From contig NZ_MSIF01000034.1 of NCBI RefSeq assembly GCF_001921215.1, forward strand, positions 1-64,000: DNA of 64,000 nucleotides, read 5' to 3'. Shown piece by piece: positions 1 to 64,000 of this stretch. The first letter of the stretch is position 1; the number at the start of each line of letters is the position of its first letter. The position numbers and the translations under genes were made by a program. The notes under the pieces were generated by a model. The model was not told the origin of the DNA, did not search any database, and was given only the letters and a program-made list of their open reading frames with translations. Source of the DNA: Actinophytocola xinjiangensis (GTDB lineage: Bacteria > Actinomycetota > Actinomycetes > Mycobacteriales > Pseudonocardiaceae).

Positions 1-99
1 GCGGCGAAGAAGGAAGCACTGGAAGCGGCGGGGGTGAAGGTCGGCAAGACCCCGTCCGAGACCGCCGAACTCGCCCGTCAGCTTGTTGCCAAAGGCTGA
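1..99 (+). CDS. sucD: Succinate-CoA ligase alpha subunit, C-terminal fragment
   Basis: The window opens inside this gene; only the last 32 residues and the TGA are present. The C-terminal segment reads ALEAAGVKVGKTPSETAELA, which matches the usual end of the ADP/GDP-forming succinyl-CoA synthetase alpha subunit of the TCA cycle. The call is supported by order: in mycobacteria sucD is followed by a 34-kDa-antigen-like gene, a PerM gene, purN and purH, exactly as here. A hairpin terminator follows at 112-144. The 5' part lies outside the window, so nothing can be said about catalytic residues or start. Confidence 0.85.
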   Translation, partial: AAKKEALEAAGVKVGKTPSETAELARQLVAKG

Positions 100-111
100 G
101 TCCAGCCACGG

Positions 112-144
112 TGGGGCCGGGTGCTCGTGTAGCGTCCGGCCCCA
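112..144 (+). terminator. Hairpin terminator after sucD
   Basis: A perfect 9-bp inverted repeat (TGGGGCCGG / CCGGCCCCA) with a 15-nt loop begins 13 nt after the sucD stop. There is no U-tract, as is common for actinobacterial terminators. Confidence 0.6.
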
Positions 145-280
145 ACAGTGGTCCGATTGGGCCGGCATTCGGGGGAACCATCCCGGGCCGGACTTCGTCG
201 GAGGTCGAGGAGGGCTGGCTGTGCCGCCGGCTCGACCTTTCCGCACCAATCGCGTCAAGTGAGCTGAGGAGAGCAACGCG

Positions 281-964
281 ATGACGTTCCCAGGCGGCCA
301 ACCGGGTGGAGCCTACCCCGGTCAAGGCCCGCAGCAGCCGCTTCAAGGGCCGGGCGGCTACGGCCCCCCGGTGGGGAGCGGCCTCAAGCTCGGCTTGCCG
401 GAGATCGCGCACCTCGTCGTCGCCGGTCTCGGTGTGCTGATCCTGTTCCTGTCCTTCGCCAGCGTCTCCGACGGTTCCGGTATCTCCCTCTACGAGGCTG
501 GATTCGGCTGGGTCCCGGCGTTGCTGCTGATCGGTGGCCTGCTCAGCGCCAAGGTCATCCTGCCGGGCGAGGACAAGAAGCCCGGCATGATTCCGCCGGT
601 CATCATCGTCGCCGGCGTGTGGACCTACCTGTTCACCGTGTTCACCTCCAACGGTGACCTCGGTGCCGGCGGCATCATGGTGATGATCTTCGGGATCATC
701 CAGATGCTCGCCGCCGTCGCCGGCCTGCTGTTCGACCTCGGTGTCATCAAGCCGCCGGCGCCCAACCCGTACGGCCAGCAGCCGGGCGGCATGTACCCGC
801 CGTCGGGTGCCTTCCAGCAGCAGGCGCCCCAGCAGCCGCAGCAGCCCCAGTACGGTCAGCCGCCGGCGCAGCCGGGCCAGCAGACCACGTTCGCGCCGCA
901 GCAGGGCCAGTTCGGCCAGCAGCAGCAGCCGGGCACCCCGCCCGGGGGCTACCCACAGCAGTAG
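281..964 (+). CDS. DUF5336 (34 kDa antigen-like) membrane protein
   Basis: 227 residues with four predicted membrane segments (about residues 42-62, 75-95, 104-122 and 128-155) between a short Gly/Pro/Gln-rich N-terminus and a long Gln/Pro/Gly-rich cytoplasmic-type tail (about 160-227). This is the architecture of the mycobacterial 34 kDa antigenic protein (DUF5336). Its place between sucD and a PerM-like gene is the same as in Mycobacterium, which supports the call. The start ATG has GAGGAGAG about 8 nt upstream. Biochemical function is not established; family members have been linked to the cell envelope and growth pole. The gene is closed by a strong hairpin at 976-1010. Confidence 0.8.
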   Translation: MTFPGGQPGGAYPGQGPQQPLQGPGGYGPPVGSGLKLGLPEIAHLVVAGLGVLILFLSFASVSDGSGISLYEAGFGWVPALLLIGGLLSAKVILPGEDKKPGMIPPVIIVAGVWTYLFTVFTSNGDLGAGGIMVMIFGIIQMLAAVAGLLFDLGVIKPPAPNPYGQQPGGMYPPSGAFQQQAPQQPQQPQYGQPPAQPGQQTTFAPQQGQFGQQQQPGTPPGGYPQQ

Positions 965-975
965 GAATTCACCCG

Positions 976-1010
976 ATGGGGGTGGCACCGGACACCGGTG
1001 CCACCCCCAT
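976..1010 (+). terminator. Strong hairpin terminator
   Basis: A perfect 16-bp stem (ATGGGGGTGGCACCGG and its complement) with a 3-nt loop starts 12 nt after the DUF5336 stop and isolates it from the next gene. Confidence 0.85.
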
Positions 1011-1100
1011 TGACGTGCGGTGACTCCTCACGTCACCTGATGCGGTGACCCGGCGGCGTGGCACGGCGGACCGGTCGGGGACGGATGTGACAGTGGCCGT

Positions 1101-2558
1101 ATGGCCCCTCCCCAGCCAGCCCCGACGTCCCAGCTGACCAGGGCCAAGGCGTTCGTCCTGGCCGCCGCCGTCCCGCCGGTCGCCGGGTACGCGGTCGTCG
1201 CCGCGGTGCTGGCGTTGGTCACCGGCATCGCGCCGCACGCGACGTTCTCCGTCTCGGGCGTGCTCGCCGCGGCGCTGCCGGCCTGGCTGGCCGCCCACCA
1301 GGTCCCGGTCACCATCGCCGGGGCCGAGTTCGGCGCGCTGCCGCTGCTGGCGACGCTGCTGGTGATGCTGCTCGCCGGCCGCTGCGCCGCGCGCGCGCTC
1401 ACCCGGCTCGACTCGTGCTCGCCGGTCGACGCCGGGGTGCTGGTCGGCTCGATCGCCGCCGCGCACGGCGTGTGCGGGCTGGTCGCCGCGCTGGCCCAGA
1501 CCGGTCCGGTGGTCACCGTCGACCCGCTCGCGGCGCTGTACTACCCGGCGCTGATCGCCGCCGTGGCCGCGACCGTCGGGGTACTGCGGCGCGGCGGACT
1601 CGCCGGTGACCTGGCCGAACGCGTCGACGACGTCGCCAGGCACGGGCTGGTCGCCGGGGCCTTCTCTGTGGGGTCGCTGCTGGCCGCCGGTGCGGCCGTG
1701 CTGACCTTCGGTTTCGCCACCTCGGCCTCGACCATGCGGGAGCTGTTCGCCGGGTTCGCGCCGGGGGTCGGCGCCGGGCTCGGGATGTTGTTGCTGTGCC
1801 TGGGCTACCTGCCCAACGCGGTGGTCGCCGGGACGGCGTTCGTCGCCGGCCCTGGGTTCGCGATCGGCGACCTGGACGTGTCGCCGATGGTGTTCACCGA
1901 CGGCGGCCGGGTGCCGGGGCTGCCGCTGCTGGCGGCGCTGCCGGAGCAGCAGGCCGGCTGGTGGCCGGTGCTGTGCCTGGTGCCGGTGGGCGTCGGGATC
2001 CTGGTCGGCCGGCGGCTACGGGGGGTCGCCGAGCGGCCGCTGACCCGGCTGCGCGCGGTGGCGGTGGCCGTGGGGGTGCTGGCGGTGGTGACCGTGGTGG
2101 CGGCGGGCAGCGCCGGCGGCCGGCTCGGCGGCGGTGCCTTCGACCCGCTGACCCTGCACGCGCCGGCCGTCTCGCTGATCCTGGTCGTCGCGGTCGGTGC
2201 GCCGGCGGCGGCCGTGGCGTGGTTCGGCGTGCCGGCCCCCGGCGAGCCGGAGGAGACCACCGAGGCCTGGGACTACTGGTCCGACACCTGGTACGACGAC
2301 GGCCACGACGACGGCCCCGCCGCCGAACCCGACGACCAGACCGACGCCGAGCCGGACGACCGGGCCGGGACCGGGCCCGACGACAGGACCGACGACAAGG
2401 CCGACGACAGGGCCGGCGACAGGGCCGACGACAGGACCGGCGACAGGGCCGGCGACAGGGCCGGCGAGACCGAGAGCGCGGGCCCGGAGCCGGAGGAGGA
2501 CACCGAAGAGACCGAGCGGACCGAGCCCACCGAGCCGGCCGAGGCCGGCGGCCGGTGA
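1101..2558 (+). CDS. DUF6350 / PerM-like integral membrane protein
   Basis: 485 residues. Residues about 12-385 are a string of hydrophobic Ala/Val/Leu/Gly-rich helices (I count roughly eight to ten), as in the DUF6350 family whose mycobacterial member PerM (Rv0955) supports cell division and persistence. The position directly before purN is the same as in M. tuberculosis, which is the main support beyond topology. Residues about 395-485 form an acidic tail dominated by Asp/Arg tetrads encoded by 12-nt repeats, followed by Glu/Thr/Pro. The tail lies outside the conserved domain and is low complexity, so its length probably varies between strains. The start ATG lacks a clear Shine-Dalgarno; no better upstream start is visible. 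Confidence 0.75.
2379..2462 (+). repeat. Seven 12-nt tandem repeats in the PerM-like tail
   Basis: Seven consecutive near-identical 12-nt units (variants of GACGACAGGGCC) lie in frame and encode [28 protein letters not shown]. Unit number is a likely site of slippage. Confidence 0.85.
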
Positions 2559-2625
2559 GGCTGTCGCGCTCGTTAAGCTGCGGGTATGCGCGTTTCGGGA
2601 GCTTCCACTGAGTGAGTCGGTCTCG

Positions 2626-4818
2626 GTGCGGCCCGGCGTTCCCGCGCGGGTCGTCGTACTGGTCTCCGGATCGGGAACCCTGTTGCAGGCCCTGCTCGAC
2701 GCGAGCGCCGCGCCGGACTTCCCGGTCCGCGTGGTCGCCGTCGGCGCCGACCGCGCGGGGATCGAGGGACTGGCCAGGGCCGAGCGGGCCGGGGTGCCCA
2801 GCTTCGTGGTCCGGCTCAGGGACCACGGCGACCGGACGGCCTGGGACGCCGCGCTGGCCGAGGCGGTGGCCGAGCACCGGCCGGACCTGGTGGTCTCCGC
2901 CGGGTTCATGAAGATCCTCGGGCCGGCGGTGCTGGCGCGGTTCGCCGGGCGGGTGGTCAACACCCATCCCGCGCTGCTGCCGGCGTTCCCGGGGGCGCAC
3001 GCGGTCGCCGACGCGCTCGCGCACGGCGTCGCGGTCACCGGGTGCACGGTGCACCTGGTCGACGCGGGGGTGGACACCGGGCCGATCGTGGCCCAGCAGG
3101 CGGTGGCGGTGGCGCCGGCGGACGACGTCGACGCGCTGCACGAACGGATCAAGGTCGTGGAACGTCGGCTGCTGGTCGACGTGGTCGCGCGACTGGCCCG
3201 GGAGGGCTACACGATGCACGGACGAAAGGTGAGCGTCGGAGTGACTGACCAGCGGCGCCCGGTTCGCCGGGCCCTCATCGGGGTGTCGGACAAGGCCGGG
3301 CTGCTCGAGCTCGCGACGGGACTGCACGCCAACGGCGTGGAGATCGTGTCGACCGGCGGGACCGCCCGCACGATCGCCGACGCCGGGGTACCGGTGACGC
3401 CGGTCGAGCAGGTCACCGGGTTCCCCGAGTCGCTGGACGGGCGGGTCAAGACGCTGCACCCGAGGGTGCACGCCGGCCTGCTGGCCGACCTGCGCAAGCC
3501 GGCGCACGTCGAGCAGCTGGCGGGGCTGGGGATCGAGCCGTTCGACCTGCTGGTGGTGAACCTGTACCCGTTCGAGCGGACCGTGGCCTCCGGCGCGGCG
3601 CCCGAGGAGTGTGTCGAGCAGATCGACATCGGTGGGCCGGCGATGGTGCGCGCGGCGGCCAAGAACCACGCCTCGGTGGCCGTGGTGGTGGACCCGACGC
3701 GGTACGACTGGCTGCTGGAGCAGGTCCGCGACGGCGGTTTCACGCTGGCCGACCGGCGCCGGCTGGCCGTGGAGGCCTACCGGCACACGGCTTCCTACGA
3801 CATCGCGGTCGCCACCTGGATGGGTGAGACGCTGGCGCCCGAGGAGGACGGCGGGTTCCCGTCGTGGGTCGGGGCGAGCTGGCAGCGGCGGAACACGTTG
3901 CGCTACGGCGAGAACCCGCACCAGCGGGCCGCGCTCTACGTGGCCGGTGATGTCGCCGGTGGTGACCAGGGGCTGGCGACGGCGGAACAGTTGCACGGCA
4001 AGGAGATGTCGTACAACAACTACACCGACGCGGACGCCGCGGTGCGCGCGGCCTACGACCACGAGCAGCCGTGTGTGGCGATCATCAAGCACGCCAACCC
4101 GTGCGGCATCGCCGTGTCCGGTGTGGACGGTTCGATCGCGGACGCGCACCGCCGGGCGCACGCGTGCGACCCGTTGAGTGCCTTCGGCGGGGTGATCGCG
4201 GCCAACCGCGAGGTCACCGTGGACATGGCCGAGCAGGTCGCCGAGGTGTTCACCGAGGTCATCGTCGCCCCGTCCTACGCCGACGGTGCGGTGGAGGTGT
4301 TGTCCCGCAAGAAGAACGTGCGCATCCTGGTGGCCGCCCCGCCCCGGCGCGGCGGTGCGGAGCGGCGCGCGGTGTCGGGTGGGCTGCTGGTGCAGTCGAT
4401 GGACCTGATCGACGCCGCCGGCGACGACCCGGCCTCCTGGACGCTGGCGACCGGCAAGCCGGTCGACGAGGACGTGTTGGCCGACCTGGCGTTCGCCTGG
4501 CGGACCTGCCGGGCGGTCAAGTCCAACGCGATCGTGCTCGCGGCCGGCGGGGCGACGGTCGGCGTGGGCATGGGCCAGGTGAACCGGGTGGACGCGGCGC
4601 GGCTGGCGGTCGAGCGGGCGGGTGACCGGGCGGCGGGTTCGGTGGCCGCGTCGGACGCGTTCTTCCCGTTCCCGGACGGCCCCCAGTTGCTGTTCGACGC
4701 CGGGGTGCTGGCGATCGTGCAGCCGGGTGGTTCGGTGCGTGACGCGGAGGTCGTGGCCGCCGCCGAGGCGGCCGGAGCGTCGCTCTACCTGACCGGAACC
4801 CGCCACTTCGCGCACTGA
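2626..4818 (+). CDS. purN-purH: PurN-PurH continuous reading frame (GAR transformylase + AICAR transformylase/IMP cyclohydrolase)
   Basis: One uninterrupted 730-codon frame carries two purine enzymes. Residues 1-205 are a full-length PurN: SGSGTLLQ near residue 14, the [12 protein letters not shown] active-site block with Asn112 and His114, and Asp150 in VDAGVDTGP, the residues expected for formyl transfer to GAR. Residues about 213-730 are a full PurH: the MGS-like cyclohydrolase domain ([21 protein letters not shown]), then the transformylase with [15 protein letters not shown] and a C-terminal TGTRHFAH. No stop separates them; a GTG at 3241 with AAAGGTGAG upstream could also start PurH alone, but PurN itself cannot terminate before purH. 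The GTG at 2626 is the best PurN start, as no ATG lies near in frame. Purines are made in the cytoplasm; the fusion would join steps 3, 9 and 10. A lost stop through a base error remains possible. Confidence 0.85.
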
Positions 4819-4870
4819 CGTTCTTGCGCACTTCCTGACAAAACAGGTGTGCGGAACTATCACCAGCGGC

Positions 4871-4901
4871 CAAGAATTCGGGGGTTCACCCCGGGTTCTT
4901 G
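4871..4901 (+). terminator. Terminator after purH
   Basis: CAAGAATTCGGGG pairs with CCCCGGGTTCTTG to give a 13-bp stem (two G-T pairs) around a 5-nt loop, 52 nt downstream of the purH stop. Confidence 0.65.
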
Positions 4902-4936
4902 CCACCGAGAATGGCCCGAACTAACCTACTCCCCGG

Positions 4937-4958
4937 TAATAAACGCCGACGTTTAATA
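4937..4958. promoter_or_regulatory. AT-rich inverted repeat in the mce promoter region
   Basis: TAATAAACG and CGTTTAATA form 9-nt arms (one mismatch) around CCGA, 65 nt before the mceG start. This AT-rich patch in a GC-rich context is a plausible operator or promoter core for the mce operon; many actinobacterial mce operons are controlled by TetR- or FadR-type repressors, but none is encoded next to this one. The left arm, with two flanking G/C bases (GGTAATAAAC), recurs at 15357-15366 before the secreted-protein cluster. Confidence 0.4.
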
Positions 4959-5022
4959 CGAGGATGCGGGCTTTTGCCGGCCGCCTCGAACAACGCCTGC
5001 GTTGTCCCCGGCGGAGGTGTGG

Positions 5023-6006
5023 ATGGGCGTCGAGGTGGCCGTCGAGGGGCTGGGAAAGTCCTTCGGGCGCCAGCGAATCTGGCAGGACGTCACGCTGACG
5101 CTGCCGGTCGGAGAGATCAGCGTGCTGCTCGGGCCGTCCGGCACCGGGAAGTCCGTGTTCCTGAAATGTCTGGTTGGGTTGCTGAAACCCAACTCGGGGT
5201 CGATCACCATCAACGGCACCGATCTCGTCCGCTGTTCGGAGCACAAACTCTACGACATTCGGAAGCTGTTCGGCGTCCTTTTCCAGGACGGTGCGCTGTT
5301 CGGCTCCATGAACCTGTACGACAACGTCGCGTTCCCGCTGCGTGAGCACACCCGCAAGTCCGAGACCGAGATCCGGCGCATCGTCACCGAGAAGATGGAC
5401 ATGGTCGGCCTGGCCGGCGAGGGGACCAAGCTCCCCGGCGAGATCTCCGGCGGCATGCGCAAACGCGCCGGCCTGGCCCGCGCGCTGGTCCTCGACCCGG
5501 GCATCATCCTGGTCGACGAGCCCGACTCGGGCCTGGACCCGGTGCGCACCGCCTACATCTCCCAGCTGCTGGTCGACCTGAACGCGCAGATCGACGCGAC
5601 GATCCTGATCGTCACGCACAACATCAACGTCGCCAGGACCGTCCCGGACAACATCGGCATGCTGTTCCGCCGCGAGCTGGTCATGTTCGGGCCCCGCGAG
5701 GTGCTGCTGACCAGCGAGGAACCGGCCGTCAAGCAGTTCATCAACGGCAGCCGGATCGGCCCCATCGGGATGAGCGAGGAGAAGGACGAGGCCACCATGG
5801 CCGCCGAGCTCGCCGCCGGCTTCGACCTGGGCGCCGACGAGATCACCGGCGTCCCGCCCCAGCTCGAACCCACCCCCGGCCTGCCGGAACGCCAGGCGGT
5901 GCGCCGCCGCAAGGACCGGGTGATGCGGATCCTGCACACCCTGCCGCCGGCGGCCAGGACCACCATCCTGTCCAGCCTCGACCCGACGGACCGGTTCGGG
6001 CGATGA
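5023..6006 (+). CDS. mceG: Mce transporter ATPase MceG (Mkl/MlaF family)
   Basis: 327-residue ABC ATPase that powers Mce lipid/sterol import at the inner membrane. Walker A GPSGTGKS (37-44), Q-loop Q88, signature ISGGM (141-145), Walker B ILVDEPDSGLD (162-172) and the switch His in VTHN (about 199) are all present. The C-terminal 80 residues beyond the ATPase core are typical of Mkl rather than MlaF. ATG 5023 was chosen over TTG 5002 because GGAGG sits 5 nt upstream. It heads the operon and overlaps the first YrbE gene by ATGA. In mycobacteria mceG is encoded away from the mce operons; here ATPase, permeases and Mce proteins form one unit. Confidence 0.93.
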   Translation: MGVEVAVEGLGKSFGRQRIWQDVTLTLPVGEISVLLGPSGTGKSVFLKCLVGLLKPNSGSITINGTDLVRCSEHKLYDIRKLFGVLFQDGALFGSMNLYDNVAFPLREHTRKSETEIRRIVTEKMDMVGLAGEGTKLPGEISGGMRKRAGLARALVLDPGIILVDEPDSGLDPVRTAYISQLLVDLNAQIDATILIVTHNINVARTVPDNIGMLFRRELVMFGPREVLLTSEEPAVKQFINGSRIGPIGMSEEKDEATMAAELAAGFDLGADEITGVPPQLEPTPGLPERQAVRRRKDRVMRILHTLPPAARTTILSSLDPTDRFGR

Positions 6007-6830
6007 GCCAGCCACCGAACCAGCCACCGACCAGGGTCCTTCCGCCACCGGCCAGGAAGCCCTTCCCCGGGATGGCGGCGCTGCGCGAGACCGGCCGGCT
6101 CTACGCGCTGGCGCTGGAGGTCGTGCGCTGCACGTTCAAGCGCCCGTTCCAGTTCCGGGAGTTCATCGGCCAGTTCTGGTTCATCGCGAGCGTCTCGCTG
6201 CTGCCGGCCGCGCTGGTCGCGATCCCGTTCGGCGCGGTCATCGCGCTGCACCTCGGCTCGCTGACCACCCAGATCGGCGCCCAGTCGTTCACCGGCGCGG
6301 CCAGCGTCCTGGCGATCATCCAGCAGGCCAGCCCGGTGGTGACCGCGCTGCTGATCGCCGGTGCCGGCGGCTCGGCGATGTGCGCGGACCTCGGCTCGCG
6401 GACCATCCGCGAGGAGATCGACGCGATGGAGGTGCTGGGGGTCAACCCGGTGCAGCGCCTGGTCGTCCCCCGGGTGCTGGCCGCGATGGGCGTCGCCGCC
6501 TTCCTCAACGGCCTGGTGTCGGTGGTCGGCGTGCTCGGCGGCTACTTCTTCAACGTGATCATGCAGGGCGGCACGCCCGGCGCGTACCTGGCGAGCTTCT
6601 CCGCGCTCGCCCAGCTGCCGGACCTGTGGATCAGCGAGATCAAGGCGGTCATCTTCGGCTTCGTCGCCGGCGTGGTCGCCGCCTACCGGGGCCTGAACCC
6701 CGGCCGCGGCCCCAAGGGCGTCGGGGACGCGGTCAACCAGTCGGTGGTGATCACCTTCCTGCTGCTGTTCCTGCTCAACCTGATCCTCACCACCCTGTAC
6801 CTGCAGGTCGTGCCGCCGAAGGGGGCATGA
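6003..6830 (+). CDS. yrbEA: Mce operon YrbE/MlaE-family permease A
   Basis: 275 residues of the MlaE/YrbE permease family. After a Pro-rich cytoplasmic N-terminus there are five or so membrane helices; the conserved EEIDAMEVLGVNPVQRLVVP block (about residues 140-160) is the coupling element that contacts the MceG ATPase. It pairs with YrbEB to form the membrane channel of the Mce complex. Start ATG overlaps the mceG stop by 4 nt; the next gene begins 1 nt after its stop, so translation is coupled. Confidence 0.92.
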   Translation: MSQPPNQPPTRVLPPPARKPFPGMAALRETGRLYALALEVVRCTFKRPFQFREFIGQFWFIASVSLLPAALVAIPFGAVIALHLGSLTTQIGAQSFTGAASVLAIIQQASPVVTALLIAGAGGSAMCADLGSRTIREEIDAMEVLGVNPVQRLVVPRVLAAMGVAAFLNGLVSVVGVLGGYFFNVIMQGGTPGAYLASFSALAQLPDLWISEIKAVIFGFVAGVVAAYRGLNPGRGPKGVGDAVNQSVVITFLLLFLLNLILTTLYLQVVPPKGA

Positions 6831-6831
6831 C

Positions 6832-7701
6832 GTGGCGATCATCGAAAGACCGGACAAGACCCGCCCGCGCGTGCAGCAGCGGGTGATCGAGTCGGTCGAC
6901 CGGCGGTTCACCTTCCTGGACGTCCTGGGCGACCAGATCTTCTTCTTCGTCAAGGCCCTGCTGTGGATCCCGCGCGCGATCCGCCGCTACGGCCGGGAGA
7001 TCACCCGGCTGCTGGCCGAGGTCAGCTTCGGCTCCGGGGCGTTGGCGGTCATCGGCGGCACCATCGGCGTGATGGTCGGGATGACCGCGTTCACCGGCTC
7101 GGTCGTGGGCATCCAGGGGTACTCGGCGCTCAACCAGGTCGGCACGTCGGCGCTGGCGGGCTTCATCTCCGCGTACTTCAACACCCGCGAGATCGCGCCG
7201 CTGGTCGCCGGGATCGCGCTGTCGGCCACGGTCGGCTGCGGGTTCACCGCGCAGCTGGGCGCGATGCGGATCTCCGAGGAGATCGACGCGCTCGAGGTGA
7301 TGGGCGTGCCCAGCGTGCCCTACCTGGTGACCACCCGGATCATCGCCGGCTTCCTGGCGATCATCCCGCTGTACGCGATCGGCCTGCTCACCTCCTACAT
7401 CGCCTCCCGGCAGGTCACCGTCTGGTTCTTCGGACAGTCGGCCGGGACCTACGACCACTACTTCCACCTGTTCCTGCCGCCGATCGACGTCCTGTACTCC
7501 TTCGGCAAGGTGCTGGTGTTCAGCGTGGTCGTGGTGCTCACCCACTGCTACTACGGCTATCGCGCCACCGGCGGCCCGGCCGGGGTCGGGGTGGCGGTCG
7601 GCCGGTCGGTGCGCACCTCGCTGGTCGCGATCAACGTCATTGACCTGTTCCTCAGCCTGGCGATCTGGGGAGCCACGACGACGGTGCAGGTGGCCGGATG
7701 A
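6832..7701 (+). CDS. yrbEB: Mce operon YrbE/MlaE-family permease B
   Basis: 289 residues, paralog of the preceding permease. Contains the family block SEEIDALEVMGVPSVPYLV (about residues 147-165) and membrane helices before and after it, ending in a C-terminal helix. The GTG start lies 1 nt after the yrbEA stop, and the 3' end overlaps mceA by ATGA. It forms the permease heterodimer of the lipid importer with YrbEA. Confidence 0.92.
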   Translation: MAIIERPDKTRPRVQQRVIESVDRRFTFLDVLGDQIFFFVKALLWIPRAIRRYGREITRLLAEVSFGSGALAVIGGTIGVMVGMTAFTGSVVGIQGYSALNQVGTSALAGFISAYFNTREIAPLVAGIALSATVGCGFTAQLGAMRISEEIDALEVMGVPSVPYLVTTRIIAGFLAIIPLYAIGLLTSYIASRQVTVWFFGQSAGTYDHYFHLFLPPIDVLYSFGKVLVFSVVVVLTHCYYGYRATGGPAGVGVAVGRSVRTSLVAINVIDLFLSLAIWGATTTVQVAG

Positions 7702-8945
7702 TCGGATCCAAACTGCTGCGGCGCTCGGCCGGCGTGGCCTTCATCATCGTGATGGTCCTGCTGGCGACCTTCGCCGTGCAGATCTACCAGGAGAAGTACA
7801 CCGAAGTGGTGCTGGTGACGCTGCGCACCGACCGGGTCGGCAACCAGCTCAACGACTCCTCGGAGGTCAAGGCGCGGGGCGTGGTGGTCGGCAACGTGCG
7901 GTCGATCGAGCGCTCCACCGAGGGCGCCGCGTCGATCACGCTGGCGCTGGAGCCGGACAAGGTCCACCGGATCCCCCGGGACGTCACCGCGCTGCTGATC
8001 CCCAAGACCCTGTTCGGTGAGCGTTACGTGCAGCTGTCGCTGCCCGAGGGCACCGGGTTCGAGCCGATCGCGCAGGGCGACGTCATCCGCCAGGACCGCT
8101 CGGCGAACGCGATCGAGCTGGAGCGGGTGTTCGACGACCTGTTGCCGGTGCTCAAGGCCGTGCAGCCGCAGAAGCTGTCGGTGACCCTCTCGGCCATCTC
8201 CACCGCCCTGGACGGCCGGGGTGAGCGGCTGGGCGAGGCGATGGTCACCACGGCCGCCTACCTGGAGGAGTTCAACCCCAACCTGCCGACGCTGACCGAC
8301 GACCTGCGGGACCTGGCGACGGTCAGCGAGCTGTACGGGGACATCGCGCCGGACCTGCTGGACGCGCTGACCGAGTCGACGACCACGCTGAACACCGTCG
8401 CCGACAAGCGCGTCGAGCTGACCGACCTGTACGCGCAGGTCACCTCCTCGGCCCAGGACGTCACCATCTTCCTGCGCAACAACAAGGAGAACCTCATCCA
8501 ACTGGCCGCCGCCAGCCGCGCGCCGCTGGAGGTCGCGGCCCGCTACTCGCCGAGCTTCCCGTGCACCCTCAAGGCGATGACCGACCTCAAGCCGTCGATG
8601 GACCGGGTGCTGGGCAAGGGCACGAACAAGCCGGGTCTGCACATCAACGCCTCCATCACCCATGACCGGGGCGCCTACTTACCCGGTCGGGACGCGCCGG
8701 TCTACGACCAGTCCACCGGTCCGCGCTGTTATCCGAGCGGGGTGTCGCCGACCGCCGGCGTGGTCGCGGCTCCCACCGGCGGCAGCGGCCACCCGCTGCT
8801 GTCCGGCTCCGGCGGTGACCTGGGGTTGGCGAACTCGCCGCAGGAGCGGGAGCTGATCGCGACGCTGCTCGGGGACCAGACGCCGGCCTGGGGCAGTGTG
8901 CTGGTCGGCCCGCTCTACCGGGGCACGGAGGTGACGCTGCGGTGA
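7698..8945 (+). CDS. mceA: Mce family protein A
   Basis: 415 residues. An N-terminal membrane anchor (about 10-30) is followed by an MCE domain (about 38-120, with VKARGVVVGNVRSIE and FGERYVQLSLPEG) and a long helical region (about 150-300) that in Mce complexes forms the periplasmic tunnel. The C-terminal ~90 residues are Gly/Pro-rich and less conserved. First of six consecutive Mce subunits; ATGA overlap with yrbEB upstream and GTGA overlap with mceB downstream. It contains one TTA leucine codon at 8679-8681, rare in this sequence. Confidence 0.92.
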   Translation: MIGSKLLRRSAGVAFIIVMVLLATFAVQIYQEKYTEVVLVTLRTDRVGNQLNDSSEVKARGVVVGNVRSIERSTEGAASITLALEPDKVHRIPRDVTALLIPKTLFGERYVQLSLPEGTGFEPIAQGDVIRQDRSANAIELERVFDDLLPVLKAVQPQKLSVTLSAISTALDGRGERLGEAMVTTAAYLEEFNPNLPTLTDDLRDLATVSELYGDIAPDLLDALTESTTTLNTVADKRVELTDLYAQVTSSAQDVTIFLRNNKENLIQLAAASRAPLEVAARYSPSFPCTLKAMTDLKPSMDRVLGKGTNKPGLHINASITHDRGAYLPGRDAPVYDQSTGPRCYPSGVSPTAGVVAAPTGGSGHPLLSGSGGDLGLANSPQERELIATLLGDQTPAWGSVLVGPLYRGTEVTLR

Positions 8946-9946
8946 GGAAGCTGGCCGCGCCGCTGATCAAGGCGCTGATCTTCGTGGTGGTCACCGGCCT
9001 GGCGACGGCCGTGCTCGCGGTGTCCATCAGCAACACCGGTCTGGGCAACACGATGTCCTACGCCGCCCGGTTCACCGACGTCACCTCGCTCAACCCCGGT
9101 GACGACGTGCGGATCTCCGGGGTGCGCGTCGGCCAGGTCGACGAGCTGTCCATCGTGGACGGTCACCTGGCCAGGGTGACGTTCTCGGTCGACCGTTCGA
9201 TGCGGCTGCCGACCGACGTGCGGGCGACCATCAAGTACCGCAACATGGTCGGCCAGCGTTACATCGCGCTGGAGCGCGGCGGGTCGGCGAACTCCGAGCG
9301 GCTGGCCGAGGGCGCGGAGATCCCGCTGGAGCGCACCACCCCGGCGCTGGACCTGACCGACCTGTTCAACGGGTTCAAGCCACTGTTCCAGGCGCTCTCG
9401 CCCGAGGAGGTCAACTCGCTGTCCGGCGAGATCGTCCAGGTGCTGCAGGGCGAGGGCGGCACGGTCGAGAGCCTGCTCGCGCACACCGGTTCGCTGACCA
9501 AGACGCTGGCCAACCGGGACGAGGTCATCGGCCGGGTCATCGAGAACCTGAACTCGGTGCTGCGCACCATCAACGGCCAGGGCGACGCACTGTCCACACT
9601 GGTCTCCACGTTGCAGCGGCTGGTCAGCGGGCTGGCCGGGGACCGGGCGGCGATCGGCGAGGCCATCGAGGGCATCGGCGACCTGACGGTGGCCACCGCC
9701 GGGCTGCTGGACCAGTCGCGGGAACCGCTCAAGGACAGCATCTCCGGGCTGGGCCGGCTCTCGTCGAACCTGGCCGCCGGGCAGGACGAGCTGGCCAGCC
9801 TGCTGACCCTGATGCCGGTGAAGTTCCGGGCGATCGGCACCACCGCGACCTACGGCTCGTGGTTCAACTTCTACCTGTGCGAGGCGGTCCTCACGTCGGA
9901 TCCGCCGGAGACGGTCGTCATCGACTCCCCGAGGTGCAAGCGATGA
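8942..9946 (+). CDS. mceB: Mce family protein B
   Basis: 334 residues: anchor helix (about 8-28), MCE domain (about 38-115, with GDDVRISGVRVGQVDEL and VGQRYIALERGG), then a helical rod and a short C-terminal segment with two cysteines (YLCEAV... SPRCKR) that could form a disulfide. GTG start overlaps the mceA stop by 4 nt; stop overlaps mceC by ATGA. Part of the hetero-oligomeric Mce assembly that carries hydrophobic substrates across the periplasm. Confidence 0.92.
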   Translation: MRKLAAPLIKALIFVVVTGLATAVLAVSISNTGLGNTMSYAARFTDVTSLNPGDDVRISGVRVGQVDELSIVDGHLARVTFSVDRSMRLPTDVRATIKYRNMVGQRYIALERGGSANSERLAEGAEIPLERTTPALDLTDLFNGFKPLFQALSPEEVNSLSGEIVQVLQGEGGTVESLLAHTGSLTKTLANRDEVIGRVIENLNSVLRTINGQGDALSTLVSTLQRLVSGLAGDRAAIGEAIEGIGDLTVATAGLLDQSREPLKDSISGLGRLSSNLAAGQDELASLLTLMPVKFRAIGTTATYGSWFNFYLCEAVLTSDPPETVVIDSPRCKR

Positions 9947-10935
9947 AGTCCTTCCGGGAACGCAACCCGGTGACCATCGGTGTGATCGGGTCGCTGGCGC
10001 TGGTCGCGGCCACCCTCGGCGTGTTCTTCTACCAGGACCTGCCGGTGATCGGCGGTGGCACCAAGTACACCGCCGAGTTCAGCGAGGCCGCCGGCCTGCG
10101 CCCGGACGACGAGGTGCGGGTGGCCGGCATCAAGGTCGGCGAGGTCACCGACGTGGAGCTGGTGGTCGACAAGGTCGAGGTCACCTTCCGGGTCCAGGAC
10201 GCCTGGGTCGGCGACGCGACGACCGCCGAGATCAAGCTGAAGACGTTGCTGGGCCGCAAGTTCCTGGCCCTGCACCCCAGCGGGCGGACCGCGCTGGACC
10301 CGGACGTGGCGATCCCGCTGGACCGCACGGTCACCCCCTACGACGTGACCGAGGCGTTCGAGGGCCTGGCCAACACCGCCGGCGCCATCGACACCGACCA
10401 GCTCGCCGAGAGCTTCCGCACGATCTCCGACACCTTCGCCGACTCGCCCCAGCACGTGCGCAGCGCGCTGGACGGGCTGACCGCGCTGTCCAGGACGATC
10501 TCCTCGCGTGACGCGCAGCTGGCCGAGCTGCTGGACAACACCCGCCAGGTCACCGAGACGCTGGCCGGCTCCAACGACGAGTTCGACCGGCTCATCGAGG
10601 ACGGCAACCTGCTGCTGACCGAGCTCGCGAACCGCCGCGACGCCATCCACGACCTGCTGGTCGGCACCACCGACCTGGCCCAGCAGCTGTCCGGGCTGGT
10701 CGCCGACAACCAGCGTCAGCTCAAGCCGGCGCTGGCCAAGCTGGACGTGGTCACCGGCGTGCTGACCCGCTACGCCGACGAGCTCGACGCCAGCCTCAAG
10801 GCGGCCGGACCGTACTTCCGGCTGGTGAACAACCCGGTCGGCAGCGGCCGGTGGATCGACAGCTACGTGTGTGGGCTGGTGGAGCAGAACCGCAGCCCCT
10901 GTATTCCGAGGCGTCCTTCAGGAGGTGGCCGATGA
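9943..10935 (+). CDS. mceC: Mce family protein C
   Basis: 330 residues with an N-terminal membrane anchor (about 10-28), MCE domain (about 38-118, with DDEVRVAGIKVGEVTDV and LGRKFLALHPSG) and helical region to about residue 290, ending in a Cys-containing tail. ATG 9943 is chosen because it overlaps the mceB stop (ATGA) as the other junctions do; an in-frame GTG further upstream at 9859 would intrude 88 nt into mceB. The downstream junction with mceD is again ATGA. Confidence 0.91.
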   Translation: MKSFRERNPVTIGVIGSLALVAATLGVFFYQDLPVIGGGTKYTAEFSEAAGLRPDDEVRVAGIKVGEVTDVELVVDKVEVTFRVQDAWVGDATTAEIKLKTLLGRKFLALHPSGRTALDPDVAIPLDRTVTPYDVTEAFEGLANTAGAIDTDQLAESFRTISDTFADSPQHVRSALDGLTALSRTISSRDAQLAELLDNTRQVTETLAGSNDEFDRLIEDGNLLLTELANRRDAIHDLLVGTTDLAQQLSGLVADNQRQLKPALAKLDVVTGVLTRYADELDASLKAAGPYFRLVNNPVGSGRWIDSYVCGLVEQNRSPCIPRRPSGGGR

Positions 10936-11903
10936 GACGGGTGGTCGCGATCGTCGCGGTGCTCGGCGTGGTCACCGCCGGCGCCCTGTGGTGGATCTTC
11001 TCCCGTGGCGACGCCCTGCGGGTGACCGCGTACTTCGACCGCGCGGTCGGCGTGTACTCGGGCTCGGACGTGCAGGTGCTGGGCGTGCGGGTGGGCGCGG
11101 TGGAGTCGGTGACCCCGCGCGGCCAGCAGGTCGAGGTGGTGTTCAGCGTCGATCGGGACGTGGCGATCGCGCACGACACGGCGGCGGTCGTGGTGGCGCC
11201 GAGTGTGGTCTCCGACCGCTACGTGCAGCTCACCGACCTGGCCAGGTCCGGGCCGCTGCTGGCCGACGGCGCGGTCATCCCGAGGACGCGGACGGCGACC
11301 CCGGTCGAGCTGGACGAGCTGTACGCGAGCCTGGACACGCTGGTCTCGGCGCTGGGCCCGGACGGCGCGAACTCCGACGGGGCGCTCTCGGAGCTGTTGG
11401 ACACCGGTGCGGAGAACCTGCGCGGCAACGGCGCGGCGTTCAACGAGAGCGTGCGCAACTTCGCCCAGGCGGCGCGCACGTTGTCGGGGTCGGCCGACGA
11501 CCTGTTCGCCACGGTCGACGAGCTGCAGAAGTTCACCACGATGCTGGCCGGCAACGACCGGCAGATTCTGAGCGTCAACACCCAGCTCGACCAGGTGTGG
11601 CGCACGCTGTCGGCCGACCGGGAGGAGCTGTCGACCGCGCTGAACACGTTGGGGACCGCGCTGGCCGACATCCAGGCGTTCATCCGGGACAACCGGGCGG
11701 CCATCAAGTCCAATGTGGACAAGCTGGCGCGGACGACCCAGCAGCTGGTGGACAACCGGGCCTCGATCGCCGAGGCACTGGACACGATCCCGCTGGCGGT
11801 GACCAACTTCTACGGCGCCTACGACCCGGCCTCGGAGAGCCTGCAGGGCCGCACCGTGATGCTGGACTACTTCCCGGTACCCCTGGTGGGAGGTGGCCGA
11901 TGA
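10932..11903 (+). CDS. mceD: Mce family protein D
   Basis: 323 residues: signal-anchor (about 5-22), MCE domain (about 30-112, with GSDVQVLGVRVGAVESV and VSDRYVQLTDL) and a helical rod. ATG 10932 overlaps the mceC stop and has AGGAGG about 6 nt upstream; a GTG at 10851 is in frame but lies within mceC and is rejected. The stop overlaps mceE (ATGA). Subunit of the Mce lipid importer. Confidence 0.91.
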   Translation: MRRVVAIVAVLGVVTAGALWWIFSRGDALRVTAYFDRAVGVYSGSDVQVLGVRVGAVESVTPRGQQVEVVFSVDRDVAIAHDTAAVVVAPSVVSDRYVQLTDLARSGPLLADGAVIPRTRTATPVELDELYASLDTLVSALGPDGANSDGALSELLDTGAENLRGNGAAFNESVRNFAQAARTLSGSADDLFATVDELQKFTTMLAGNDRQILSVNTQLDQVWRTLSADREELSTALNTLGTALADIQAFIRDNRAAIKSNVDKLARTTQQLVDNRASIAEALDTIPLAVTNFYGAYDPASESLQGRTVMLDYFPVPLVGGGR

Positions 11904-12961
11904 TCCGCCGAGCCGCCGTCGCCCTGGCCGCCGCGATCACCCTCTCGGGCTGCTCGGCGGTGGGCACCGACGGCATCTACGACCTGCCGCTGCCCGGCGG
12001 CGCCGACCTGGGCGACCACCCCTACCGGGTGACCGTGCAGTTCGCCGACGTGCTCGACCTGGTGCCGCAGGCCGCGGTGAAGGTCAACGACGTGGTCGTC
12101 GGCCGGGTCGAGTCGATCGCCCTGGGCGGCGAGGACGGCTGGACCGCCGAGGTCGTGCTGGCCGTCAACGGCGACGTGGCGCTGCCGGCGGACGCGGTGG
12201 CGAGCCTGCGCCAGTCGAGCCTGCTGGGCGAGAAGTTCGTCGAGCTGGCCGAGCCCTACCGTGAACAGTCCGAACTGGACACCGGGGGCAGGCTGGCCGA
12301 CGGGGCGATGATCACCGCCGACCGCACCAACCGGCACACCGAGGTCGAGGAGGTCTTCGGCGCGCTGTCGATGCTGCTCAACGGTGGCGGCATCGGGCAG
12401 CTGCAGACGATCAACCGTGAGCTGTCGGACGTGATGACCGGCAACGAGACCGAGATCAAGGCCTTCCTGGCCAATGTGGACGAACTGGTGACCGAGCTGG
12501 ACGGTCACCGGGGCGACATCACCGCCGCGCTGGACGGGCTCAACCACCTGACCACCACGCTCGCCGCCCGCGACGAGCAGATCAAGGGCGCGTTGACCGA
12601 TCTGACACCGGGGCTGCGGGCGCTCACCGAGCAGCGCGCCGCGCTGGTCACCATGCTCCAGTCGCTGGACTCGCTGTCCGACGTGGCGGTGGACACCATC
12701 GACCGGGCCCGTGAGGACATGGTCGCCGACCTGACCGCGATCGCCCCGGTGCTCGACCGGCTCGCCGACGCCGGCCAGGACCTGCCCCGGGCGCTGGAGA
12801 TCCTGCCGACCTTCCCGTACACCGACGAGGTGCTGGAGGGCCTGAAGGGCGACTACCTCAACATCTTCGTCACGCTGCCCCCGTCCGACGACTACGAGAC
12901 GCCGCTGCCGCCGCTGCTGCCGCTGCCGCCGGCCGGGACCACGTCGACGGGAGGCCGCTGA
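11900..12961 (+). CDS. mceE: Mce family lipoprotein E
   Basis: 353 residues. The N-terminus MIRRAAVALAAAITLSGCSA is a lipoprotein signal peptide with lipobox LSGC (Cys18 of the precursor). This fits the rule that MceE (LprK-type) is the lipid-anchored Mce subunit. MCE domain about residues 44-125 (AAVKVNDVVVGRVESI, LGEKFVELAEP), helical rod to about 300, Pro/Leu-rich end. Start overlaps mceD by ATGA with GGAGGTGG upstream; stop overlaps mceF by 1 nt (TGATG). Confidence 0.92.
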   Translation: MIRRAAVALAAAITLSGCSAVGTDGIYDLPLPGGADLGDHPYRVTVQFADVLDLVPQAAVKVNDVVVGRVESIALGGEDGWTAEVVLAVNGDVALPADAVASLRQSSLLGEKFVELAEPYREQSELDTGGRLADGAMITADRTNRHTEVEEVFGALSMLLNGGGIGQLQTINRELSDVMTGNETEIKAFLANVDELVTELDGHRGDITAALDGLNHLTTTLAARDEQIKGALTDLTPGLRALTEQRAALVTMLQSLDSLSDVAVDTIDRAREDMVADLTAIAPVLDRLADAGQDLPRALEILPTFPYTDEVLEGLKGDYLNIFVTLPPSDDYETPLPPLLPLPPAGTTSTGGR

Positions 12962-14178
12962 TGCTCACCAGGGTGGTTCGGCTGCAGGTCGTGGCGTTCG
13001 TGGTGATCGCGCTGGCCGCGGTCGCGTTCGTCGGCGCGAACTACGCCGGCCTGGACCGGCTGTTCTCCGGCGGCGGGTACACGGTGCGCCTCCAGCTGGA
13101 CGAGGGCGGCGGCGTGTTCACCAACAGCGAGGTGACCTACCGGGGGGTGGCCGTCGGCCGGGTCGGTGAGCTGCGGCTGACCGACGACGGCATGGAGGCC
13201 GACCTGCACATCAACGACGACGCGGAACCGATCCCGGTGGACTCCCGGGCGGTGGTGGCCAACCGGTCGGCGATCGGCGAGCAGTACGTCGACCTGCGGC
13301 CACGCACCGACGACGGCCCGTTCCTCGACGGCGACTCGGTGATCCCGAAGTCGGCGACCGCCGTGCCGCCGCCGGTGACCGACCTGCTGTCGAACATGTC
13401 GGAGTTCTCCGCGTCGGTGCCGACGGACTCGCTGCGCACGGTCGTCGACGAGCTGTACACGGCGATGCGCGACACCGGCCCGCACCTGCAGGTGCTGCTG
13501 GACTCGTCGATCGACTTCGCCGAGACGGCCGCCGACCACCTGCCGCAGACGGTGACGCTGATCGACGACGGTGCCACGGTGCTGCGTACCCAGCTGGACT
13601 CCTCGACCCAGTGGCGGTCGTTCTCCCGCAACGCCAAGCTGTTCGCCACGGAGCTGGCCAACGCCGACGGTGACCTGCGTGAGCTGATCGGCGCGGCGCC
13701 GCAGGCCGCGACCCAGCTCTCCGAGCTGTTGTCGGACAACAACCCCGGCCTGTCGGTGCTGGCGGCGAACCTGCTGACCACCGCGGAGATCTTCGACGCG
13801 CGGGTGGCCGGCATGGAGCAGCTGTTCGTGATGACGCCCAAGGCGGTGGCGGCGACCTCGACGGCGATCAACCCGGAGACCGACAGCATGTCGCTGATCC
13901 TGCGCTTCTTCGAGCCGGACCCGTGTGTCGCCGGCTACGAGGCCACGGTGTACCGCCAGGGCGAGGACGTGCGGCCCCGGCCGATGAACACGAACGCCCG
14001 CTGCACGCTGGGCCCCGGCGACGACTCGGTGGTGCGCGGCTCGCAGCACGCCCCGAAGGGTGGCGTGCCGGACCCGGCGGTGCCCGGCGGCGGCGCGCGG
14101 CTGCCCGGCCCGTTGGGGGCGCCGGACCTGACCGTGTCGGCCAACCTGGAGGAACTGCTGTGGCTGACGACGAAGTGA
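12961..14178 (+). CDS. mceF: Mce family protein F
   Basis: 405 residues, last of six Mce subunits. Anchor helix (about 8-28), MCE domain (about 38-120, with NSEVTYRGVAVGRVGEL and IGEQYVDLRPR), helical rod to about 310, then a Cys-containing, Pro/Gly-rich extension. The start shares one base with the mceE stop. The next gene starts inside its 3' end at 14160, a 19-nt overlap, so the accessory proteins are translated with the complex. Confidence 0.91.
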   Translation: MLTRVVRLQVVAFVVIALAAVAFVGANYAGLDRLFSGGGYTVRLQLDEGGGVFTNSEVTYRGVAVGRVGELRLTDDGMEADLHINDDAEPIPVDSRAVVANRSAIGEQYVDLRPRTDDGPFLDGDSVIPKSATAVPPPVTDLLSNMSEFSASVPTDSLRTVVDELYTAMRDTGPHLQVLLDSSIDFAETAADHLPQTVTLIDDGATVLRTQLDSSTQWRSFSRNAKLFATELANADGDLRELIGAAPQAATQLSELLSDNNPGLSVLAANLLTTAEIFDARVAGMEQLFVMTPKAVAATSTAINPETDSMSLILRFFEPDPCVAGYEATVYRQGEDVRPRPMNTNARCTLGPGDDSVVRGSQHAPKGGVPDPAVPGGGARLPGPLGAPDLTVSANLEELLWLTTK

Positions 14179-14693
14179 CCCCGGCGCGGCGCCGCTGGCC
14201 GCTGGTCGCGGCCGTCGCGGTGCTGGTGGCGGCACTGGGTTTCGCCGGCTGGGCGGGCTACGGCTGGTGGCGGGCGAGCCAGGACGGCTCGGTGTCCTAC
14301 GCCAAGACCCGTGACGAGGTCCTGGAGACCGGCCGGTCCCACGTGCGGCTGCTCACCACCCTGGACGCGTCCGATGTGGACGGTGGGATCAGGGACTGGC
14401 TGACGGTGACCACCGGCGGGCTGCGCGACGAGCTGTCGGCCACCGACGAGGAGACCAGGAAGACGCTGCGCGACGGGGGCACGGTCGCCACCGGCCGGAT
14501 CCTCGACGCGGCGGTGAGCGAACTGGACACCCGGACCGGCACGGCGACGATGCTGGTGTCGGTGGAGATCGAGACCAGCAAGGACGGCCAGCCGGTGAAC
14601 GCCAAGCGCAACCGTTTCGTGGCCGGTCTGGAGCGCACGGAGGACGGGTGGCTGCTCTCCGCCCTCGACCAGGTGCCGCTGGGTACCAGCTGA
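14160..14693 (+). CDS. Mce-associated membrane protein (Mas) 1
   Basis: 177 residues: charged cytoplasmic N-terminus (about 1-13), one membrane helix (about 14-34), then a periplasmic domain of about 140 residues resembling the NTF2-like fold of Mce-associated proteins. The GTG start overlaps mceF and has GGAGGA about 6 nt upstream; longer in-frame extension to 13923 lies fully in mceF and is rejected. Mas (Mam/OmamA-type) proteins are known to stabilise Mce complexes in mycobacteria; that role is inferred here from position. Confidence 0.85.
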   Translation: MADDEVTPARRRWPLVAAVAVLVAALGFAGWAGYGWWRASQDGSVSYAKTRDEVLETGRSHVRLLTTLDASDVDGGIRDWLTVTTGGLRDELSATDEETRKTLRDGGTVATGRILDAAVSELDTRTGTATMLVSVEIETSKDGQPVNAKRNRFVAGLERTEDGWLLSALDQVPLGTS

Positions 14694-14706
14694 AGGAGTG
14701 GTCCCC

Positions 14707-15309
14707 ATGTCAACCAGCACCACCGAGCCGGACGCCGACACCGACACCGAGCCGGACGCCGACACGGACGCCGACACGGACACCGACGTGGCCGACCCGG
14801 CGCCACCCCGACGCTCCCGCCTGGTCGTCGCCCTCCTCGTGGTGGCCGCCGTCCTGGTGGGGGCGGGTGTCTGGTTCCTCACCGAGTCCAGCCAACTGCG
14901 CGACACGACGACGTCCAATTCGGCGCTCGTCGACACCGCGCGGACGGCGGAGGTCAGCGCCGCCGTCACCACCGCCCTGAACCGAATTCTGTCCTATTCC
15001 TACGACCGGACCGAGGACACCGAAGCGGCGGCCGACGCGGTTCTGCGCGGAGAAGCCAGACAAGCGTACGACAAGCTGTTCGAGGAGGTCGTGGCAAAAG
15101 CCCCGGAACAGAAACTCGTCCTCACCAGCCGGGTGGTCACCTCGGCCGTCCAGGAACTGTCCGAGAACGAGGCAACGGTGTTGGTCTTCGTCGACCAGTC
15201 GGCCACCCGGGCCGACGCCGGCACCTCGAACGCGTCCGCCGCACAACTGTCGATCAAGGTCAGACGGGATGGCGACACCTGGGTGATCACCGGGTTGGAG
15301 CCGCGATGA
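14707..15309 (+). CDS. Mce-associated membrane protein (Mas) 2
   Basis: 200 residues. A cytoplasmic segment of about 38 residues is almost entirely Asp/Thr/Pro/Glu repeats, then one membrane helix (about 40-58) and a periplasmic domain (about 60-200) of the same type as the preceding protein. ATG 14707 is preferred to GTG 14698 because GAAGGAG lies 8 nt upstream of the ATG. Last gene of the mce operon. Third-position base use loosens in the 3' half (AAA, GAA, AAT codons), a feature continuing into the next intergenic region. Confidence 0.83.
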   Translation: MSTSTTEPDADTDTEPDADTDADTDTDVADPAPPRRSRLVVALLVVAAVLVGAGVWFLTESSQLRDTTTSNSALVDTARTAEVSAAVTTALNRILSYSYDRTEDTEAAADAVLRGEARQAYDKLFEEVVAKAPEQKLVLTSRVVTSAVQELSENEATVLVFVDQSATRADAGTSNASAAQLSIKVRRDGDTWVITGLEPR

Positions 15310-15324
15310 GCATGCTGTCCGATC

Positions 15325-15353
15325 GTGACAAACCAGGTGGTACAAATTGTCAC
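15325..15353. promoter_or_regulatory. Inverted repeat upstream of the secreted-protein cluster
   Basis: GTGACAA and TTGTCAC form 7-bp arms around a core that itself contains the palindrome ACCAGGTGGT. It starts 16 nt after the last mce-operon gene, in an AT-richer 236-bp leader before the gene at 15546. GGTAATAAAC at 15357-15366 follows directly. Operator or weak terminator; the sequence alone cannot decide. Confidence 0.35.
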
Positions 15354-15421
15354 CGAGGTAATAAACATCGCGCATTGTCGCTGGTCCAGAGGATTTTTTC
15401 GCTTCGCTTGTTGTGGAATCT

Positions 15422-15437
15422 GTTACCGGTAGGTAAC
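15422..15437. promoter_or_regulatory. GTTACC-N4-GGTAAC palindrome
   Basis: Perfect 6-bp arms with a 4-nt spacer, 109 nt before the start at 15546. Read as GTTAC-N6-GTAAC it resembles GlnR/MtrA-class half-site pairs. The same arrangement occurs upstream of cvnA at 41634-41649. Confidence 0.4.
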
Positions 15438-15545
15438 GTGCTTATCGAGGGTGCACGCGGTCGACATTCCGAAAAAGATTCCGGAATTGTCCAGCCCTCA
15501 TCGCGGTCCTGTACGAACCTTCGTAGGGGAAAGGAAAGATCGCAC

Positions 15546-16148
15546 ATGCGAAAGCGTTTTCTTGGAGTGGCGACAGTGGTCGCCGCAGTCACGTCGGTCG
15601 TCCTCGGGGTCTCGCCAGCCTCGGCCTCGGCCGGCTGGACCGTGACGCCAGGAGGTGCCGCGACCGGCACCGCCGGCGAGACGGTGCTGACGGTGCGGCC
15701 GGTCTCCGGCGGCGACGACATGATCATGACGTGTGCCTCGTCGGTCGCGCAGATCAACGCGTTCTCCTCGACCGACAACCACGTCGCCGACATCACCGAC
15801 ATCGCGTTCAACCAGTGCCTGCTCGGCGGGCTGATCTCCTTCGAGGTGGACGCGCACACTCCGTGGCCGCTGCACGCGATGAGCTACAGCGCCCCGGTGG
15901 TCAGCGGTGAGATCCAGGGCATCAGCGCCACGATCATCGGTGCCGGATGTCTGGCGGAGGTCGCCGGAACGGTGAACGGCTCGTACCACAACACCAACGA
16001 CACGCTGACGGTGGCCAACGACTTCACGTTGACGGTCACGAACGTCGACCCGGTCGACAACTGCCTCGGTCTGATCAACACCGGTGACGCGGCCGCGTTC
16101 ACCGGCGTCTACGCGGTCGATCCCGGCCAGGACATCGTCCCTGCCTGA
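15546..16148 (+). CDS. Secreted four-cysteine protein, paralog 1
   Basis: 200-residue precursor with a clear Sec signal peptide (MRKRFLGVATVVAAV..., cleavage probably after ASA near residue 28). The mature part starts GWTVTPGG and has four cysteines in the contexts MTC, NQC, AGC and DNC, plus VTNVDPVDNCLGLINTGD and a C-terminal DIVPA; all recur in the paralogs at 16250 and 19480. I recall related secreted proteins of unknown function in other actinobacteria (mature GWTVTPGG-type). ATG 15546 was chosen because AAAGGAAAG lies about 8 nt upstream and the signal peptide starts there. No enzymatic motif is visible; two disulfides and a beta-rich fold are inferred. Likely cell-surface or released protein. 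Confidence 0.8.
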   Translation: MRKRFLGVATVVAAVTSVVLGVSPASASAGWTVTPGGAATGTAGETVLTVRPVSGGDDMIMTCASSVAQINAFSSTDNHVADITDIAFNQCLLGGLISFEVDAHTPWPLHAMSYSAPVVSGEIQGISATIIGAGCLAEVAGTVNGSYHNTNDTLTVANDFTLTVTNVDPVDNCLGLINTGDAAAFTGVYAVDPGQDIVPA

Positions 16149-16168
16149 TCGTCCACACACGACGCGGT

Positions 16169-16200
16169 GCCCGCTCGATCGCTGTCCTGGTCGAGCGGGC
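16169..16200 (+). terminator. Hairpin terminator after secreted paralog 1
   Basis: GCCCGCTCGA / TCGAGCGGGC, a perfect 10-bp stem with a 12-nt loop, 20 nt after the stop codon. Confidence 0.7.
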
Positions 16201-16249
16201 CACCGCGGATTCACCACCTGACGGCTCGGGAGAAGAGGGAGGGACGCAC

Positions 16250-16852
16250 ATGCGGAGACGTTTTCTGGGGATGGTGACCGTTGTCGCCGCGCTCGTCTCG
16301 ATGGTGATGGGCACCGCGCCGGCCGCCGCCACCGCCGGGTGGACCGTCACGCCAGGGGGGTCCGCCACCGCCAGTTCCGGTGAGGCCATCCTGACCTTCC
16401 GGTCCGGCGCCGGGGGCGACGACCTCGCCATGCCCTGTGCCTCGACGACCATCGAACTGAACTTCTTCTCGTCGTCGGACAGTCATATCGCCGACATCAC
16501 CGGTATCGGGTTCAACCAGTGTGTGGCGTCCGGACTGCTTACTTTCGAGTTCGATGCCCACACGCCCTGGGCGATGCATGCCCTGAGCTACAGCCCTCCA
16601 ATGGTCTACGGAGAAGTTCGTGATGTCGCGTTCACCATCATCGGCCCGGGCTGTCTCGCGACGGTTCAGGGCACGCTGAATTTCACCTACAACAATGTCA
16701 CCGGCGAGCTGATCTTCCTTCCCGATTTCACGCTGTCGGTCACGAATGTCGACCCGATCGACAACTGTCTCGGTCTGATCAACACCGGGGACTCGATGTC
16801 CATCGAGGCAGCCTTTTCCGTGTCACCCGTTCAGCACATTGTTCCGGCCTGA
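16250..16852 (+). CDS. Secreted four-cysteine protein, paralog 2
   Basis: 200 residues, clearly homologous along its length to the gene at 15546: signal peptide MRRRFLGMVTVVAALVSM..., mature GWTVTPGGSAT, four cysteines at equivalent sites (MPC, NQC, PGC, DNC), VTNVDPIDNCLGLINTGD and a C-terminal HIVPA. SD GGGAGGGA about 6 nt upstream of the ATG. A hairpin separates it from paralog 1, but only 33 nt separate it from the next gene, suggesting co-transcription with that DUF6801-like gene. Function unknown. Confidence 0.8.
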   Translation: MRRRFLGMVTVVAALVSMVMGTAPAAATAGWTVTPGGSATASSGEAILTFRSGAGGDDLAMPCASTTIELNFFSSSDSHIADITGIGFNQCVASGLLTFEFDAHTPWAMHALSYSPPMVYGEVRDVAFTIIGPGCLATVQGTLNFTYNNVTGELIFLPDFTLSVTNVDPIDNCLGLINTGDSMSIEAAFSVSPVQHIVPA

Positions 16853-16885
16853 CCCCGAGAGATTCTGAGAGCGGTGGAGTTGACG

Positions 16886-18397
16886 ATGAGTGGTCGGCGG
16901 TGGTGGGCGATACCGGGGATGGCCGGGGTCGCCGTGCTGGCGGCCGGGCTGGTCGGCCCGCTGCCCATGGCCGCCGCGCAGGACGAGACCGTGCGGGTCG
17001 ACGCCCGCCTGACCTACCTGTGCCCGTTCGTCTCCGGGGAGCAGCCGGTGGAGGTGCGCCTGGCCGCCGACCTCCCGGCCGGCGCGACGGCCGGAGAGCC
17101 CGTGCGCCCGGCGGGCCTGGCCATCTCCCTCACCGTCCCCCAGGCCGGCGTCGCCGAACTCACCGCCCTGGGGGCCGCCTCGGTCACCGCACTCGCGCGG
17201 GTTGGCGTGGCGATCACCCACGGTGGGTCCACGGCCGAGACGAACTGGTCGGGAACGAAGACCTCCCGGGTCGTCCTGCCGACCGAGGGTGACCTCACCC
17301 TCCCGCTGGAGCCCTCGCGCGTGACGCCGGCCGTTCTCGGCCAGCCGGGGGCGATGACCTTCGCCGCCGCCGACACCTCCCTGGAACTGACCGGCTACCA
17401 GTCCGACGGCGCGGTCACCGACCCGCCGAGCCTGGCGCTGTCCTGCGCGCTGGCCCCCGACCAGGACGCGACCCTCGCGACCGTCCAGGTGTCGGCCGCC
17501 GACACGCCGGTCCCCGTGGAGCCACCGCCCGGCGCGGTTCGCGTCGACAAACCCAAGGGCAGCGCCGCCGCCCCGGAGGTCTCACCCACGGCGGTCGAGA
17601 TCCCCGAGGACTGCGAACAGATCGAGTCGCCGAACATTCCGTGGCCGCCGCCGCCGGAGACACCGACGAACCCACCGAAGTACTGCGCCTACATCACCGC
17701 GTTCACGAACCTGGCCAAGCTGGACGCCTCGGTGCTGCAGCCGCCCAGCCTGGTCAACATCGGCCCCACGGCGCCCGGGTCCAACAAGGACAGCCCGCGC
17801 CCGGCGCCCAACCCGCCACGCCCCGGCCTGAAGTGCGTTCCGGAGGACCTCCAGTCCAACATCCTGTGTCAGAAGGCGAACATCCTCCCCAACCTGGGCG
17901 GACGGCCCGTACTGACACCGGCGGAGAACCAGTGGGTGCTGCCGTTCGGCTTCGTGCCGACGAAGGCCACGATGCAGCTCACCCAGCTGGGCGTGTCCCA
18001 GGCCGACATCCGCCTGCATCTCGCCCAGAACCCGGTGCACGCCAAGGCGGTGGTCACCGCCCGGTACACCGTTCGGGTCTACGACGCGGCCATCAACGGC
18101 GTTCCCTTCGACCTGGGGCCCCACTGCCGTACCGCCGAGCCGCTGGAGATCGTCGTCGACGCGATCGCCGGCTTCGGGGCCGGCAAGTACCTGCTCGACC
18201 AGGGTGGCGTGCTGAACGGCGAGGTGGTGATTCCGCCGTTCACCGGCTGTGGCGTGACCGAGGACGTCTCCCCGTTGCTCACCGGCCTCATCTCCGGTCC
18301 GGGCAACCTGGTGAGACTCACCCAGGGAAAGGTGTGCACCATCACCGGAACCAATGTCGGATGCAATCCCATTGATATTCCGGAACCGGTGCGCTGA
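16886..18397 (+). CDS. Secreted DUF6801-like protein
   Basis: 503 residues: signal peptide (about 1-32, ending AAAQ), an N-terminal domain of about 170 residues beginning VDARLTYLCPFVSGEQPVEV, which looks like the DUF6801 domain of actinobacterial secreted proteins, a Pro-rich linker (about 200-320, runs such as PPPPETPTNPPKYC), and a C-terminal Cys-containing domain. ATG 16886 is preferred over GTG 16874 because GGTGGAG sits 7 nt before the ATG. The protein has no membrane anchor or sorting signal that I can see. It lies inside the secreted cluster and may be co-transcribed with the gene before it. Function unknown; DUF assignment from memory of the family pattern. Confidence 0.65.
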   Translation: MSGRRWWAIPGMAGVAVLAAGLVGPLPMAAAQDETVRVDARLTYLCPFVSGEQPVEVRLAADLPAGATAGEPVRPAGLAISLTVPQAGVAELTALGAASVTALARVGVAITHGGSTAETNWSGTKTSRVVLPTEGDLTLPLEPSRVTPAVLGQPGAMTFAAADTSLELTGYQSDGAVTDPPSLALSCALAPDQDATLATVQVSAADTPVPVEPPPGAVRVDKPKGSAAAPEVSPTAVEIPEDCEQIESPNIPWPPPPETPTNPPKYCAYITAFTNLAKLDASVLQPPSLVNIGPTAPGSNKDSPRPAPNPPRPGLKCVPEDLQSNILCQKANILPNLGGRPVLTPAENQWVLPFGFVPTKATMQLTQLGVSQADIRLHLAQNPVHAKAVVTARYTVRVYDAAINGVPFDLGPHCRTAEPLEIVVDAIAGFGAGKYLLDQGGVLNGEVVIPPFTGCGVTEDVSPLLTGLISGPGNLVRLTQGKVCTITGTNVGCNPIDIPEPVR

Positions 18398-18448
18398 CAC
18401 GAGTACGTCGGGGAATGCCGTACCCACACTAAGTCAGGAGAGGTGTCG

Positions 18449-19402
18449 ATGACCGCTGTACCTCGAACTCGAAACCGGCTGGGTAGAGGGCTTCTCGTCT
18501 CCGCGATGAGCCTCGTACTCGGTGCGGGAGTGGCCCTGACAGCGCCCGCCACGGCAAGCGCCGAGACCCTTCCCGGGGAATGGGCCCCGTTCGGCGACTG
18601 TCCGGTGGACGCACCGGCGATGCTCGCCGCCGACGGCAGCACGGTGGTCGCCACCTGCATGTCGGGCGCGATTCCGAACGGCACGATCACCCTCGGCACG
18701 GGAACCATGCCGGTCGGCGCCGTGAACTTCTCCTTCGGCGTGCTCAACCAGAGCGGCGTGTACTCGGCCGTGGCGCCGGCCAACGGCGGCCTGACCGGTG
18801 ACTCGGTCACGGTGCCCGGCGGCATGCTCGGGCTGATGTGTCCCAGTGACATCCCGGTCATCTCCGACATCTGCGACGCGGTCGTCGACAGCAACCTGAA
18901 CACCGTGACCGCGACGATGGAGGCGGCCGGCCCGCCGAGGGACTTCGACTTCTCGGCGGCGGCCACCGTCGGCCGGCCGATCATGACGATGCCGGTGAAG
19001 ATCCGGTTGAAGAACCCGTTCCTGCGGTCCAGCTGCTACATCGGCTCCAACAGCAACCCGATCCTGCTGAAGGTGGCCAACACGGTGCAGCCCCGCCCGG
19101 CGTTCAGCAGGTTCAACGCGGACGGCACGCCGAACGCGACGGGTGAGATGAACATGCTCACCCTCAGCGGCGGCATCCTCAACGACAGCACGTTCGCGGT
19201 CCCCGCCGCGAAGGGCTGTGACTTCGTCGGCCTGATCGACATGGTGCTCAACGCGCGTCAGGGCCTGCCGGCCTCGTCCGGGACCAACAGCCTCACCCTG
19301 AACAACGCCACGTTCAAGCTCGCCGGGTTCCAGAATCCGCGGGCGCACGTGCCCAACCAGGGCCGGGTGCTCTCCGAGCGCTGGCACGCGGCGGCCGGCT
19401 GA
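18449..19402 (+). CDS. Secreted protein of unknown function
   Basis: 317 residues with a long n-region signal peptide (about 1-38, ending TASA), then a mature domain starting ETLPGEWAPFGDCPVD. It contains Cys residues in pairs typical of an exported disulfide-bonded fold (FGDC, VATC, LMC, DIC, SSC, KGC). I do not recognise a named family, although similar secreted proteins occur in filamentous actinobacteria. ATG 18449 has AGGAG 8 nt upstream; the in-frame GTG at 18443 is too close to that site. It is followed by a 15-bp hairpin terminator. Position between paralogs suggests a shared cell-surface role. Confidence 0.7.
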   Translation: MTAVPRTRNRLGRGLLVSAMSLVLGAGVALTAPATASAETLPGEWAPFGDCPVDAPAMLAADGSTVVATCMSGAIPNGTITLGTGTMPVGAVNFSFGVLNQSGVYSAVAPANGGLTGDSVTVPGGMLGLMCPSDIPVISDICDAVVDSNLNTVTATMEAAGPPRDFDFSAAATVGRPIMTMPVKIRLKNPFLRSSCYIGSNSNPILLKVANTVQPRPAFSRFNADGTPNATGEMNMLTLSGGILNDSTFAVPAAKGCDFVGLIDMVLNARQGLPASSGTNSLTLNNATFKLAGFQNPRAHVPNQGRVLSERWHAAAG

Positions 19403-19417
19403 CCCCGTCCTCTGATT

Positions 19418-19460
19418 CGGGCACCGACCCGCACCGAGGCGTCTTCGGTGCGGGTCGGTC
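19418..19460 (+). terminator. Hairpin terminator, copy 1 of a 43-bp repeat
   Basis: ACCGACCCGCACCGA and its perfect complement form a 15-bp stem with a 7-nt loop (19423-19459). The surrounding 43 bp are identical to 20096-20138. Confidence 0.8.
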
Positions 19461-19479
19461 GCTCGATGGAAGGAGTGAG

Positions 19480-20082
19480 ATGCGCGAGCTGTTCCTGCGG
19501 GTCATGACCGTCGTCGTGCTCGCCTCGGTCGTGCTCGGTACCGGATCCGCTGCCGCGGCCGGCGCGGGCTGGACGGTGTCTCCCGGCGGCTCCACCAGTG
19601 GCGACGCGTCGCAGGTCATCCTGACCATACGGCCGGCCGACGGCAGTGCCGATCCGGTCTTCGACTGTGTTCCGTCCCAGGTGGACATCGCCATGTTCAG
19701 CTCCCCGGACAGCCATGTCGGTGACGTCACCGACGTCGTCCTGAGCGACTGTCTGTTGGCCGGGTTGTACAACCTCGAGATCACCGTGGGCACACCCCTG
19801 TCGTTCCACGCGTTGGACTACGCCAGCCCGGTCGTGTCCGGCGAGCTGCGCGACTTCTTCGCCTCTGTGGTGTTCCCCGGCTGCTGGGCCGTGGTGGAGG
19901 GGTTCGTGCCGGTCACCTACGACAACAGCACTCACGAGTTGCGCCTGATCCCCGAGTTCACGCTGGAGTTCACCCACGTGGACCCGGTGGACAACTGTCT
20001 GGGGATCTTCAACGAGGGCGACAAGATGGCTCTCGAAGCCGTCTACGACCTCGCGCCCGGCCAGGCGATCGTGCCTGCCTGA
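19480..20082 (+). CDS. Secreted four-cysteine protein, paralog 3
   Basis: 200 residues, third member of the family at 15546 and 16250. Signal peptide (about 1-27), mature GWTVSPGGSTSG, four cysteines in the contexts FDC, SDC, PGC and DNC, FTHVDPVDNCLGIFNEGD and a C-terminal AIVPA. It is more divergent than paralogs 1 and 2 are from each other. SD GGAAGGAG about 7 nt before the ATG. The gene is bracketed by two identical hairpin terminators, so it is a single-gene transcription unit unless there is read-through. Function unknown. Confidence 0.8.
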   Translation: MRELFLRVMTVVVLASVVLGTGSAAAAGAGWTVSPGGSTSGDASQVILTIRPADGSADPVFDCVPSQVDIAMFSSPDSHVGDVTDVVLSDCLLAGLYNLEITVGTPLSFHALDYASPVVSGELRDFFASVVFPGCWAVVEGFVPVTYDNSTHELRLIPEFTLEFTHVDPVDNCLGIFNEGDKMALEAVYDLAPGQAIVPA

Positions 20083-20095
20083 GGGGCGAGGACAC

Positions 20096-20138
20096 CGGGC
20101 ACCGACCCGCACCGAGGCGTCTTCGGTGCGGGTCGGTC
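20096..20138 (+). terminator. Hairpin terminator, copy 2 of the 43-bp repeat
   Basis: Base-for-base copy of 19418-19460, with the same 15-bp stem and 7-nt loop (20101-20137), 14 nt after the stop of paralog 3. It also lies downstream of the convergent regulator gene at 20209 and could serve both strands. Confidence 0.8.
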
Positions 20139-20208
20139 ACGCCGGACGGGGGCTCGCGACCGCACCCGAGCCCGCCGCCCGGCGCTTGACCGGCGGCGCC
20201 CGTCGGCG

Positions 20209-21441
20209 CTACCGGCGTTCCCGGTTCCTGGGGGCCGGCACCACCGGCGCTGCCCTGGGCTTGGGCGCCGCGCGCAGGACCAGTTCCAGCTCGAACCGTT
20301 GGGTGGGGTCGTGCAGCAGGTCGCCGAAGGAGACCTCCAGCTGGCGCATCCGGTAGCGGACGGTCTGCGGGTGCACGCCCAGCTGGGTGGCCATGTCGGG
20401 GACGCTGCCCCGGGTGTCCAGCCACGCCCGCAGCGTCTCCAGGGTGCGTTCGCGCTGTTTGACCGTCAGGCTGGCCAGCGGGGTCATCAGCTTGTCCCGC
20501 AACGTGTCCAGCAGCAGCTCGTCGGAGTGCACGAGCACGGTCGACAGGTGCTGTTCGCAGCGGATGACCAGGCCGTCGGTGATCGAGCCCTGTTGGGCCA
20601 GCGACAGCGCCTTGCGGGCCCAGCGCAGCGCGAAGACCGCGGTGTCCAGCCGCACGCACGGGCCGACCGACAGCCGGCACCCTGGCAGCGCGGCGCGGAT
20701 GGCGGCCAGCCGCGTGTCGGTGACCGTGCCGGGGACCAGGAGCTTGGGCTCGATGCCGTCCAGGTCGGCCAGGACGTCGTTGTCCAGGGTGGGTTTGCGC
20801 TGGTTGTGGCCGGTGCCGGGCAGCGAGTGCACGGCGATCGGGGTGGCCTGCTTTGGCACCGGCCAGCCGATCAGCTGGGCCAGCTCGGCGATCGCGGCCG
20901 GCGGCGCGGCGGGGGTTTGCAGGATCATCCCGAGCAGGCGGCGCCGCCAGGTCTCCAGGGCGCCGGCGGAGGTGGCCTTGGCCTCCAGGTAGCCGTCGAG
21001 CGCGACCGAGGCGAGCGTGTCCATGTAGGCGAACACCGCGTCGGCCAGCTGCGACATGACCGACGACGACAGCCCGTTGCGCTTGCCGACGCGCATCATC
21101 CGCCGCCACGACACCCGGGCGCCGACGCGGTAGGCGGCCTGCAGGTCGTCGAGCGAGCGGCCCTCACGCATCTCGTTCTGGCCCAGCTTGTGGTGCACGT
21201 CGTGGCACTTCTGGGCTGAGGTGTCGGGGTTGGCGATCTGTTCGATGAACAGGCTGGTCGCGTGCTGCACCCCGGCGCGGATGGACTTGCCGTACGGGCC
21301 GTCGAGTGGGCGTGCGTAGGCGGGGATCTTGGCCCGGATCTCGTCCACGATCTCGGTGGCGAGGCTCGCCAGCTCCGGCCGGAGGATGTCGGCGAGCCTC
21401 CTGGGTAAGGCACCGCCGTCGAGTCGGTACTCAACCGTCAT
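20209..21441 (-). CDS. PucR-type transcriptional regulator
   Basis: 410 residues. The C-terminus (about 320-380) is a PucR-type HTH: LETLRAWLDTRGSVPDMATQ followed by LGVHPQTVRYRMRQLE, where the recognition helix reads HPQTVRYRM. The N-terminal ~200 residues are helical and resemble the RsbRD-like domain of many actinobacterial PucR proteins; the middle has a GGDEF-like PucR region. No ligand can be named. ATG at 21441 has GAGGAG 7 nt upstream; the longer frame to 21528 lacks a good start. It is divergent from the imuA' SOS cassette, and a 6-bp inverted repeat at 21572 lies in the shared upstream region. Confidence 0.85.
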   Translation of the reverse strand: MTVEYRLDGGALPRRLADILRPELASLATEIVDEIRAKIPAYARPLDGPYGKSIRAGVQHATSLFIEQIANPDTSAQKCHDVHHKLGQNEMREGRSLDDLQAAYRVGARVSWRRMMRVGKRNGLSSSVMSQLADAVFAYMDTLASVALDGYLEAKATSAGALETWRRRLLGMILQTPAAPPAAIAELAQLIGWPVPKQATPIAVHSLPGTGHNQRKPTLDNDVLADLDGIEPKLLVPGTVTDTRLAAIRAALPGCRLSVGPCVRLDTAVFALRWARKALSLAQQGSITDGLVIRCEQHLSTVLVHSDELLLDTLRDKLMTPLASLTVKQRERTLETLRAWLDTRGSVPDMATQLGVHPQTVRYRMRQLEVSFGDLLHDPTQRFELELVLRAAPKPRAAPVVPAPRNRERR

Positions 21442-21571
21442 GCACAACTCCTCGTCACCACCACGCGCCGTCGAGGGTGGCAATCTGCGTATCGGTTCCG
21501 TGACCCGAAATGTGACACCTGGGCGCAAGAAACTGACGGAATCGTTGTCTCGTTGCTAGTTGTCGAACGAA

Positions 21572-21590
21572 GTTGTCCCCCGGTGACAAC
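21572..21590. promoter_or_regulatory. Inverted repeat in the pucR/imuA' intergenic region
   Basis: GTTGTC and GACAAC (perfect 6-bp arms, 7-nt spacer) lie between the divergent starts and 21 nt from the LexA box. Candidate operator for the PucR-type regulator; unproven. Confidence 0.35.
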
Positions 21591-21610
21591 GGTCCGAGGC
21601 CATGATAGTA

Positions 21611-21626
21611 TCGAACAGGCGTTCGA
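21611..21626. promoter_or_regulatory. LexA (SOS) box upstream of imuA'
   Basis: TCGAACAGGCGTTCGA is a perfect match to the actinobacterial SOS box TCGAAC-N4-GTTCGA, 52 nt before the imuA' start. It should be bound by LexA and released after DNA damage. Confidence 0.92.
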
Positions 21627-21677
21627 GATTGGTGCTGCCTTCCCCGCGGCGCGTGCGGAGCGGTAGGGGAGGGCGTT

Positions 21678-22475
21678 GTGCGAATGCCGGCGTTGGGTGC
21701 ATCGCTGGCCACTTCCGGTGCGGTGGGAGTGGCCAGCGACCTGACCTCCACGCCGTCGGGGCTGCCCGTTCGCCCCGACCTGGCTGGACTGTTCCCCTTC
21801 GGGGTGTTGCGTCGCGGTGGCACCGTGTCGGTGCGCGGGTCGACGTCGCTGCTGCTGTCCCTGCTCGCCGAACCAACCGCTCAGGACTCGTGGGCGGCTG
21901 TCGTCGGCCTGCCCGACCTGGGAGTGGTGGCCGCCGCCGAACTGGGAGTGGCGGTGGACCGGGTGGCGCTGGTGCGAGACCCCGGGGCGTCGGTGGCCTC
22001 GGTCGTCGCGGCGCTGCTCGACGGGATGGACCTCGTCGTCGTGGCGCGGGGGCGGCTGCCGGACGCGCAGGCCCGGCGGTTGTCGGCGCGGGCCCGCCAT
22101 CGGGGGGCCGTGCTGTTGACACCTGACGAATGGCCCGGGGTGGATGTCGAGTTGCGTTGCGTGGGAAGCGAATGGGCCGGGGTGGGGGCGGGAGAGGGGT
22201 ATCTGGCGGGGCGGGAGGTGGACGTTCGGTCCCGGGGGCGGGGGGTTGCCGCCCGGGGCGGGCGGGTGGTGGTTCGGGTTCCTGGCGGGAGGGGGCCGGT
22301 GGCTCGCGCGCGGGCTCCCGGACGGTTTGTCGTGGGTTCTCGCCACCAGCGATTTCCACGCGGGGTGATGGCGAGGAGGCTCGCATTGACACCGCTCGAA
22401 ATCGAACGTAAGTTCGAAACATGGATGGCGCCGCGCAGCGCATGCTTGTCGTGTGGTGTCCCGACTGGCCGGTGA
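21678..22475 (+). CDS. imuA': ImuA'-like RecA-fold protein of the SOS mutasome
   Basis: 265 residues. Resembles the actinobacterial ImuA', a RecA/SulA-type fold with a degenerate P-loop: LRRGGTVSVRGSTSLLLSLL sits where Walker A would be and lacks the GK[ST]. ImuA' is needed for damage-induced mutagenesis with ImuB and DnaE2. Identity rests on this pattern plus the imuB and dnaE2 genes directly downstream and the SOS box upstream. GTG 21678 has GGGAGG 5 nt upstream; ATG 21684 is an alternative. The 3' end (residues about 165-265) is Arg/Gly-rich, less conserved, and runs 55 nt into imuB, carrying the second LexA box. Confidence 0.8.
   Translation: MRMPALGASLATSGAVGVASDLTSTPSGLPVRPDLAGLFPFGVLRRGGTVSVRGSTSLLLSLLAEPTAQDSWAAVVGLPDLGVVAAAELGVAVDRVALVRDPGASVASVVAALLDGMDLVVVARGRLPDAQARRLSARARHRGAVLLTPDEWPGVDVELRCVGSEWAGVGAGEGYLAGREVDVRSRGRGVAARGGRVVVRVPGGRGPVARARAPGRFVVGSRHQRFPRGVMARRLALTPLEIERKFETWMAPRSACLSCGVPTGR
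22402..22417. promoter_or_regulatory. LexA (SOS) box upstream of imuB, inside imuA'
   Basis: TCGAACGTAAGTTCGA is a second perfect SOS palindrome, ending 3 nt before the ATG at 22421. It implies an independent LexA-controlled promoter for imuB-dnaE2, probably with a very short or no leader. Confidence 0.9.
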
Positions 22476-23980
22476 CCGCCGCGAGTTCCCACCACTCCCC
22501 GGGGGATCCGCTCGCGGTGGTCACCGCCACCCTTGTCGTCGCCGCCAACGCTGTTGCCCGGGCGGAAGGTGTTCGGCGCGGGATGCGGCGGCGGGAGGCC
22601 CAGGGCCGCTGTCCCACGCTCGTCGCCCTTCCCGACGATCCTGACCGGGACGCCCGGCTGTTCGAACCGGTCGCCGCCGCCGTCGAGGAGCTGGCGGTGG
22701 GGGTCGAGATCATTCGGCCGGGGATCGTGGCCGTGCCGGCGCGGGGGCCGGCGGGGTACTTCGGGACCGAGGAGAGCGCCGCCGAGAGGATCATCGACCG
22801 GGTCGCGGAACGCACCGGCGCCGAGTGCCAGGTCGGCATCGCCGACACCCTGTTCGCGGCGGTGCTGGCGGCGAAGAAGGGGCTGCTGGTCGGGGAGACC
22901 ACGGAGTTCCTGGCGCCGTTGAGCGTTCGGGAGCTGCACCGGCCCGCCGAGGGGCAGGACCGGGCCGAGCTCGTCGATCTGTTGCGACGGCTGGGGCTGC
23001 GCACGTTGGGGGCGTTCGCCGCGCTCCCCGAACGGGACGTCGCCGGGCGGTTCGGGGCGGACGCCGTCCTGGCCCATCGGCTGGCTTCCGGGCGGCAGGA
23101 GCGGCCGTTGGCCCGCCGCCGGCCACCGCCCGATCTGACGATCTCCGACACGTTCGACCCGCCGGTCGACCGGGTCGACACGGCCGCGTTCGTGGCCAGG
23201 ACGCTCGCCGAACGCCTGCACAACGCGCTCGCCGCCCACGGGCTGGCCTGTACCCGGCTCGGGATCCACGCCGCGACCGCCGCCGGGCAGGAGCGGGAAC
23301 GCGTGTGGCGGTGCGCCGAACCGCTGACCCCCGCCGGGCTCGCGGACCGGGTCCGCTGGCAGCTCGACGGGTGGCTGCGCGACGCCCGCCTGTCCGCCGG
23401 CGTCGCCACCCTCGCCCTCACCCCGGTCGAGGTCATCGACGGGACCACCCTCCAGCTCGACCTGTGGCGCGGCGAGGGCCGGGCCGAGGCCGACGAGCGG
23501 GCCGCCCGCGCCATGGTCCACGTCCAGGGGCTGCTGGGGCCCGACGCCGTCGTCACCCCGGTGCTGGGCGGCGGTCGGGGGCCGGGCGAACGGGTCCGGT
23601 ACGTGCCGTGGGGGGACGAGCGCACGCCGGCCGCCGATCCGGACGCGCCGTGGCCGGGGGCCCTGCCGGCGCCGTCGCCGGCCACGATTCCGCGGACACC
23701 CCTGCCGGCCCGGTTGACCGACGACGACGGGCGGCCGGTCGCGGTCACCGGGCGCGACGAGCTGACCGGGCGGCCGGCGATGCTCGCCCTCCCCGGGCGC
23801 GCCGCCCGGCCCGTTCTCGGGTGGGCCGGGCCGTGGACGGCCGACGAACGGTGGTGGGTCCACTCCCGCCGCCGCAGCCGGCTCCAGGTCGTCCTCGAAG
23901 AGTCCGAAAAGGACACCCAGACCGCGCTTCTCCTCGTTCTGGCCGACGAGAAGTGGACCGTAGAAGGGATCTACGACTGA
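22421..23980 (+). CDS. imuB: ImuB, Y-family polymerase-like mutasome subunit
   Basis: 519 residues. N-terminal MLVVWCPDWPVTAA is the ImuB signature, followed by palm/fingers homology, a little-finger-type region and a C-terminal extension; ImuB proteins lack the full catalytic triad of DinB and serve as the hub linking DnaE2 and ImuA' to the sliding clamp. ATG 22421 follows the LexA box by 3 nt, so the mRNA may be leaderless; ATG 22442, which begins exactly at MLVVWCPDW, is the alternative and has no better SD. The stop overlaps the next small ORF as TGATG. Induced by DNA damage, acting at the replication fork. Confidence 0.9.
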   Translation: MDGAAQRMLVVWCPDWPVTAASSHHSPGDPLAVVTATLVVAANAVARAEGVRRGMRRREAQGRCPTLVALPDDPDRDARLFEPVAAAVEELAVGVEIIRPGIVAVPARGPAGYFGTEESAAERIIDRVAERTGAECQVGIADTLFAAVLAAKKGLLVGETTEFLAPLSVRELHRPAEGQDRAELVDLLRRLGLRTLGAFAALPERDVAGRFGADAVLAHRLASGRQERPLARRRPPPDLTISDTFDPPVDRVDTAAFVARTLAERLHNALAAHGLACTRLGIHAATAAGQERERVWRCAEPLTPAGLADRVRWQLDGWLRDARLSAGVATLALTPVEVIDGTTLQLDLWRGEGRAEADERAARAMVHVQGLLGPDAVVTPVLGGGRGPGERVRYVPWGDERTPAADPDAPWPGALPAPSPATIPRTPLPARLTDDDGRPVAVTGRDELTGRPAMLALPGRAARPVLGWAGPWTADERWWVHSRRRSRLQVVLEESEKDTQTALLLVLADEKWTVEGIYD

Positions 23981-24099
23981 TGCCCCGCGACCAGTGGCCC
24001 TGCCGCGAATGCCGCCCCCGTGACGGCGGCTGTCGCCAGTGCCTCGCACCGCTCATCCCCGCGCCGCGCCGGTCACCGGAGAACGCCCGGACCCGCTGA
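23980..24099 (+). CDS. 39-residue Cys4 microprotein between imuB and dnaE2
   Basis: Short frame whose ATG shares one base with the imuB stop (TGATG) and whose TGA shares one base with the dnaE2 ATG (TGATG). It thus fills the gap between the two genes exactly. The product contains C8-x2-C11-x6-C18-x2-C21 within WPCRECRPRDGGCRQC, a pattern that would suit zinc binding, followed by a basic Pro/Arg tail. I do not recognise it as a named family. Translational coupling on both sides and the Cys pairs argue for a real gene; its shortness and the lack of a separate SD argue for caution. If real it would be SOS-induced with ImuB and DnaE2. An alternative is that dnaE2 starts at GTG 24039 and this frame is incidental. 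Confidence 0.5.
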   Translation: MPRDQWPCRECRPRDGGCRQCLAPLIPAPRRSPENARTR

Positions 24100-27000
24100 T
24101 GGGCTGGAACAACCCACCGGTCAGCTGGACCGAGCTGGAACGCGTCCTGTCCGGGCGCCCGCCCGGCACCACCCGGGGCGACGGCGGCGACGCCCCGGCC
24201 TGGACCGCCCGCCGCGAGCGCTACACCGCCCCGGCCGGCGGCGGCACCCCCGAGTCGACCGACCTCGCCGGCGCCGACACCCGCACCCCCTACGCCGAAC
24301 TGCACTGCCACTCCAACTTCAGCTTCCTCGACGGCGCCAGCCACCCCGAGGAACTCGTCGAGGCCGCCTCGCTGCTCGACCTCGACGCGCTCGCCATCAC
24401 CGACCACGACGGCATGTACGGGGTCGTCCGCTTCGCCGAGGCCGCCCGCGAACTCGGCGTGCGCACCGTCTTCGGCGCCGAACTGTCCCTCGGCCTGACC
24501 CGCCCGCAGAACGGGGTCGCCGACCCGGAGGGCGAACACCTGCTGCTGCTGGCCAGAGGCACCGACGGCTACGCCGACCTGTGCCGCGCCATCACCACCG
24601 GCCAGCTCGCCGACACCGGCGAGAAGGGCCGCCCGGTCCACGACCTCGCCGCCGTCGCCGAGCAGACCCGCGACGAGTGCGTCGTGCTCACCGGCTGCCG
24701 CAAGGGCGCGGTCCGGGCGGCGTTGCTGCGCGACGGGCCGGCCGCGGCCGGCGAACAACTGCGCCGCCTGGTCGAGCTGTTCGGCCGCGACAGTGTCCAC
24801 GTCGAGCTGATCGACCACGGCCGCCCGCTGGACACCACGCACAACGACCTGCTGGCCGCCATGGCCGCCGAACTGGCGCTGCCGGTCGTGGCGACCAACG
24901 CCGTGCACTACGCCCAACCCAACCGGGGCGACCTGGCCGCCGCCATCGCCGCCGTCCGGGCCCGGCGTTCGCTCGACGAGCTCGACGGGTGGCTGCCGCC
25001 CGCGCCGACCGCGCACCTGCGCTCCGGCGCCGAGATGGCCCGCCGTTTCGCCCGCTACCCCGGCGCCGTGCACCGGGCCGCGATGCTCGGGCTGGAGCTG
25101 GCGTTCGACCTGCGGTGGGTGGCGCCCGAGCTGCCGCGTTTCGACCTGCCCGGCCACACCGAGATCAGCTACCTGCGGGAGAAAACCCTGGCCGGCGCCC
25201 GCACCCGCTACGGCACCCGCGCCGACAACCCGAAGGCCTACGCCCAGCTCGACCACGAACTGACCGTCATCGGCGAACTGAACTTCCCCGGCTACTTCCT
25301 GATCGTCTCCGACATCGTCGACTTCTGCCGCCGCAACGGGATCTACTGCCAGGGCAGGGGATCGGCGGCCAACTCGGCGGTCTGCTACGCGCTGGGCATC
25401 ACCCGGGTGGACGCCGTGAAGTGGGAGCTGCTGTTCGAGCGGTTCCTCGCCCCGGCGCGGGACGGCCCGCCGGACATCGACCTGGACATCGAGTCCGACC
25501 GCCGCGAGGAGGTCATCCAGTACGTCTACCGGCGCTACGACCGCCGGCACGCCGCGCAGGTCGCCAACGTCGTGTCCTACCGGGCCCGCTCGGCCGTGCG
25601 GGACATGGCCCGCGCGCTGGGTTACTCGCCAGGCCAGCAGGACGCGTGGAGCAAGCAGATCGACCGCTGGGGCCCCGTGAAGTCCACAGTGGACGAACAC
25701 GATCACGAGATTCCGGTGCAGGTGCTCGAACTCGCCGGCCAGCTGGAGGAGTTCCCGCGCCACCTCGGCATCCACTCCGGCGGCATGGTGATCTGCGACC
25801 GCCCGGTCAGCGAGGTCTGCCCGGTCGAGCGGGCCAGGATGGCCGACCGCACCGTGTTGCAGTGGGACAAGGACGACTGCGCCGCCGCCGGGCTGGTGAA
25901 GTTCGACCTGCTGGGCCTTGGCATGCTCTCCGCCCTGCGGTACATGGTCGAGCTGGTCGCCGAACACCAGGGCGTCGAGGTGAACATCGACGACCTCGAC
26001 CTGGCCGACGAGAAGGTCTACGCGATGCTCCAGCGCGCCGACTCGGTCGGGGTGTTCCAGGTGGAGAGCCGCGCGCAGATGGCGACCCTGCCCCGGCTGC
26101 GCCCGGAGACGTTCTACGACCTGGTCGTCGAGGTCGCACTGATCCGCCCCGGCCCCATCCAGGGCGGCTCGGTGCACCCCTACATCCGCCGCGCCAGGGG
26201 CCGCGAGCAGGTCACCTACGACCATCCGCTGCTGGAGAAGGCACTGCGCAAGACCAAGGGCGTGCCGCTGTTCCAGGAACAGCTCATGCAGATGGCCGTC
26301 GACGTCGCCGACTTCACCCCCGCCGAGGCCGACGAACTGCGCCGCGCCATGGGCGCCAAACGCTCGACCCGCCGGATGGAACGCCTGCGCGAACGCTTCT
26401 ACGCCGGCGCCGCCGGCCACGGCATCGACGGCGAACTGGCCAGCCGCATCTACGACAAGCTCATGGCCTTCGCCAACTTCGGCTTCCCGGAGAGCCACGC
26501 GCTCAGCTTCGCCTACCTGGTCTTCGCCAGCGCCTGGTTCAAGCTCTACCACCCGGCCGCGTTCTGCGCGGCCCTGCTGCGCGCCCAGCCCATGGGCTTC
26601 TACTCCCCGCAGTCCCTGGTGGCCGACGCCCGCCGCCACGGCGTCACCGTCCTGGGCCCCGACCTCAACGCCAGCCTCCCGTACGCCACCCTCGAACCGC
26701 TCCCGGACGGCGAGTTCGCCGTGCGGCTGGGCCTGGCGGCGGTCCGGTCGATCGGCGACGGGGTGGCCGAGCGGGTGGTCGCCGAGCGGGCGGCCGGGCC
26801 GTACCGGGACATGGCGGACCTGGCCAGGCGGGTGGGGCTCACCCGCGCGCAGCTGGAGGCGCTGTCGACGGCCGGGGCGTTCGGCTGCTTCGGGCTGGCG
26901 CGGCGGGCGGCGCTGTGGGCGTCGGGCGCGGTGGCCGGCGAGCGGCCCGACCGGCTGCCCGGCACGACCGTCGGCGCGAACGCCCCCGCCCTGCCGGGGA

Positions 27001-27413
27001 TGAGCACGCTGGAGCTGGCGGTCGCCGACGTGTGGGCGACGGGTCTGTCCCCGGACACCTTCCCCACCGAGTTCGTCCGGGCCCGGCTGGACGAACTCGG
27101 CGCGCTGCCGGCCGCCCAACTGTCCACAGTGGAGGGCGGAACGCGGGTACTGGTCGGCGGCGCGGTGACCCACCGGCAGCGCCCGGCGACCGCCGGCGGG
27201 GTGACGTTCCTGAACCTGGAGGACGAGACCGGCATGATCAACGTGGTGTGTTCGCGCGGGCTGTGGTCGCGCTACAGCCGGATCGCGCGCAACTCCTCGG
27301 CGCTGCTGGTGCGGGGCATGCTCGAACGCGCGGACGGCGTGACCAGCCTGCTCGCCGACCACCTCGAACAACTCGACCTGAGCATTCCCGCGAAGTCCCG
27401 CGACTTCCGCTGA
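24099..27413 (+). CDS. dnaE2: Error-prone DNA polymerase DnaE2
   Basis: 1104 residues, C-family polymerase. PHP domain at the N-terminus (YAELHCHSNFSFLDGASHPE at about 65-84, ITDHDGMYG), palm with catalytic Asp pair in PDIDLDIE (about 458-465), the third Asp region in QWDKDDCAAAGLVKFDLLG (about 588-606), helix-hairpin-helix elements and an OB fold near the C-terminus (about 1000-1080). It is shorter than replicative DnaE1, as expected. DnaE2 copies damaged DNA with ImuB and ImuA'. ATG 24099 matches the usual DnaE2 N-terminus MGWNNPPVSW and gives TGATG coupling; GTG 24039 is in frame but less likely. Confidence 0.93.
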   Translation: MGWNNPPVSWTELERVLSGRPPGTTRGDGGDAPAWTARRERYTAPAGGGTPESTDLAGADTRTPYAELHCHSNFSFLDGASHPEELVEAASLLDLDALAITDHDGMYGVVRFAEAARELGVRTVFGAELSLGLTRPQNGVADPEGEHLLLLARGTDGYADLCRAITTGQLADTGEKGRPVHDLAAVAEQTRDECVVLTGCRKGAVRAALLRDGPAAAGEQLRRLVELFGRDSVHVELIDHGRPLDTTHNDLLAAMAAELALPVVATNAVHYAQPNRGDLAAAIAAVRARRSLDELDGWLPPAPTAHLRSGAEMARRFARYPGAVHRAAMLGLELAFDLRWVAPELPRFDLPGHTEISYLREKTLAGARTRYGTRADNPKAYAQLDHELTVIGELNFPGYFLIVSDIVDFCRRNGIYCQGRGSAANSAVCYALGITRVDAVKWELLFERFLAPARDGPPDIDLDIESDRREEVIQYVYRRYDRRHAAQVANVVSYRARSAVRDMARALGYSPGQQDAWSKQIDRWGPVKSTVDEHDHEIPVQVLELAGQLEEFPRHLGIHSGGMVICDRPVSEVCPVERARMADRTVLQWDKDDCAAAGLVKFDLLGLGMLSALRYMVELVAEHQGVEVNIDDLDLADEKVYAMLQRADSVGVFQVESRAQMATLPRLRPETFYDLVVEVALIRPGPIQGGSVHPYIRRARGREQVTYDHPLLEKALRKTKGVPLFQEQLMQMAVDVADFTPAEADELRRAMGAKRSTRRMERLRERFYAGAAGHGIDGELASRIYDKLMAFANFGFPESHALSFAYLVFASAWFKLYHPAAFCAALLRAQPMGFYSPQSLVADARRHGVTVLGPDLNASLPYATLEPLPDGEFAVRLGLAAVRSIGDGVAERVVAERAAGPYRDMADLARRVGLTRAQLEALSTAGAFGCFGLARRAALWASGAVAGERPDRLPGTTVGANAPALPGMSTLELAVADVWATGLSPDTFPTEFVRARLDELGALPAAQLSTVEGGTRVLVGGAVTHRQRPATAGGVTFLNLEDETGMINVVCSRGLWSRYSRIARNSSALLVRGMLERADGVTSLLADHLEQLDLSIPAKSRDFR

Positions 27414-27477
27414 TCGGCGGGATAACGGGTTGGTCGAGAGTCCCGTCGTCGCCCGGTAACGGTTCTAAGATGCGGTA

Positions 27478-27897
27478 ATGCCCGGGTTCGAGATCGGCAA
27501 GGATGGCCTTGCCGTCATCGTGGTCGGGATCGACGGCGGCGACCGCGCCCAACACGCCGCCGCCTGGGCCACCGGCCTGGCCCGCCGCGAACGCGCCCGC
27601 CTGGTCCTGGTCTACGTCGAACCGCTGACCAGCCCCGCCTACTGGTCGCCCTTCGGCATGGCCACCGCCGCCGAGGCGTCCGCCGAACTCGTCCAGGAGT
27701 TGCGGCACAACGCCGAGCAGTACCTCGACACCGCCGGCATCCGCTGGGAACTCGTCCACTACCGGGGCGACCCCGCGCAGGGCCTGGAGACCGTCGCCGA
27801 GGACCGGCGGGCCGACTGCATCGTCGTCGGCCGGGGCGCCGACGTGCCGAAGGTGCTGGTGAGCGAGGCCAGGCGACCGGTCGTGGTCGTTCCCTAG
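27478..27897 (+). CDS. Universal stress protein family
   Basis: 139 residues, single USP domain: beta-strand VIVVGIDGGDRA at the N-terminus (the Asp that usually contacts ATP) and the C-terminal ADCIVVGRGADVPKVLVSEA block followed by PVVVVP. The usual G-2x-G-9x-G(S/T) ATP loop is degenerate here, so nucleotide binding is uncertain. Preceded by GGTAACGG and AT-richer promoter-like DNA (27420-27477) and followed 9 nt later by the pentapeptide gene. Confidence 0.8.
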   Translation: MPGFEIGKDGLAVIVVGIDGGDRAQHAAAWATGLARRERARLVLVYVEPLTSPAYWSPFGMATAAEASAELVQELRHNAEQYLDTAGIRWELVHYRGDPAQGLETVAEDRRADCIVVGRGADVPKVLVSEARRPVVVVP

Positions 27898-27906
27898 AGT
27901 GCGGGT

Positions 27907-28503
27907 ATGGAACGTGACACCGACCAGAACGAGGACTACCGAGACGCCGTCCTGCCCCACCAGCACTGGACCGACCGGCGGTTCGTCCACTGCGCGTTCA
28001 CCGACGCCGACCTGCGCGGGCTGACCACCAACGGCTGCGTCTTCGAGGACTGCGACTTCAGCAAGGCCGACCTCGGCGAGTCCCGGCACACCGCCACCGC
28101 GTTCCGCAACTGCCTGTTCCGCGCCACGACCCTCACCGAGACCGAGTTCAGCGCGTGCAGCCTGGTCGGCTCGACGTTCGTCGACTGCCGGTTCCGGCCG
28201 TGGAAGATCACCGACACCGACCTGACGCTGGCCAGCCTCAGCGAGGCCAACCTGCGCAAGACCACGCTCGCCGGGCTGCGGCTGCGGGAGGCGAACCTGA
28301 TCGGCGCCGACCTGCGCGACGCCGACCTCACCGGCACCGACCTGCGCGGCGCCAGGCTCGCCGACACCCGGCTCGCCGGCGCCGACCTGCGCGGCGCGCG
28401 GCTGGACGCCAGCGGCCTGACCCAGGCCAAGCTCGCCGGCGCCGTCGTCGACCTGGACACGGCGGTCGCGTTCGCCGCCGCGCACGGCCTGCGGATCGGC
28501 TGA
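27907..28503 (+). CDS. Pentapeptide-repeat protein
   Basis: 198 residues made of A(D/N)LxX-type pentapeptides across almost the whole length, for instance ADLRGLTTNG, ANLIGADLRDADLTGTDLRG. This predicts a right-handed quadrilateral beta-helix. Some actinobacterial members (MfpA) mimic DNA and protect gyrase from fluoroquinolones, but there is no MfpA-specific feature that lets me claim that here. It follows the stress-protein gene at 9 nt and is convergent with the TNT gene. Confidence 0.85.
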   Translation: MERDTDQNEDYRDAVLPHQHWTDRRFVHCAFTDADLRGLTTNGCVFEDCDFSKADLGESRHTATAFRNCLFRATTLTETEFSACSLVGSTFVDCRFRPWKITDTDLTLASLSEANLRKTTLAGLRLREANLIGADLRDADLTGTDLRGARLADTRLAGADLRGARLDASGLTQAKLAGAVVDLDTAVAFAAAHGLRIG

Positions 28504-28504
28504 G

Positions 28505-28524
28505 CGGCCCCCGTCCGGGAGCCG
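28505..28524. terminator. Short bidirectional hairpin between convergent genes
   Basis: CGGC-C-CCCG and CGGG-A-GCCG pair across a 2-nt loop with one mismatch in the 36-nt gap between the convergent pentapeptide and TNT genes. Confidence 0.45.
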
Positions 28525-28538
28525 CCCAGCCGCCACAC

Positions 28539-31535
28539 TCAGGCCGGTGGCCGTTCCCGGCCGTTGACCTCCACGATCCGCCCGGTCGCCAGCAGGTCGT
28601 CGATGGCGTCCGGCAGCAGGTAGGCGGTGCCGCCACCCGGCTGGTCGAACCACGGGATGGCGGTGCCGGTCAGCACCCGCACCGGCTCGCGCACCCGGTA
28701 GGCGTGGTACGGCCGGTCCACCCATTCGGGCACCAGCGACCGCTCGTGGAACGGGGTGCCGACCGCGTAGGCCAGGTTCCCGTCGTTCTCACCGAACCGG
28801 TCCAGCTCGGTGCCCGGCTCCAGCTCGACGAGCCGCTTGCCGCGGAACAGGGTCAGCGGCGGCTCACCGGGCAGTGGGCTGATCGGCCACTCCTGGTTCC
28901 CGCCACCCGATGATCCACCCGACGAACCGCCTGACGATCCGCCGCTCGGCGAGCCGCCGACGGCCGGGCGGGACGCCGGTGCGGCGATCGTGGTCGGCGG
29001 CTCGGCCACCGGCTCACGCCGGGCCGGCTCGGACCGGAACGTCGTGCCGACGGCCGCCGTGTCCACGCGGGTCGGCTCCAGGCCGGCGTTGTTCAGCCCG
29101 TGGTCGAGCCCGCTGTCCAGGCCGCTGTCCAGTCCGCTGTCCAGCCCGGTGCCCAGGCCGGAGTCCAGCCCGGACTCCGACCGGCTCCGGCGCGACACCG
29201 GCTCGGCCGGCTCGGCGCGCCGGCCGTCGAACCCGTGCTCGGACCGCGAGTCCACCAGCGGCTCGGCGTGCCGGGGGTCCACCGCCGGCTCGACCCTGGT
29301 CGGCTCGAACGCGGCCTCCGCGCGCCGCCCCCGGTCGAAACCGTTCTCCTGGTGGCGGGACTCGAAGGACCGCTCGGCGTGGTCGAACCCGTTCTCGCGC
29401 GGCGACTCGAACGACGTGTCGGCCGGCTCGAACCCGTTGTCGGTGTGCCGGGGCTCCTCGGAACGCGGCGGCGTGAACGACGACTCGAACGACGGCTCGA
29501 ACGAGGGCTCGAATTTGGGTTCGAAACTCGACTCGGCCGGCTCGAACGTCGGCTCGAAACTCGACTCCGACCGTTCGAAGCCTCGGTCGAACCCGTTCTC
29601 CGCACTCCGGTCCGCGTGCCGGGACTCCGAGTTCCGGTCCGGGCTCCGGTCCGCGTGGCGGTCCGAATGGCGGGGCTCGAACGACTGCTCCGCGTGGTCG
29701 AACCCGTTCTCCCGCCGCGGCTCGAACGACTGGGCCGGCTCGAACGACTGGGCCGGCTCGAACGACTGCGCCGGTTCGAACGACTGGGCCGGTTCGAAGG
29801 GCTGGCGGGGCTGGTCGACGTGCGGCGTCTCGAACTCGTCGGTCTGCCGGGGGTCGAAGTCGACCAGGTCCGACCGGCGGGGCTCCTGGCGGGGCGGCTC
29901 GAACTCGTCCAGGCCGCCCAGCCCGTCCCGGGCCTCGCGGCGCTCGAAGGCCGGGTCCGGCTCGAACGGGATCTCCGCGTGCCGTGACTCGGCGGCCGGC
30001 TCCGGCTCGGAGCGACGCGGCTCGAAGACCGAGTCCGGCCGGGAGAAGTCCTGGCGTCGGGGCGGTTGCGCCGGCGGGTGCGACCGGGTCGTCGCGTCCG
30101 CGCCGTCGAAGTCGAACGGCGGGCGGGGCGAGTCCGGGCGGAACGCCGGGGCCGAACCGTTGGCCAGGGCGAAGTCACCCGGGTCCTCGGCCGGCGGCGC
30201 GACCGGTGCCGGGGCGACCGGCGCCCCGGCGCCCGCCTGCCAGCGGTCGGCGTCGAGCAGCAGCTTGCCCAGCAGGAACGCCGACGCGTCGGCGACGTCC
30301 TCGAACATGGCCGGGGCGACGAACTCGCGGTCGAACCAGCCGACCCGCCAGCCGTCCTCGGTCTGGTCCATCGTCCACGCCCGGCCGGCGGGCGGGCCGA
30401 TCCGGAACGCGGTCGGCGGGATGCCCAGGTCGTCCAGGCGGGTCCGCAGCGCGTCGACCGTCCGCCCGGGCGGGCCCTGCGAGGGCAGCGCGGCCGGCGG
30501 CGGACCACCGGCGGGCTGCGACACCGGCTGCGACACCGGCGGTGCCACGGGTGGCGACACGGGCTGCGGCGGTGCCGAGGGCGGGGGCACCGGCAACGCC
30601 CGGGTGGGCGCTGGTGCACCGGGCGCCTGCCCGGCCGGTGCACCGGACTGGTTCGGCGTGCCAGGAGGCGGGCCGGGTGGTGTGCCCGGTGGCCTCGGCG
30701 GGCCGCCGGGTCCGGCGCCCTGGCCGAGGAACGCCGCCGCGGCCGAGCGGGTCTGGTCGTCCACCAGCGGCGGACGGAAACCCGCCCGCACGACGTGTTC
30801 CACCAGATCTGTTTCCGGTGGGACGTCGTGCTCACGCAGGTAGTAGTTGACCGCCGCCGGCCAGATCCAGGTGCCATCGGTGTGGAAGGCGACCGGCACG
30901 GCCGGACGCGCGTCCGGGTCGAACCGGTCGAGGTCGAAACCCCGGCCCGGGCCGACGACCGGCGCGTTGTCCAGGTACTTCAACAGGTCCGCGACGTCGT
31001 CGGCGTCCACCGGCGGGCGGTTGACCGCCGGCCGGCCGCCGTCGACCGGCGGGCCGTCGAAGATCCGCGCCACGCGGAAGCGTGGCGGCGGGGGCGGCGC
31101 GGAGGACAGCCGGCGGCGCAGCCAGTCCGGCACGTTGTCCTCGGTTCTCGGGAACAGCCGCATGTCGTCCGGGTAGGCCTGCGGGGGAGGCGGGGAGTCC
31201 CACCTCGGCTCCTCGCGGTCGTACTCCAGGTTGTAGCTGGACGGGTGGTCGAGGCGGTACCTGGCGTTGAACCAGGTGCCCCGCCCCTCCCGGTACATCC
31301 CGCCACGCAGTCGTGCGAACAGCCCCTGCAGATCGGTCGGCATCGTCCACGTCTCCGACGTCGCGTCGGAGAAGACGACCTGGGCGGTCGCCTCCGAGTA
31401 ACGGCCTACCGCCCGGTAGTCGACGGTCAACTGCTCCCAGTCGTCGGGCGCCACCCGCAGCATCGCCAGCCCGATCTGCTTGACCAGGGCGTCCTGCTCG
31501 GTCGGGGTTAGCTGGGTCGGTTGTGCCACGCTCAC
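28539..31535 (-). CDS. Large TNT-domain (NAD glycohydrolase toxin-like) protein
   Basis: 998 residues. The last ~110 residues match the TNT domain (toxin of mycobacterial CpnT): GTELDRFGENDGN, the PYHAYRV block and WFDQPGGGTAYLLP, which hold the Arg, His and Gln equivalents of the known active site. The N-terminal half has up to three globular segments (about 10-110, 185-275, 365-440) reminiscent of immunity-like or SUKH-type folds and Pro-rich linkers; about 440-850 is low-complexity with FEP- and DSGL-type repeats. No signal peptide or ESX motif is evident, so export is unclear. GTG 31535 is chosen; GTG 31529 is possible. No gene recognisable as the IFT immunity partner lies beside it. TNT enzymes hydrolyse NAD+; activity here is inferred from conserved residues. 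Confidence 0.8.
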   Translation of the reverse strand: MSVAQPTQLTPTEQDALVKQIGLAMLRVAPDDWEQLTVDYRAVGRYSEATAQVVFSDATSETWTMPTDLQGLFARLRGGMYREGRGTWFNARYRLDHPSSYNLEYDREEPRWDSPPPPQAYPDDMRLFPRTEDNVPDWLRRRLSSAPPPPPRFRVARIFDGPPVDGGRPAVNRPPVDADDVADLLKYLDNAPVVGPGRGFDLDRFDPDARPAVPVAFHTDGTWIWPAAVNYYLREHDVPPETDLVEHVVRAGFRPPLVDDQTRSAAAAFLGQGAGPGGPPRPPGTPPGPPPGTPNQSGAPAGQAPGAPAPTRALPVPPPSAPPQPVSPPVAPPVSQPVSQPAGGPPPAALPSQGPPGRTVDALRTRLDDLGIPPTAFRIGPPAGRAWTMDQTEDGWRVGWFDREFVAPAMFEDVADASAFLLGKLLLDADRWQAGAGAPVAPAPVAPPAEDPGDFALANGSAPAFRPDSPRPPFDFDGADATTRSHPPAQPPRRQDFSRPDSVFEPRRSEPEPAAESRHAEIPFEPDPAFERREARDGLGGLDEFEPPRQEPRRSDLVDFDPRQTDEFETPHVDQPRQPFEPAQSFEPAQSFEPAQSFEPAQSFEPRRENGFDHAEQSFEPRHSDRHADRSPDRNSESRHADRSAENGFDRGFERSESSFEPTFEPAESSFEPKFEPSFEPSFESSFTPPRSEEPRHTDNGFEPADTSFESPRENGFDHAERSFESRHQENGFDRGRRAEAAFEPTRVEPAVDPRHAEPLVDSRSEHGFDGRRAEPAEPVSRRSRSESGLDSGLGTGLDSGLDSGLDSGLDHGLNNAGLEPTRVDTAAVGTTFRSEPARREPVAEPPTTIAAPASRPAVGGSPSGGSSGGSSGGSSGGGNQEWPISPLPGEPPLTLFRGKRLVELEPGTELDRFGENDGNLAYAVGTPFHERSLVPEWVDRPYHAYRVREPVRVLTGTAIPWFDQPGGGTAYLLPDAIDDLLATGRIVEVNGRERPPA
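29719..29790 (-). repeat. Four 18-nt tandem repeats in the TNT gene
   Basis: Four consecutive 18-nt units (GGCTCGAACGACTGGGCC with one or two substitutions) encode SFEPAQ hexapeptides on the minus strand. Degenerate FE-rich copies spread over 29500-30000. Confidence 0.85.
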
Positions 31536-31626
31536 ATCTTCCCTCGTAGATTCCGCGGCGGCTGGGCAAGCTCCCTTACCCGGCCCCCAAAAACCACGGC
31601 AAACCCGTGGGCGAGGATGTACTCAC

Positions 31627-32574
31627 GTGATCTCCTCACCACATCATCCCCCTGCACGGGTACGGGTGGCGGGCGCTGCCCTCGCCGCTTGTGGCGGGGT
31701 CGCGCTCGCCGTCCAGGGCCGCGTCAACGGCCAGCTCGGTCACCTCATGAACGACGGTGTTGTCGCCGCTCTGTTCTCCTTCGGCGTCGGCGCCGTCCTG
31801 CTGGTCGTGGCCGTCGCCGTGACGCCGTCCGCGCGGGCCGGCCTGCGCCGGCTCCGATCCAGCGTACGTGGTGGCCGGCTTCGCGGCTGGCAGTGCCTTG
31901 GCGGCGCCTGCGGTGCCTGGCTGGTCACAACACAGGGCCTTACCGTGTCAATTCTTGGCGTCGCGGTGTTCACCGTGGCGGCCGTGGCCGGCCAGGTGGT
32001 CGCCAGCCTGTGGATCGACCGGCGGGGGATCGGCCCGGCGCCGGCCCAGCCGATCACCCCGCCCCGGGCGGCCGGGGCCGGGTTGGCCGTGGTCGCGGTG
32101 GTCGTCGCGGTCTCCGGGCACACCACCGCCACGACGTCGGGCGGGCTGTGGTGGGCGCTGCTGCCGGCCGTCGCCGGACTGGGTCTGGCCTGGCAGTTGG
32201 CGGTCAACGGCCTGGTGCGGGTCGAGTCGGCCAACGTGGTCGTGCCGACCATGGTCAACTTCACCGTCGGCGCGCTCGTCCTGCTCGTCGCCACCGCCGT
32301 TGACCTGGCCTTTCGCGGTCTGCCACAGCCCCCGCCGGGTGACTGGTGGCTCTACACCGGCGGCCCGCTTGGCATCGTCGCGGTGCTCACCGCGGTGACC
32401 GCCGTGCGGTTCACCGGCGTGCTGGTGCTGGGCCTTGGCTCGGTCGCCGGCCAACTCGTCGGCGCGGTGGTGCTGGACGCGGTCGTCCCGGCGGCCGGCG
32501 GACTGTCTCCGACCAGCGTGATCGGCGCCGGGCTGACGATGGTCGCGGTGGTGGTCGCGGCCCTCCACCGGTGA
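31627..32574 (+). CDS. DMT superfamily transporter, YdcZ (DUF606) type
   Basis: 315 residues with about ten hydrophobic helices arranged as two five-helix halves, as in the YdcZ/DUF606 branch of the drug/metabolite transporter superfamily; [10 protein letters not shown] near the first helix and [11 protein letters not shown] in the second half are typical. Substrate unknown. GTG 31627 has GAGGA 9 nt upstream; the long in-frame extension to 31480 overlaps the divergent TNT gene start and has no hydrophobic content, so it is rejected. Confidence 0.8.
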
Positions 32575-32600
32575 ATCCCGGGGGTGAGAGGATGTCGCCC

Positions 32601-33452
32601 GTGACCGCGACGATCCTGGACGGCAAGGCCACCCGTACCGCCATCTTCGACGACCTCCGCCAGCGCGTCGCCGCGCTCGCCGCCAGGGGCGTCGTGCCTG
32701 GTCTGGGCACCGTGCTGGTCGGTGACGACCCCGGCTCCCGGTCCTACGTGCGCGGCAAGCACCGCGCCTGCGAGCAGGTCGGCATCACCTCGATCCGCCG
32801 TGACCTGCCGGCCGACATCACCCAGGCCCAGCTGCACGAGGTCGTCGACGAGCTCAACGCCGACCCGGCCTGTACCGGCTACCTGATCCAGCTGCCGCTG
32901 CCCGGCCACCTCGACGCCGGGGCCGCGCTGGAGCGGGTCGACCCGGCCAAGGACGCCGACGGCCTGCACCCCACCAACCTGGGCCGACTGGTGCTGGGCG
33001 AGGCCGGCCCGCTGCCCTGCACCCCCCACGGCATCGTGGAGCTGCTGCGGCGCTACGACGTGCCGATCGCCGGGGCGCACGCCACGGTCGTCGGCCGCGG
33101 CGTGACCGTCGGCCGGCCGCTGGGCCTGCTGCTGACCAGGCGCAGCGAGAACGCCACGGTGACCCTGTGCCACACGGGGACCAAGGACCTGGCGGCCGAG
33201 GTCCGCCGGGCCGACATCGTGGTGGCCGCCGCCGGGAACCCGGCACTGATCACCCCGGACATGGTCAAACCGGGCGCCGCCGTCCTCGATGTGGGAATCA
33301 CCCGAACTGATGAAGGTCTGGTCGGAGATGTTCACCCGGACGTGCGACAGGTGGCGGGTTTCCTCGCGCCGATCCCGGGCGGGGTGGGGCCGATGACCGT
33401 CGCCATGCTGCTGACCAACACCGTGCTCGCCGCGGAGCGGAGCCTCGGATGA
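32601..33452 (+). CDS. folD: Bifunctional methylene-THF dehydrogenase/cyclohydrolase
   Basis: 283 residues. Catalytic-Lys region [22 protein letters not shown], Rossmann segment [12 protein letters not shown] and the family signature [14 protein letters not shown] are all present. FolD interconverts 5,10-methylene-THF and 10-formyl-THF in the cytoplasm, supplying the formyl donor used by the PurN and PurH domains. GTG 32601 gives the usual FolD start [11 protein letters not shown] and has GAGAGGA 8 nt upstream; ATG 32592 lies on top of that SD. Overlaps the DUF3017 gene by ATGA. Confidence 0.93.
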
Positions 33453-33730
33453 CCACGCCGCACCGCCGGCGCCACCCCGTCCTGGCGCACCTGCCGTTCG
33501 GGCTGGTGATGGCGGTGGTGGCGCTCGGGCTGCTGCGGATCGTGCTCTACCACTGGCGTGAGGGCACTGTGCTGATGGGCGCCGCGCTGGTGCTGGCGGC
33601 CGGACTGCGGGTGCTGCTGTCCGACGAGCAGGCCGGGCTGATCGTGATCCGGAGCCGGGGCATCGACGTGCTCACCTACACCGCGTTCGGCGTCTGCATG
33701 ATGGCCGTGGCCCTCACCATCGACAACTGA
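33449..33730 (+). CDS. DUF3017 small membrane protein
   Basis: 93 residues with three predicted helices (about 10-30, 35-52, 65-88). DUF3017 genes are commonly found directly after folD in actinobacteria, and the ATGA overlap here fits that pairing. No function is known. Confidence 0.82.
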
Positions 33731-33752
33731 CCAGCTGATCCGGGCTGTGTGA

Positions 33753-34820
<1,068 letters not shown>

Positions 34821-34965
34821 CGGTCCGGAGTCGCCCGAAGCCGGTGTGTGGCGAAACAGACCACCGATCGCGTGAATCTTCGCCAACCACGCATCACGAG
34901 GCTTCTGGCTGGTCATCTCCCCTGTGACCGACCCGCGACGGCGGATCGAAGGAGGAGGGCCAGAG

Positions 34966-35367
34966 ATGACTACCGACGCAGTCCACGCAGAGCTCGTGTC
35001 GCTGTATGCCGGTTCCACGCCTGTTCGGTCGCGCTGGTCCTACCGAGCTGACCAGCCGTTCACCGTGGTCGCGGCGTTCCAGACCGACCGCAACCGCTGG
35101 GTGGAGTGGGTGTTCGCCCGTGACCTGCTGGCCGAGGGCCTGATGACCTCGGCCGGAATGGGTGACGTCCGGTTGCACCCGGTGACCGACCGGGGTCTGG
35201 AGATGCTGGTCGTCGAGATCGAGTCGCCGGAGGGCTACGCCATGCTGGAACTCGACCTGGGCGGCGTCGCGGACTTCCTGGACGCGACCGAGGAGGTCGT
35301 CCCGCCGGGTGAGGAGTCGGAGTACTTCGACGTCGACGGGCTGATCGACGAGATCACCAAGGTCTGA
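34966..35367 (+). CDS. ssgB: SsgA/SsgB-family sporulation and cell-division regulator
   Basis: 133 residues, full-length SALP family: VEWVFARDLLAEGL (about 46-59), TSAGMGDVRLHP and the C-terminal VPPGEE...FDVDGLIDEI match SsgB closely. SsgB recruits FtsZ at sporulation septa in filamentous actinomycetes and is conserved in related genera. ATG 34966 has GGAGGAG 8 nt upstream; the longer frame from 34924 starts before that SD. Closed by a strong bidirectional hairpin. Confidence 0.9.
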   Translation: MTTDAVHAELVSLYAGSTPVRSRWSYRADQPFTVVAAFQTDRNRWVEWVFARDLLAEGLMTSAGMGDVRLHPVTDRGLEMLVVEIESPEGYAMLELDLGGVADFLDATEEVVPPGEESEYFDVDGLIDEITKV

Positions 35368-35379
35368 CCCACGTGTGAC

Positions 35380-35413
35380 GGCGCGGCGTCTCCCTTCGGG
35401 GAGGCGCCGCGCC
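35380..35413. terminator. Bidirectional terminator between ssgB and DUF1918 genes
   Basis: GGCGCGGCG-T-CTCCC pairs with GGGAG-G-CGCCGCGCC around a TTCG tetraloop: 14 base pairs and one mismatch, between two convergent stops. Confidence 0.85.
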
Positions 35414-35423
35414 GCTGTCCGGC

Positions 35424-35606
35424 TCAGTTGCGTTCGACGACGCAGTCCGGGCCGGGGAAGACCAGCGTCTCGCGGCCGTCCGGGAAGCGGACGACGTAGG
35501 GCGGGGATCCCTCGGTGCCGCGCACCTCGACGATCTCGGCCAGCTGGTCCGGGTTACCGACGTTGCGACCGTGGACGTGGAGTCGGTCGCCTACTTGGGC
35601 TTGCAT
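35424..35606 (-). CDS. DUF1918 protein
   Basis: 60 residues, single DUF1918 domain: MQAQVGDRLHVHGRNVG, then VVRFPDGRETLVFPGPDCVV. DUF1918 proteins are small SH3-like-barrel proteins common in actinobacteria; function unknown. ATG 35606 lies 8-9 nt after GGAGG, whereas the in-frame GTG at 35615 touches it. Confidence 0.85.
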   Translation of the reverse strand: MQAQVGDRLHVHGRNVGNPDQLAEIVEVRGTEGSPPYVVRFPDGRETLVFPGPDCVVERN

Positions 35607-35653
35607 GTGGACCACCTCCGTGGCCCCAGGGTAACGCTGCCTAGGCTCGACGG

Positions 35654-36313
35654 ATGACGAGCGAAGCGGCTCCGGTGGTGGTAAAGCGGGTCGCCGGCGA
35701 GTGCGGGGAGCTGGTTCTTCGCCGGGTGGGGGAGCATTTCGAGATCATCGCCAATGGCGTCTTCCTGATGGACACCCGCAACGGCGAGTCCGAGCGGCTG
35801 TTGGTGGAGGCGGCGGCGCGGCGGATGCCGGCGGGCGGCGCGCTGCTGGTGGGCGGTCTGGGGGTGGGGTTCTCGCTGCGTACCGCGCTGGACCACCCGA
35901 GGGTCGGCGAGGTGGTCGTGGTCGAGCGGGAGCGCTCGGTCATCGCCTGGAACCGGGGGCCGTTGGCCGCGCGGCACGGCGACGCGCTGGCCGACCCGCG
36001 TGCCCGCTGTGTCCCGGCCGATCTGGTGGGGTGGTTGTCCGGGACGAGCGAGCGGTTCGGCGCGATCTGCGTCGACATCGACAACGGTCCTGAGTGGACA
36101 GTCACTGACGGGAACGCCGTGCTGTACGGGGAGTCCGGGGTGGACCTGCTGGCGAACGCCCTGGTGCCTGGCGGAGTGCTGGCGGTGTGGAGCGCCGGGC
36201 GCAGTCCGGCGTTCGTCGAGCGGCTGGCGGCCAGGTTCGCGTCGGTGACGACGCTGGAGGTCCCGGTGCCGCGCGGCGAGCCGGACCTGATCTTCCTCGG
36301 CGAGCGTGGGTGA
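35654..36313 (+). CDS. Spermidine synthase-like methyltransferase-fold protein
   Basis: 219 residues with the Rossmann motif LLVGGLGVGFSLRTAL (about 72-87), an acidic residue at the end of strand 2 (VVVVERERSVI) and CVDIDNGPEWTV later on. It resembles the spermine/spermidine synthase family but lacks parts of the polyamine-binding signature, so it is best described as spermidine-synthase-like with unknown substrate. It is divergent from the DUF1918 gene with a 47-nt gap. Confidence 0.75.
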   Translation: MTSEAAPVVVKRVAGECGELVLRRVGEHFEIIANGVFLMDTRNGESERLLVEAAARRMPAGGALLVGGLGVGFSLRTALDHPRVGEVVVVERERSVIAWNRGPLAARHGDALADPRARCVPADLVGWLSGTSERFGAICVDIDNGPEWTVTDGNAVLYGESGVDLLANALVPGGVLAVWSAGRSPAFVERLAARFASVTTLEVPVPRGEPDLIFLGERG

Positions 36314-36394
36314 TCGGATCGATATCCGGCGGCGGTAACCCGGCTCCGGCGTGGCGAGACACCTACCTCGTGGCCAGGAGGGAGGTGCGGTCGA

Positions 36395-36601
36395 GTGCTG
36401 CGACAACGATCGCGCCTGTGGGACCGGCTGCGCCACCGGCGGGCTGCCGGGTGGCTCGCGCTGGCGCTGCTCTACGTCGTGGCGGCGGTGCTCAACGTGC
36501 TGCTGGCGCTGGACATCGGCCGGTGGTGGCCGATGCCGCTGGTTGTCGCGCTGGCCGGTGCGGCCGGCGCGTGCGTGGTCGCGGCGCTGCGCCGGCCTTG
36601 A
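36395..36601 (+). CDS. Possible small two-helix membrane protein
   Basis: 68 residues: basic N-terminus (LRQRSRLWDRLRHRR), helix 1 (about 20-38), helix 2 (about 46-63) and an Arg-Pro end. GTG start with GGAGGGAGG about 10 nt upstream. Positive-inside charge and the strong SD support coding, but I recognise no family and it could be a chance frame. Confidence 0.45.
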   Translation: MLRQRSRLWDRLRHRRAAGWLALALLYVVAAVLNVLLALDIGRWWPMPLVVALAGAAGACVVAALRRP

Positions 36602-36797
36602 TTGTCCATAGTGGACTCTAGGCTGAACGGGTGACATTCCTGGGTGAATTTTCCGGGGCGATTCTCGCCTTTCTCCCAGTGCAGGTGCATCTGCACGCGC
36701 ATTCGAGTGGGTTCGGCGCCGAACGGGTGCGTTTACCCGGGTTCGGAGCCTCGCTAGGCTGGCCGCGTCCCCCACCGAGAGCACGAGGTCAGTTCCG

Positions 36798-37646
36798 ATG
36801 TCCAAGACGTACGCCGCCCCGAGCTCGATCCCCGTGGGGGTCGACCCGAGCCGGGCCAGCATCGCCCGTGTCTACGACGCGGCGTTGGGGGGCAAGGACA
36901 ACTACGAGATCGACCGCGAGGTGCTGGCCCAGGTCAGGACGGTCGCCCCGGAGGTCAACGACCTGGCGTGGTCCAACCGCAACTTCCTCACCAGGGCCGT
37001 GCGGTTCCTCACCGACCAGGGCGCGGTGCGCCAGTTCATCGACTGCGGCTCCGGCCTGCCGACCGCCGAGAACACCCACCAGATCGCCCAGCGCGTCGCC
37101 AAGGACGCCCGCGTCATCTACGTCGACAACGACCCGGTGGTCATCGCCCACGGCGAGGCGCTGCTGACCGAGAACGACTACACCCACTTCGTCTCGGCCG
37201 ACATCTTCCGCCCCCAGGAGGTCCTCGGCAGCGACCTGGTCCGCCGGCACATCGACTTCAGCAAGCCCGTCGGCCTGTTACAGGTCGGCACGCTGCACCA
37301 CTACACCGCCGACGACGGCCGCGACCTGATGCGCGAGTACGTGGAAGCGTTGCCAGCAGGCAGTTTCGTGGCGATCTCGCACTTCTTCGACCCGGAAACC
37401 CCCGAACACAGCGCGCTGGCCAGGAAGATGGAAGAGGTCTTCGTGCACAGCCCCATGGGCTCGGGCATGTTCCGCACCCGCGAGCAGCTGGCCGAGTTCA
37501 TGCCCGGCCTGGACCTCGTGCCGCCCGGCCCCGGCAAGACCCCCGACTGGGAACTGAGCGACCTGTGGTGGCCCGACGGCCCGAAACTCCGTCCCCTCAA
37601 CCAGGTCGAGCGGTGCAGCGCCGCGGCCGTCGGCCGCAAACCCTGA
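36798..37646 (+). CDS. DUF574 (Methyltransf_19) SAM-dependent methyltransferase
   Basis: 282 residues. The family opening DPSRASIARVYDAALGGKDN is present (about 15-34), followed by the SAM motif FIDCGSGLPT and VIYVDNDPVVIAHGEALL. DUF574 methyltransferases are numerous in filamentous actinomycetes and often lie near conservons, as here; substrate unknown. It contains a TTA codon at 37278-37280. A 196-bp AT-richer region (36602-36797) precedes it with no gene evident. It is convergent with cvnD. Confidence 0.88.
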   Translation: MSKTYAAPSSIPVGVDPSRASIARVYDAALGGKDNYEIDREVLAQVRTVAPEVNDLAWSNRNFLTRAVRFLTDQGAVRQFIDCGSGLPTAENTHQIAQRVAKDARVIYVDNDPVVIAHGEALLTENDYTHFVSADIFRPQEVLGSDLVRRHIDFSKPVGLLQVGTLHHYTADDGRDLMREYVEALPAGSFVAISHFFDPETPEHSALARKMEEVFVHSPMGSGMFRTREQLAEFMPGLDLVPPGPGKTPDWELSDLWWPDGPKLRPLNQVERCSAAAVGRKP

Positions 37647-37660
37647 CCGGGCGGGGCGGG

Positions 37661-38248
37661 TCAGCGAGCTGACGCCAGCCTGGTCCGGGCCAGGACGTAC
37701 TGCATCAACGTGATCAGCACGTCCTTGGTGGACTGGCGGGCGCGGGCGTCGCAGAGCACCACCGGGACGTGCGGGTCCAGGTCGAGCGCCGCACGGACCT
37801 CCTCGACGGTGTAGCGGTGGGCGTCGTCGAAGCAGTTCACGCCGACGATGAACGGCACACCCCGGCCCTCGAAGAAGTCCACCGCCGGGAAACAGCTGTC
37901 CAGGCGCCGGGTGTCGGCCAGCACGACCGCGCCCAGCGCGCCCCGCGCCAACTCGTCCCACATGAACCAGAAGCGGTTCTGGCCGGGCGTGCCGAACAGG
38001 TACAGGATCAGCTTCGGGTTGATGGTGATCCGGCCGAAGTCCAGCGCGACCGTGGTGGTGTTCTTGCGCTCCACCCCGGACAGGTCATCCACCCCGGCCG
38101 ACGCCTCGGTGATCAGCTCCTCGGTGCGCAGCGGCGGGATCTCGCTGACCGAGCCCACCAGGGTGGTCTTGCCGACCCCGAACCCGCCGGCGACGACGAT
38201 CTTGACCGCCGTCGCGGTCACGTCGCGCTCAGAGTTTCCGGATGCCAT
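37661..38248 (-). CDS. cvnD: Conservon GTP-binding protein CvnD
   Basis: 195 residues, Ras-like small GTPase: P-loop GGFGVGKTTL (about 21-30), switch II LFGTPGQNRFWFMWDEL (G3 DxxG-type replaced by GTPGQ, the Q-rich form usual in CvnD) and the base-recognition segment VGVNCFDD, where NKxD is NCFD. Last gene of the cvnA-B-C-D operon; ends 14 nt from the convergent methyltransferase gene. CvnD is proposed to act with CvnA-C at the membrane in a G-protein-like signalling complex. Confidence 0.92.
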   Translation of the reverse strand: MASGNSERDVTATAVKIVVAGGFGVGKTTLVGSVSEIPPLRTEELITEASAGVDDLSGVERKNTTTVALDFGRITINPKLILYLFGTPGQNRFWFMWDELARGALGAVVLADTRRLDSCFPAVDFFEGRGVPFIVGVNCFDDAHRYTVEEVRAALDLDPHVPVVLCDARARQSTKDVLITLMQYVLARTRLASAR

Positions 38249-38594
38249 CGAGAACCGCCTGGAGTATCTGGGGGCTGGGGGCCTCGGCCGACGGACCGGC
38301 CGAGCGGTAGATCATCAGGTTCTGCGTGATCAGGTCGCTGAGCAGCACCTTGACCACCTGGAGGGGCAGGTTGACGTGCGCGGCCACCTCGACCACCGAC
38401 ATCGGCGCCTGGCAGACCCGCAGGATCCGCAGCGACTCCGGCTCCAGGTCGCCCGCCGGCTCGCGGACCGCCACCACCAGGGTGATCAGGTCCAGGCCGT
38501 GGGTGTCGGCCCTGGTCCGCCCGCCGGTCACGGCGTAGGGCCGGACCAGCGGCCCGGCCGCGTCGTCGAACCACGCGTCCTGGTCCACGATCAT
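38229..38594 (-). CDS. cvnC: Conservon DUF742 protein CvnC
   Basis: 121 residues, DUF742 family: LVRPYAVTGGRTRA, then LRVCQAPMSVVEVAAHVNLP, a winged-helix-like element. ATG 38594 overlaps the cvnB stop (ATGA), and its 3' end overlaps cvnD by 20 nt. The longer in-frame extension to 38723 lies in cvnB and is rejected. Confidence 0.92.
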   Translation of the reverse strand: MIVDQDAWFDDAAGPLVRPYAVTGGRTRADTHGLDLITLVVAVREPAGDLEPESLRILRVCQAPMSVVEVAAHVNLPLQVVKVLLSDLITQNLMIYRSAGPSAEAPSPQILQAVLDGIRKL

Positions 38595-39004
38595 GGCGCC
38601 GGCCGGCCGAGCGCGGCCCTCGGCTTGGCGGTGAGCACCGCACCGACCCGTTTGACCATCAGGTTCATCTCGTAGGCGATCATCCCGACGTCGACCGACT
38701 CGTCGGCCAGCAGCGCCAGGCACGCGCCCTGCCCGGCGGCGGTGACGAACAGGAACGCCCGGTCCATCTCGACCAGGGTCTGGCGCACCTCCCCGCCGCC
38801 GAAGTGCCGGCCGGTGCCCCTGGCGAGGCTCTGGAACGCCGACGCGACCGCGGCGAGGTGCTCGGCGTCGGCCTCGTCGAGGCTGGCCGACCGGCCGATG
38901 AGCAGCCCGTCGGAGGAGAGCACCACCGCCTTCTGGGCGCCGGCGACCCGCTTGACCAGCTCGTTGAGCAACCAGTCCAGTTCATTCAGCGCGGTGCTGG
39001 CCAT
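38591..39004 (-). CDS. cvnB: Conservon roadblock/LC7 protein CvnB
   Basis: 137 residues, roadblock/LC7 domain: LNELDWLLNELVKRV, AVVLSSDGLLIGRS and MIAYEMNLMVKRVG. Such proteins regulate the partner GTPase (CvnD). ATG 39004 has GGAG about 7 nt upstream; overlaps the 3' end of cvnA by 23 nt. Frames extending upstream to 39238 lie in cvnA. Confidence 0.92.
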   Translation of the reverse strand: MASTALNELDWLLNELVKRVAGAQKAVVLSSDGLLIGRSASLDEADAEHLAAVASAFQSLARGTGRHFGGGEVRQTLVEMDRAFLFVTAAGQGACLALLADESVDVGMIAYEMNLMVKRVGAVLTAKPRAALGRPAP

Positions 39005-41516
39005 TGCGCACTCCGTTCCCGTTCGTCTCGTCGTGGCCGGGACCCGGTTCCTCGCGTCCCCGCCGCGTGCCGAGCACGAACGCCGACAGGCGGCTGCGGG
39101 CCGCGTCCGGGGTGTCCTCGACGGTCTGCTCGATGCCCTCCGCGTTCTCCGCCTCGGGCCAGGTCGGCTCCGGTTCCGCGCGCAGCTGGGGCGCCAGGTT
39201 CTGCTGGCGCCGGCGCTGCGGCAGGGCCGGCCGGCCACCCGGGAGCGGTTCAGCCGCCGGTGGCTGCTCCGGTGACGGTTCCAGTCGCGGTGGCTCGGGT
39301 CTGGGTGGCAGCTGCCTGGGCGGCAGGTGCGAACCCGGCGCCGGGGAGTCCTCGACCGGGCGCTGCGGGCGGAACAGGTCCTCGCCCGGCTGCGGCTCGA
39401 CCACCGGGAACGACGGCAGCGGCTGCAGGAACGCCGTCAGGTCCGGCGCGCCGTTGGACACCGTGACCGGCGCGGACATCGGCTCGGACACCGGCTCGGA
39501 CATCGGCTCGGGCATCGGCTCGGGCGGCCGCGCCGCTTCCGAGGCCGCTTCTGTGACCGCTTCCGAGGCCGCGGCGGCGGCCGGCAGCTGGTGCGGCTCC
39601 TCGTCCGGCGGCACGTCGGTCAGCAGGTCGGTGCGGACCAGCACGATCGCCCGGGTGCCGCCGTAGGGCGACTCCCGCAGGGTGACCGCGATGCCGTGCC
39701 GCGCGGCCAGCCTGGCCACCACGAACAGGCCAAGGCGCGGCTCGTCGGACAGCGCCATGATCCCGAAGTCCGGCGGATTGCGGAGCATGTCGTTGAACGC
39801 CTCGGTGCGCGCCGGCTCGATGCCCACCCCCTGGTCCTCGACCTCCAGCACCACGCCCTTGCCGACGACGTTGCCGCGCACGTCCACCCGCGAGTCCGGC
39901 GGGGAGAACGAGGCCGCGTTGTCGACCAGCTCGGCCAGCAGGTGCACCAGGTCACCGACGACCGGCCCGTTCACCGCGACCGGCGGCAACTTGGCGATCT
40001 TGACCCGGGCGAAGTCCTCGGTCTCGGCGGCCGCGCCCCTGGCCAGCTCGGTCAGGCTGACCGGGTTGCGCCACCGCCGGCCGGGCTGGCCACCGCCGAG
40101 GATGATCAGGTTCTCGGCGTTGCGGCGGGCCCGGGTCGACAGGTGGTCGAGCTGGAAGAGCATCTCCAGCAGCTCGGGGTCCTCCTGGCGGCGCTCGGCC
40201 TCGTCGAGCACCTTGAGCTGGCGGTGCACGATGACCTGGCTGCGGCGGGCGATGTTCAGGAAGACGGTGTTGGTGCCCTCCCGGGTCTTCGCCTCCTGCA
40301 CGGCCGCGTTGACGGCGGTGCGCTGCGCCTTGTTGAACGCCTCGGCGACCTGGCCGATCTCGTCGCGGCCGTGGTCGTGCAGACGCACCGCGTCCTCGGG
40401 GACGTCCGCGCCGGTACGGACCCGCTCCACCAGCTCGGGCAGGCCGGTCTCGGCCAGGTCGAGGGTCTCGGTCCGCAGCCGGGTCAGCCGCTCGATGAGC
40501 CGGCGCGACAGGCGCAGCGCGAACACGAACACCGCCACGGCCAGCGCCAGCACCACCGCGCCCGCGATGATCGACTGGGTCAGGGTGGTGTCCAGCCGGT
40601 CGACCGCGGCGGCCATGGTCGCCCGGGACTGGGTGGTGAGCATGGCCATCAGCCCGTCACCGACGTCCTTGGCGGCCGCGCGCCACAGGTCCTCGCTGAT
40701 CGGGATCCGGTCGCCGCCGCCGAGCAGCGCGTTCTCCACCGAGACCAGCCGCTGCCAGCTGGGGCTCTCCTTGAGCTGGGCGTAGCCGGCCTGGACGTCC
40801 GGGATGGTCAGGGCCATCGCCTTGTCCAGCCCGAGGTGGTAGGCGCTGACCAGGCCCTGGTAGCTGCGGAAGTCGGCCTGGCTCAGGCCCCCGCCGGCCA
40901 GGTTGGCCGAGGCGAGCGCGTCGGCGCGCAGCATCTGGTCGGCGGCGGTGAGCAGCGGGCCGGTGGTGACACCGATCTGGTGCACCGACTCGGCGTCCGG
41001 GCCGAACTGGGCCACGCCCTGGGCGCCGGCGATGAAGTGGTCGACGACCGTGTTGTAGAAGAGGAAGGCGTCGTTCACGGTGATCTGGTTGTTGTCGACC
41101 GCGGCGCGCACCCGGGGCAGCTCGGTGGCCATCAGCTCGGTGACCTGGTCGGCGGCCGCGCGCACCGAGTCGGGGGCGACCGGGTTCAGCTCGGCCAGCG
41201 TCGAGCGGACCGGCTCGACCAGCTGGTTGGTCTGCTCGCGCTGGCGGATCAGCTCGGTCTCGAACGTGCCGAGGCTCGCCAGGTTGCGCAGCGTGAGCCG
41301 GCGCTCCTCCTCGACCGACATGATCAACGGCAGGGCGGCGCGCTGGGCCTGGCTGGCGAGGTCGAAATAGTTCCTGGTCTTGACCGCGTCGTAGATCAGA
41401 TAACCGGCGCCGCCGGCCCCGGCGAGCAGGAAAACGAAGCACGGCACGAGTGCGATCGTGAGCACCCGCGCGCGAATGGACGGAGTCCGGCCACGCCGGA
41501 TGGAGGTCTTCTTCAC
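38982..41516 (-). CDS. cvnA: Conservon sensor histidine kinase-like CvnA
   Basis: 844 residues. Membrane helix near 18-38, extracytoplasmic nitrate/nitrite-sensing-like helical domain (about 45-310), second helix (about 315-337), HAMP-like region, dimerisation segment with NIARRSQVIVHRQLKVLDE (about 423-441), and HATPase_c with N-box ELVDNAASFSPPD and G-box VEDQGVGIEP. The C-terminal ~220 residues are Pro/Glu-rich with SEP/MP repeats and probably disordered. It heads cvnABCD. The start ATG is preceded by an AT-rich region holding GTTACC-N4-GGTAAC at 41634. Signal unknown. Confidence 0.9.
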   Translation of the reverse strand: MKKTSIRRGRTPSIRARVLTIALVPCFVFLLAGAGGAGYLIYDAVKTRNYFDLASQAQRAALPLIMSVEEERRLTLRNLASLGTFETELIRQREQTNQLVEPVRSTLAELNPVAPDSVRAAADQVTELMATELPRVRAAVDNNQITVNDAFLFYNTVVDHFIAGAQGVAQFGPDAESVHQIGVTTGPLLTAADQMLRADALASANLAGGGLSQADFRSYQGLVSAYHLGLDKAMALTIPDVQAGYAQLKESPSWQRLVSVENALLGGGDRIPISEDLWRAAAKDVGDGLMAMLTTQSRATMAAAVDRLDTTLTQSIIAGAVVLALAVAVFVFALRLSRRLIERLTRLRTETLDLAETGLPELVERVRTGADVPEDAVRLHDHGRDEIGQVAEAFNKAQRTAVNAAVQEAKTREGTNTVFLNIARRSQVIVHRQLKVLDEAERRQEDPELLEMLFQLDHLSTRARRNAENLIILGGGQPGRRWRNPVSLTELARGAAAETEDFARVKIAKLPPVAVNGPVVGDLVHLLAELVDNAASFSPPDSRVDVRGNVVGKGVVLEVEDQGVGIEPARTEAFNDMLRNPPDFGIMALSDEPRLGLFVVARLAARHGIAVTLRESPYGGTRAIVLVRTDLLTDVPPDEEPHQLPAAAAASEAVTEAASEAARPPEPMPEPMSEPVSEPMSAPVTVSNGAPDLTAFLQPLPSFPVVEPQPGEDLFRPQRPVEDSPAPGSHLPPRQLPPRPEPPRLEPSPEQPPAAEPLPGGRPALPQRRRQQNLAPQLRAEPEPTWPEAENAEGIEQTVEDTPDAARSRLSAFVLGTRRGREEPGPGHDETNGNGVRNGQHRAE

Positions 41517-41633
41517 CTATTTCCTATCTGGCGTTCATCTCAGGGTTGCGCACCGAGTCGCCCTCCGGACCCGCCGAAACGCTAAACACAACGCGCTCGC
41601 GGAGTCAAACAAGAGTGGTCTTCGTTACCTGGA

Positions 41634-41649
41634 GGTAACGCGGTGTCAC
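41634..41649. promoter_or_regulatory. GTTACC-N4-GGTAAC palindrome upstream of cvnA
   Basis: Perfect 6-bp arms around TGGA, 117 nt upstream of the cvnA start. Same arms and spacing as at 15422-15437. The 188-bp region 41517-41704 between cvnA and the HhH gene contains no other evident feature. Confidence 0.4.
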
Positions 41650-41704
41650 CGGAAAAGAACTGATCGGACAGGAATTGTTCAGTAACTGACCAAATACGGA
41701 ATGT

Positions 41705-42286
41705 TCAGTTCTTCGCGGCCTTCGCCGCGGCCTTCATTTCCTTCTTGTACGCCCGAACCTGGTGCAGCGACGCCTGGTCGACGATGTCGGCCACCGACCG
41801 GTGGCCCTTCCTGGCGTAGTCGCCGGCGGCCTTGCGCCAGCCGGTGGCGGTCAGGCCGCGCTGCTTGCCCAGCAGCGCCAGGAAGATCTTGGCCTTCGCC
41901 TCGCCGAAGCCGGGCAGCGCGCGCAGCCGCCTGAGCACCTCGGCGCCGTTGGGCTTGCCGGCGGTCCAGACCGCCTCGGCGTCACCGTCGTAGGCGTCCA
42001 CCAGGTCCGCGCACAGCGCCTGGACCCGCTTGGCCATCGCGCCGGGGAAGCGGTGGATGGCCGGCGGCGTCGAGCACAGCGCCGCGAACTTCTCCGGGTC
42101 GTACTCGGCGATGGTCGCCGCGTCCAGCGAACCGATCCGGTCGCGGATCTTCCTCGGCCCGGCGAACGCGGCCTCCACCGTGACCTGCTGGTCGAGCAGC
42201 ATGCCGATCAGCAGTGCCAGCGGCTCGCGGTCGAGCAGCTCGTTGGCCTCGGTGTCGGTGGTGAGCCAGGTCGCCATGGGGGTCAT
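41705..42286 (-). CDS. HhH-GPD-type base-excision DNA repair protein
   Basis: 193 residues with HhH-GPD fold features: LIGMLLDQQVTVEAAFAGP near the N-terminus, helix-hairpin-helix LRALPGFGEAKAKIFLALLG (about 123-142) and a basic Lys-rich C-terminus (MKAAAKAAKN). The GPD loop is reduced and there is no Fe-S cysteine cluster. Proposed to be a DNA glycosylase of unknown base specificity. ATG 42286 (MTPMATW) is used; ATG 42289 and 42277 are in frame and none has a clear SD. Confidence 0.8.
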   Translation of the reverse strand: MTPMATWLTTDTEANELLDREPLALLIGMLLDQQVTVEAAFAGPRKIRDRIGSLDAATIAEYDPEKFAALCSTPPAIHRFPGAMAKRVQALCADLVDAYDGDAEAVWTAGKPNGAEVLRRLRALPGFGEAKAKIFLALLGKQRGLTATGWRKAAGDYARKGHRSVADIVDQASLHQVRAYKKEMKAAAKAAKN

Positions 42287-42301
42287 CATGGCACGCCGCC
42301 G

Positions 42302-42340
42302 CACCACGCCGTCCCACCACGCCGTCCCACCACGCCGTCG
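42302..42340. repeat. Three 13-bp tandem repeats
   Basis: Three consecutive copies of CACCACGCCGTCC (last base differs in the third) just upstream of the HhH gene start. They fall in a 301-bp stretch (42287-42587) that otherwise holds only a possible 35-residue ORF. Confidence 0.8.
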
Positions 42341-42451
42341 CGGCTACGCCGGGAAGAGTAGGTGTCCGCGTGCGACTACCTCTGCCGGCGCATCGCCGGT
42401 GTCGCGCCGACGCTGACGACTTTTCCAGCTCCGGCCACCATCCTGACAGGT

Positions 42452-42559
42452 ATGAAGCTCCTGACCTTCCTGCTGGTCGGTGTGCTGTCGGTCCGGGCGA
42501 CCCGGAACGTCCTGCTGCACAACCGCCGCCGGCGTCGCCTCCAGTACCTGCCCCGCTGA
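42452..42559 (+). CDS. Possible 35-residue peptide
   Basis: MKLLTFLLVGVLSVRATRN followed by an Arg-rich stretch (RRRRR) and LQYLPR. A single short hydrophobic helix with a basic tail, ending 28 nt before the acetyltransferase gene. No good SD; weak case for a leader or membrane peptide. Confidence 0.25.
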   Translation: MKLLTFLLVGVLSVRATRNVLLHNRRRRRLQYLPR

Positions 42560-42587
42560 TCCCCCCGCCCGACATAGGTTGTCCGGT

Positions 42588-43154
42588 GTGCTGCGACCTG
42601 ACTACCCGATCGAGACCGCCCGCCTGACCCTGCGTCCCTTCGCCGCCCACGACCTCGACGCCCTGTACGCCTACCAGCGGCTGCCCGAGGTCGCCCGCTA
42701 CCTCTACAACGACCCGCGCGACCGCGCGGCGACCGCCGACGTGCTGGCCCGCCGCCGCGCGGTCACCACGCTGGAACGGGCCGGCGACATCCTCGTGCTG
42801 GCCGTCGTGGTGCGCGAGAGCGGCGCGCTGGCCGGCGAGGTCAACCTGGGCTGGATCTCCGAGCAGCACCGCCAGGGCGAGTTCGGGTTCGTGTTCGATC
42901 CCGCCCACCACGGCCGGGGCTACGCCCGCGAGGCGGCGGTGGAGATGCTGGCGCTGGGCTTCGACGGGCTGGGCCTGCACCGGATCGTCGGCCGCTGCGA
43001 CGGCCGCAACACCGCCTCGGCCCGGCTGATGGCCGGCCTCGGCCTGCGCCGCGAGGCGCACTTCGTGCGCAACGAGCTGGTCAAGGGTGAGTGGACCGAC
43101 GAGGTCGTGTTCGCCATGCTCGCCGAGGAATGGGCCGCCCGACCCCGGGTCTGA
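42588..43154 (+). CDS. GNAT family N-acetyltransferase (RimJ/RimL type)
   Basis: 188 residues: IETARLTLRPFAAHDLDALY at the N-terminus, the acetyl-CoA loop GFVFDPAHHGRGYAREAA (motif A, H-G-R-G-Y-A) and the late GLHRIVGRCDGRNTASARLM block typical of RimJ/RimL-like enzymes that use N-terminal or small-molecule amines. Substrate unknown. GTG 42588 matches the usual start distance; the SD is weak. Confidence 0.85.
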   Translation: MLRPDYPIETARLTLRPFAAHDLDALYAYQRLPEVARYLYNDPRDRAATADVLARRRAVTTLERAGDILVLAVVVRESGALAGEVNLGWISEQHRQGEFGFVFDPAHHGRGYAREAAVEMLALGFDGLGLHRIVGRCDGRNTASARLMAGLGLRREAHFVRNELVKGEWTDEVVFAMLAEEWAARPRV

Positions 43155-43229
43155 CCAGGGTCGGTTCCAGGGCGGTGTCGGGGTCGTTCCGGATGGCCCG
43201 CGCGCGCGGCGCTGCTTGAGTTGCTGATC

Positions 43230-44399
43230 ATGAGAACCTGGCAGAAACTCACCACCCTGGGCGTGGCCGCCCTGATGACGGTCACCGCGACCGCGGGCAC
43301 CTCGTCGGCGGCCGCGTCGGCGGCCTCGCCGCAGCTTCCACCCGTCGACCGCGCGGCCGTGCGCGCCGCGATCGCCGGCCTGCCCGACGCGGAGGCCAGC
43401 GGCGCGATCGTCGTCCTGCACGGCGAGTTCGGCACCTGGCGGGAGACCTCCGGCGTGGCGAACGTCCACACCGGCGCGAAGGTCCCCTGGCAGGGCCGGT
43501 TCCGCGTCGGCAGCATCACCAAGACGTTCACCGCCACGGCCGCGCTGCGCCTGGTCGCCGACGGTCGCCTGGACCTCGACCGGACCGTGCAGAGCTACCT
43601 GCCCGGCCGGCTGCCGGCGCACTACCCGCCGATCACCGTGCGCCAGCTGATGAACTACACCTCGGGCCTGCCCGGCATCGACATCGACCACAAGGACCCC
43701 ACCTGGTTCCTGGCCAACCGCTTCCGCACCTGGACCCCCGACGAGCTGCTCGACCTGGCGTTCACCGGCCGCGACCCGCTGTTCGCGCCGGGGACCCGCC
43801 AGCACTACGGCAACATCGACTACCTGGTGCTCGGCGCGGTCATCGAGCGGGTCACCGGCCGCCCGTACGGCGAGGCGGTGCGCTCGGCGGTGATCCGTCC
43901 GCTGCGGCTGTCGGCGACCACCGTCCCGGGCACCGACCCGCACCTGCACGGGCCGCACGCGCGCGGCTACGAGCAGGTCGGCGACCGGTTCGTCGACATC
44001 ACCGACGCCAACCCGTCGTTCCAGTGGGCCGCCGCCGAGATCGTCTCCAACGCCCCCGACCTGGACCGGGTGCTGACCGCGCTGATGTCGGGCCGGCTGC
44101 TGCCGCCGGCGCAGACCGCGCTGCTGTTCGACGTGCCGGACGTGCCGACCTACGACGGCGACGAGGACCCGGCCAACGACCAGCCGGCGACCTACGGCCT
44201 CGGCCTCGGCCGTTATGTGGTCGGCCCGTACGAGTACTGGGGCAAGACCGGTGACCGGCCCGGCTACAACAACGGTGTGGCCGCCACCCGCGACCTGTCC
44301 CGGCGGGTCGTGTTCTCGGTCAACACGCTGCACATGGGCGGCGCGGAACAGCCGAAGATCACCCAGCGGATCATCGCGGCGGTCACGGGGCTGACCTGA
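43230..44399 (+). CDS. Secreted serine hydrolase (beta-lactamase / D-Ala-D-Ala carboxypeptidase family)
   Basis: 389 residues with a Sec signal peptide (about 1-32). Active-site motifs of class C-type serine hydrolases are complete: S95-I-T-K98, Y193-G-N195 and K339-T-G341. Probably a DD-peptidase or esterase acting outside the cell. ATG 43230 begins the signal peptide; TTG 43221 is less likely. Followed by the icd promoter region. Confidence 0.87.
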   Translation: MRTWQKLTTLGVAALMTVTATAGTSSAAASAASPQLPPVDRAAVRAAIAGLPDAEASGAIVVLHGEFGTWRETSGVANVHTGAKVPWQGRFRVGSITKTFTATAALRLVADGRLDLDRTVQSYLPGRLPAHYPPITVRQLMNYTSGLPGIDIDHKDPTWFLANRFRTWTPDELLDLAFTGRDPLFAPGTRQHYGNIDYLVLGAVIERVTGRPYGEAVRSAVIRPLRLSATTVPGTDPHLHGPHARGYEQVGDRFVDITDANPSFQWAAAEIVSNAPDLDRVLTALMSGRLLPPAQTALLFDVPDVPTYDGDEDPANDQPATYGLGLGRYVVGPYEYWGKTGDRPGYNNGVAATRDLSRRVVFSVNTLHMGGAEQPKITQRIIAAVTGLT

Positions 44400-44485
44400 C
44401 CCCAATAGCAGTACGCGTGTACCGTTTGAGGGGGCTACGCAGGTAACAGGCGCGCGAGGAAGACGCGAGAGGAGCATCCCGGCAC

Positions 44486-45703
44486 ATGGCCAAGATCAAG
44501 GTCCAGGGGACGGTCGTCGAGCTTGACGGCGACGAGATGACCCGCATCATCTGGCAGTTCATCAAGGACAAGCTGATCCACCCGTACCTGGACGTCAACC
44601 TGGACTACTACGACCTGGGCATCGAGCACCGGGACGCCACCGACGACCAGGTCACCGTGGACGCGGCGAACGCCATCGCCAAGCACGGGGTCGGCGTCAA
44701 GTGCGCCACCATCACCCCGGACGAGGCGCGGGTCGAGGAGTTCGGCCTGAAGAAGATGTGGCGCAGCCCCAACGGCACCATCCGCAACATCCTCGGTGGC
44801 GTGATCTTCCGCGAGCCGATCGTGATCTCCAACATCCCGCGTCTGGTCCCCGGCTGGACCAAGCCGATCATCATCGGCCGCCACGCGCACGGGGACCAGT
44901 ACAAGGCCACCGACTTCAAGGTGCCCGGCCCAGGAACCCTGACCATGAGCTACACGCCGGCCGACGGCGGTGAGCCGATGGAGTTCGAGGTCGCCAACTT
45001 CCCGGAGGGCGGCGGCGTCGCCGTCGGCATGTACAACTACCGCAAGTCGATCGAGGACTTCGCGCGCGCGTCGCTGCGCTACGGCCTCGACCGCCAGTAC
45101 CCGGTGTACATGTCGACCAAGAACACGATCCTCAAGGCCTACGACGGCATGTTCAAGGACGTGTTCCAGGAGATCTTCGACGCCGAGTTCAAGGCCGACT
45201 TCGACGCCAAGGGCATCACCTACGAGCACCGGCTGATCGACGACATGGTCGCCGCCGCGCTCAAGTGGGAGGGCGGCTACGTCTGGGCCTGCAAGAACTA
45301 CGACGGTGACGTGCAGTCGGACACCGTCGCGCAGGGCTTCGGCTCGCTGGGTCTGATGACCTCGGTGCTGATGACCCCGGACGGCAAGGTCGAGGCCGAG
45401 GCCGCGCACGGCACGGTGACCAGGCACTACCGCCAGCACCAGGCCGGCAAGCCGACCTCGACCAACCCGATCGCGTCGATCTTCGCCTGGACCCGTGGCC
45501 TGGACGCGCGCGGCAAGCAGGACGGCACGCCCGAGGTCTCCGGCTTCGCGCACACGCTGGAGAACGTGATCATCGAGACCGTCGAGAGCGGGAAGATGAC
45601 CAAGGACCTGGCGTTGCTGGTCGGCAAGGACCAGCCGTTCCAGACCACCGAGGAGTTCCTGGCCACGCTCGACGAGAACCTGAGCAAGAAGATGGCCGGC
45701 TGA
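44486..45703 (+). CDS. icd: NADP-dependent isocitrate dehydrogenase (dimeric, eukaryote-like type)
   Basis: 405 residues. [20 protein letters not shown] start, substrate phospho-Ser region [13 protein letters not shown], the [20 protein letters not shown] metal/NADP block with catalytic Asp residues, and [14 protein letters not shown]. This is the homodimeric ~45 kDa type, distinct from the 80 kDa monomeric form of many actinobacteria. TCA-cycle enzyme in the cytoplasm. Upstream GTACGCGTGTAC lies at a promoter-like distance; SD GAGAGGAG about 8 nt before the ATG. Terminator at 45727. Confidence 0.95.
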
Positions 45704-45726
45704 GCGTTTCGGCCTGTCGCACCAGG

Positions 45727-45752
45727 CGGCGTCCACCACTCGGTGGGCGCCG
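45727..45752 (+). terminator. Terminator after icd
   Basis: CGGCG-T-CCACC pairs with GGTGG-G-CGCCG around a 4-nt loop, followed by TTTCG, 23 nt after the icd stop. Confidence 0.8.
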
Positions 45753-45882
45753 TTTCGTGCGTCTGCACGTGCACCGACTCGACCAGCCGAGTGGTTCCCA
45801 GCACGGCTCGTTCCCAACCTGAGCGGCCTGGGTTATATCTGGGGAACAGGCGCTGACGACCTCATGTGTTGGGAGCGGGTCC

Positions 45883-46236
45883 ATGAAGTTCCTGAAGGTG
45901 AAGTGGAGCCTCAAGCGCACGCTGATCGCGTTGGCGATCGGCATCGGCCTGTGGATCGTCTACGTGCAGGGTTCCGAGCAACGTGCCGCCGACGCCGGCG
46001 AGTCCGGTGGCGCGCAGCCGGCGTCGAGTGCCGCGCAGTGCCGCGTGGAGTCCACTGTGGATGGACTGAACGTCCGGGCGGAACCCCGGGCAGGAGCCAA
46101 CGTCGTCGACCAGCTCGCCCAGGGCGAGGAGGCCGACGCGGACAAGGTCGTGGAGAACGGCTTCCGCAAACTCACCGACGACCGCTGGGTCTCGGTCGAA
46201 TTCCTCAAGACCGTCGAGGGCCGCGACTGCGGCTGA
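45883..46236 (+). CDS. Membrane-anchored SH3-domain protein
   Basis: 117 residues: basic N-terminus, one membrane helix (about 13-29), Ala/Gly/Ser linker and a bacterial SH3 domain (about 52-117) with STVDGLNVRAEPRAGANVVD, the usual LNVRxxP signature. Two cysteines flank the domain (QC near 53 and DC at the end) and could form a disulfide. Likely cell-wall-facing; function unknown. ATG preceded by GGGAGCGGG. Confidence 0.8.
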   Translation: MKFLKVKWSLKRTLIALAIGIGLWIVYVQGSEQRAADAGESGGAQPASSAAQCRVESTVDGLNVRAEPRAGANVVDQLAQGEEADADKVVENGFRKLTDDRWVSVEFLKTVEGRDCG

Positions 46237-46260
46237 ATTCTCGTCACCGTTCGTCCATTA

Positions 46261-46297
46261 GTGATCACCCTTTGAGGTGACGCGAGCGGGTGATCAC
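46261..46297. promoter_or_regulatory. Paired GTGATCAC operator-like sites
   Basis: Two copies of the 8-bp palindrome GTGATCAC (46261-46268 and 46290-46297), 29 bp apart start to start, within a longer inverted repeat GTGATCACCC / GGGTGATCAC. The pair ends 17 nt before the ATG at 46315, where it would overlap the promoter. Roughly three helical turns apart, they could bind a dimeric repressor cooperatively. Confidence 0.6.
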
Positions 46298-46314
46298 CGT
46301 GGATACGGTGACGC

Positions 46315-47376
46315 ATGCCCATTCCCACCGAACCCATCGGCAGCCTTCCCCGCCCGCCAGAACTGCTGAACGGCCTGGCGGAACTGGCCGCTGGCCGCAT
46401 CAGCCAGGCTGATCTGGACGTGCTCACCGATCGCGCGACGGCCGACACGATCCAGCGTCTGGAGGCGGCCGGCTCACCGGTGGTCACCGACGGCGAACAA
46501 CGCAAGCCGAGCTTCGTGACCTACCCGCTCGACGGCGTCCCGCTCGCCGCCGACGGCGTGGTCATCCCGTTCGCCGACGGCCACACCCGCCAGCTGCCCC
46601 GGCTCACCGGCGGCCCGTTCCGCTACGGCACGTTCGCCGTGTCGTACCTGACCAAGGCCCGCGAGCTGGCCACCGTGCCGGTGAAGCAGGCGGTCATCGC
46701 GCCCTCGGCGCTGAGCCTGCTCTACCCGGCCGACGGCATCGACGGCTACCCGCGCGAGGCGTTCCTCGCCGACCTGATCGACCAGGCCGAGCAGGACATC
46801 CGGCAGTGCCTGGACGCCGGGGCCGACTCGGTGCAACTGGACTTCACCGAGGGCCGGCTCTCCCTCAAGCTCGACCCCTCCGGCGGCGTGCTGCGCGAGT
46901 TCGTCCAGCTCAACAACACCGTCCTGGACCGCTTCTCCGCCGACGAGCGGGCCAGGATCGGCGTGCACACCTGCCCCGGCGGCGACCAGGACTCCGCGCA
47001 CAGCCTCGACGTCGACTACACCGGGCTGCTGCCCGAGCTGTTCACCCTCAACGTCGGCCGCGTCTACCTCCAGCTCGCCAGCGAACCCGACCCGGAGAAG
47101 GTCCTGGCCGTCGTCGCCGAGCACTCCCGGCCCGACCAACAGATCTTCGTCGGCGTGATCGACCCGATCGACCCGGTCGTCGAGACCGCAGAGCAGGTGC
47201 GCGACCGCGTCCTGGTCGCGGCGCGCCACCTGCCGGTCGACCGCCTCGGCACCTGCGACGACTGCGGGTTCTCGCCCTTCGCCGACGACACGTCGACCTC
47301 GCGGGACCTCGCCTTCGCCAAGATCCAGGCCAGGGTGGCCGGCACCGAGCTGGCCGGCCAGGAACTCGGGGCCTGA
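46315..47376 (+). CDS. Cobalamin-independent methionine synthase C-terminal-like enzyme
   Basis: 353 residues, the size of a single MetE C-terminal barrel without the N-terminal half. Features: PIGSLPRPPELL at the N-terminus, VVTDGEQRKPSF, the zinc-site HTCPGGD (His and Cys) and the final CDDCGFSPF. Such archaeal-type/UroD-like MetE proteins transfer methyl groups to homocysteine or another thiol; methyl donor and acceptor here are unknown. Likely under the paired GTGATCAC operator upstream. Confidence 0.8.
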   Translation: MPIPTEPIGSLPRPPELLNGLAELAAGRISQADLDVLTDRATADTIQRLEAAGSPVVTDGEQRKPSFVTYPLDGVPLAADGVVIPFADGHTRQLPRLTGGPFRYGTFAVSYLTKARELATVPVKQAVIAPSALSLLYPADGIDGYPREAFLADLIDQAEQDIRQCLDAGADSVQLDFTEGRLSLKLDPSGGVLREFVQLNNTVLDRFSADERARIGVHTCPGGDQDSAHSLDVDYTGLLPELFTLNVGRVYLQLASEPDPEKVLAVVAEHSRPDQQIFVGVIDPIDPVVETAEQVRDRVLVAARHLPVDRLGTCDDCGFSPFADDTSTSRDLAFAKIQARVAGTELAGQELGA

Positions 47377-47395
47377 GCGTGCGCGTCGGGCGGGG

Positions 47396-47941
47396 CTACC
47401 GGGCCAGGTAGCCCTGCTCGATGATGCGCTGCGCGGCTTGCGCGTAGACGTTCGGGTTGTCCGGCGCCAGCGTGCCCAGCCCGTCGACGTAGCGGTTGTA
47501 CATGCAGAACGCGGCGGCGATCAGCACCGTGTCGTGGATCTCCAGGTCGGTCGCGCCGGTCTCGCGGGCGGCGTCGACCAGCGCCGTGGTGACCTTGCGG
47601 CCGTCCTGCTGGACCGCGCCGGCGATCGCCAGCAACGCGCGCAGCTTGTCCGACACCGGCGCGGTGTCCGGGTTCGCGCGCACCTGGTCGACCAGCGACC
47701 TGCCCTCGTCGAGCTGCGCGGCGGCGAACGCCGAGTGCGACGTGGCACAGAACGTGCACTCGTTGAGACCGGAGACGTAGGCCGCGATCAGCTCGCGCTC
47801 ACCGGCGCTGAGCGTGTGCGGCCCGCGCAGCAGGACCTCGGCCAGCTCGGACAGGGGCTTGCCGGTCTCCGGGCGGTAGGCCATCGGCCCGTTGATCCCG
47901 GGGAACCGGTTCTCGTCCACGCCCAGCTCGATGTGCGCCAT
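47396..47941 (-). CDS. Carboxymuconolactone decarboxylase/AhpD-like peroxidase-related protein
   Basis: 181 residues of the CMD/AhpD fold: SAGERELIAAYVSGLNECTFC, with C-x2-C and a downstream His (ECTFCATSH), the redox/proton-relay motif of AhpD-type enzymes, and IHDTVLIAAAFCMYNRYVDG. Family members act as peroxidase partners or isomerases; substrate unknown. ATG 47941 has CGGAG about 8 nt upstream. Convergent with the MetE-like gene with a 19-nt gap. Confidence 0.85.
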   Translation of the reverse strand: MAHIELGVDENRFPGINGPMAYRPETGKPLSELAEVLLRGPHTLSAGERELIAAYVSGLNECTFCATSHSAFAAAQLDEGRSLVDQVRANPDTAPVSDKLRALLAIAGAVQQDGRKVTTALVDAARETGATDLEIHDTVLIAAAFCMYNRYVDGLGTLAPDNPNVYAQAAQRIIEQGYLAR

Positions 47942-48003
47942 CGGGTTACTCCGCTCGTCGGTTTTCGCTGTGCTCCCAGCATTCGCGGCCGGCGGCCGGC
48001 GGT

Positions 48004-48759
48004 TCAACTCATCCGGTGCCCAGTGCCGAGTTCCACCGTCAGGCCCTCCTCGGCGGCGATGACCTCCCCGGCGAAGGTCTCGCGGGCCTGCTCGACCGCC
48101 GCCGCGCGGTCGCTGCCCGGCCAGAAGTGGGTCAGCATCAGTCGCCGCGCCCCGGCCGCACTCGCCCACCGGCCGGCCTGGCGCGCGGAGAGCAGGTGCT
48201 CGTCGGTCCGCCCGCCGGCCAGCGTCGCCTCGACGACGAACAGGTCCGCGCGCAGGCCGAGTTCGACCAGGTTCTCGTGCGGGCCGGTGTCGCCGGAGTA
48301 GGCCACCACCAGGTCGCCGGCCACCAGCCGCACACCGCAGGCCGGCACGTGGTGGGGCAGCGGCAGCCCGGTGACCTGGAACGGCCCGACCCGGTGGGTG
48401 CCGGGCAGCGCCCGCACGTCGAACAGCTCGGCCAGCCTCGGCCGGTGCTCCAGCCCGTCGACCAGCGCGGCGACCGGCGGCGGGCACAGCAGCGGGATCC
48501 GGTCGGACGCGCGCCCGCCGTGGTGGCGCACCCGCAGCAGCCCGTTGAGGTCGACGCAGTGGTCGCTGTGCGCGTGGGTGATCACGACCCCGTCGACGTC
48601 ACCGTCCGGGCAGTGCGCCAGCAGCCGGGGCAGGGTGGCGAACCCCAGGTCGAGCACGAGCCGGACCCCGTCGTACTCGACCAGCAGGCCGCTGCACGCA
48701 CGGCCGGGCTCCGGCCAGGCCGCGCAGCTGCCGAGCACCGTGAGCTGTCCGTGCGGCAT
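48004..48759 (-). CDS. MBL-fold metallo-hydrolase
   Basis: 251 residues. Metal-binding HxHxDH in THAHSDHC (about 61-67), further His in PLPHHVP, the Asp in SGDTGPHENL and a last His in LTHFWPGSD. The layout matches RNase Z-like/phosphodiesterase-type MBL proteins of about 250 residues. Substrate unknown. It is divergent from the HD gene, separated by 54 nt. Confidence 0.85.
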   Translation of the reverse strand: MPHGQLTVLGSCAAWPEPGRACSGLLVEYDGVRLVLDLGFATLPRLLAHCPDGDVDGVVITHAHSDHCVDLNGLLRVRHHGGRASDRIPLLCPPPVAALVDGLEHRPRLAELFDVRALPGTHRVGPFQVTGLPLPHHVPACGVRLVAGDLVVAYSGDTGPHENLVELGLRADLFVVEATLAGGRTDEHLLSARQAGRWASAAGARRLMLTHFWPGSDRAAAVEQARETFAGEVIAAEEGLTVELGTGHRMS

Positions 48760-48813
48760 GGGCCGACTCTAATCACGTTGCCCGCCGGTCGGCGGGGTTG
48801 AGAGGGTCCGGGC

Positions 48814-49452
48814 GTGGACGACGCGCTGCTCACCGAGACCAACCCGCTGCCCGCCGCGTTCGACGAGCGGCTCGCCGCCCAACTGGGCTTCCTGATCGAG
48901 GTCGACCGGCTCAAGACCGTGCTGCGGCAGTCGCCGCTGGCCGCCGCGCGGCGCCGGGAGAACGACGCCGAGCACTCCTGGCACCTCGCGCTGATGGTGA
49001 TCCTGCTCGCCGAGTACGCCGACGAGCCGATCGACGTCGGGCGGACCATGCGGCTGGTGGTGGTGCACGACCTGGTCGAGATCTACGCCGGCGACACCCC
49101 GCTCTACGACCAGGAGGGCGCGCTGACCCAGGCCGCCCGTGAGCAGGAGGCGGCCGGGCGCCTGTTCGGGCTGCTGCCCGACGACCAGGCCGGGCTGCTG
49201 CGCGAGCTGTGGGACGAGTTCGAGGCCCGGCGCACGCCCGAGGCGCGGTTCGCCAAGGCGATGGACCGGCTCCAGCCGATGCTGCTGAACTGGATGGCCC
49301 GGGGCGGGACGTGGCGGACGCCGGGCGTCACCGCGCTGGACGTCCGGACCCGCACGTCCAGCGTCGGGGAGGCCTCGGCGACCCTCGGCGAGGTGGCGAA
49401 GTCGATCATCGACGAGGGCGAGCGGCAGGGCTGGATCCGCCCGGCGCCCTGA
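48814..49452 (+). CDS. HD-domain hydrolase (YfbR/HDDC2-like)
   Basis: 212 residues with H..HD..D arrangement: NDAEHSWHLALM (first His), VVHDLVEIYAGDTP (HD pair) and RFAKAMDRLQPML (late Asp). This is the HDDC2/YfbR group, whose characterised members are 5'-deoxynucleotidases; exact substrate not shown here. GTG start in the short divergent region; weak SD. Confidence 0.85.
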   Translation: MDDALLTETNPLPAAFDERLAAQLGFLIEVDRLKTVLRQSPLAAARRRENDAEHSWHLALMVILLAEYADEPIDVGRTMRLVVVHDLVEIYAGDTPLYDQEGALTQAAREQEAAGRLFGLLPDDQAGLLRELWDEFEARRTPEARFAKAMDRLQPMLLNWMARGGTWRTPGVTALDVRTRTSSVGEASATLGEVAKSIIDEGERQGWIRPAP

Positions 49453-49658
49453 CCAGCGGCGCCGGTTTCGGCCACCGGCGAAAGTCGGGTGAACCTCGGC
49501 CCCACGCGTGACGTCTCTCTCCAGAGGGGCTACAGTCCCTCGCGCAGTACCGATCGGGCTAACGCACCCCGCACAAGGTGCGACGGTCCGTAGGTATCAG
49601 CCCCCAAGCACCCCCTATCGGGGGTACTACGACGGTGATGAGCGCAGGAGGCGCACCA

Positions 49659-51100
<1,442 letters not shown>

Positions 51101-51162
51101 GCCGCGCCGGTGGATCCGCCGTTTGCTCTGCGGGGCACGGGACCCCGGGATAGCGTTTGCCC

Positions 51163-52188
51163 GTGGGAGACCCCGAGGCAGACAACGACTCGTTCCTGAC
51201 CCGCCAGCGGGCGCGCCGGTCGTGGCTGGACCACCTGGTCCGGGCCGGCGGCGCGTACGGCGAACGCAACGGCAACCACTACGCGGCGGCCATCACGTAC
51301 TTCAGCGTGCTGTCGATCTTCCCGCTGCTGATGATCGCGTTCGCCGTCGCCGGGTTCGTGCTCGCCGGCAACGCCCAGCAGCTCACCGAACTCAAGGAGA
51401 GCATCACCGAGGCCGTGCCCAGCGGCCTGAGCCCGACGATCAACGAGGTCATCGACGCCTCGATCAAGCAGCGCAACACCGTCGGGATCATCGGCCTGCT
51501 GGCCGCCGTGTACTCCGGCCTGGGCTGGATGAGCAACCTGCGGGACGCGCTGACCGCGCAGTGGGGCCAGGAGCACCGGCAGCGGCCGTTCCTGCGGACG
51601 GCGGCCTCGGACCTGTTGTCGTTGCTGGGCCTTGGCCTGGCGCTGGTCGTGTCGTTCGGGCTCACCGCCGCCGGCGGCGGTCTCGGCTCGTGGCTGCTGG
51701 GCCTGGTCGGTCTGGACGAGGACCCGTGGGCGTCGTTCCTGCTCGCCGTCGGGTCGGTCGTGCTCGGATTGTTCGCGAACTGGGTGGTCTTTCTGTGGGT
51801 GCTTTCCCGGCTGCCGAGGGAGAAGGTCGGCGTGCGCTCGGCGGTGAAGGGCGCGGTGGCCGCCGCCGTGGGTTTCGAGGTGCTGAAACAGGTCTTCACC
51901 GTCTATCTGGGAATCGTGCTGGAAACACCGGCGGGGTCGGTGTTCGGCCCGATCATCGGTCTGTTGTTGTTCGCGAACCTGGTGTCCCGGTTCCTGTTGT
52001 TCATCACCGCGTGGACGGCCACGGCCCGCGAGAACGCCCGCGTCGAGGTGCCGCAACCGCCGCCACCGGCGGTGATCCGCCCGTCGGTGCGGGTGCGCCG
52101 CCTGCCCGGCCTGCGCGACGCCCTGCCGTTGGTCGGCGCCGGTGCCCTGCTCGGCTACCTCTGGCGGCGCGGCAACGCCCGGTCGTAA
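51163..52188 (+). CDS. YihY/BrkB family membrane protein
   Basis: 341 residues with about six membrane helices. GNHYAAAITYFSVLSIFPLLM (about 38-58) and GWMSNLRDALTAQWG are YihY hallmarks. These proteins were once called RNase BN but that activity is no longer accepted; function unknown, perhaps transport. GTG 51163 preferred to TTG 51157. Followed 9 nt later by a small membrane protein. Confidence 0.88.
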   Translation: MGDPEADNDSFLTRQRARRSWLDHLVRAGGAYGERNGNHYAAAITYFSVLSIFPLLMIAFAVAGFVLAGNAQQLTELKESITEAVPSGLSPTINEVIDASIKQRNTVGIIGLLAAVYSGLGWMSNLRDALTAQWGQEHRQRPFLRTAASDLLSLLGLGLALVVSFGLTAAGGGLGSWLLGLVGLDEDPWASFLLAVGSVVLGLFANWVVFLWVLSRLPREKVGVRSAVKGAVAAAVGFEVLKQVFTVYLGIVLETPAGSVFGPIIGLLLFANLVSRFLLFITAWTATARENARVEVPQPPPPAVIRPSVRVRRLPGLRDALPLVGAGALLGYLWRRGNARS

Positions 52189-52197
52189 GGTCGCGGG

Positions 52198-52497
52198 ATG
52201 GCACCGCACGGTGAGTACTGGCGGATCGCGCTCGTCATCCTGCCGGGGCTGGCGATCCTGCTCACCTACCGCCGTCTGCCACGCTGGGTGATCGGCGCCT
52301 GGGCGCTGCTGACCGGCGCCGTCGCCCTGGCCTGGGTGTTCGGCCTGTCGTGGCCGGGGACGCTGGTGCTCTTCGCCGGGTTCACCGCCGTCGCCTCGGC
52401 GCTGTGGTTGCGGGCCGAGGAGCGGGCGGTCAGCCCGAGTCGCGGTTCGCGCGGGCCAGCCGGGCGCGGCGGCGACGCAGCCACATCGCCATCGTGA
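52198..52497 (+). CDS. Small three-helix membrane protein
   Basis: 99 residues: helices about 10-24, 29-44 and 51-68, then a Ser/Arg/Gly-rich tail. It overlaps the 3' end of the convergent carboxypeptidase gene by 68 nt, so the tail may be partly fortuitous. Coding is supported by the hydrophobic pattern and position directly behind the YihY gene. Family not recognised. Confidence 0.5.
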   Translation: MAPHGEYWRIALVILPGLAILLTYRRLPRWVIGAWALLTGAVALAWVFGLSWPGTLVLFAGFTAVASALWLRAEERAVSPSRGSRGPAGRGGDAATSPS

Positions 52498-53770
52498 CCA
52501 GGACCGCGACGGCGGCCAGCCCCGCGAGCGGGAGACCGACGTTGCCGAACGCGGAGCGCTCGGTGTCGGCCTGCGCCTGCTGGGACCCCGGCTCCTGTGC
52601 CGGGTTGCGGATGGCGTTGCCGGTGCCGTCGTTGCCGTCACCCTCGTCGCCGGCGTCGGCGTCGGGCTTGGGCTGGACCTCCGGCGCCTTGTCCACGAGC
52701 TGACCGACGGGCTTGGTCCCGGCCGAGGCGAGGCCGAAGCCGTAGTCGAGGAGCTTGCGGCCCTGCTCGGACATCGGGTCGGGGTTGCGCTCGCCGCGCA
52801 GCAGCACGACCGCGAGCGTGCGGCCGTCGCGCTCGGCGCCGCCGACGTAGGTGTGCCGGGCGTCGTCGGTGAAGCCGGTCTTGCCGCCGAGGAAGCCGTC
52901 GTAGGTGCCCAGCAGGCGGTTGTCGTTCCAGATCTCGAAGCCGGCCTTGCCGCTGTGGCCGGGGAAGGTCATCGACTTGGTCCGGGCGGCCTCGGCGAAC
53001 TCCTCGTAGTCCATGGCCGCGCGGAAGATGAGGCTCTGGTCGTAGGCCGAGGTCATCATGCCGGGGCCGTCGAGCCCGGAGGGGGTGGCGGCCCGGGTGT
53101 CCAGCGCGCCGAGTTCGTGGGCGACCGAGTTCATCTTCTCCAGCGCGACGTCCACGCCGCCCAGGGTGCGGGCCAGCGCGTACGCGGCGTCGTTGCCCGA
53201 GCGCATGATCAGCGCCTTGAGGAGTTGGTCGACGGTGTACTTGCCGCCGGGGCCGATGCCGACCCGGGTGCCCTCCTGGTTGGCGTCCTCCTGCGTGCCG
53301 GTGACCGTGGTCTCCGGGCTCAGTTCGCGGATCACCACGATGGCCAGCAGGCTCTTGATCAGCGAGGCCGGGCGCTCGCGCGCGTGCGGGTCCTTGGCGG
53401 CCAGCACGTCGCCGGTGTCCAGGTCGGAGATGACCCACGTGGCCGCGTTGATCCCGTCGGGCGGCGCGGGGCCATCATCCGGTCGGACGATGCCGCAATC
53501 CCCCATTCGAGCGCCACCGACCGGGTCATCCGGGATCGGCAGGGGCTCGGGGCTGGGACTGCCCGGCAGCGGCTCCTCCGACGTGTCGATGGGCGGCGGC
53601 GGCAGCTGGCGGGCGTGGCACGCGCCTTGCTGCGTGTCGGTCTCCGGCTGGGCCTCGCGCGCCTGACCCGGTCGGGCCGAGGCCACCGTTGGGGTGACCA
53701 GTGCGGCGATGACCAGGGCGAGCAGCGACACGACGAAGGCGGGAACGAACCTGACGGTTGCGTGGCGCAC
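52430..53770 (-). CDS. D-alanyl-D-alanine carboxypeptidase (penicillin-binding protein 5/6 type)
   Basis: 446 residues: signal peptide (about 1-32), Pro/Ser linker, peptidase domain with RPASLIKSLLAI (SxxK), MRSGNDAAYALA (SGN) and GGKTGFTDDARHT (KTG), linker with Asp/Gly repeats, and a C-terminal membrane anchor LPLAGLAAVAVLVTMAMWL followed by RRRR. Cuts the terminal D-Ala from peptidoglycan side chains outside the membrane. GTG 53770 starts the signal peptide; a longer frame to 53821 has no hydrophobic or SD support. Confidence 0.92.
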   Translation of the reverse strand: MRHATVRFVPAFVVSLLALVIAALVTPTVASARPGQAREAQPETDTQQGACHARQLPPPPIDTSEEPLPGSPSPEPLPIPDDPVGGARMGDCGIVRPDDGPAPPDGINAATWVISDLDTGDVLAAKDPHARERPASLIKSLLAIVVIRELSPETTVTGTQEDANQEGTRVGIGPGGKYTVDQLLKALIMRSGNDAAYALARTLGGVDVALEKMNSVAHELGALDTRAATPSGLDGPGMMTSAYDQSLIFRAAMDYEEFAEAARTKSMTFPGHSGKAGFEIWNDNRLLGTYDGFLGGKTGFTDDARHTYVGGAERDGRTLAVVLLRGERNPDPMSEQGRKLLDYGFGLASAGTKPVGQLVDKAPEVQPKPDADAGDEGDGNDGTGNAIRNPAQEPGSQQAQADTERSAFGNVGLPLAGLAAVAVLVTMAMWLRRRRARLARANRDSG

Positions 53771-53840
53771 GGGGGTCAGCCTAAGGCCAGCGGCCGCTGC
53801 GCCTCGCGCCGGACCCTCCACCGATGGGCGGGGGCAACAC

Positions 53841-53894
53841 GAAGGGGGCCTGACCGGCGCGCATGGTGTTTCCGCCCGCCGATAGGCCCCCTTC
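53841..53894 (-). terminator. Hairpin terminator downstream of the YegP-type gene
   Basis: GAAGGGGGCCT and AGGCCCCCTTC form an 11-bp perfect stem with a 32-nt inner arm that can itself pair; it starts about 20 nt past the minus-strand stop at 53915. Confidence 0.8.
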
Positions 53895-53914
53895 GGGTGA
53901 ACTCTTTCGAGTTA

Positions 53915-54112
53915 CTAGGCGTTGGCCTTGTCACCGGTCTTGTCGTCGATCTGCGCGTCGGCGGCGGCCCGCTTCACCGCGTCGACACCCTTGAGCACGC
54001 CGTCCTTGCTCTTGTAGCCCTCACCGGTCGCGACGATCTCGCCGTTGCCGGCCTTGAGCCGAAAACGGAACTCACCACGGGCGTCGGTGTAGATCTCGAA
54101 CTTCGCCGCCAT
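53915..54112 (-). CDS. YegP/DUF1508 small protein
   Basis: 65 residues, single DUF1508 repeat: AAKFEIYTDARGEFRFRLKA, then GYKSKDGVLKGVDAVKRAA. E. coli YegP has two repeats; actinobacterial members often have one. Function unknown. ATG 54112 has GGAG 7 nt upstream; earlier in-frame ATGs at 54124 and 54145 would add only non-conserved residues. Confidence 0.85.
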   Translation of the reverse strand: MAAKFEIYTDARGEFRFRLKAGNGEIVATGEGYKSKDGVLKGVDAVKRAAADAQIDDKTGDKANA

Positions 54113-54251
54113 GCTCAACTCCATCGGATAGAAGTGACACTGCACACCGCGGCCAAGGGGGGACCGGGGACGCGGGGAGGCTGAAGTTTACGTCGGCGAT
54201 TGCCCCGCTAGGGATAAATTGGACGAGAAACAGTTCCGCAGGGAGACGGCC

Positions 54252-55451
54252 ATGAATGCGCAAGGTGCCGGACAGCAGCCAGGGGCCCGATCCCGCCAGC
54301 AGTCGCGACTGCTGGCGCTGCTCCGCGACGAGGGTCCGATGTCGAGGGTCGCCCTCGGCGAACGGCTGGAACTGCCGCGCGCGAAACTCGCCGGCGAGTT
54401 GTCGCGCCTGGTGGACACGGGTCTGGTCGAGATCGGCGGCCCGGCCGCGAGCCGGGGCGGCCGCCGCTCGACCCTCGTCCACCTGGCCGACGACCTCCGG
54501 TTCGTGGCGGCGGACGTCGGTGCCACCTCGGTCAACGTCGCCATCACCGACGGCAGATGCGAGGTGCTGGCCAGCCAGAGCGAGGACTGCGAGGTCCGCA
54601 TGGGCCCGGCACCGGTCCTCGGTCTCGTCGTCGAACTGGCCGGCAGGGTGTTGGACAAGGCCCCCGGCCGCCTCGTCGGCGCCGGCATCGGCCTGCCCGG
54701 CCCGGTCAGCTTCCGCGACGGCATGCCCGTGGCGCCGCCGATCATGCCCGGCTGGGACCGCTACCCCGTGCGCGACGAACTGGCCGGCATCTGGGGCTGC
54801 CCCGTCACGGTCGACAACGACGTGAACGTGATGGCCCTGGGCGAGCGCCACGCCGGCGTCGCCCGTTCCCTCGACGACCTGATCTTCGTCAAGGTGGGCA
54901 CCGGCATCGGCTGCGGCATCGTCCTGGGCGGCCGCGTCTACCGAGGCGTCGCCGGAACCGCCGGCGACATCGGCCACATCCGCCTCGACGACTACGGCCC
55001 GGCCTGCGCCTGCGGCGAGGTCGGCTGCCTGGAGGCCTACTTCGGCGGCGGCGCCCTCGCCCGCGACGCCCTGACCCTCGCCCGCTCCGGCCGATCGGCC
55101 ATGCTCGCCGAAGCACTGGAGAACGGCGGCCGACTGACCGCCCAGGACGTGGGCGAAGCGGCCGTCGCCGGCGACTTCGCCGCCGCGAACCTCGTCCGCG
55201 AAGGCGGGCGACGGCTGGGACACGTGGTGGCGTCGCTGGTCAGCTTCCTGAACCCGGGGATGGTCGTGATCGGGGGCGGGGTGTCGCGACTGGGGCATCC
55301 GCTGCTGGCTGAGGTGCGCAGCTCGGTGTACCGGCGGTCGTTGCCGCTGGCCACCGGGAACCTGCCGATCGTCCTGTCCGAGCTGGGCGAGTTGGCGGGG
55401 GTGACCGGGGCGGCGTGGTCGGCTACCGATCGGGCTTTCGCCACCAACTGA
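54252..55451 (+). CDS. ROK-family transcriptional regulator 1
   Basis: 399 residues. N-terminal winged helix (about 15-70: SRLLALLRDEGPMSRVALGE, GRRSTLVHL), then a ROK sugar-kinase-like domain with VGATSVNVAI, FVKVGTGIGCGIV and the zinc motif CACGEVGCLEAYFGG. ROK regulators of the XylR/NagC type respond to sugars. It is separated by 694 bp from the sugar operon and is not clearly its regulator. ATG 54252 has GGGAG 7 nt upstream. Confidence 0.9.
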   Translation: MNAQGAGQQPGARSRQQSRLLALLRDEGPMSRVALGERLELPRAKLAGELSRLVDTGLVEIGGPAASRGGRRSTLVHLADDLRFVAADVGATSVNVAITDGRCEVLASQSEDCEVRMGPAPVLGLVVELAGRVLDKAPGRLVGAGIGLPGPVSFRDGMPVAPPIMPGWDRYPVRDELAGIWGCPVTVDNDVNVMALGERHAGVARSLDDLIFVKVGTGIGCGIVLGGRVYRGVAGTAGDIGHIRLDDYGPACACGEVGCLEAYFGGGALARDALTLARSGRSAMLAEALENGGRLTAQDVGEAAVAGDFAAANLVREGGRRLGHVVASLVSFLNPGMVVIGGGVSRLGHPLLAEVRSSVYRRSLPLATGNLPIVLSELGELAGVTGAAWSATDRAFATN

Positions 55452-55567
55452 GTGGTGTGGGGTGTCCTGCGGGGGTTGTGGGTTCGTGGGGTGTGGGTTG
55501 TGGGTTTCCCTGGTGGTGTGGGTGGTGGGGTTTGCCTGTCTTGCCCGGGTCTGGCGGTGGATTTTAC

Positions 55568-55661
55568 GGGCGGCCACTCACGCTTCAAGAGGCCCTGAAC
55601 TGGGCTTTGTCTGGGTTCGTGTTCACCTGTGGGCCTCTTGACCCGTGAGCCTCCGCCGCCC
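55568..55661. repeat. Large inverted repeat (structured element)
   Basis: GGGCGGC...CTCACG..TCAAGAGGCCC (55568-55595) pairs with GGGCCTCTTGA..CGTGAG...GCCGCCC (55631-55661), leaving a 35-nt loop. Three paired blocks of 7, 6 and 11 bp give a long stem, unlike a simple terminator. Confidence 0.7.
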
Positions 55662-55677
55662 TGAGGCAGGGCCTTGA

Positions 55678-55718
55678 GGGGCAGGGCTGCGCCCTGCCCC
55701 TGGCGGTGTCCACCGCCA
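55678..55718. repeat. Two adjacent perfect hairpins
   Basis: GGGGCAGGGC-TGC-GCCCTGCCCC (10-bp stem) is directly followed by TGGCGGTG-TC-CACCGCCA (8-bp stem). REP/BIME-like palindromes or terminators. Confidence 0.75.
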
Positions 55719-56006
55719 GACCCGGGTGGGCGAGGGCTCTGTTGTGGGGGGTTTGGCCTGTGTTGGTCCGTTGGGGGCTGTGGCCGTGGCCGGGAGGCGC
55801 TGGGTCCGCCGCGCCCCGCGACTCGCGCCCCGCGACCCGCGACTCGACCCGCCCGCAAGCACCCCACGGTCCCGCCCCGCCGACGAACCCGCGACCGACC
55901 GACACCGTGGCGACCACGGCGTGCCCTCAAAGCCCAGGACGTGCGGGTATGTCCGGTCTGCGCTACCGGCTCCCAACCAGCCCACTTCACCACCGAACCA
56001 GCACAA

Positions 56007-56029
56007 CTTTTGCCGATAAGGTTCAAAAG
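56007..56029. promoter_or_regulatory. Inverted repeat upstream of ROK regulator 2
   Basis: CTTTTG and CAAAAG (6-bp arms, 11-nt spacer) lie 117 nt before the GTG start, in an AT-richer patch. Candidate operator for autoregulation by the ROK protein. Confidence 0.35.
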
Positions 56030-56145
56030 ATCGATCCAGATGTTGCGCCAATCGGGGTATTGCGTCCCCCGATGGCCCTAGGAGACGCTTCCCTGTGAGT
56101 TGAAGCACCGACTTTCGATCGGGCACTCAACGAAGTGGAGCGCCG

Positions 56146-57402
56146 GTGGGCCACAGCCGCCCTGCGGACCAGGCTGGTCTGCGTCGAGGGAACCTCGCGC
56201 TGCTCGTGCGTACCCTCCGGGAGCACGGCGCGCTCTCCCGAGCACAGCTCGCGGTGCGTTCCGGGCTGTCCAAGGCCACGGTCTCCAGCCTGGTCAGCGA
56301 CCTCGAACTGCGGGGGCTCGTGCACTCGGCCGGCATCTCCGCCGGGGGGCAGGGGCGACCGGGGCAACTCGTGGCCCTGCGGCCCACGAGCGTGTCGGGG
56401 GTGGGGCTCGACGTTCACGTGGGGCACGTGGGGGCCGCCGTCACCGATCTCGCCGGCGACATCGTCTTTCGGCGGCGGTTCGTCTGTGACGTGCCCGCCC
56501 TGGGGCCGGAGCGGACCATCGACCATCTGGCCGAGCTGGCCACGGCGGCGTTGGCCGAGGTGGACGGGCTCGTCGGCCCACCGGTCGGGGTCACGGTCTC
56601 GGTCCCGGGCCTGGTCGACACCAGCGCGGGGACCGTGACGCTCGCGCCTCGGCTGCGCTGGCGCGACGTCGCGGTGGCCGATGAGCTCGCGGCCCGCACC
56701 GGCCTGCCGTTGGACCTCATCTCGGTGGACAACGACGCCAACCTCGGCGCCATGGCCGAGCAGGCCGCGATGAACGGGGAGAGCGGCGACCCGGTCACCG
56801 ACCTCGTCTACCTGACCGGCGACTTCGGGATCGGCGGCGGTGTCATCTCCGGCGGCCGGCTGGTCCGGGGCTCGATCGGGTTCGCCGGCGAGATCGGGCA
56901 CATGGGGATGGACCCGCTCGGCCCCTACTGCTCCTGCGGGCGCCGGGGCTGCTGGGAGACGCGGGTCGGGCTCGGCGCCCTGCTGCACGCGTGCGCGGAT
57001 CCGGACGACCCGGTGCGCGACCCCACCCTCGACCTCGACCAGCGGATGCGGATGGTGCGCGCCCGCGCCGCCCAACGCGACCAGCGCACGCTCGACGCCC
57101 TCCACCAGATCGGGTCGGCGCTCGGGGTGGGCGTGTCGATCCTGGTGAACCTGCTCAACCCGGCCGTGGTCGTGCTCGGCGGGTACTTCGCCGCGCTGCC
57201 CGAGTGGCTGGTCGAACCGATCCGCAACCAGGTCGTCGCCGGGGTGCTGGCCCCGGGAGCCGGTGGGGCGCGGGTGGTCGGCTCCCGCCTCGGGTTCACC
57301 GCCTCGACGACCGGTGGGGCGCTGGCCGCGTTGCGCCGGGTGCTCGACGACCCGACCGTTGTACCGCTGAACCAGCCAGAGGACGAGGAGGCGCCGGCTT
57401 GA
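56146..57402 (+). CDS. ROK-family transcriptional regulator 2 (sugar operon)
   Basis: 418 residues. Winged helix about 12-70 (GNLALLVRTLREHGALSRAQ, SGLSKATVSSLVSDL), then a ROK domain with YLTGDFGIGGGVI and zinc motif CSCGRRGCWETRVG. It is the first gene of the operon; its stop overlaps or abuts the ABC ATPase start, so it most likely senses the transported sugar. GTG start with GGAG about 6 nt upstream. With xylA at the end of the operon a XylR role is plausible. Confidence 0.9.
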   Translation: MGHSRPADQAGLRRGNLALLVRTLREHGALSRAQLAVRSGLSKATVSSLVSDLELRGLVHSAGISAGGQGRPGQLVALRPTSVSGVGLDVHVGHVGAAVTDLAGDIVFRRRFVCDVPALGPERTIDHLAELATAALAEVDGLVGPPVGVTVSVPGLVDTSAGTVTLAPRLRWRDVAVADELAARTGLPLDLISVDNDANLGAMAEQAAMNGESGDPVTDLVYLTGDFGIGGGVISGGRLVRGSIGFAGEIGHMGMDPLGPYCSCGRRGCWETRVGLGALLHACADPDDPVRDPTLDLDQRMRMVRARAAQRDQRTLDALHQIGSALGVGVSILVNLLNPAVVVLGGYFAALPEWLVEPIRNQVVAGVLAPGAGGARVVGSRLGFTASTTGGALAALRRVLDDPTVVPLNQPEDEEAPA

Positions 57403-57410
57403 AGGAACCC

Positions 57411-58931
57411 GTGAACGAACCCGGCGAGGTTCTGCTCACCATGTCCGGGATCGTCAAGACCTTCCCGGGTGTGCGGGCACTGGACGGTGTGGACCTGGAG
57501 GTCCGCGCCGGTGAGGTGCACTGCCTGCTCGGCCAGAACGGCGCCGGCAAGTCCACCCTGATCAAGGTCCTCTCCGGCGCCCACCAGCCCGACGAGGGCG
57601 AGATCCGCTGGCTGGACCGGCCGGCGAGGTTCAGCTCGCCCGACGCCGCGCTGCGCATCGGTGTCGCCACCATGTACCAGGAACTGGACCTGGTCGAAGG
57701 GCTGTCGGTCGCCGAGAACATCTTCCTCGGGCACGAGCCGCACACCCTGGGTTTCGCCCGGCGGGGGTTGATGCGCGCCCGGGCCAGGGAGCTGATGCGC
57801 CGGCTGGGACACCCGGAGATCCCGCCCGGCCGGGAGGTCGGGCTGCTCTCGGCCGCCGGCCAGCAGCTCGTGTCGATGGCCAGGGCGCTGGCCCACGACG
57901 CCCGGCTGATCATCATGGACGAGCCGACCGCCGCGCTGGCCGCCGACGAGGTCGACAACCTGTTCCGGGTGGTCGCCGACCTCACCGCCGAGGGCGTCGC
58001 CGTCGTCTACATCTCCCACCGGCTGGAGGAGATCCGCCGCATCGGGCACCGGGTCACGGTGCTCAAGGACGGGCGGACGGTGGGGACCAACCTCGCCGCC
58101 GACACCCCGACCTCCGAGCTGGTCAACCTGATGTCCGGCCGGCAGGTCGAGACCGTGTTCCCGCACCGCGAGGCCAACACCACCGACGTCACCGACGAGG
58201 TGCTCGCGGTCGAGGGCCTGACCAGGGCCGGCGAGTTCTCCGACGTGAGCTTCACCGTGCGCGCCGGCGAGATCGTCGGCATCGCCGGGCTGGTGGGCGC
58301 CGGGCGCAGCGAGGTGCTGGAGACCGTGTTCGGCGCGCGCCGGGCCGACGCCGGGACGGTCACCGTCAACGGGCGCCGGCTGCGCAACGGCAGCGTCACC
58401 GCCGCGGTGGCCGCCGGGGTGGGCCTGGCCCCTGAGGAACGCAAGAGCCAGGCGCTGCTGCTGGACCAGGCGGTGGCCAGCAACGTGATCCTGGCGAGCC
58501 TGCCGGCATTCAGCCGCGGCGGGTTCAGCGACCTGGCCCGCGAGTACCGCGTCTCCCGGGAGATGCTCGAACGCCTCGACCTGCGCCCGCCGGACCCGCG
58601 CCGCGAGGTCCGCACGTTCTCCGGCGGCAACCAGCAGAAGGTCGTCGTCGCGCGCTGGCTGGTGCGCGAGTGCACGCTGCTGCTGCTCGACGAGCCGACC
58701 CGGGGCGTGGACGTCGGCGCGCGCGCCGAGCTGTACGGGCTGATCCACGAGCTGGCGGCGAGCGGGGTCGCCGTGGTGCTGGTGTCCAGCGAGGTCCCCG
58801 AGGTGCTCGGTCTGTCCGACCGGGTGCTGGTCATGCGGGAAGGTCGGCTGCTCACCGAGGCGCCGGCGAACGAGCTCACCGAGGCGGCGGTGCTCGACAT
58901 GGTCATGGAAGGCAGCGAGGTGGTCCTGTGA
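57411..58931 (+). CDS. Sugar ABC transporter ATP-binding protein (RbsA/XylG type)
   Basis: 506 residues with two ABC domains in tandem: first Walker A GQNGAGKST (about 44-52), Walker B LIIMDEPTAAL; second domain with degenerate Walker A GLVGAGRSE and signature FSGGNQQKVVVARW, Walker B LLLLDEPTRGVD. This is the CUT2 layout. It energises pentose/hexose import. GTG 57411 (AAGGA upstream) is used; TTG 57399, which overlaps the ROK stop and has GGAGG 8 nt upstream, is a serious alternative. Confidence 0.92.
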   Translation: MNEPGEVLLTMSGIVKTFPGVRALDGVDLEVRAGEVHCLLGQNGAGKSTLIKVLSGAHQPDEGEIRWLDRPARFSSPDAALRIGVATMYQELDLVEGLSVAENIFLGHEPHTLGFARRGLMRARARELMRRLGHPEIPPGREVGLLSAAGQQLVSMARALAHDARLIIMDEPTAALAADEVDNLFRVVADLTAEGVAVVYISHRLEEIRRIGHRVTVLKDGRTVGTNLAADTPTSELVNLMSGRQVETVFPHREANTTDVTDEVLAVEGLTRAGEFSDVSFTVRAGEIVGIAGLVGAGRSEVLETVFGARRADAGTVTVNGRRLRNGSVTAAVAAGVGLAPEERKSQALLLDQAVASNVILASLPAFSRGGFSDLAREYRVSREMLERLDLRPPDPRREVRTFSGGNQQKVVVARWLVRECTLLLLDEPTRGVDVGARAELYGLIHELAASGVAVVLVSSEVPEVLGLSDRVLVMREGRLLTEAPANELTEAAVLDMVMEGSEVVL

Positions 58932-59006
58932 GCGCCGCGAGCGGAGCGTCGCGAGGCGAACAGGAACATCGCGTGTTAGGGACTTCGCGCAGCGAACAGG
59001 AGACAC

Positions 59007-60029
59007 ATGAGTGACGTAGGCGAGAAGGCCTCGCCGGCGGAGGAGACCGAGCGGGAGGCCGCGCCGGCCCAGCCGATGGCGGCGTCGGGGCGGTTCCGGG
59101 TGGACATCCGGCTGGCGAGCCTGCTCGGGGTGCTGGTCGTGCTCTGCGCGGTCGGCTACTTCCTCAAGCCGGACAGTTTCCTCTCCGAGAGCAACGTGTC
59201 CTCGATGCTGCGGTTGGCCGCGGCGATCGGTGTGGTCAGCGTCGGCATGACGTTCGTGATCATCGCCGCGGGGATCGACCTGTCGGTCGGGTCGATGGTG
59301 GCGTTGGCCAGCGTGTGGATGACGACCTACGCGACCCAGGAAATGGGCATGTTCGTCATGGTGCTCTGCGCGTTGGCCGTCGGCCTCGGCGCGGGGTTGG
59401 TCAACGGAGTGCTGATCGCCTACGGGCGGGTGGTGCCGTTCATCGCGACGCTGGCGATGTACGCGTCGGCGCGCGGGTTGGCCGAGCGGCTGTCCAACCG
59501 GGAGACCCAGACGGTCTCGGTCACCTCCTACAACGAGTTCTTCCGCGGCGACATCCTCGGCATCCCGGTGCTGATCTGGATGCTGGCGGTGGTGTTCGCG
59601 ATCGGGTGGGTCGTGCTCAACCGCACGACCTTCGGTCGGCGGACGTTCGCGATCGGCGGCAACGCCGAGGCCGCGCGGCTGGCCGGGATCAACGTCAAGC
59701 TGCACACGGCGCTGGTGTACGGCATCGCCGGGCTGTGCTGCGGTATCGCCGCCATCATGGTCGTCGCCCGCACGACATCGGGTTCCTCGACCAACGGCAT
59801 GTTCTACGAGCTGGACGCGATCGCCGCGGTCGTCATCGGCGGCACGTTGCTCTCCGGCGGCCGGGGCACGCTGATCGGCACGCTCATCGGCGTGCTGATC
59901 TTCACCGTGGTGAACAGCATCTTCACCCAGAACAACCTGCAGACCGACGTCCAGAACATCGCCAAGGGCGTGATCATCATCGTCGCGGTGCTGTTGCAGT
60001 ACGGCACCACCCGCAACCGAAAAACCTGA
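59007..60029 (+). CDS. Sugar ABC transporter permease (RbsC type)
   Basis: 340 residues, eight to ten membrane helices after a 30-residue cytoplasmic N-terminus. VSVGMTFVIIAAGIDLSVGS (about 77-96) is the RbsC signature, and GGNAEAARLAGINVKLH and TLLSGGRGTLIGTLIG are conserved loops. CUT2 permease, a homodimer in the membrane. The 75-bp gap before it (58932-59006) holds two GCGAACAGGA copies and ends with GGAG before the ATG. Confidence 0.93.
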   Translation: MSDVGEKASPAEETEREAAPAQPMAASGRFRVDIRLASLLGVLVVLCAVGYFLKPDSFLSESNVSSMLRLAAAIGVVSVGMTFVIIAAGIDLSVGSMVALASVWMTTYATQEMGMFVMVLCALAVGLGAGLVNGVLIAYGRVVPFIATLAMYASARGLAERLSNRETQTVSVTSYNEFFRGDILGIPVLIWMLAVVFAIGWVVLNRTTFGRRTFAIGGNAEAARLAGINVKLHTALVYGIAGLCCGIAAIMVVARTTSGSSTNGMFYELDAIAAVVIGGTLLSGGRGTLIGTLIGVLIFTVVNSIFTQNNLQTDVQNIAKGVIIIVAVLLQYGTTRNRKT

Positions 60030-60084
60030 CGCCGACCAACCCCCGAACCCCGTTTTTCCGGACAGTACAAGGGAGTACCCCACC

Positions 60085-61140
60085 ATGACCGACCCGTCCC
60101 TGGCCCGTCGCCGATTCCTTCTCGGCGCCTCCGCGCTCGGCGCGGGCGCACTGGTCGTCGGCTGCACGTCCAACGAGCCGGCCGAGGCCAACAACGGAAA
60201 CCAGGTCGCCCAAGGCGGCGAGGACAACGCCAAGCCGGGCAAGGAAGTCACCATCGGCTTCTCCGCCCCGGCCGCCGACCACGGCTGGATCGCCGCGATC
60301 ACCAAGAACGCGCAGGCCCAGGCGGAGGCGTTCGAGGACGTCACGCTGGAGGCCACCGAGGGCACCAACGACGTCAACCAGCAGATCGCGCACGTGGAGA
60401 GCCTGGTCAGCAGCGGTGTCGACGTGCTGGTGATCCTGCCGCACGACGGCACCGCGCTCACCGCCACGGCCCTGGAGGTCATGGACGCGGGCATCCCGGT
60501 GATCAACCTGGACCGGATCTTCAGCACCCCGCTGGCCTACCGCTGCTGGGTCGGTGGCGACAACTACCGGATGGGCGTCAACGCCGGCAACTACATCGCC
60601 GAGCAGATGAAGGCGAAGAACGTCGCGAACCCGATCATCGGCGAGGTGGCCGGGCTCGACAACCTTCCGCTGACCCAGGAACGCAGCAAGGGCTTCAAGG
60701 ACGCGCTGGAGCGCGCCGGGCTCAAGCTCGGCCCCCGGGTGGCCGCCGAGTTCACGGTGGAGACCGGCGAGCGGCAGACGACCAACCTGTTGCAGGGCAA
60801 CCCGAAGCTGGACGCGCTGTGGAACCACGACGACGACCAGGGCATCGGTGTGATGGCCGCGATCGAGAACGCCGGCCGTGACGAGTTCATCATGGTCGGC
60901 GGCGCCGGCTCGAAGAACATGATGGACCTGATCAAGGCGGACAGCTCGGTCATCAAGGCGACCGTGCTCTACAACCCGTCGATGGCCTCCACCGCGATCT
61001 CGCTCGCCCGGCTGCTCGGCCAGAACAAGGGTGTGGCCGACTTCGCCGAGCACGAGATCCCCGCGTTCCTGACCGCGTACTCGGCCGTGGTGACCAAGGA
61101 GAACGTCGACGACTACGCCGACGTCGGTTTCGACTCCTGA
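60085..61140 (+). CDS. Sugar ABC transporter substrate-binding lipoprotein (Tat type)
   Basis: 351 residues. The N-terminus has a twin-arginine motif (RRRFLLGAS) followed by lipobox VVGC (Cys at about 32), so it should be a Tat-exported lipoprotein. The mature part is a periplasmic-binding-protein fold of the ribose/xylose class: TIGFSAPAADHGWIAAITKN, SGVDVLVILPHDGTALT and MVGGAGSKNMM. Ligand unknown, though xylA downstream suggests xylose. Confidence 0.92.
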   Translation: MTDPSLARRRFLLGASALGAGALVVGCTSNEPAEANNGNQVAQGGEDNAKPGKEVTIGFSAPAADHGWIAAITKNAQAQAEAFEDVTLEATEGTNDVNQQIAHVESLVSSGVDVLVILPHDGTALTATALEVMDAGIPVINLDRIFSTPLAYRCWVGGDNYRMGVNAGNYIAEQMKAKNVANPIIGEVAGLDNLPLTQERSKGFKDALERAGLKLGPRVAAEFTVETGERQTTNLLQGNPKLDALWNHDDDQGIGVMAAIENAGRDEFIMVGGAGSKNMMDLIKADSSVIKATVLYNPSMASTAISLARLLGQNKGVADFAEHEIPAFLTAYSAVVTKENVDDYADVGFDS

Positions 61141-61204
61141 CCCAGGTCCGACCAGGGCGGGGTCCCAAGGCGAGTGCAGTGCGAACGACAACGGAGGGTG
61201 TGCG

Positions 61205-62365
61205 ATGACAGAGGGCAGCGGGGGCACGATCGGGGTCGGGATGGTCGGCCACGCGTTCATGGGTGCGGTGCACTCACACGCGTGGCGTTCGGCGCATCGG
61301 TTCTTCGACCTGCCGGTGGTTCCCCATCTTGCCGTCCTCGGCGGCCGTGATCTCGGCCGAACGAAGGCAGCCGCGGCCAAGTTCGGCTGGGCCAGCGTGC
61401 AGACCGACTGGCGCGAGCTGGTCAACTCGCCCGACGTGCAGGTGGTGGACATCTGCACGCCGGGCGACTCGCACGCCGAGATCGCCATCGCGGCCCTCGC
61501 CGCCGGCAAGCACGTGCTGTGTGAGAAGCCGCTGGCGAACACCGTCGAGGAGGCCGAGCGGATGGCCGAGGCCGCCGCCGACGCCTCGGCCAAAGGCGTG
61601 CGGTCGATGGTGGCGTTCAACTACCGGCGGGTGCCGGCGATCGCCTACGCGCGCAAGCTGATCACCGACGGCCGGATCGGCACCGTGCGGCACGTGCGCG
61701 CGGTGTACCTGCAGGACTGGCTGTCCGACGAGCAGGCGCCGATGACCTGGCGGCTGCGCAAGGACACGGCCGGTTCGGGAGCGCTCGGCGACCTCGGCGC
61801 GCACCTGGTGGACGCCACCCAGTACCTGGTCGGCGAGCCGCTGACCGGGGTGTCGGCGGTCACCAACACGTTCGTGCACCGGCGGCCGACCGAGGACGGG
61901 GGTGGGCTCGACGACGTCACCGTCGACGACGCCGCGCTGTTCCTCGGCCGGTTCGCCGGCGGGGCGGTCGCCAGCTACGAGGCGACCCGCTTCGCGTTGG
62001 GGCGCAAGAACGGCATGCGGGTGGAGGTCAACGGGTCCAAGGGCAGCCTGGCGTTCGACTTCGAGTCGATGAACGAGCTGTCGTTCTACGACGGCGCCGA
62101 GGGCGACGCGGCGGGCTTCCGCCGGATCCTGGTGACCGAGCCGACCCACCCCTACGTCGGCGCGTGGTGGCCGCCGGGCCACATCCTCGGCTACGAGCAC
62201 ACCTTCACCCACGAGGTCGTGGACTTCGTGCGGGCCATCGCCGAGGGCGTCGACCCGTCCCCGTCGTTCGCCGACGGCCTGCGGGTGCAGCGAGTACTGG
62301 CCGCCGTCGAACAGAGCGCGAACGACCGTTCCACCTGGACCGACATCCCGGGAGGTGCGTCCTGA
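61205..62365 (+). CDS. Gfo/Idh/MocA family oxidoreductase
   Basis: 386 residues. N-terminal Rossmann domain (GVGMVGHAFMGAVHSHAW; the G-x-G-x-x-G is kept), CEKPLANTVEEAERMAEAA (EKP motif with the Lys) and GDLGAHLVDATQYLV in the C-terminal sheet domain with the catalytic-type His. NAD(P)-dependent oxidation of sugars or polyols such as inositol. Its stop overlaps the next small frame as TGATG. Substrate inferred only from the operon. Confidence 0.92.
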   Translation: MTEGSGGTIGVGMVGHAFMGAVHSHAWRSAHRFFDLPVVPHLAVLGGRDLGRTKAAAAKFGWASVQTDWRELVNSPDVQVVDICTPGDSHAEIAIAALAAGKHVLCEKPLANTVEEAERMAEAAADASAKGVRSMVAFNYRRVPAIAYARKLITDGRIGTVRHVRAVYLQDWLSDEQAPMTWRLRKDTAGSGALGDLGAHLVDATQYLVGEPLTGVSAVTNTFVHRRPTEDGGGLDDVTVDDAALFLGRFAGGAVASYEATRFALGRKNGMRVEVNGSKGSLAFDFESMNELSFYDGAEGDAAGFRRILVTEPTHPYVGAWWPPGHILGYEHTFTHEVVDFVRAIAEGVDPSPSFADGLRVQRVLAAVEQSANDRSTWTDIPGGAS

Positions 62366-62496
62366 TGCCCAATTCGCGTGGCAGCCAACCGCACCTTAGG
62401 GGAACGGGACGTGAGCCAGCCACCGGTGCGTGCGGAACAGGAGTGTGTGAACCCAAGGTGACCACACGGGTTAATTCCGGGGAGGCGGAACGATGA
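62365..62496 (+). CDS. Possible 43-residue microprotein between oxidoreductase and xylA
   Basis: Starts on the oxidoreductase stop (TGATG) with GGAGG 9 nt upstream, and its TGA overlaps the xylA ATG (ATGA). The product [18 protein letters not shown]... has two cysteines (ACGTGVC) and no recognisable domain. Coupling at both ends and the SD support translation; the gap may equally be a leader of xylA. Confidence 0.35.
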
Positions 62497-63650
62497 ACGA
62501 CTACCGGCCGACGAAGGCCGATCGGTTCAGCTTCGGGCTGTGGACGGTGGGCTGGCAGGGGGTCGACCCGTTCGGGGTGGCCACCCGCGAACCGATGGAC
62601 CCGGCCTACGCCGTGGACAAGCTCGCCGAGCTCGGCGCCTACGGCGTCACCTTCCACGACGACGACCTGATCCCGTTCGGCGCCGACGACACGCTGCGGG
62701 CCAACCGGATCACCAGTTTCCGCAAGGCGCTGGACAACACCGGGCTGGTGGTGCCGATGGCCACCACCAACCTGTTCGCCCACCCGGTGTTCAAGGAAGG
62801 CGCGCTGACCGCCAACGACCGCGACGTGCGCCGGTTCGCGCTGCGCAAGATCCTGCGCAACCTCGACCTGGCCGCCGAGCTCGGCGCGACGACGTATGTC
62901 CTGTGGGGTGGCCGGGAAGGCTCGGAGTCCGCCGCCGCCAAGGACGTCGCCGCCGCGCTCGACCGGTACAAGGAGGCGCTGGACCTGCTGTGCGCCTACG
63001 TCCGCGAGCAGGGCTACGACATCCGGTTCGCGCTGGAGCCCAAGCCCAACGAGCCGCGCGGCGACATCTTCCTGCCGACCATCGGGCACGCCATCGCGTT
63101 CATCAACGAGCTCGACGAGCCCGACCGGGTCGGCCTGAACCCGGAGGTCGGCCACGAGCAGATGGCCGGCATGTCGGTGGTGCACGGCTACGCGCAGGCG
63201 CTGTGGCACGGCAAGCTGTTCCACATCGACCTCAACGGGCAGAACGGCCCGCGCTACGACCAGGACTTCCGGTTCGGCAACGGGGACGTCAAGAGCGCGT
63301 TCCTGCTGGTGGACCTGTTGGAGCGCGGCGGCTACGACGGCCCGAGGCACTTCGACTTCAAACCGGCGCGCACCGAGGGCGAGGACGGCGTGTGGTCCTC
63401 GGCGCGGGCGTGCATGCGCAACTACCTGATCCTCGCGGAGAAGGCGCGGGCCTTCCGCGCCGACCCCGAGGTGACCGAGGCGCTGGCGGCCGCCCGGGTC
63501 GACCAGCTCGCGGTCCCCACCCTCGGCGAGGGCGAGTCGCTGGCCGACCTGCGCGCCGAGGAGTTCGACCTGGCCGAGGCGTCCGCGCGGGGCGCGGGCG
63601 TGGAACACCTCGACCAGCTGGCGCTGGAACACCTGTACGGCATCCGCTGA
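62493..63650 (+). CDS. xylA: Xylose isomerase
   Basis: 385 residues, class I (actinobacterial) xylose isomerase. Catalytic His55 and Asp58 in [13 protein letters not shown], metal/substrate Glu182 and Lys184 in [14 protein letters not shown], further metal ligands in [11 protein letters not shown] and [15 protein letters not shown]. It interconverts D-xylose and D-xylulose in the cytoplasm. Last gene of the sugar operon; SD GGGGAGG 8 nt before the ATG. No xylB is in the window. Terminator at 63661. Confidence 0.96.
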
Positions 63651-63660
63651 ACAGTTTGTG

Positions 63661-63696
63661 GCGGCGTCGCCTGACCGGCACGTCGGGCGACGCCGC
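63661..63696 (+). terminator. Terminator after xylA
   Basis: GCGGCGTCGCC and GGCGACGCCGC form a perfect 11-bp stem with a 14-nt loop, 10 nt after the xylA stop. Confidence 0.85.
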
Positions 63697-63761
63697 GTCA
63701 CGGAAAGGAGTTCGTCCCTTACGCGGTTCCCATTTCGGTGAGAACGAGGAGAAAAGTACCA

Positions 63762-64000
63762 GTGTTAGGGATCAGCCCGAGTAAGCCTTCGTCAAAACCA
63801 CGTTTCCTGTCCCGGGTCGCCACCGTCGGCCTGGCCATGACCACCGCACTGGGTGTCACCGCGATGCCGGCCAGTGCCCAGGAGGACCCGAAGGTCCTGG
63901 TCTTCTCCAAGACCGCGGGTTTCCGCCACGACTCCATCCCGACCGGGATCGCCGCCATCCAGGCACTGGGCGCCGACAACGGCTTCGCCGTGGACGCCAC
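63762..64000 (+). CDS. Secreted ThuA-domain protein, N-terminal part
   Basis: The gene runs off the window end after 79 codons. A signal peptide (about 1-39, ending MPASA) is followed by [20 protein letters not shown], the opening of the ThuA-like (trehalose utilisation) glutamine-amidotransferase-like domain. Secreted ThuA proteins of actinobacteria are often multidomain with carbohydrate-binding or PQQ/sorbosone-type modules. GTG 63762 is chosen because it begins the signal peptide; AGGA lies about 11 nt upstream. The second codon is TTA. Function beyond the domain not visible. Confidence 0.8.

What the first reader, a model, noticed from the sequence alone, without database searches (positions are those of the whole stretch)
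23980..24099. Cys4 microprotein embedded in the SOS mutasome operon
A 39-codon frame sits exactly between imuB and dnaE2 with TGATG overlaps at both ends and encodes CxxC-x6-CxxC plus a basic tail, a zinc-binding-like pattern. I know of no described fourth component encoded here. If translated it would be SOS-induced with ImuB and DnaE2 and could be a small accessory or regulator of the mutasome.
Basis: partly seen in the sequence, partly recalled or inferred. Interest (0 to 1): 0.8.

Follow-up and report, generated by a model that had tools for sequence, protein, structure and literature searches.

The report
Conserved microprotein in SOS mutasome operon
A tiny gene of 39 codons lies between two genes that soil actinomycetes are thought to switch on to copy damaged DNA with errors, and relatives keep its short tail motif, so it is probably a real, overlooked extra part of that mutation machinery, although the zinc-like cysteines that drew attention to it are a local variation.

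Summary
The 39-codon frame at 23980-24099 is real. It is the Actinophytocola member of an unnamed microprotein family encoded directly after imuB in Pseudonocardiaceae. Of 84 distinct ORFs coupled to an imuB stop, 82 carry [IVL]P-x-[PQ]-R (consensus LIPxPRRSPEN), against a mean of 1.8 of 82 in codon shuffles and 0 and 2 in other frames. dN/dS is 0.15 (window vs A. gossypii) and 0.34 pooled. Two perfect SOS boxes precede imuA' and imuB; 41 of 42 relatives have one. The gene stays with imuB in three Kutzneria loci with dnaE2 3-15 kb away; it lies beside 0 of 10 and 1 of 36 dnaE2 copies without detected adjacent imuB, the one being an assembly gap in imuB. None of 29 other-family junctions has it. 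So a fourth component is supported. Cys4 is not the family signature: cysteines occur in 4 of 5 Actinophytocola members, spacing differs, and A. oryzae lacks them. Best reading: a disordered, SOS-linked, ImuB-associated accessory peptide. Translation, binding and function are inferred; structure prediction could not be completed.

The parts
21611..21626 (+). perfect SOS (LexA) box TCGAACAGGCGTTCGA upstream of imuA'
   Evidence: pattern scan, 0 mismatches; 16 matches at up to 2 mismatches in the window against 2.97 expected; the consensus is recalled from actinobacterial LexA work
21678..22475 (+). imuA' (265 aa)
   Evidence: NCBIfam NF058630 'DnaE2-dependent mutagenesis accessory factor ImuA'', 1.7e-51
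22402..22417 (+). second perfect SOS box TCGAACGTAAGTTCGA, inside the 3' end of imuA' and just before imuB
   Evidence: 8 of 42 micro-bearing relatives have a box within -80..+30 of the imuB start
22421..23980 (+). imuB (519 aa), Y-family polymerase homologue with a C-terminal region matching ImuB relatives
   Evidence: Pfam PF00817 IMS 2.7e-17; alignment with relatives; ImuB-C as described in PMC12926913 (passages)
23980..24099 (+). microprotein gene (39 aa), TGATG overlaps at both ends
24001..24042 (+). four-cysteine stretch C8, C11, C18, C21 (C-x2-C-x6-C-x2-C); module seen only in Actinophytocola, shorter here than in three relatives
24055..24084 (+). codons of the family core IPAPRRSPEN (residues 26-35)
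   Evidence: invariant P and R in the 82 core-bearing distinct sequences
24099..27413 (+). dnaE2 (1104 aa), start ATG 24099
   Evidence: NCBIfam NF004225, E = 0; conserved N-terminus

Best explanation
[quoted passage not shown] Shown by sequence: it lies between imuB and dnaE2 in an operon with LexA-type boxes, overlaps the imuB stop, is under purifying selection on its amino acids, and is linked to imuB rather than dnaE2. Inferred: after DNA damage it is made in step with ImuB and docks on it (most likely the C-terminal ImuB-C barrel, which others model as the contact for DnaE2 and ImuA') through its C-terminal IPxPRRSPEN core, while the variable, usually acidic N-terminal part contacts a second partner or shields it, so that it tunes assembly or life-time of the complex. 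In Actinophytocola the N-terminal part carries a four-cysteine module that may bind zinc; in this genome the module is shortened.
For: Core [IVL]P.[PQ]R in 49 of 50 coupled ORFs (90 family loci taken, the window's among them; 71 with imuB detected adjacent; 17 of 28 genera) and 47 of 48 in named loci (80 loci, 61 with imuB found). Two further members lie outside my coupling window or behind an assembly gap (L249, L134). The 82 core-bearing distinct sequences compare with a mean of 1.8 in codon shuffles and 0 and 2 in other frames; the invariant Arg uses CGN and AGR codons. dN/dS 0.115 A. gossypii/A. xanthii, 0.149 window/A. gossypii, 0.34 pooled over 12 pairs. Microprotein rows fall in one clade of the DnaE2 tree (51 rows, SH-aLRT 98; midpoint root), fewest changes 4. 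It follows imuB in three Kutzneria loci with dnaE2 3.2, 3.3 and 15.3 kb from the imuB stop. Beside dnaE2 copies without detected adjacent imuB: 0 of 10 and 1 of 36, that one directly after an imuB end cut off by an assembly gap. Core kept in 7 distinct members with dnaE2 100 nt or more downstream. SOS box with at most one mismatch in 41 of 42.
Against: No translation, binding or phenotype data. Dispensable: an exact loss in Lentzea nigeriaca restores direct imuB-dnaE2 overlap, and Saccharomonospora piscinae and one MAG lack it. Seven of seven imuB genes of genus g28, several kb from dnaE2, lack it, as do two imuB copies beside second dnaE2 copies (G157, which is a Kutzneria, and G193). Two coupled ORFs (L131, L276) lack the core; both have dnaE2 far downstream and neither was placed on the tree. 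Outside the core the sequence is very variable (21 to 217 aa), one pooled pair (L097/L104) shows no constraint (2 synonymous, 8 nonsynonymous), and one long pair supplies 163 of the 651 pooled codons. Profile comparison found no resemblance to ImuB and no convincing match among solved structures, so the partner site is a guess. The intended AlphaFold test failed.
Confidence: 0.6

Rival explanations
1. It is a translational spacer or leader: only the act of translating it matters, coupling imuB to dnaE2, and its C-terminal codons supply a ribosome-binding site (the SPEN codons give GGAG) for dnaE2.
For: TGATG overlaps at both ends; many relatives end within a few bases of the dnaE2 start; the Glu/Asp position uses GAG in 42 of 81 rows.
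Against: Core kept in 7 distinct members with dnaE2 at least 100 nt away and in Kutzneria with dnaE2 3-15 kb away, although two coupled ORFs with distant dnaE2 (L131, L276) lack it. An SD-like 4-mer lies 4-18 nt before dnaE2 in only 40 of 82. The invariant P and R lie upstream of the putative SD and vary at synonymous sites. L. nigeriaca and several other lineages overlap imuB and dnaE2 directly without it.
Confidence: 0.15
2. It is a zinc-binding Cys4 microprotein whose metal site is the functional centre.
For: Cysteines kept in 4 of 5 Actinophytocola members; the alignment allows all four to be homologous if two in-frame deletions happened; the segment FVIGHP[DN]PVCVAGY is shared by three relatives.
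Against: A. oryzae has the same core without cysteines. The A. gossypii protein matched 2 of 80 family genomes at E <= 0.01, both Actinophytocola (that search also missed the window's shortened copy). Spacing is not kept in the window.
Confidence: 0.12
3. It is an inhibitor or brake on the mutasome (an anti-mutator peptide) rather than a subunit that helps it.
For: Small, coupled to imuB, dispensable, fast-evolving, absent in several lineages.
Against: Nothing tested separates this from a positive role; the direction of effect cannot be seen in sequence.
Confidence: 0.1
4. Chance open frame in high-GC DNA with no product.
For: 67 ORFs of at least 30 aa overlap 19000-29500; GC3 of the frame (0.85) is below imuB (0.92) and dnaE2 (0.95), though above imuA' (0.80).
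Against: Conservation and dN/dS as above.
Confidence: 0.03

Closest known systems
ImuA'-ImuB-DnaE2 mutasome (mycobacterial type)
   Same: Same three genes, LexA-type boxes, ImuB with a C-terminal region
   Different: The mycobacterial mutasome is described as minimally three proteins (PMC10421592: start of abstract in the listing, one passage); none of 29 other-family junctions of the order had a coupled ORF with the core
UmuD' and YqjX/YolD small subunits of Y-family mutasomes
   Same: Small subunit encoded beside a Y-family protein; PMC12926913 (passages) describes small subunits related only by an unstructured N-terminal arm
   Different: UmuD' and YqjX have an SH3-type barrel (passages); this one is mostly 21-95 aa with no Pfam or NCBIfam match for the members tested; its fold was not predicted
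Standalone ImuB-C
   Same: Accessory protein of DnaE2 systems
   Different: ImuB-C is a roughly 100-residue beta-barrel (PMC11791113 and PMC12926913, passages); the microprotein profile does not match ImuB

Membership tests
ImuA'-ImuB-DnaE2 operon | imuA', imuB, dnaE2 in order on one strand | tested here: met
ImuA'-ImuB-DnaE2 operon | LexA-type SOS box upstream | tested here: met
   two perfect boxes; damage induction itself not testable here
New imuB-coupled microprotein family | start within about 5 nt of the imuB stop | tested here: met
   ATG overlaps the stop; criterion used
New imuB-coupled microprotein family | C-terminal core [IVL]P.[PQ]R | tested here: met
   LIPAPRRSPEN in the window; 82 of 84 distinct coupled ORFs
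New imuB-coupled microprotein family | acidic N-terminus (common trait, not a defining one) | tested here: not met
   64 of 82 distinct sequences have at least 2 D/E in residues 2-6; the window and the three other Cys-bearing Actinophytocola members do not
Zinc-binding Cys4 proteins | conserved metal-ligand spacing | tested here: not met
   x2-x6-x2 in the window, x2-x6-x11 in relatives, absent in A. oryzae
Zinc-binding Cys4 proteins | binds zinc | not testable with these tools
   no biochemistry; no Pfam hit
UmuD/YolD small subunits | sequence or fold homology | tested here: inconclusive
   no Pfam/NCBIfam match, no convincing PDB match; fold not predicted

The most novel reading that the evidence does not exclude
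A lineage-specific gene, born once at the imuB-dnaE2 junction in Pseudonocardiaceae, added a fourth, disordered subunit to the SOS mutasome that binds ImuB through a P-x-P-R core and sets how much error-prone synthesis occurs; in Actinophytocola it became a zinc- or redox-sensing version through an added Cys4 module.
Probability: 0.25. Interest if true: 0.8.

Novelty: new variant of a known kind. Interest (0 to 1): 0.62.

Why it matters
DnaE2 mutasomes drive damage-induced mutation in actinobacteria. The one recent survey of their partners that I checked worked from proteomes and gene neighbourhoods (PMC12926913, passages), where frames of 20-60 codons are easily missed (inference). A conserved fourth gene coupled to imuB gives a direct genetic handle on how mutasome assembly is tuned in genera such as Amycolatopsis, Saccharothrix and Lentzea. 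It also looks like a gene birth that can be placed on a tree, with a natural exact deletion (L. nigeriaca) as control.

Tried and rejected
Similarity of the core to ImuB's own segments: MAFFT placed microproteins on the ImuB segment RPPxRRRPPPEL, and by eye I also considered the segment LPAPSPATV. Profile comparison with ImuB alone gave probability 0.1 and E = 0.4, so mimicry of ImuB was dropped. The hit was the microprotein meeting itself inside a read-through row.

Origin of the Cys module elsewhere: the A. gossypii protein matched 2 of 80 family genomes, both Actinophytocola at this locus. Paralogues in the window's own genome: the profile found only the locus itself at E < 0.1.

RNA structure instead of peptide: fold z-score -1.84, 5 of 200 shuffles as low; weak, not pursued.

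Remnant in G021/G059 (no dnaE2 orthologue, only residues 409-518 of ImuB, intact microprotein ORF, perfect SOS box). I first took it as strong evidence for an ImuB-C/micro pair, but the ImuB-C remnant differs at codon positions 1/2/3 by 6/4/7, which looks near-neutral, so I do not count it. The remnant dN/dS printed for that domain used a wrong frame and is discarded.

Rows dropped by hand before counts: L131 and L276, coupled ORFs without the core; I did not place them on the tree. L079, L162 and L176 reached contig ends. Eight of 80 named loci had too short a DnaE2 for the tree. One other-family locus (L185) matches the core only if its GTG start is read as Val; with Met it does not.

Full report
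WHAT IS THERE. The frame 23980-24099 is real as described: 39 codons, ATG overlapping the imuB stop and TGA overlapping the dnaE2 ATG. The neighbours are imuA' (NF058630, 1.7e-51), imuB (PF00817, 2.7e-17) and dnaE2 (NF004225, E = 0). dnaE2 most likely starts at 24099: its N-terminus MGW.NPP is shared by all 11 rows aligned. Two perfect matches to the SOS box TCGAAC-N4-GTTCGA (consensus recalled) lie at 21611 and 22402. No Pfam or NCBIfam family matches the 39-mer.

SAME-GENUS RELATIVES. Five of six genomes of the genus have a dnaE2 match. In all five a coupled ORF follows imuB: A. gossypii 66 aa, A. xanthii 65 aa, one unnamed (G094) 65 aa, A. oryzae 34 aa, and the window 39 aa. All five carry LIPAPR.S.E[ND] near the end. 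The first three have C-x2-C-x6-C-x11-C; the window has C-x2-C-x6-C-x2-C, best explained by in-frame deletions (27 codons shorter than A. gossypii); A. oryzae has no cysteine. Window against A. gossypii gives dN/dS 0.149 (dS 1.11), and A. gossypii against A. xanthii 0.115, lower than for the last 110 codons of ImuB (0.29 and 0.30).

FAMILY-WIDE. Of 200 genomes of the family searched, 175 had a dnaE2 match; I took 90 loci, the window's among them (30 loci and 60 regions). imuB was detected adjacent in 71. In 15 imuB and dnaE2 are under 30 nt apart, 13 of them overlapping as in TGATG; in 56 there is a gap of 30 nt or more, and in 50 of these an ORF of at least 20 codons starts within about 5 nt of the imuB stop. 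49 of the 50 hold [IVL]P.[PQ]R, in 17 of 28 genera. A second, named set of 80 loci (the best 80 of a capped list) gave imuB in 61, a coupled ORF in 48 and the core in 47; 14 distinct sequences are shared with the first set, so the sets overlap. Together there are 84 distinct coupled ORFs, 82 with the core. I removed the two without it (L131, L276) by hand before further counts. Codon shuffling gives 1.8 of 82 on average (maximum 8 in 500), and the other two frames 0 and 2. At the invariant Arg all of CGC, CGG, AGA, AGG and CGA occur, so the amino acid, not the DNA, is kept.

ANATOMY. Length is 21 to 217 aa. The core starts 8-15 residues from the end in 70 of 82; the part before it is net negative in 74 of 82, and 64 of 82 have at least two acidic residues among residues 2-6. 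Between the two ends the sequence is very variable, which suggests two short contact motifs joined by a disordered linker (inference). Pooled dN/dS over 12 hand-chosen close pairs is 0.34, with one long pair giving 163 of 651 codons; the 24 pairs printed run from 0.065 to 1.24, the last from 10 differences.

ORIGIN. In other families of the order, 54 loci were examined and imuB was found upstream in 29; 3 have a coupled ORF by my criterion and none of these has the core, one (L185) only because its GTG start counts as Met. On a DnaE2 tree of 73 rows the 47 microprotein rows fall in one clade of 51 (SH-aLRT 98, midpoint root), with fewest changes 4 when rows without imuB found are not counted: read as one gain and losses in Saccharomonospora piscinae, Lentzea nigeriaca and one MAG. 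In L. nigeriaca the loss is an exact deletion between two CTGATG copies that restores the direct TGATG overlap.

PARTNER. Where dnaE2 has moved away the microprotein stays with imuB in three loci: Kutzneria sp. 744 (dnaE2 3.2 kb from the imuB stop), G109 (3.3 kb) and G019 (15.3 kb). G019 and G109 are called Kutzneria because their genus code g20 is shared with G157, whose contig length equals that of Kutzneria sp. 744. Of second or isolated dnaE2 copies without detected adjacent imuB, 0 of 10 have a core ORF within 400 nt; in all such loci of both sets 1 of 36 does, and it lies directly after an imuB end interrupted by an assembly gap. Against: in g28 imuB is several kb from dnaE2 and has no microprotein in 7 of 7, and two imuB genes beside second dnaE2 copies (G157, G193) lack it. 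SOS boxes with at most one mismatch are upstream in 41 of 42 microprotein loci with enough sequence.

MECHANISM. Most likely the peptide is made with ImuB after DNA damage and binds it. Published models place ImuB-C against the DnaE2 PHP domain and ImuA' (PMC12926913, PMC11791113; passages), which makes ImuB-C the obvious docking surface. This step is inference. A read-through single-chain prediction was prepared (alignments A3, A6) but never ran to completion.

LITERATURE. In the listings of searches (titles and abstract starts, up to 20 papers each) I saw no paper describing a small ORF between imuB and dnaE2. The 2026 survey of bacterial polymerases (PMC12926913) and the mycobacterial mutasome paper (PMC10421592) were checked by term search only: no occurrence of Pseudonocardi or Amycolatopsis in either main text, and none of 'small protein' or 'hypothetical' in the survey. 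Supplements were not read, and papers outside the held library were not searched.

VERDICT.

Noticed in passing
window 22402-22417: A second perfect SOS box inside the end of imuA', directly before imuB; 8 of 42 relatives, all Actinokineospora or Actinophytocola, have one near the imuB start, suggesting an internal SOS promoter for imuB-micro-dnaE2.
   Followed up: partly
L244, L246, L252, L110, L113: In several Amycolatopsis (and unnamed g16) loci the microprotein is 168-217 aa with repeated AEARSR-x-NHP-like units after the core.
   Followed up: no
L310, L311 (G021, G059): Genomes without a DnaE2 orthologue keep a perfect SOS box, a remnant of the ImuB C-terminal domain and an intact microprotein ORF; the remnant domain looks near-neutral.
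   Followed up: partly
L046 / L207 (A. gossypii): A roughly 760-nt proline/alanine-rich stretch between microprotein and dnaE2; a 310-aa frame running through it starts inside the microprotein gene and ends in TGATG with dnaE2.
   Followed up: no
L326 (A. xanthii, second dnaE2): A second dnaE2 copy with no imuB detected in the 2.6 kb upstream and no microprotein candidate.
   Followed up: partly
window 29485-29557: Four matches to the SOS box with one mismatch at short spacing, inside the repetitive 28539-31535 minus-strand ORF; probably repeat codons, not LexA sites.
   Followed up: no
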